Below, one piece after another: positions 1 to 11,475 of a stretch of 11,475 nucleotides of DNA (position 1 is the first letter of the stretch; each line of letters begins with the position of its first letter). The translations under genes and the position numbers were made by a program. The notes below the pieces were generated by a model. The model had not been told where the DNA came from. It was given only the letters and a program-made list of their open reading frames with translations, and ran no database searches. Origin of the DNA: a bacterium (GTDB lineage: Bacteria; Spirochaetota; UBA4802; UBA5550); assembly GCA_024224995.1 (NCBI GenBank), contig JAAENB010000516.1, positions 1 through 11,475 on the forward strand, given 5' to 3'.

Positions 1-110
1 CGTTGCTCAAACAGTCCTCACAACCCAAAGAGTCCATACTACTTCAAGGCCGGACGAAGATTGCAATACTATTAAGTTTCTGGCGTATTTTTTTCCAGCT
101 ACACTGGGTC

Positions 111-265
111 GGTCGTGTCTTAATATACCGAAAAACGTAATTCGGAATGTAACCTATGCCGGGAGCGATGCCTCTGCGGAATGTGAGGCTGTTTGAGCGA
201 AGTGAGTTCCGAACGTTCCGCAGAGGTATTGCTCCCGGCATAGGTTACATTCCGGGTTCATATAC
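111..265. repeat. Long imperfect hairpin built from a repeat family
   Basis: Positions 143-181 and 216-254 are inverted copies of about 39 bp with only two clear internal mismatches, separated by a 34-nt centre, so the single strand would fold into a very stable stem-loop. The left arm sits inside a longer unit starting at 111 (GGTCGTGTCTT, then ATATACCGAAAAA) that recurs at 1638-1697. The right arm, read on the minus strand from 265, shares its GTATAT-AACCCGG flank with that second copy. This looks like a REP- or MITE-like non-autonomous repeat. The stem has no terminal T-run, so it is not an obvious intrinsic terminator. The rest of 1-387 holds no convincing gene; the only other signal is the promoter near 328. 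Confidence 0.8.
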
Positions 266-327
266 CTTATACTACTTCCACGCCCGATGCAGTCTCCCCC
301 TATTTTTTAGCACTTACTAAAATATAC

Positions 328-356
328 TTGTAATTAATGTAACCTCTTCATAGAAT
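328..356 (+). promoter_or_regulatory. Candidate sigma70-type promoter of the DUF1566 gene
   Basis: TTGTAA at 328-333 and TAGAAT at 351-356 are 17 bp apart, matching the -35/-10 consensus at 4/6 and 5/6 positions. Transcription would start near 363, just ahead of the ribosome binding site AAGGAG at 376-381. This is a pattern match only. Confidence 0.45.
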
Positions 357-387
357 ATTTGTCCAAAACTGTAAAAAGGAGTTATCC

Positions 388-1638
388 ATGAGACAGTATA
401 TACTATCCCTGTTATTAATTTTTTCCCTGGTAGGGGGAGTCTTTATCTTTAGCGCTGTTAGCAAAGAAAAAGGTCTTCGCTATCCAATCGTTGATACCAA
501 CCAGAGTCTCTGTTATAACTCAAGGATGAAAATTTCCTGTCCGGAAAAAACTACAGCTTTTTACGGTCAGGATGCCCAGTATAACGGGATTCAGCCGGAC
601 TATACCGACAACGGCAACGGCACTATTACCGACAAAAATACAGGACTCATGTGGCAAAAAGATCCCGGAAAAAAGATGACATACCGGCAGGCGCTCGCCC
701 GGGTAAAGGGCTTTAAACTCGCGGGATACGGCGACTGGCGCCTTCCCACGATCAAAGAACTGTATTCACTTATTCTATTCAGCGGAATGGATGTGGACCC
801 GCGAAGCTCCCGGGCTCCAAAGAATTTACAGCCTTTTATTAATAACAAATATTTTAAATTCAAATACGGCAGCCGGGAAGACGGTGAGCGGATCATTGAC
901 TCTCAATATCTTTCCGCTACCAAATATGTCAGTTTTACCATGGGCAGGGATGAAACGGTCTTTGGCGTGAATTTCGCAGACGGCAGGATCAAAGGCTACC
1001 CAATACGGGATCCCCGGAGAAGGAGCGGGAAAAAGTTCGCGGTATTGTACGTTCGGGGAAACCCCCAATACGGAAAGAATAACTTTAAAGACAACAAAGA
1101 CGGCACTATTACGGACAACGCCACCGGGCTTACGTGGATGAAGGTCGACAGCGGGCATCTTCGCGCGGGCTCTAAAAAAAACGGGAAACTTGACTGGTTA
1201 GAAGCGCTGCAATGGGCGGAAAATCTTACTTACGCCAAACACTCGGACTGGCGGCTTCCCAATGCCAAAGAACTCCAGAGCATTGTAGATTATTCCCGGT
1301 CTCCCGATACCACAAAGTCGGCAGCCATAGACCCGGTTTTTCAAGTCTCTTCTATTAAAGATGAAAGGGGAAAGAAGAATTATTCAAATTATTGGACCGG
1401 CACAACCCATGCCCGGCTCCATGGCGGAGAAACTGCGGTATATGTAGCCTTTGGATCTTCTCTCGGCTGGATGCGGCCGCCCTGGGGAGGAAAGCGCAAT
1501 CTTCTTGATGTTCATGGAGCCGGTTCCCAGCGCAGTGACCCCAAGGTAGGAAACCCGGAAGAGTACCCATACGGCAGGGGGCCCCAGGGGGATGTGATTC
1601 GTATATATAATCATGTGCGATGTGTTCGCGGCGGTTAG
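388..1638 (+). CDS. Exported protein with two DUF1566 (Lcl C-terminal) domains
   Basis: The 416-residue protein begins with a hydrophobic segment (residues 4-24) typical of a signal peptide or N-terminal anchor, so it probably acts outside the cytoplasm. Two tandem DUF1566 domains follow. The first spans about 71-224, with DNGNGTITD, TGLMWQ, DWRLPTIKEL (116-125) and FADGR. The second spans about 235-415, with DGTITDNATGLTW, DWRLPNAKEL (287-296), NYWTGTT (334-340) and the closing VRCVRG. The family is related to the C-terminal domain of Legionella Lcl, a collagen/glycan-binding adhesin, and to formylglycine-enzyme-like folds. Binding of extracellular ligands is inference and no catalytic role is visible. 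The ATG has AAGGAG six bases upstream. The gene stands alone and is bracketed by copies of one repeat at 111-165 and 1638-1697. Confidence 0.88.
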   Translation: MRQYILSLLLIFSLVGGVFIFSAVSKEKGLRYPIVDTNQSLCYNSRMKISCPEKTTAFYGQDAQYNGIQPDYTDNGNGTITDKNTGLMWQKDPGKKMTYRQALARVKGFKLAGYGDWRLPTIKELYSLILFSGMDVDPRSSRAPKNLQPFINNKYFKFKYGSREDGERIIDSQYLSATKYVSFTMGRDETVFGVNFADGRIKGYPIRDPRRRSGKKFAVLYVRGNPQYGKNNFKDNKDGTITDNATGLTWMKVDSGHLRAGSKKNGKLDWLEALQWAENLTYAKHSDWRLPNAKELQSIVDYSRSPDTTKSAAIDPVFQVSSIKDERGKKNYSNYWTGTTHARLHGGETAVYVAFGSSLGWMRPPWGGKRNLLDVHGAGSQRSDPKVGNPEEYPYGRGPQGDVIRIYNHVRCVRGG

Positions 1639-1697
1639 GTGGTGTCTTCGTATACCGAAAAAGTATATCAACCCGGAATGTAAACTATGCCTGGTGA
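1638..1697 (+). repeat. Second copy of the ~55-bp repeat, abutting the stop codon
   Basis: From the last base of the TAG stop of the preceding gene, GGTGGTGTCTT and TATACCGAAAAA align with 111-135 (17 of the first 20 bases identical). After a small insertion, CGGAATGTAA and CTATGCC match the core of the hairpin arm at 143-165. Only one arm is present here, so this copy cannot form the long hairpin. The gap between the DUF1566 gene and the DUF2569-like gene consists almost wholly of this repeat. Confidence 0.75.
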
Positions 1698-1710
1698 GAT
1701 ATGACTGCGG

Positions 1711-2325
1711 TTAATCCTCCGGATGACGTTCGTTTTCCAATGTAATCCGGACCCGTTTGGAAATTGAAAAATATGAATACCATATTGCAAAAGAAAAAAC
1801 AACTGCCGCGAGAGGAGCGGTGTTCGACACGGAGATGTTCATAAAAAAAACAGCCAGGTTAAACAGCAAAATGCAGATTAAAAATATTTTGCTTATTGGC
1901 ACGGCTTTTTTCTTTACGGCAATAATGCAATATGCCGTAATAAATCCGAAAACAGTAACAAGGATATGAGGAAAGAATAAGAGATGTACTAATTTATAGC
2001 GGGGAACCGTAAAATAGGTGAATGTTTGCAGGAGCATTCCTATTGAATTAAGTATTACGATAATAACGAAAACCAGCAAAAAACCGCCCACACCATTTAG
2101 TGTGTCCTCTTTTTTCCCTTCTTTTTCTCCCTCTTCTTTCGTGCTGATGCCGGATTTGGCAGCAGCAGCCTCTTCCGAATTTTCAATATGCCGCCTGTTG
2201 AATTCGGCTAAAATAATTTCCTGCACTTCGGGAATATAATGATCAAGGTTGCGTCCGGCTTCCAGTACAATCTTGTGATCGTCCCATTCCGCAACCTGGC
2301 CGGCAATTTCTTTTAAGTTCGGCAC
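1711..2325 (-). CDS. DUF2569-like four-helix membrane protein with cytoplasmic N-terminal extension
   Basis: The 204-residue product starts at a GTG two bases after the TAA of the upstream enoyl-CoA hydratase-like gene, so translation is probably coupled. Residues 1-50 contain a YIPEVQEIILAEFNRR segment like the short helical motif found before small bacterial membrane proteins; a charged Glu/Lys-rich linker follows (50-75). Four hydrophobic segments lie near 80-100, 112-135, 144-163 and 168-186. The GVGGFLL opening and the IWYSYFSISKRVRIT closing match the DUF2569 signature (GGWL start, W-Y-SKRV-T end). The family has no established function. Pairing with a crotonase-type enzyme may reflect shared transcription rather than a shared pathway. 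Confidence 0.7.
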   Translation of the reverse strand: MPNLKEIAGQVAEWDDHKIVLEAGRNLDHYIPEVQEIILAEFNRRHIENSEEAAAAKSGISTKEEGEKEGKKEDTLNGVGGFLLVFVIIVILNSIGMLLQTFTYFTVPRYKLVHLLFFPHILVTVFGFITAYCIIAVKKKAVPISKIFLICILLFNLAVFFMNISVSNTAPLAAVVFSFAIWYSYFSISKRVRITLENERHPED

Positions 2326-2327
2326 TA

Positions 2328-3113
2328 TTACTTGCCCTGAAAATTGGTATCACGTTTTTGAAGGAAGGCCGTGACCCCTTCTATCATGTCTTCCGTACTG
2401 GTGGCAAGTCCCTGGAACGCACCTTCCAGGTCCAGCTGGGTTTGCAGATCGGTTTCAAAGGAGCGGTTGAGCAGGCGCTTGATGAAACCAATGGACCGGG
2501 TCGCGGACCGGGCAAGGGTTTGGGCGTAGGCAAGGGCTTCCTGCATAAGCTGATCATTTTGGACAACCCTGTTTATGAGCCCTATTCTTTCGGCCTCATC
2601 CGCTAATATGGGCTCCCCTGAGAATAAGATCTCTTTTGCCTTTGCCAGGCCAACGAGCCGGGGAAGGAAATAGGTGCCGCCGCCGTCGGGGCTCATCCCG
2701 CGTTTCGCAAAGATCTCTATGAATTTGGCGTCATGGGCCGCGTAAATAATATCACAACAAAGGGCAAGATTGCAGCCAAAACCGGCAGCAATACCGTTAA
2801 CGGCCGCGATTACGGGTTTTTCAATTGAGGCAATGGTAAGGACAGCTCTGCTGTATACGTGAGCAGTCAGTTTCATTCCAACAGGCTTTGCGGCATCATG
2901 CCTGCCCCCGCCGCCCGTAAGATCCGCGCCGGTGCAAAATCCTCTTCCGTTTGCGGTGAGAATAATAGACCGGACAGTGTCGTCCTGTTCATATTCGTTG
3001 AGCCGGATAGTGAGCTCTTCTAGTTGTTCCAACAATACGGAATTGAGTTTGTCGGGCCGGTTCAGCGTAATAATCGCGACTCCGTCCTGTTTTTCATATA
3101 GCGTGTGTGACAT
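2328..3113 (-). CDS. Enoyl-CoA hydratase/isomerase family protein, PaaG-like
   Basis: The 261-residue protein is a full-length crotonase-fold enzyme acting on acyl-CoA thioesters in the cytoplasm. Visible signatures are GFCTGADL (58-65) and NGIAAGFG (106-113), which form the oxyanion hole, and the C-terminal EGVTAFLQKR typical of PaaG-type members. Aligned by eye to rat crotonase, the Glu144 position is Phe135, while the Glu164 position is kept as Glu161. An aspartate, Asp143, sits in the SPDGGG motif as in PaaG and enoyl-CoA isomerases. This favours double-bond isomerisation (ring-epoxide or delta3-delta2-enoyl-CoA) over simple hydration, but the substrate cannot be named. The ATG has GGAGG six bases upstream (3120-3124). 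It is first in a two-gene unit with the DUF2569-like gene and has a fatty-acid-regulator-like palindrome upstream. Confidence 0.88.
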   Translation of the reverse strand: MSHTLYEKQDGVAIITLNRPDKLNSVLLEQLEELTIRLNEYEQDDTVRSIILTANGRGFCTGADLTGGGGRHDAAKPVGMKLTAHVYSRAVLTIASIEKPVIAAVNGIAAGFGCNLALCCDIIYAAHDAKFIEIFAKRGMSPDGGGTYFLPRLVGLAKAKEILFSGEPILADEAERIGLINRVVQNDQLMQEALAYAQTLARSATRSIGFIKRLLNRSFETDLQTQLDLEGAFQGLATSTEDMIEGVTAFLQKRDTNFQGK

Positions 3114-3136
3114 GGACGACCTCCGTTCAAAGAAAG

Positions 3137-3142
3137 ATTATA
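3137..3142 (-). promoter_or_regulatory. Candidate -10 box for the crotonase gene
   Basis: The minus strand reads TATAAT here, 24 bases before the start codon. No -35 hexamer at 16-18 bp is convincing, so the site is tentative. A TTGACA on the same strand at 3178-3183 is too far away to pair with it. Confidence 0.3.
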
Positions 3143-3200
3143 GTTCTATGGTTCAATGTTTAAGGGCAATGTTGTTTTGTCAATAAAAACTTGTTTTTGG

Positions 3201-3220
3201 GTTAATGAATGTTCATTAAC
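3201..3220. promoter_or_regulatory. TetR/FadR-type operator palindrome
   Basis: GTTAATGAA and TTCATTAAC are perfect 9-bp inverted arms separated by TG. The TNAATGAAT-N-TTCATTNA pattern resembles operators of TetR-family regulators of fatty-acid degradation, such as Bacillus FadR/YsiA sites of the form TGAATGA-TCATTCA. It lies 88 bases upstream of the crotonase start, in the gap after the TPR gene. A role as acyl-CoA-responsive operator for the crotonase pair is inference; no TetR gene is present in the window. Confidence 0.6.
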
Positions 3221-3264
3221 TTTCTATGGAAATCAATAATTGTATACTGTCCGCAGTGTGAATG

Positions 3265-4464
3265 CTACTGTAATCTTTTAATACTTCCTTCAATGATCTC
3301 AAAAACCCGGTGCCCGGCAGGAAACAGGCCTTTGAACTGCTCTCTGGCCAGTTCGTAGTTTTTTTTGCTTTCTAACGGTTTTTTTTGCAGGTAGTATATT
3401 TCCGCAGTATAGAAATAGAGGTTGCCGGAGATCTCTTTATCCTTTGCGTGTTCTTTCATTTGTGATTTGAAAAACAGGAGAAGATGGTCAAGTTTTTTAT
3501 AATGGAGGTGGCTCTTAACAAGGTCGTCATATACCTTTAGATTACGGGGATTTGTATTAAATAGTTTTTTCCTTGAGGAGCTTACTTTGTCTTCTTTTTG
3601 TAACTTGAATTCGTATTCTAAGATGTTGAGCAGGTTGTCGTAATTATTGCTCATTACGGTGTCCGCAAGTAGAAAATACCGGTACGCATTATTATCGTCC
3701 TTTTGTTTGTAGTAAATATATCCCAATAAACGTGCGGAATCATATTTATACTGTTTCTGCCCGGGATTGGCGTACATCTCAAATGCTTTTTTCACGCAAG
3801 GGACAGCCTGTTCCAGCTGGTTTGTAACATAGTATACTCGTCCCAGGTTGAAATTCGTTCGGGGATTGTCCGGTTCAACAGCAAGAGCTTTTTTATAGAA
3901 GAGTATCGCATTATCATAGTCACGGTTATAGTTGTACCCATTTGCTATATAATTTAACGTTAAACAATCAAATTCTCCATGCTCGTACGCGGTGATGAGA
4001 AGTTTTTGATACTTGGGTATAATCTCTTCAGATGCTCGAAATCGTTGAGAATAATCATAATAATAAATTCCAAGACTCTTTTGCAGCTTATAATTTTTGG
4101 GATACTTTTTTATTAATGGCTCATAGAGTGCCGGAATATCGAGCGAGATCATGGCGTATGAACCGGTTGGGCTTTGTCTCAGGCCCATAATTGACTCATC
4201 CCCATTAAGATCTTTCAGGGCAAATAGCTGATGATTGATGCTTTGAACAAAGTACGCAAGTACCAGCTCTGTTTTTGCAATAACAATGGCTGGTTTGCTG
4301 TTGTTTTTGTCGTATCCGGACAGTACGGTAAAGGCTGTTTCATATTTTCGTTGTTTTATTAAATCATTTGCTTTTGCGATTATCTTTTTATCGTCATCGG
4401 CAAAAACAATAGATGAAACAGAGAGCAGTAGTGTGATAACTGTTAAGAACGGGTACTTTTTCAT
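3265..4464 (-). CDS. Exported TPR-repeat protein
   Basis: The 399-residue protein has a clear signal peptide (residues 1-22, KK then a hydrophobic core ending VFA) with probable cleavage before ADDDKK at residue 22/23, so it is likely periplasmic. Tetratricopeptide repeats are best seen at about 166-199 (AILFYKKALAVEP) and 200-232 (NLGRVYYVTNQLEQA); weaker helix pairs lie near 242-270 and 345-375. TPR proteins scaffold protein-protein contacts, and no enzyme domain is present. The ATG has GGAGAT upstream. The gene is divergent from the Na/Pi cotransporter-like gene and lies upstream of the crotonase pair on the same strand, but the 151-bp gap holding an operator suggests separate transcription. 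The partner is unknown. Confidence 0.82.
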   Translation of the reverse strand: MKKYPFLTVITLLLSVSSIVFADDDKKIIAKANDLIKQRKYETAFTVLSGYDKNNSKPAIVIAKTELVLAYFVQSINHQLFALKDLNGDESIMGLRQSPTGSYAMISLDIPALYEPLIKKYPKNYKLQKSLGIYYYDYSQRFRASEEIIPKYQKLLITAYEHGEFDCLTLNYIANGYNYNRDYDNAILFYKKALAVEPDNPRTNFNLGRVYYVTNQLEQAVPCVKKAFEMYANPGQKQYKYDSARLLGYIYYKQKDDNNAYRYFLLADTVMSNNYDNLLNILEYEFKLQKEDKVSSSRKKLFNTNPRNLKVYDDLVKSHLHYKKLDHLLLFFKSQMKEHAKDKEISGNLYFYTAEIYYLQKKPLESKKNYELAREQFKGLFPAGHRVFEIIEGSIKRLQ

Positions 4465-4549
4465 GAAAAGATCTCCAATTGATATGTGATTAATTCATAT
4501 ACAAAATAGAAGCAGTATTTTGAAAAGAATAAAATAAAAAAAGTGTGGG

Positions 4550-4561
4550 GACAAATTTGTC
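4550..4561. promoter_or_regulatory. 12-bp perfect palindrome in a divergent intergenic region
   Basis: GACAAATTTGTC reads identically on both strands and lies between the divergent TPR and cotransporter-like genes (gap 4465-4667). It could bind a dimeric regulator, but a 12-bp AT-centred palindrome can also arise by chance, and no regulator is nearby. Confidence 0.25.
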
Positions 4562-4667
4562 TTGTGAAAAGCCTTTCCGGAATGGAATTGAGTGCTTATT
4601 TCGCTTGACGGAACGGCTTGTTTGCCTTGTGTTACGCTCATATATTTTTTTATCGAGGAGAAATTTT

Positions 4668-5123
4668 GTGCAATATTACTATCTAGTTGCCGGTGCGGTT
4701 CTTTTAGTGCTGGGGATGCATATAGCAACTAACACCATGCGAAAAGTTGCGGGAGCCCGGACCCGGGCAGGGTTCTCAAACATGACAAAGAACAGGTTTC
4801 TTGGAGCCTTTGTTGGTCAAACAATTACGGCAAATATCGCTGTAATGGGCTGCTCTGTTGAAGCCAGGAGCGCTGCGCGGGTTCATTTTCTTTTTAACCT
4901 TCTGGGAGCTCTCTGGGGGCTTGCCGCGCTTCGGCTGCTTCTGCCGCTTGTGGACTACCTGGTTCCGGGAGATTGCAATAATCCTGAGGCAGTCCCTGAT
5001 CATATGGCTGCCTTTATTGTGGTTTTTTATTGCATCAATGCAGTTCTCTTTTTACCTTTCAGGGAACAATTGGCGAAACTGGCGCGAATGCTGGTTCCTT
5101 TTAAAAACAGGGGGCTGAACTGA
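4668..5123 (+). CDS. Na/Pi-cotransporter (NptA/YjbB-like) protein lacking its central transport core
   Basis: I place the start at GTG 4668 because GAGGAG lies seven bases upstream (4655-4660); the frame is open further upstream without a good site. The resulting 151-residue protein begins like a PF02690 Na/phosphate cotransporter, with a hydrophobic helix, LGMHIATNTMRKVAG, then TKNRFLGAFVG (40-50). It then jumps directly to sequence normally found after the second repeat: TITANIAVMGCSVEARSAARVHFLFN (52-77). Full-length members carry two QSSS motifs that form the ion/phosphate site and several helices between these points, and all of that is missing. An in-frame internal deletion with its seam near Gly50 is the simplest reading. 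The reading frame is intact, so it may be expressed, but transport activity is unlikely. It is either a remnant or a reduced protein with a new role. Confidence 0.65.
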   Translation: MQYYYLVAGAVLLVLGMHIATNTMRKVAGARTRAGFSNMTKNRFLGAFVGQTITANIAVMGCSVEARSAARVHFLFNLLGALWGLAALRLLLPLVDYLVPGDCNNPEAVPDHMAAFIVVFYCINAVLFLPFREQLAKLARMLVPFKNRGLN

Positions 5124-5168
5124 TTGATACCTTTTTGAATAAATAGCTTGAAAAAAATGAAATAAAAC

Positions 5169-5197
5169 TTTACAATACATCAATAATGATATACTAT
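5169..5197 (+). promoter_or_regulatory. Candidate promoter of the STAS gene
   Basis: TTTACA at 5169-5174 and TACTAT at 5192-5197 are spaced 17 bp, with other AT-rich -10 options nearby (for example TATACT at 15 bp). The region is very AT-rich, so chance matches are likely. Confidence 0.25.
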
Positions 5198-5242
5198 AAA
5201 ATATATAAAGCCATATTATCGGTTATAGTATAGGAAAATAGA

Positions 5243-5542
5243 ATGCATATTGAAACAATCGAAGATGACACAACAGTTACTTTTGTTATAAAAGATGACT
5301 TTATTATGGAGTATATGACCGATTTCAACAAAAAAGTCATCGCAGTGGCACGCGATATTACAAAGGATATCGCCCTGGATCTTTCTAATGTCTATTATAT
5401 TGATTCTGCCGGTATGGGTGGAATAATCAGCCTATATCATGTGCAAAAAAAAAAGGGAAAGAAACTCACAATCGACAAATTCAGTGATGAAGTGAAAAAT
5501 ATTATAAATATCAATGTATTTTCCGAATTATTTAACCTCTAA
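5243..5542 (+). CDS. STAS-domain protein (anti-sigma factor antagonist-like)
   Basis: The 99 residues make up a single STAS domain: a beta strand with VTFVIKDDF, a helix, then ALDLSNVYYIDSAGMGGI. Ser55 in the DSAG motif is the position phosphorylated in SpoIIAA-type antagonists by a partner-switch kinase. In that family the unphosphorylated form binds the kinase/anti-sigma protein and releases a sigma factor or other target. No anti-sigma kinase or PP2C phosphatase gene is in the window, so its partner is elsewhere. The ATG has AGGA seven bases upstream. It follows the cotransporter-like gene by 119 bp and probably has its own promoter. Family assignment is firm; the pathway is unknown. Confidence 0.85.
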   Translation: MHIETIEDDTTVTFVIKDDFIMEYMTDFNKKVIAVARDITKDIALDLSNVYYIDSAGMGGIISLYHVQKKKGKKLTIDKFSDEVKNIININVFSELFNL

Positions 5543-5834
5543 GCACTATTCCTCTTAATTTAGATTTTTTTTAAAAATTTTACCCTTTTGTCCCCCTTTT
5601 CCATACTTAAATTATATAAACAAAGATGAACAGTGTAGTCTTTTGTGTGCATGTCTGTCTCATCCCAATACATTTTGTTAATATATTATATGGAGTCTCT
5701 CCTGAGATACGGAGCAATATTATTTATACTGGCAGTACAAGCGGGAGCAGCGCCCAGGCATACGCAATTTTCAATCAAAGCGGCTCAGCTCCCATTGATG
5801 AAGAGAATACAATTTATTAAAAAAGGAAAAACAA

Positions 5835-7016
5835 ATGAAAATCAAACAACTCAAAATTAAACTACTATCAGCATTCATACTACTGCCGGTACTCCTCTCG
5901 GGCACGGCTCTTATGGCTGCCGATATGCACCTGAACTGGGAAAATCTTCCCGAAGCAGTGAAGTATGCCGTTACGATAAAAGACAGTAAAGAAGCCATTA
6001 TTCTGGACCGGAAGACCGGATCAAGTTCTATTGATTGCAGGCTTTCAAGCGGCTCTTATAAAGTAAAGATAGGGATGGTCCTTTCTAAGAATGTTGAGCG
6101 GGTTTCCCGTGAAACCAAATGGATTGATTTTACCGTAAAAGCGGATCAATTCCAGAGCCCTCCCGGGGAGCCGGAACTGAATACAATCTACCCGGGCAAT
6201 GGCAGTCTAACGGCAGACTTAAGCTGGTTCACTCCCGGCGGAGCCGATGAAAGCACTACCATGTACCGCATCTACTGGATGGACGGAGATAAATATGTTG
6301 ATGCCAAAAAGTCCGGGTTCATTCGCATTGGACAAAGAGAAGGGTCCGTCAATAAAGTTCAAAAGTACCTGGTGTACAAATGGAGAGACGAAGACTTCAG
6401 GGTGATAGGAGAAACCACAAAGAATCAGTTCATGGTAAAAGGACTTGATCCCGATGAGAATCATACCTTCGCGGTACGGTCGGTTAATATCCTGGGCAAT
6501 AAATCGGATAAGGTTGATATTAAAGCCGGCGCTGCCGTGGATTCTGCTCTGAACATTGGTCTTATGCCTTCGTATATTATGCCAATCGGGTATTTTAGCG
6601 AACACCTGAATGCCGGAATGGGCGGAATGCTTTCGGTTTCAAAGAACGGTCTTTTTGTGAATAACCTGGAACCGGGATTAAAAGCAGGGTACTGGTATTT
6701 TTCCGGTAAAAAAGAAGATACGGAAAAGTCCGAAATGATCCCGCTCCTGGCTTCGGTAAAATATAATTTTAACATTACCAGGACGTTCAGGATCTCTCCG
6801 GTCATCTCCGGCGGAGCCTGCATGATAGCCATCAGCAAATCGAATGCCGATGACACCAGTGTTGTCCGGTCTCTTGTCATGGGCGGCGTTATGTTTGAGA
6901 AAACGTTTACCGATTATTTATACGCAGCAGCCGGTTCCGAATTCGGTACCATGTTCGATGGGGACCGGGCCAAGCTCTTTACGGTGTTTAGTGTTACGGT
7001 AGGGACTAAGTTTTAA
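5835..7016 (+). CDS. Exported FnIII-like protein with C-terminal outer-membrane barrel-like region
   Basis: The 393-residue protein has a basic N-terminus, a hydrophobic core and a cleavage-like AMA/AD site near residues 26-30, so it is exported. Residues 30-103 (W-NLPEAVKYAVTIKD, then SGSYKVKIGMVLSKN) resemble a fibronectin III-like sandwich. Residues 112-231 look like a second, longer one with LSWFTPGG, YRIYW and TFAVRSVN. From about 238 to the end there are alternating aromatic/hydrophobic strands rich in Gly, finishing in VTVGTKF with a terminal Phe, the usual outer-membrane barrel ending. A surface or periplasm-facing protein anchored by a small barrel is a reasonable inference. I do not recognise a named family. 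AAGGA lies eight bases before the ATG. The 292-bp gap upstream (5543-5834) holds no gene I can support. Confidence 0.7.
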   Translation: MKIKQLKIKLLSAFILLPVLLSGTALMAADMHLNWENLPEAVKYAVTIKDSKEAIILDRKTGSSSIDCRLSSGSYKVKIGMVLSKNVERVSRETKWIDFTVKADQFQSPPGEPELNTIYPGNGSLTADLSWFTPGGADESTTMYRIYWMDGDKYVDAKKSGFIRIGQREGSVNKVQKYLVYKWRDEDFRVIGETTKNQFMVKGLDPDENHTFAVRSVNILGNKSDKVDIKAGAAVDSALNIGLMPSYIMPIGYFSEHLNAGMGGMLSVSKNGLFVNNLEPGLKAGYWYFSGKKEDTEKSEMIPLLASVKYNFNITRTFRISPVISGGACMIAISKSNADDTSVVRSLVMGGVMFEKTFTDYLYAAAGSEFGTMFDGDRAKLFTVFSVTVGTKF

Positions 7017-7049
7017 TCCCTCAAAAAAAGTTCGAGGATCAAGGTTCAA

Positions 7050-7098
7050 GGTTCGAGGTTTTTTGCCCGGAGTTTCTATCCGGGCAAAAGCTTGAACC
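7050..7098. repeat. Imperfect inverted repeat downstream of the FnIII/barrel gene
   Basis: TTTTGCCCGG (7061-7070) and CCGGGCAAAA (7080-7089) form a perfect 10-bp stem with a 9-nt loop, extended outward by GGTTCGAG/CTTGAACC with one mismatch. The T-tract is on the 5' side and the A-tract on the 3' side, opposite to an intrinsic terminator on either strand. Just before it, 7030-7060 is a small tandem array of AAGGTTC/GAGGTTC-like units. CCGGGCAAAA occurs again at 7291-7300. Confidence 0.6.
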
Positions 7099-7103
7099 CG
7101 GTT

Positions 7104-7199
7104 CTATTTGGGATTTTTTTGGGATTTTGAGCGGGATTTTATTTTTGATCTTAATTCAATTTCAAACCGCAGTACTTTGAATAACCTTTTTAAAGACAT
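7104..7199 (-). CDS. Small basic peptide of 31 residues with strong ribosome binding site
   Basis: The ATG at 7199 is preceded five bases upstream by AGGAGG (7205-7210), one of the best Shine-Dalgarno sequences in the window. The peptide starts MSLKRLFKVLRFEIELRSK and ends in KSQKNPK, with many Lys/Arg residues and a predicted amphipathic N-terminal helix. Its C-terminus is encoded by tandem GGGATTTT units (seen on the plus strand at 7110-7140). AT-rich -10-like sequence (TATACT) lies upstream on the minus strand. I recognise no family. It could be a small membrane-active or regulatory peptide, or a leader. The longer in-frame reading back to 7298 lacks a comparable start site. Coding status rests on the ribosome binding site alone. 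Confidence 0.45.
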   Translation of the reverse strand: MSLKRLFKVLRFEIELRSKIKSRSKSQKNPK

Positions 7200-7405
7200 G
7201 TTGTCCTCCTGTTTCGTCTGCTTTATTCTATAGTATAATACAACTACTCTCGAAAAAACGGCCAAAAAAAGCTTGTTTTTTATGTTTTTACCGGGCAAAA
7301 TACTTAATAAAATACACTATAATGGGGTTCAGTCTGCTGAGTGTTGGCTCACTGGCAGCGGCTTACGGGTATTTAAAACCGAAATTGCCTTATTGATAGA
7401 GCGTG

Positions 7406-7825
7406 CTATTCATCGATTATTTCAAAGCTGTAGGTGATGGCGGCAGTTTTTTGCAGCATAACCCCCACACTACAGTATTTTTCCACGCCAAGATTCAGTG
7501 CCCGTTTTACTTTTTTGGGATCAAGTGATCCCGTAAGCATAAAATGGAGGTGAATTTTGGTAAAAACAGAAGGGGCGACCCCGTCTTCCCGTTCTCCCTC
7601 AACTGTTAAGGAAAAGTCCTTAACATCCTGTCTTTGTTTTTTTAAAATATCAAGTATATCGATTGAACTGCATCCGCCAATACCGGCGAGGAGCAGCTGC
7701 ATTGGGCGAAACCCTCCGTTGACGCCGCCCATCAGTTCACTCCCATCCATCCGTAAACTGCTCCCCGATTTATCGACCGCTTCCATTAGAACAGCCTTGT
7801 TCTTCCTGCTAATTGTTACTTTCAT
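7406..7825 (-). CDS. OsmC family protein, YhfA-like
   Basis: The 139-residue protein is a full-length member of the OsmC/Ohr fold, whose classical members reduce organic hydroperoxides using two cysteines in the cytoplasm. Both are present: Cys52 in GGCSSIDIL and Cys118 in EKYCSVGVMLQK. Spacing and flanking sequence (KKQRQDVKDFSLTVEGER, FTKIHLHFMLTG) match the E. coli YhfA subgroup closely, whose own role is not well defined. Arg40 in the GGFRPMQLL segment may correspond to the conserved active-site arginine. AAGGA lies six bases before the ATG. No redox regulator is adjacent. Peroxide detoxification is the family-based expectation, not a demonstrated function. Confidence 0.88.
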   Translation of the reverse strand: MKVTISRKNKAVLMEAVDKSGSSLRMDGSELMGGVNGGFRPMQLLLAGIGGCSSIDILDILKKQRQDVKDFSLTVEGEREDGVAPSVFTKIHLHFMLTGSLDPKKVKRALNLGVEKYCSVGVMLQKTAAITYSFEIIDE

Positions 7826-7935
7826 TTGACATCCTTGTTTTTAAAGGATATACTCTATTAATAATTTCCGCAACTACTTTTTTAGGAGTTAACCCATGGA
7901 GATATTTAATATGAGTGGAAATAAATAAATAAATT

Positions 7936-7966
7936 TTGACTTTGTCCCTTTGATTATTATTATAAT
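7936..7966 (+). promoter_or_regulatory. Candidate promoter of the lipoprotein gene
   Basis: TTGACT at 7936-7941 is followed 16 bp later by TATTAT (7958-7963), or 19 bp later by TATAAT (7961-7966). The -10 region lies inside the left arm of the perfect inverted repeat at 7951-8008, so a protein bound there, or an extruded cruciform, would block it. Confidence 0.5.
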
Positions 7967-8008
7967 AGAGTTATCTTAATTTTATATACTCTATTATAAT
8001 AATAATCA
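7951..8008. repeat. Perfect 20-bp inverted repeat between promoter and start codon
   Basis: TGATTATTATTATAATAGAG at 7951-7970 is exactly complementary to 7989-8008, around an 18-nt AT-rich centre. The right arm runs straight into the G-rich ribosome binding site (8009-8015) of the lipoprotein gene starting at 8019. If transcription starts upstream, the mRNA would carry a hairpin beside the ribosome binding site. If it starts at the promoter noted here, only the right arm is transcribed and the repeat acts at DNA level. Confidence 0.8.
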
Positions 8009-8018
8009 GGGGGGGATC

Positions 8019-8543
8019 ATGAACTACATATTTAAAAGTGTGGTAAAACTATGTCTGGTATTGTTTTTTGTTCTCGGGCTGTGTCTTGTTGGTTGTGACC
8101 AGGAAGAACCGGGTGACGACACCTGTGCAGCGGATCTCGGTTTGTCTGAGTATAATGGTACATGGTCATATGATGACCATGATGGGGTAATCTCAATCAG
8201 CAATGACGGCGGATGCTGGACGCTTCAAAATTATGAGGCCTCCGGAGTAGACGCAGATGCTTTATTTGAAGCAAGTCTTCATGGGACTGTAACAATTACT
8301 AATAATTCCGTTACTGAAATTAGCGGGCAAAGCATCACGTATCATGAGTTTGAACTTAGCTGCTTAAGCAATTGCGGTACATTTACCGGGGACTTACGCG
8401 CCACCCGGTATATTGACACCGTGAATTTTTCTCCTGCCATAAAAAAATACGGCAGGATCAATCCCGATTCCCTGGGAAACCATGTTCTGGATATTCTTGA
8501 CGCCTCGAATATGTCCGACCTGGACCCCTATACGAAGCAGTAG
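8019..8543 (+). CDS. Predicted lipoprotein of unknown function
   Basis: The 174-residue product has a lipoprotein signal: Lys residues, a long hydrophobic core (residues 8-22), then the lipobox LVGC with Cys26 as the acylated residue. The residue after Cys is Asp, which in enterobacteria favours retention in the inner membrane; that rule may not hold in this organism. The mature part is acidic and rich in Asn, Thr and Gly, with alternating strands such as GTWSYDDHDGVISISND and GTVTITNNSV, suggesting a small beta-sandwich or barrel of the lipocalin-like type. Extra cysteines occur at 36, 67, 115 and 118, approximately, and could form disulfides. No named family is recognised. The ribosome binding site is a G-run three bases before the ATG, next to the right arm of the perfect inverted repeat. 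Confidence 0.75.
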   Translation: MNYIFKSVVKLCLVLFFVLGLCLVGCDQEEPGDDTCAADLGLSEYNGTWSYDDHDGVISISNDGGCWTLQNYEASGVDADALFEASLHGTVTITNNSVTEISGQSITYHEFELSCLSNCGTFTGDLRATRYIDTVNFSPAIKKYGRINPDSLGNHVLDILDASNMSDLDPYTKQ

Positions 8544-8550
8544 TTCTTCC

Positions 8551-8596
8551 CGGACCGTTACCCGGAAACAAACCCTTTTCCCAGGGCAACGGTCCG
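8551..8596. repeat. Inverted repeat at the convergent gene ends
   Basis: CGGACCGTT (8551-8559) and AACGGTCCG (8588-8596) are perfect 9-bp inverted arms with a 28-nt centre. They span the stop codon of the LRR-EF-Tu gene, 8 bases beyond the stop of the convergent lipoprotein gene. No T-run follows on either side, so terminator activity is uncertain. Part of the repeat is coding sequence. Confidence 0.45.
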
Positions 8597-10390
8597 TCCA
8601 TTATCTCTCAACACGAATTTGAAATCGTTTAATATCACAAGCGGGAAGTATAAAACGATATCGACATTAATTGTCTCTCCCGGATGAGCAATGGTGTTTT
8701 CCGGCAGCAGTATTGCGGCCGGAGTCTCCCCGCTAAGAGAAAACAACCAGGGAGTATACCCGCTTTTAAAAGAAGTATTTCTTCCTCCTTCTGCGGTACT
8801 CAGAATAGTGAGCTGTGCCCTTATTTTTTTATGGGCCTCAAATGTAGAAGGCCGGGTAATAAGCTCGCCCCGTTTTACTTTCCAGGGTTTAACATTCGCC
8901 AGAAATATTCCCACCTGCTCTCCGGCAACAGCTTTTTCTACCGTGCCATGAGCGATTTCCATATCCTTGATCATTGCCTCACTGGGGCTTCCATACCCGG
9001 TTAGTTCAATTGTTTCTCCAACGCTTACGGTTCCCGTTAAAATTCTACCGGTGATAATAGTACCCCTTTCCGATGAACGGGAATGGCTGTATCTATTATG
9101 AATGGGCAAAACCAGGGGTGAAGCCGGGTCATGCTCCGGAATTGGCACGGTTCTTTCGATAGTATCTATTAGCTGAAGTATGGCGTCTTTTCCTCCCGGC
9201 GAGTCATCGAGAGAAAGAGCTTTTAAGGCCGATCCAAAAACGAAAGAGGTCTTCTTAGGCGTAAATCCGTATAAATCGCAGAGTTCTTTTATTTCCGAAA
9301 GTATCCCTTTCCTGAGAGCGGGCGATTCGCCAATAGTATCGCATTTATTAATAAACACAATAAGGTATTCAACTCCCATCCACCCGGCAAGAAGAAGGTG
9401 TTCCCTGGTTTGTTCCCCGCATCCTTCATCGGCTGCTACAACAAGTATGGCCGCGTCCATTCGCGCCGTTCCAACAAGCATGTTTTTAACATAATCTGCA
9501 TGACCGGGGCAGTCGAAGTGGGTATACTCGCGTTTTTTTGAGGAATACGTAATCGATTTTAAATAGATGCTAATGCCTCGCATGTGCTCATCCGAATGAA
9601 TATCAATTTCACGAAAAGAGGGGTATAGAGAATTGCTCTGTTCTGCCAGAACCTTGCATATTGCCGCAGTGAGCGTGGTCTTGCCATGATCTATATGGCC
9701 AATAGTTCCTATTGTCATGTGCGGTTTGTCTCGGGAATACCGCTGATTCAGGTAATTTACAGGAGGGATGGGAGACATGTATTCATGACTATACTCCTGG
9801 TAAAAAAAATTTATTTTGGGAAAATCTTTTTTTGAAAGTGAGCTCCTCGCCGGGTTGTGAGTGCAGTTTAACGATGCCAGCTGCGGTAACTGTTTTAGCG
9901 GTTCAAAGGATTGTATTTTGTTATGCGTTGCCAACAGAAATCTGAGCGTTGTAAGAGTGCAAAGCGGCGAAAGATCTTCTATGCCGCAATATTCGCAATT
10001 CAGTTCAACCAGGTTTTCCAGGTTTTGTAAGAGCGTAATATTTTGTAATTGATAATTGCATCCTATATTTAATTTTTCCAGGTTCACCAGTCTTTCTATT
10101 CCCGCCGGGTTGTTTATATTATTATGGCTTAGATTGAGATACCGCAGATGGGATAGTGAACCGATAACGCGAATATCCTCAATTTCATTACGAGATACAT
10201 TGAGAGAAAGCAGGTTTGTGCAGTACTGTAGTCCCTCCAGGTTTTTTATCTTAGGATAAAAGGATACGGCATAGAGATGCCGTATCCTTTCAAGATCCCC
10301 GGTTGTGATCTCTTCGGATTTTTTTCCCGTTTCCTGCTCTATTGCTTTTCGCAATGATCCGTCAGGAACCAGGTTTGTAATGGATTTCAT
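8558..10390 (-). CDS. Leucine-rich repeat protein fused to a complete EF-Tu GTPase
   Basis: The 610-residue protein has three parts. Residues 7-42 (VPDGSLRKAIEQ, then ITTGDLERI) resemble the cap preceding internalin-like repeats. Residues 51-183 hold six ~22-residue SDS22/internalin-type leucine-rich repeats (LSLNVSRNEIED, LRYLNLSHNNINN and so on). After a linker, 222-610 is a full three-domain EF-Tu: P-loop GHIDHGKT (231-238), switch I RGISI (271-275, Ser where EF-Tu has Thr), DCPGH with the catalytic His297, NKCD (348-351), SAL (387-389), domain 2 RGTIITGRI (442-450), domain 3 GGRNTSF (535-541) and the NGRTVALGKG end. Normal EF-Tu is ~395 residues with no N-terminal domain, so this is not the housekeeping copy. 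GTP binding and hydrolysis are likely. Delivery of aminoacyl-tRNA is doubtful. The start lies 8 bases after the stop of the DUF4132 gene. Confidence 0.92.
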   Translation of the reverse strand: MKSITNLVPDGSLRKAIEQETGKKSEEITTGDLERIRHLYAVSFYPKIKNLEGLQYCTNLLSLNVSRNEIEDIRVIGSLSHLRYLNLSHNNINNPAGIERLVNLEKLNIGCNYQLQNITLLQNLENLVELNCEYCGIEDLSPLCTLTTLRFLLATHNKIQSFEPLKQLPQLASLNCTHNPARSSLSKKDFPKINFFYQEYSHEYMSPIPPVNYLNQRYSRDKPHMTIGTIGHIDHGKTTLTAAICKVLAEQSNSLYPSFREIDIHSDEHMRGISIYLKSITYSSKKREYTHFDCPGHADYVKNMLVGTARMDAAILVVAADEGCGEQTREHLLLAGWMGVEYLIVFINKCDTIGESPALRKGILSEIKELCDLYGFTPKKTSFVFGSALKALSLDDSPGGKDAILQLIDTIERTVPIPEHDPASPLVLPIHNRYSHSRSSERGTIITGRILTGTVSVGETIELTGYGSPSEAMIKDMEIAHGTVEKAVAGEQVGIFLANVKPWKVKRGELITRPSTFEAHKKIRAQLTILSTAEGGRNTSFKSGYTPWLFSLSGETPAAILLPENTIAHPGETINVDIVLYFPLVILNDFKFVLRDNGRTVALGKGFVSG

Positions 10391-10398
10391 TCCGCAGT

Positions 10399-11475
10399 TT
10401 ACCCTTCAGCTTCCCCGGCAATTATCGACAGGTCCAGCACTGTTTCGGAGTAAACAATATCCGGCACATCATCTATTTTTATGAGCCTTGAATCCTCTTC
10501 GTCCCCGGGCTCATCATAGTAATAGCTTCCGGTGTGGATGCTTCCTGCCGGAACAAAATAGAACTGTTTAAGACTTCCCGACATGTCTCCGTAGAACTGG
10601 ACGCCAACGTCCTCAACTTCAACAAAGACTTCAATTCCTGCGTGGGGAAAAATCTTCCGGTATCCGGACACGCCTCCCGCGTCTACAACGGAACCTCTCC
10701 GCCAGCCCAGGCGGTCAAAGGCGAATTTGGCGATTGTTTTCTTTTCGAACATCCAGTTGAATTTTTTTGTTTTCTCTTCTTCATCTTTTGCGAAAACCTT
10801 CCGGCCAAGCTGCCGTACTGGCTGGCTTACTTTTTTCTCCGTAAAGATTTCCGTCCAGGCGGCGATCTGTTCTTCCGTACAGTCAATGGGATGAACGAGC
10901 CCTATTTCGGGAATACTTTTTTCTTTTCGCATATCATAGGGCTTTGGCTGATGCATTCCCAAAAAGTTCCAGAAATCGGATTCCCAGTTTTTGTCTTGTA
11001 GTTTAATGGGATTCCCTGATGAGTTCACAAAGGTAATTTGCTCGCTTATGTGAAATGTTTCAAGCAGTTTGCCTTCGAAATATATTCCCCAGACAAGGCC
11101 TTTTCCAAAAGCATGCATAAGGGGATTATTCAGAAAAATATTCTCCCATTTTATTTTGTTCCATTTCCGCTGCGTTACCAGGTTCTGTTCAATAGTGGCC
11201 TTTTGCTGCTTTTTCGCGTCGGTGATCTCTTTTTTAAGTGTTTTGATGAGCTGTTTCTCCGCGTCCGACGCGGCTGCGGGAACGGACTTGATGACTTTGC
11301 CTTCTTCGCTCATGAATTTAAAGGCAAGATCATTGTCGATAAATCCCTTGTAGATCTTACCGCTAAAATCGAACTCCCGGAAACGTCCTGAAAAATCAAA
11401 ATCGGGAATAATAATATCGAGCAGTTCTTCTTCCGAGACTCCCCGTTCTTTTGCGAAGCCGGAAAAGGCCTCTTC
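10399..11475 (-). CDS. DUF4132 (MolR/YehI-like) protein, C-terminal 358 residues, partial
   Basis: The frame stays open to the right edge, so the true start lies outside the window; the Met at 11313 is internal. The visible part begins GVSEEELLDIIIPDF, which matches the stretch before the conserved core in DUF4132 proteins. A Lys/Gln-rich helix follows (74-96), then RKWNKIKWENIFLNNPL, GKGLVWGIY (LVWG at 127-130), TFHISEQITFVN, IGLVHPID (192-198), an AAW-EIF helix and QPVRQLGRKVF: the C-terminal DUF4132 signature in order. The family is usually a protein of around 1000 residues or more, represented by E. coli YehI/MolR, and often found with AAA+, VWA and SWIM proteins. Its biochemical function is not established. 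It is the upstream partner of the LRR-EF-Tu gene, with only 8 bp between them. Confidence 0.85.
   Translation of the reverse strand, partial: EEAFSGFAKERGVSEEELLDIIIPDFDFSGRFREFDFSGKIYKGFIDNDLAFKFMSEEGKVIKSVPAAASDAEKQLIKTLKKEITDAKKQQKATIEQNLVTQRKWNKIKWENIFLNNPLMHAFGKGLVWGIYFEGKLLETFHISEQITFVNSSGNPIKLQDKNWESDFWNFLGMHQPKPYDMRKEKSIPEIGLVHPIDCTEEQIAAWTEIFTEKKVSQPVRQLGRKVFAKDEEEKTKKFNWMFEKKTIAKFAFDRLGWRRGSVVDAGGVSGYRKIFPHAGIEVFVEVEDVGVQFYGDMSGSLKQFYFVPAGSIHTGSYYYDEPGDEEDSRLIKIDDVPDIVYSETVLDLSIIAGEAEG

Follow-up and report, generated by a model that had tools for sequence, protein, structure and literature searches.

An LRR domain joined in frame to a divergent three-domain EF-Tu in a Spirochaetota contig

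Elongation factor Tu (EF-Tu) is among the most constrained of bacterial proteins, and to our knowledge the GTPases that carry leucine-rich repeats (LRRs) use Roc domains. A passage of a 2015 survey names one clearly distinct bacterial EF-Tu-like subfamily (PMC4342817). LRR-GTPases built on AP-GTPase/COR, in which an N-terminal LRR is joined to a GTPase switch within one chain, are described in an excerpt of one report (PMC8195603), and Roco proteins and LRR AP-GTPases are listed likewise in part of another (PMC6337361). A passage on a predicted conflict system counts EF-Tu domains among the variable domains, up to 50 in number, that are located behind a caspase domain (PMC7159879), and an extract from a further source describes how Lit, a protease set off by a capsid peptide of a phage, cleaves EF-Tu (PMC9712102). 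Among the matches listed from titles and abstract starts of the open-licence literature, no LRR-EF-Tu protein is described. The earlier note on this DNA, which was made from the sequence alone, had known of no described family built on EF-Tu; this needs qualifying, given the place of EF-Tu domains in that predicted conflict system.

The window analysed here is the whole 11,475-nucleotide stretch of contig JAAENB010000516.1 (GenBank assembly GCA_024224995.1, Spirochaetota). An open reading frame (ORF) on the minus strand, 8558..10390, begins with ATG and runs for 610 codons with zero internal stops, and was defined as an LRR-EF-Tu fusion gene from the ORF list, Pfam and NCBIfam. A helical N-cap and an LRR solenoid of seven strands about 22 residues apart take up residues 1-192 (9815..10390, from Pfam LRR matches and a structure model), followed, on the same strand throughout, by a low-confidence linker (residues 193-213, 9752..9814), the EF-Tu G domain (residues 214-414, 9149..9751, from Pfam, panel comparison and the model), domain 2 (residues 421-514, 8849..9130, from Pfam and the panel) and domain 3 (residues 515-610, 8561..8848, from Pfam and the model), with the three-domain EF-Tu half spanning 216-605. 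Within the G domain lie a P-loop at 231-238, switch I Ser274, DCPGH at 293-297, NKCD at 348-351 and SAL at 387-389. The Pfam models LRR_4 and LRR_8 exceed their cut-offs, with best stretches at 147-185 and 56-92, as do GTP_EFTU (222-414, E 1.3e-46), GTP_EFTU_D2 (443-512) and GTP_EFTU_D3 (518-605). Three NCBIfam internalin models score the LRR protein at 49-62 bits, below their cut-offs of 1050-1600. An AlphaFold2 model of the fusion, built from 18 LRR and 27 EF-Tu rows, predicts both domains confidently, with a helical cap at 4-35, LRR strands beginning at 38, 62, 84, 106, 129, 151 and 173, a disordered linker at 193-211 (pLDDT <50) and an EF-Tu half of mean pLDDT 85.5; a run on EF-Tu rows alone left the LRR unfolded (pLDDT ~30), and adding LRR rows resolved its fold. 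The ORF, the Pfam matches and the model therefore agree with the earlier reading of an LRR block joined to a complete three-domain EF-Tu in one uninterrupted frame.

Assignment of the GTPase to EF-Tu, which had likewise been proposed from the letters, is borne out by Pfam, by NCBIfam scores and by a tree against SelB and CysN. Four NCBIfam EF-Tu models cover nearly all of 216-605 and score 348-365 bits, short of their cut-offs of 449-522; TIGR00485, the housekeeping EF-Tu equivalog, gives 347.6 bits against a cut-off of 522.4, EF-1A models give 172 and 144 bits, and the SelB model TIGR00475 gives 141 against 242.25. None of the 25 NCBIfam families listed for the fusion lies above its own cut-off. 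In a 46-row tree, made without L023, the query groups with 35 EF-Tu rows (SH-aLRT 99), apart from seven SelB and three CysN rows, and a SelB or CysN origin is ruled out by these scores together with this position. The EF-Tu half is nevertheless divergent, with 38-43% identity to 31 canonical EF-Tu rows and, in the 46-row tree, an end branch of 2.03 where the median is 0.14; this branch length is unstable, being 8.94 and 10 in later trees. In a tree of 36 rows the query is placed with four that are named or look mitochondrial and, once five such rows are removed, it joins P0006 instead, as long branches do, so its place inside EF-Tu is not fixed.

In order to see which parts of EF-Tu had been kept, the fusion was compared with a panel of these 31 canonical rows (28 database hits of the query and three tuf genes of plasmid records), using domain borders that we chose at 200 and 298 in E. 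coli gene numbering; residue changes are given in mature E. coli numbering. The G domain keeps 57 of its 75 panel-invariant positions and domain 3 keeps 13 of 18, but domain 2 keeps 17 of 31; in a leave-one-out over the canonical rows, no domain 2 value falls below 96.9%. Domain 2 is thus eroded, and its tRNA surface does not appear to be the conserved surface of a housekeeping EF-Tu. The GTP-binding and hydrolysis motifs, described in the earlier note as intact, are so for the P-loop, DCPGH (with His84), NKCD and SAL, but Thr61 of switch I, which all 31 panel rows share, is Ser in the fusion, a change that may weaken the switch. Five changes at the sites that we take to form the aminoacyl/A76 pocket are absent from the panel (H66>S, E215>H, V226>I, F261>A and L277>F); at further pocket sites T228 and E259 are retained, and the differences F218>Y, R262>H and N273>Q occur in canonical rows too. 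K89, N90 and R288, presumably the tRNA 5'-phosphate contacts, are all retained, and because these three are kept together with T228 and E259, some RNA binding may remain; some contact with RNA or the ribosome could persist. In helix D, which we assume to be the ribosomal stalk contact, the changes E144>A and L148>G are both foreign to the panel, and around what we take to be the EF-Ts site D109, P111, M112 and P113 are changed and H19, Q114 and H118 retained. From the kept motifs and the changed sites the nucleotide switch therefore looks sound and ordinary aminoacyl-tRNA delivery looks impaired, and the fusion is probably not a housekeeping factor.

Searches for the same architecture in other genomes gave no second fusion among the matches listed, and in the protein database search the fusion was found on one contig alone. 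No other protein with LRR and EF-Tu Pfam domains is present in the best 120 of 7996 protein rows, from a search that scored the 8000 candidates sharing most words and could miss a distant fusion, or in the best 120 of 149 rows from another protein search. No relative with both halves was detected in viral contigs or in genome contigs, the latter giving two hits: L001, which groups with CysN in the 46-row tree, and L002, which reads like TypA/BipA. Among the matches listed for 40 of 1269 plasmid and 20 of 84 phage records, none reaches at least 80% query coverage. In 149 genomes from the phylum of L002, none of the matches listed starts before query residue 185, and the two with starts at 185 and 194 have stop codons in them. 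The best hits, P0002, P0003 and P0004, were set aside as relatives, being EF-Tu duplications in which EF-Tu or part of it is repeated without an LRR. Two other unusual EF-Tu arrangements were seen in passing: P0069, of 630 aa and from one contig, has an IF2-like G domain (from generic Pfam GTPase matches and reading) before a complete EF-Tu, and P0070, of 588 aa and with three members on two contigs, is an EF-Tu that carries an additional domain 3 match and a tail resembling domains 2-3.

A run of eight T (9802..9809, minus strand, codons 194-196) sits exactly at the end of the LRR fold, is preceded by a run of seven A, and is the weak point of the fusion. Close by is AGGAG (9794..9798, minus strand), a possible relic or active ribosome-binding site that lies 7 nt ahead of an out-of-frame ATG and also precedes the in-frame Met205. 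GC content is 41.9% in the LRR, 31.2% over residues 184-215 and 46.2% in EF-Tu. The best-surviving rival, although we consider it unlikely, is that two neighbouring genes, one for an LRR protein and one for a divergent EF-Tu paralogue beginning near Met205 downstream of AGGAG, seem to be one through a single-base error, or a real frameshift, within the T8 run. The place of the T8 run, the A7 and AGGAG near it, the structureless linker and the lack of a second fusion among the matches listed agree with it. Conversely, the window has seven runs of at least eight, of which the junction T8 is one, and five of the others keep frame: those at 1174, 1843 and 5445 fall within in-frame Pfam matches (Lcl_C, DUF2569 below its cut-off, and STAS), and those at 3359 and 3379 lie within an uninterrupted ORF; the run at 5565 is outside the ORFs used. 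In a codon-score frame test trained on nine other ORFs of the window, the observed frame is best in 18 of 18 windows starting at codons 187-238, which cover the linker, although the test is noisy and favoured a wrong frame in 5 of 30 windows, with starts at 163-175 within the LRR. Furthermore, no close standalone relative of the fusion's EF-Tu is present among the matches listed. A sequencing error, which the earlier note had named as what would undo its reading, is thus made less likely by the in-frame runs and codon scores, and the position of the T8 run keeps the two-gene rival in play.

A DUF4132 gene in the same orientation (10399..11475, minus strand; Pfam DUF4132, E 1.8e-33) ends just 8 nt before the fusion begins; the contig end cuts it, leaving its C-terminal 358 codons, and it is likely an operon partner of the fusion. 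Downstream, a small gene convergent with the fusion (8019-8543) has no NCBIfam or PADLOC match. Elsewhere in the window, 4545-5542 (plus strand) holds a short ORF, whose Na/Pi-cotransporter match of 46 residues is weak and below the cut-off, and then a STAS-domain gene, and the ORF at 388-1638 (plus strand), with two Lcl_C matches and, by eye, a hydrophobic N-terminus, is perhaps a surface protein. The enoyl-CoA hydratase has its best hits at 70-77%, none of them with a lineage attached; among the matches listed, the nearest that has one is from Syntrophaceae, at 67%.

We compared ten DUF4132 loci, from three of 18 plasmid-collection records and from the full set of seven places detected among 199 genomes belonging to the phylum of L002, of which 5 had such places. 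AAA+, DUF5682 and VWA genes accompany DUF4132 in four of the ten (L015 and L016 by annotation, L045 and L049 by Pfam), and the DUF4132 piece in the window is closest to L049 (E 1e-30) and L045 (4e-25), both in such operons. By BLAST with both halves at E 0.001 against ORFs of at least 120 codons, LRR or EF-Tu-like neighbours were found at 0 of the 10 loci, which disfavours a general link between DUF4132 and EF-Tu; here that link rests on one contig. A partnership of LRR with DUF4132 is made plausible by a single Leptospira interrogans protein with LRR, WGR and DUF4132, described in a passage of one report (PMC11674859). Passages from two open-licence papers that mention DUF4132 assign it no function. 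Among the compared loci themselves, L015 (1215-8978) is on an Iodobacter plasmid and has two DUF4132 genes with IS3 and IS200/IS605 transposase genes around and between them, and the locus adjoins a type I restriction-modification gene. Four small genes, each 138-139 codons long (L046 4987-5406, L047 14245-14661, L048 5963-6379 and L050 14182-14601), share, by eye, a start like MKxxxxVKxxGKRK, one of them being slightly different, and precede long ORFs of DUF4132 type in what looks like another sort of DUF4132 locus.

The likeliest reading of the fusion, to which we give a probability of about 0.45, is that of a captured EF-Tu turned into a cytoplasmic GTP switch that is gated by the LRR. An EF-Tu gained by duplication or acquisition would have been placed behind an internalin/SDS22-type LRR domain; the LRR would bind a ligand, most likely a protein, and binding would make the EF-Tu module, which is predicted to bind and hydrolyse GTP, change between its GTP-bound and GDP-bound forms. 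In its active form the module would then act on a partner, for which the DUF4132 protein encoded just upstream is the likeliest candidate, possibly in stress or conflict, and the fusion would no longer serve general elongation. Retention of the GTP switch with loss of part of the charged-tRNA-end surface suggests such a turn from translation factor to signalling switch. Of the roles proposed in the earlier note (sensor-switch, translation-targeting effector or decoy), the sensor-switch is the best fit, since the GTPase core survives and domain 2 has eroded, though as a role it is predicted from sequence. The long end branch, the DUF4132 gene 8 nt away, the AAA+, DUF5682 and VWA genes that accompany DUF4132 in four of ten loci and the Leptospira protein with LRR, WGR and DUF4132 count in favour; the single contig, the 0 of 10 DUF4132 loci with LRR or EF-Tu-like neighbours, the retained 5'-phosphate contacts and Thr61>Ser count against, and so does the fact that PADLOC matches neither the fusion nor either of its two neighbours. 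A bolder form, which we hold to be distinctly doubtful, makes the fusion the first of an immune-type class of switch receptors, with the LRR as sensor of an invader or stress ligand, EF-Tu as switch and perhaps bait too, DUF4132 with AAA+/VWA as effector arm, and a GTPase that would no longer carry ordinary aminoacyl-tRNA. If the switch reading is true, it would show how signalling can draw on a translation GTPase, in the way that Roco proteins draw on Ras-like domains, and would offer a way into DUF4132.

An integrated decoy is improbable to a similar degree: the EF-Tu half would be bait for an EF-Tu-attacking phage protein, protease or toxin, with the LRR or the DUF4132 partner raising the alarm, and the pair Gly59-Ile60, presumably the Lit site, is retained in the fusion. 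Cleavage of EF-Tu by phage-triggered Lit (in the extract from PMC9712102) and the EF-Tu domains of one predicted conflict system (in the passage from PMC7159879) speak for it as well. Nevertheless, ~40% identity and eroded surfaces would make for poor mimicry, a bait has no need of the retained GTPase motifs, and PADLOC finds no match. More improbable still is a specialised translation factor, serving special tRNA delivery or stalled ribosomes with the LRR for targeting, in view of the erosion of domain 2 and the two changes in helix D, the presumed stalk contact. Very unlikely is a relic, in which a surplus tuf gene that came to lie behind an LRR would now drift without function; this would suit a single instance on a very long branch but sits badly with 610 codons free of stops and with spared nucleotide motifs.

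Compared with bacterial EF-Tu (TIGR00485, including the divergent paralogues actEF-Tu/EF-Tu3), the fusion shares the three ordered domains, the nucleotide motifs apart from the switch I threonine, and the fold, and differs by its N-terminal LRR, its score of 347.6 against 522.4 bits, Thr61>Ser and the eroded domain 2. With the EACC1/caspase conflict system it has in common an EF-Tu domain in a multidomain, non-translation setting, and is set apart, going by the passages of the published description (PMC7159879), by having an LRR and no caspase domain, no Pfam peptidase match being found in the fusion. Similar to the AAA+/DUF5682/VWA/DUF4132 loci, the locus has a DUF4132 component, here beside an LRR; unlike them, it has an EF-Tu, which none of the ten has, and its contig ends inside the DUF4132 gene. 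Similar in plan are Roco (LRR-Roc-COR) proteins and LRR AP-GTPases, which likewise combine an N-terminal LRR and a GTPase switch in one chain. The contrast with Roco drawn in the earlier note is upheld, since no Roc or COR match is seen by Pfam at E 0.001 and the GTPase is EF-Tu instead. On present evidence, LRR-EF-Tu is a real and unusual architecture, a variant of the LRR-GTPases of which one sequence is known.
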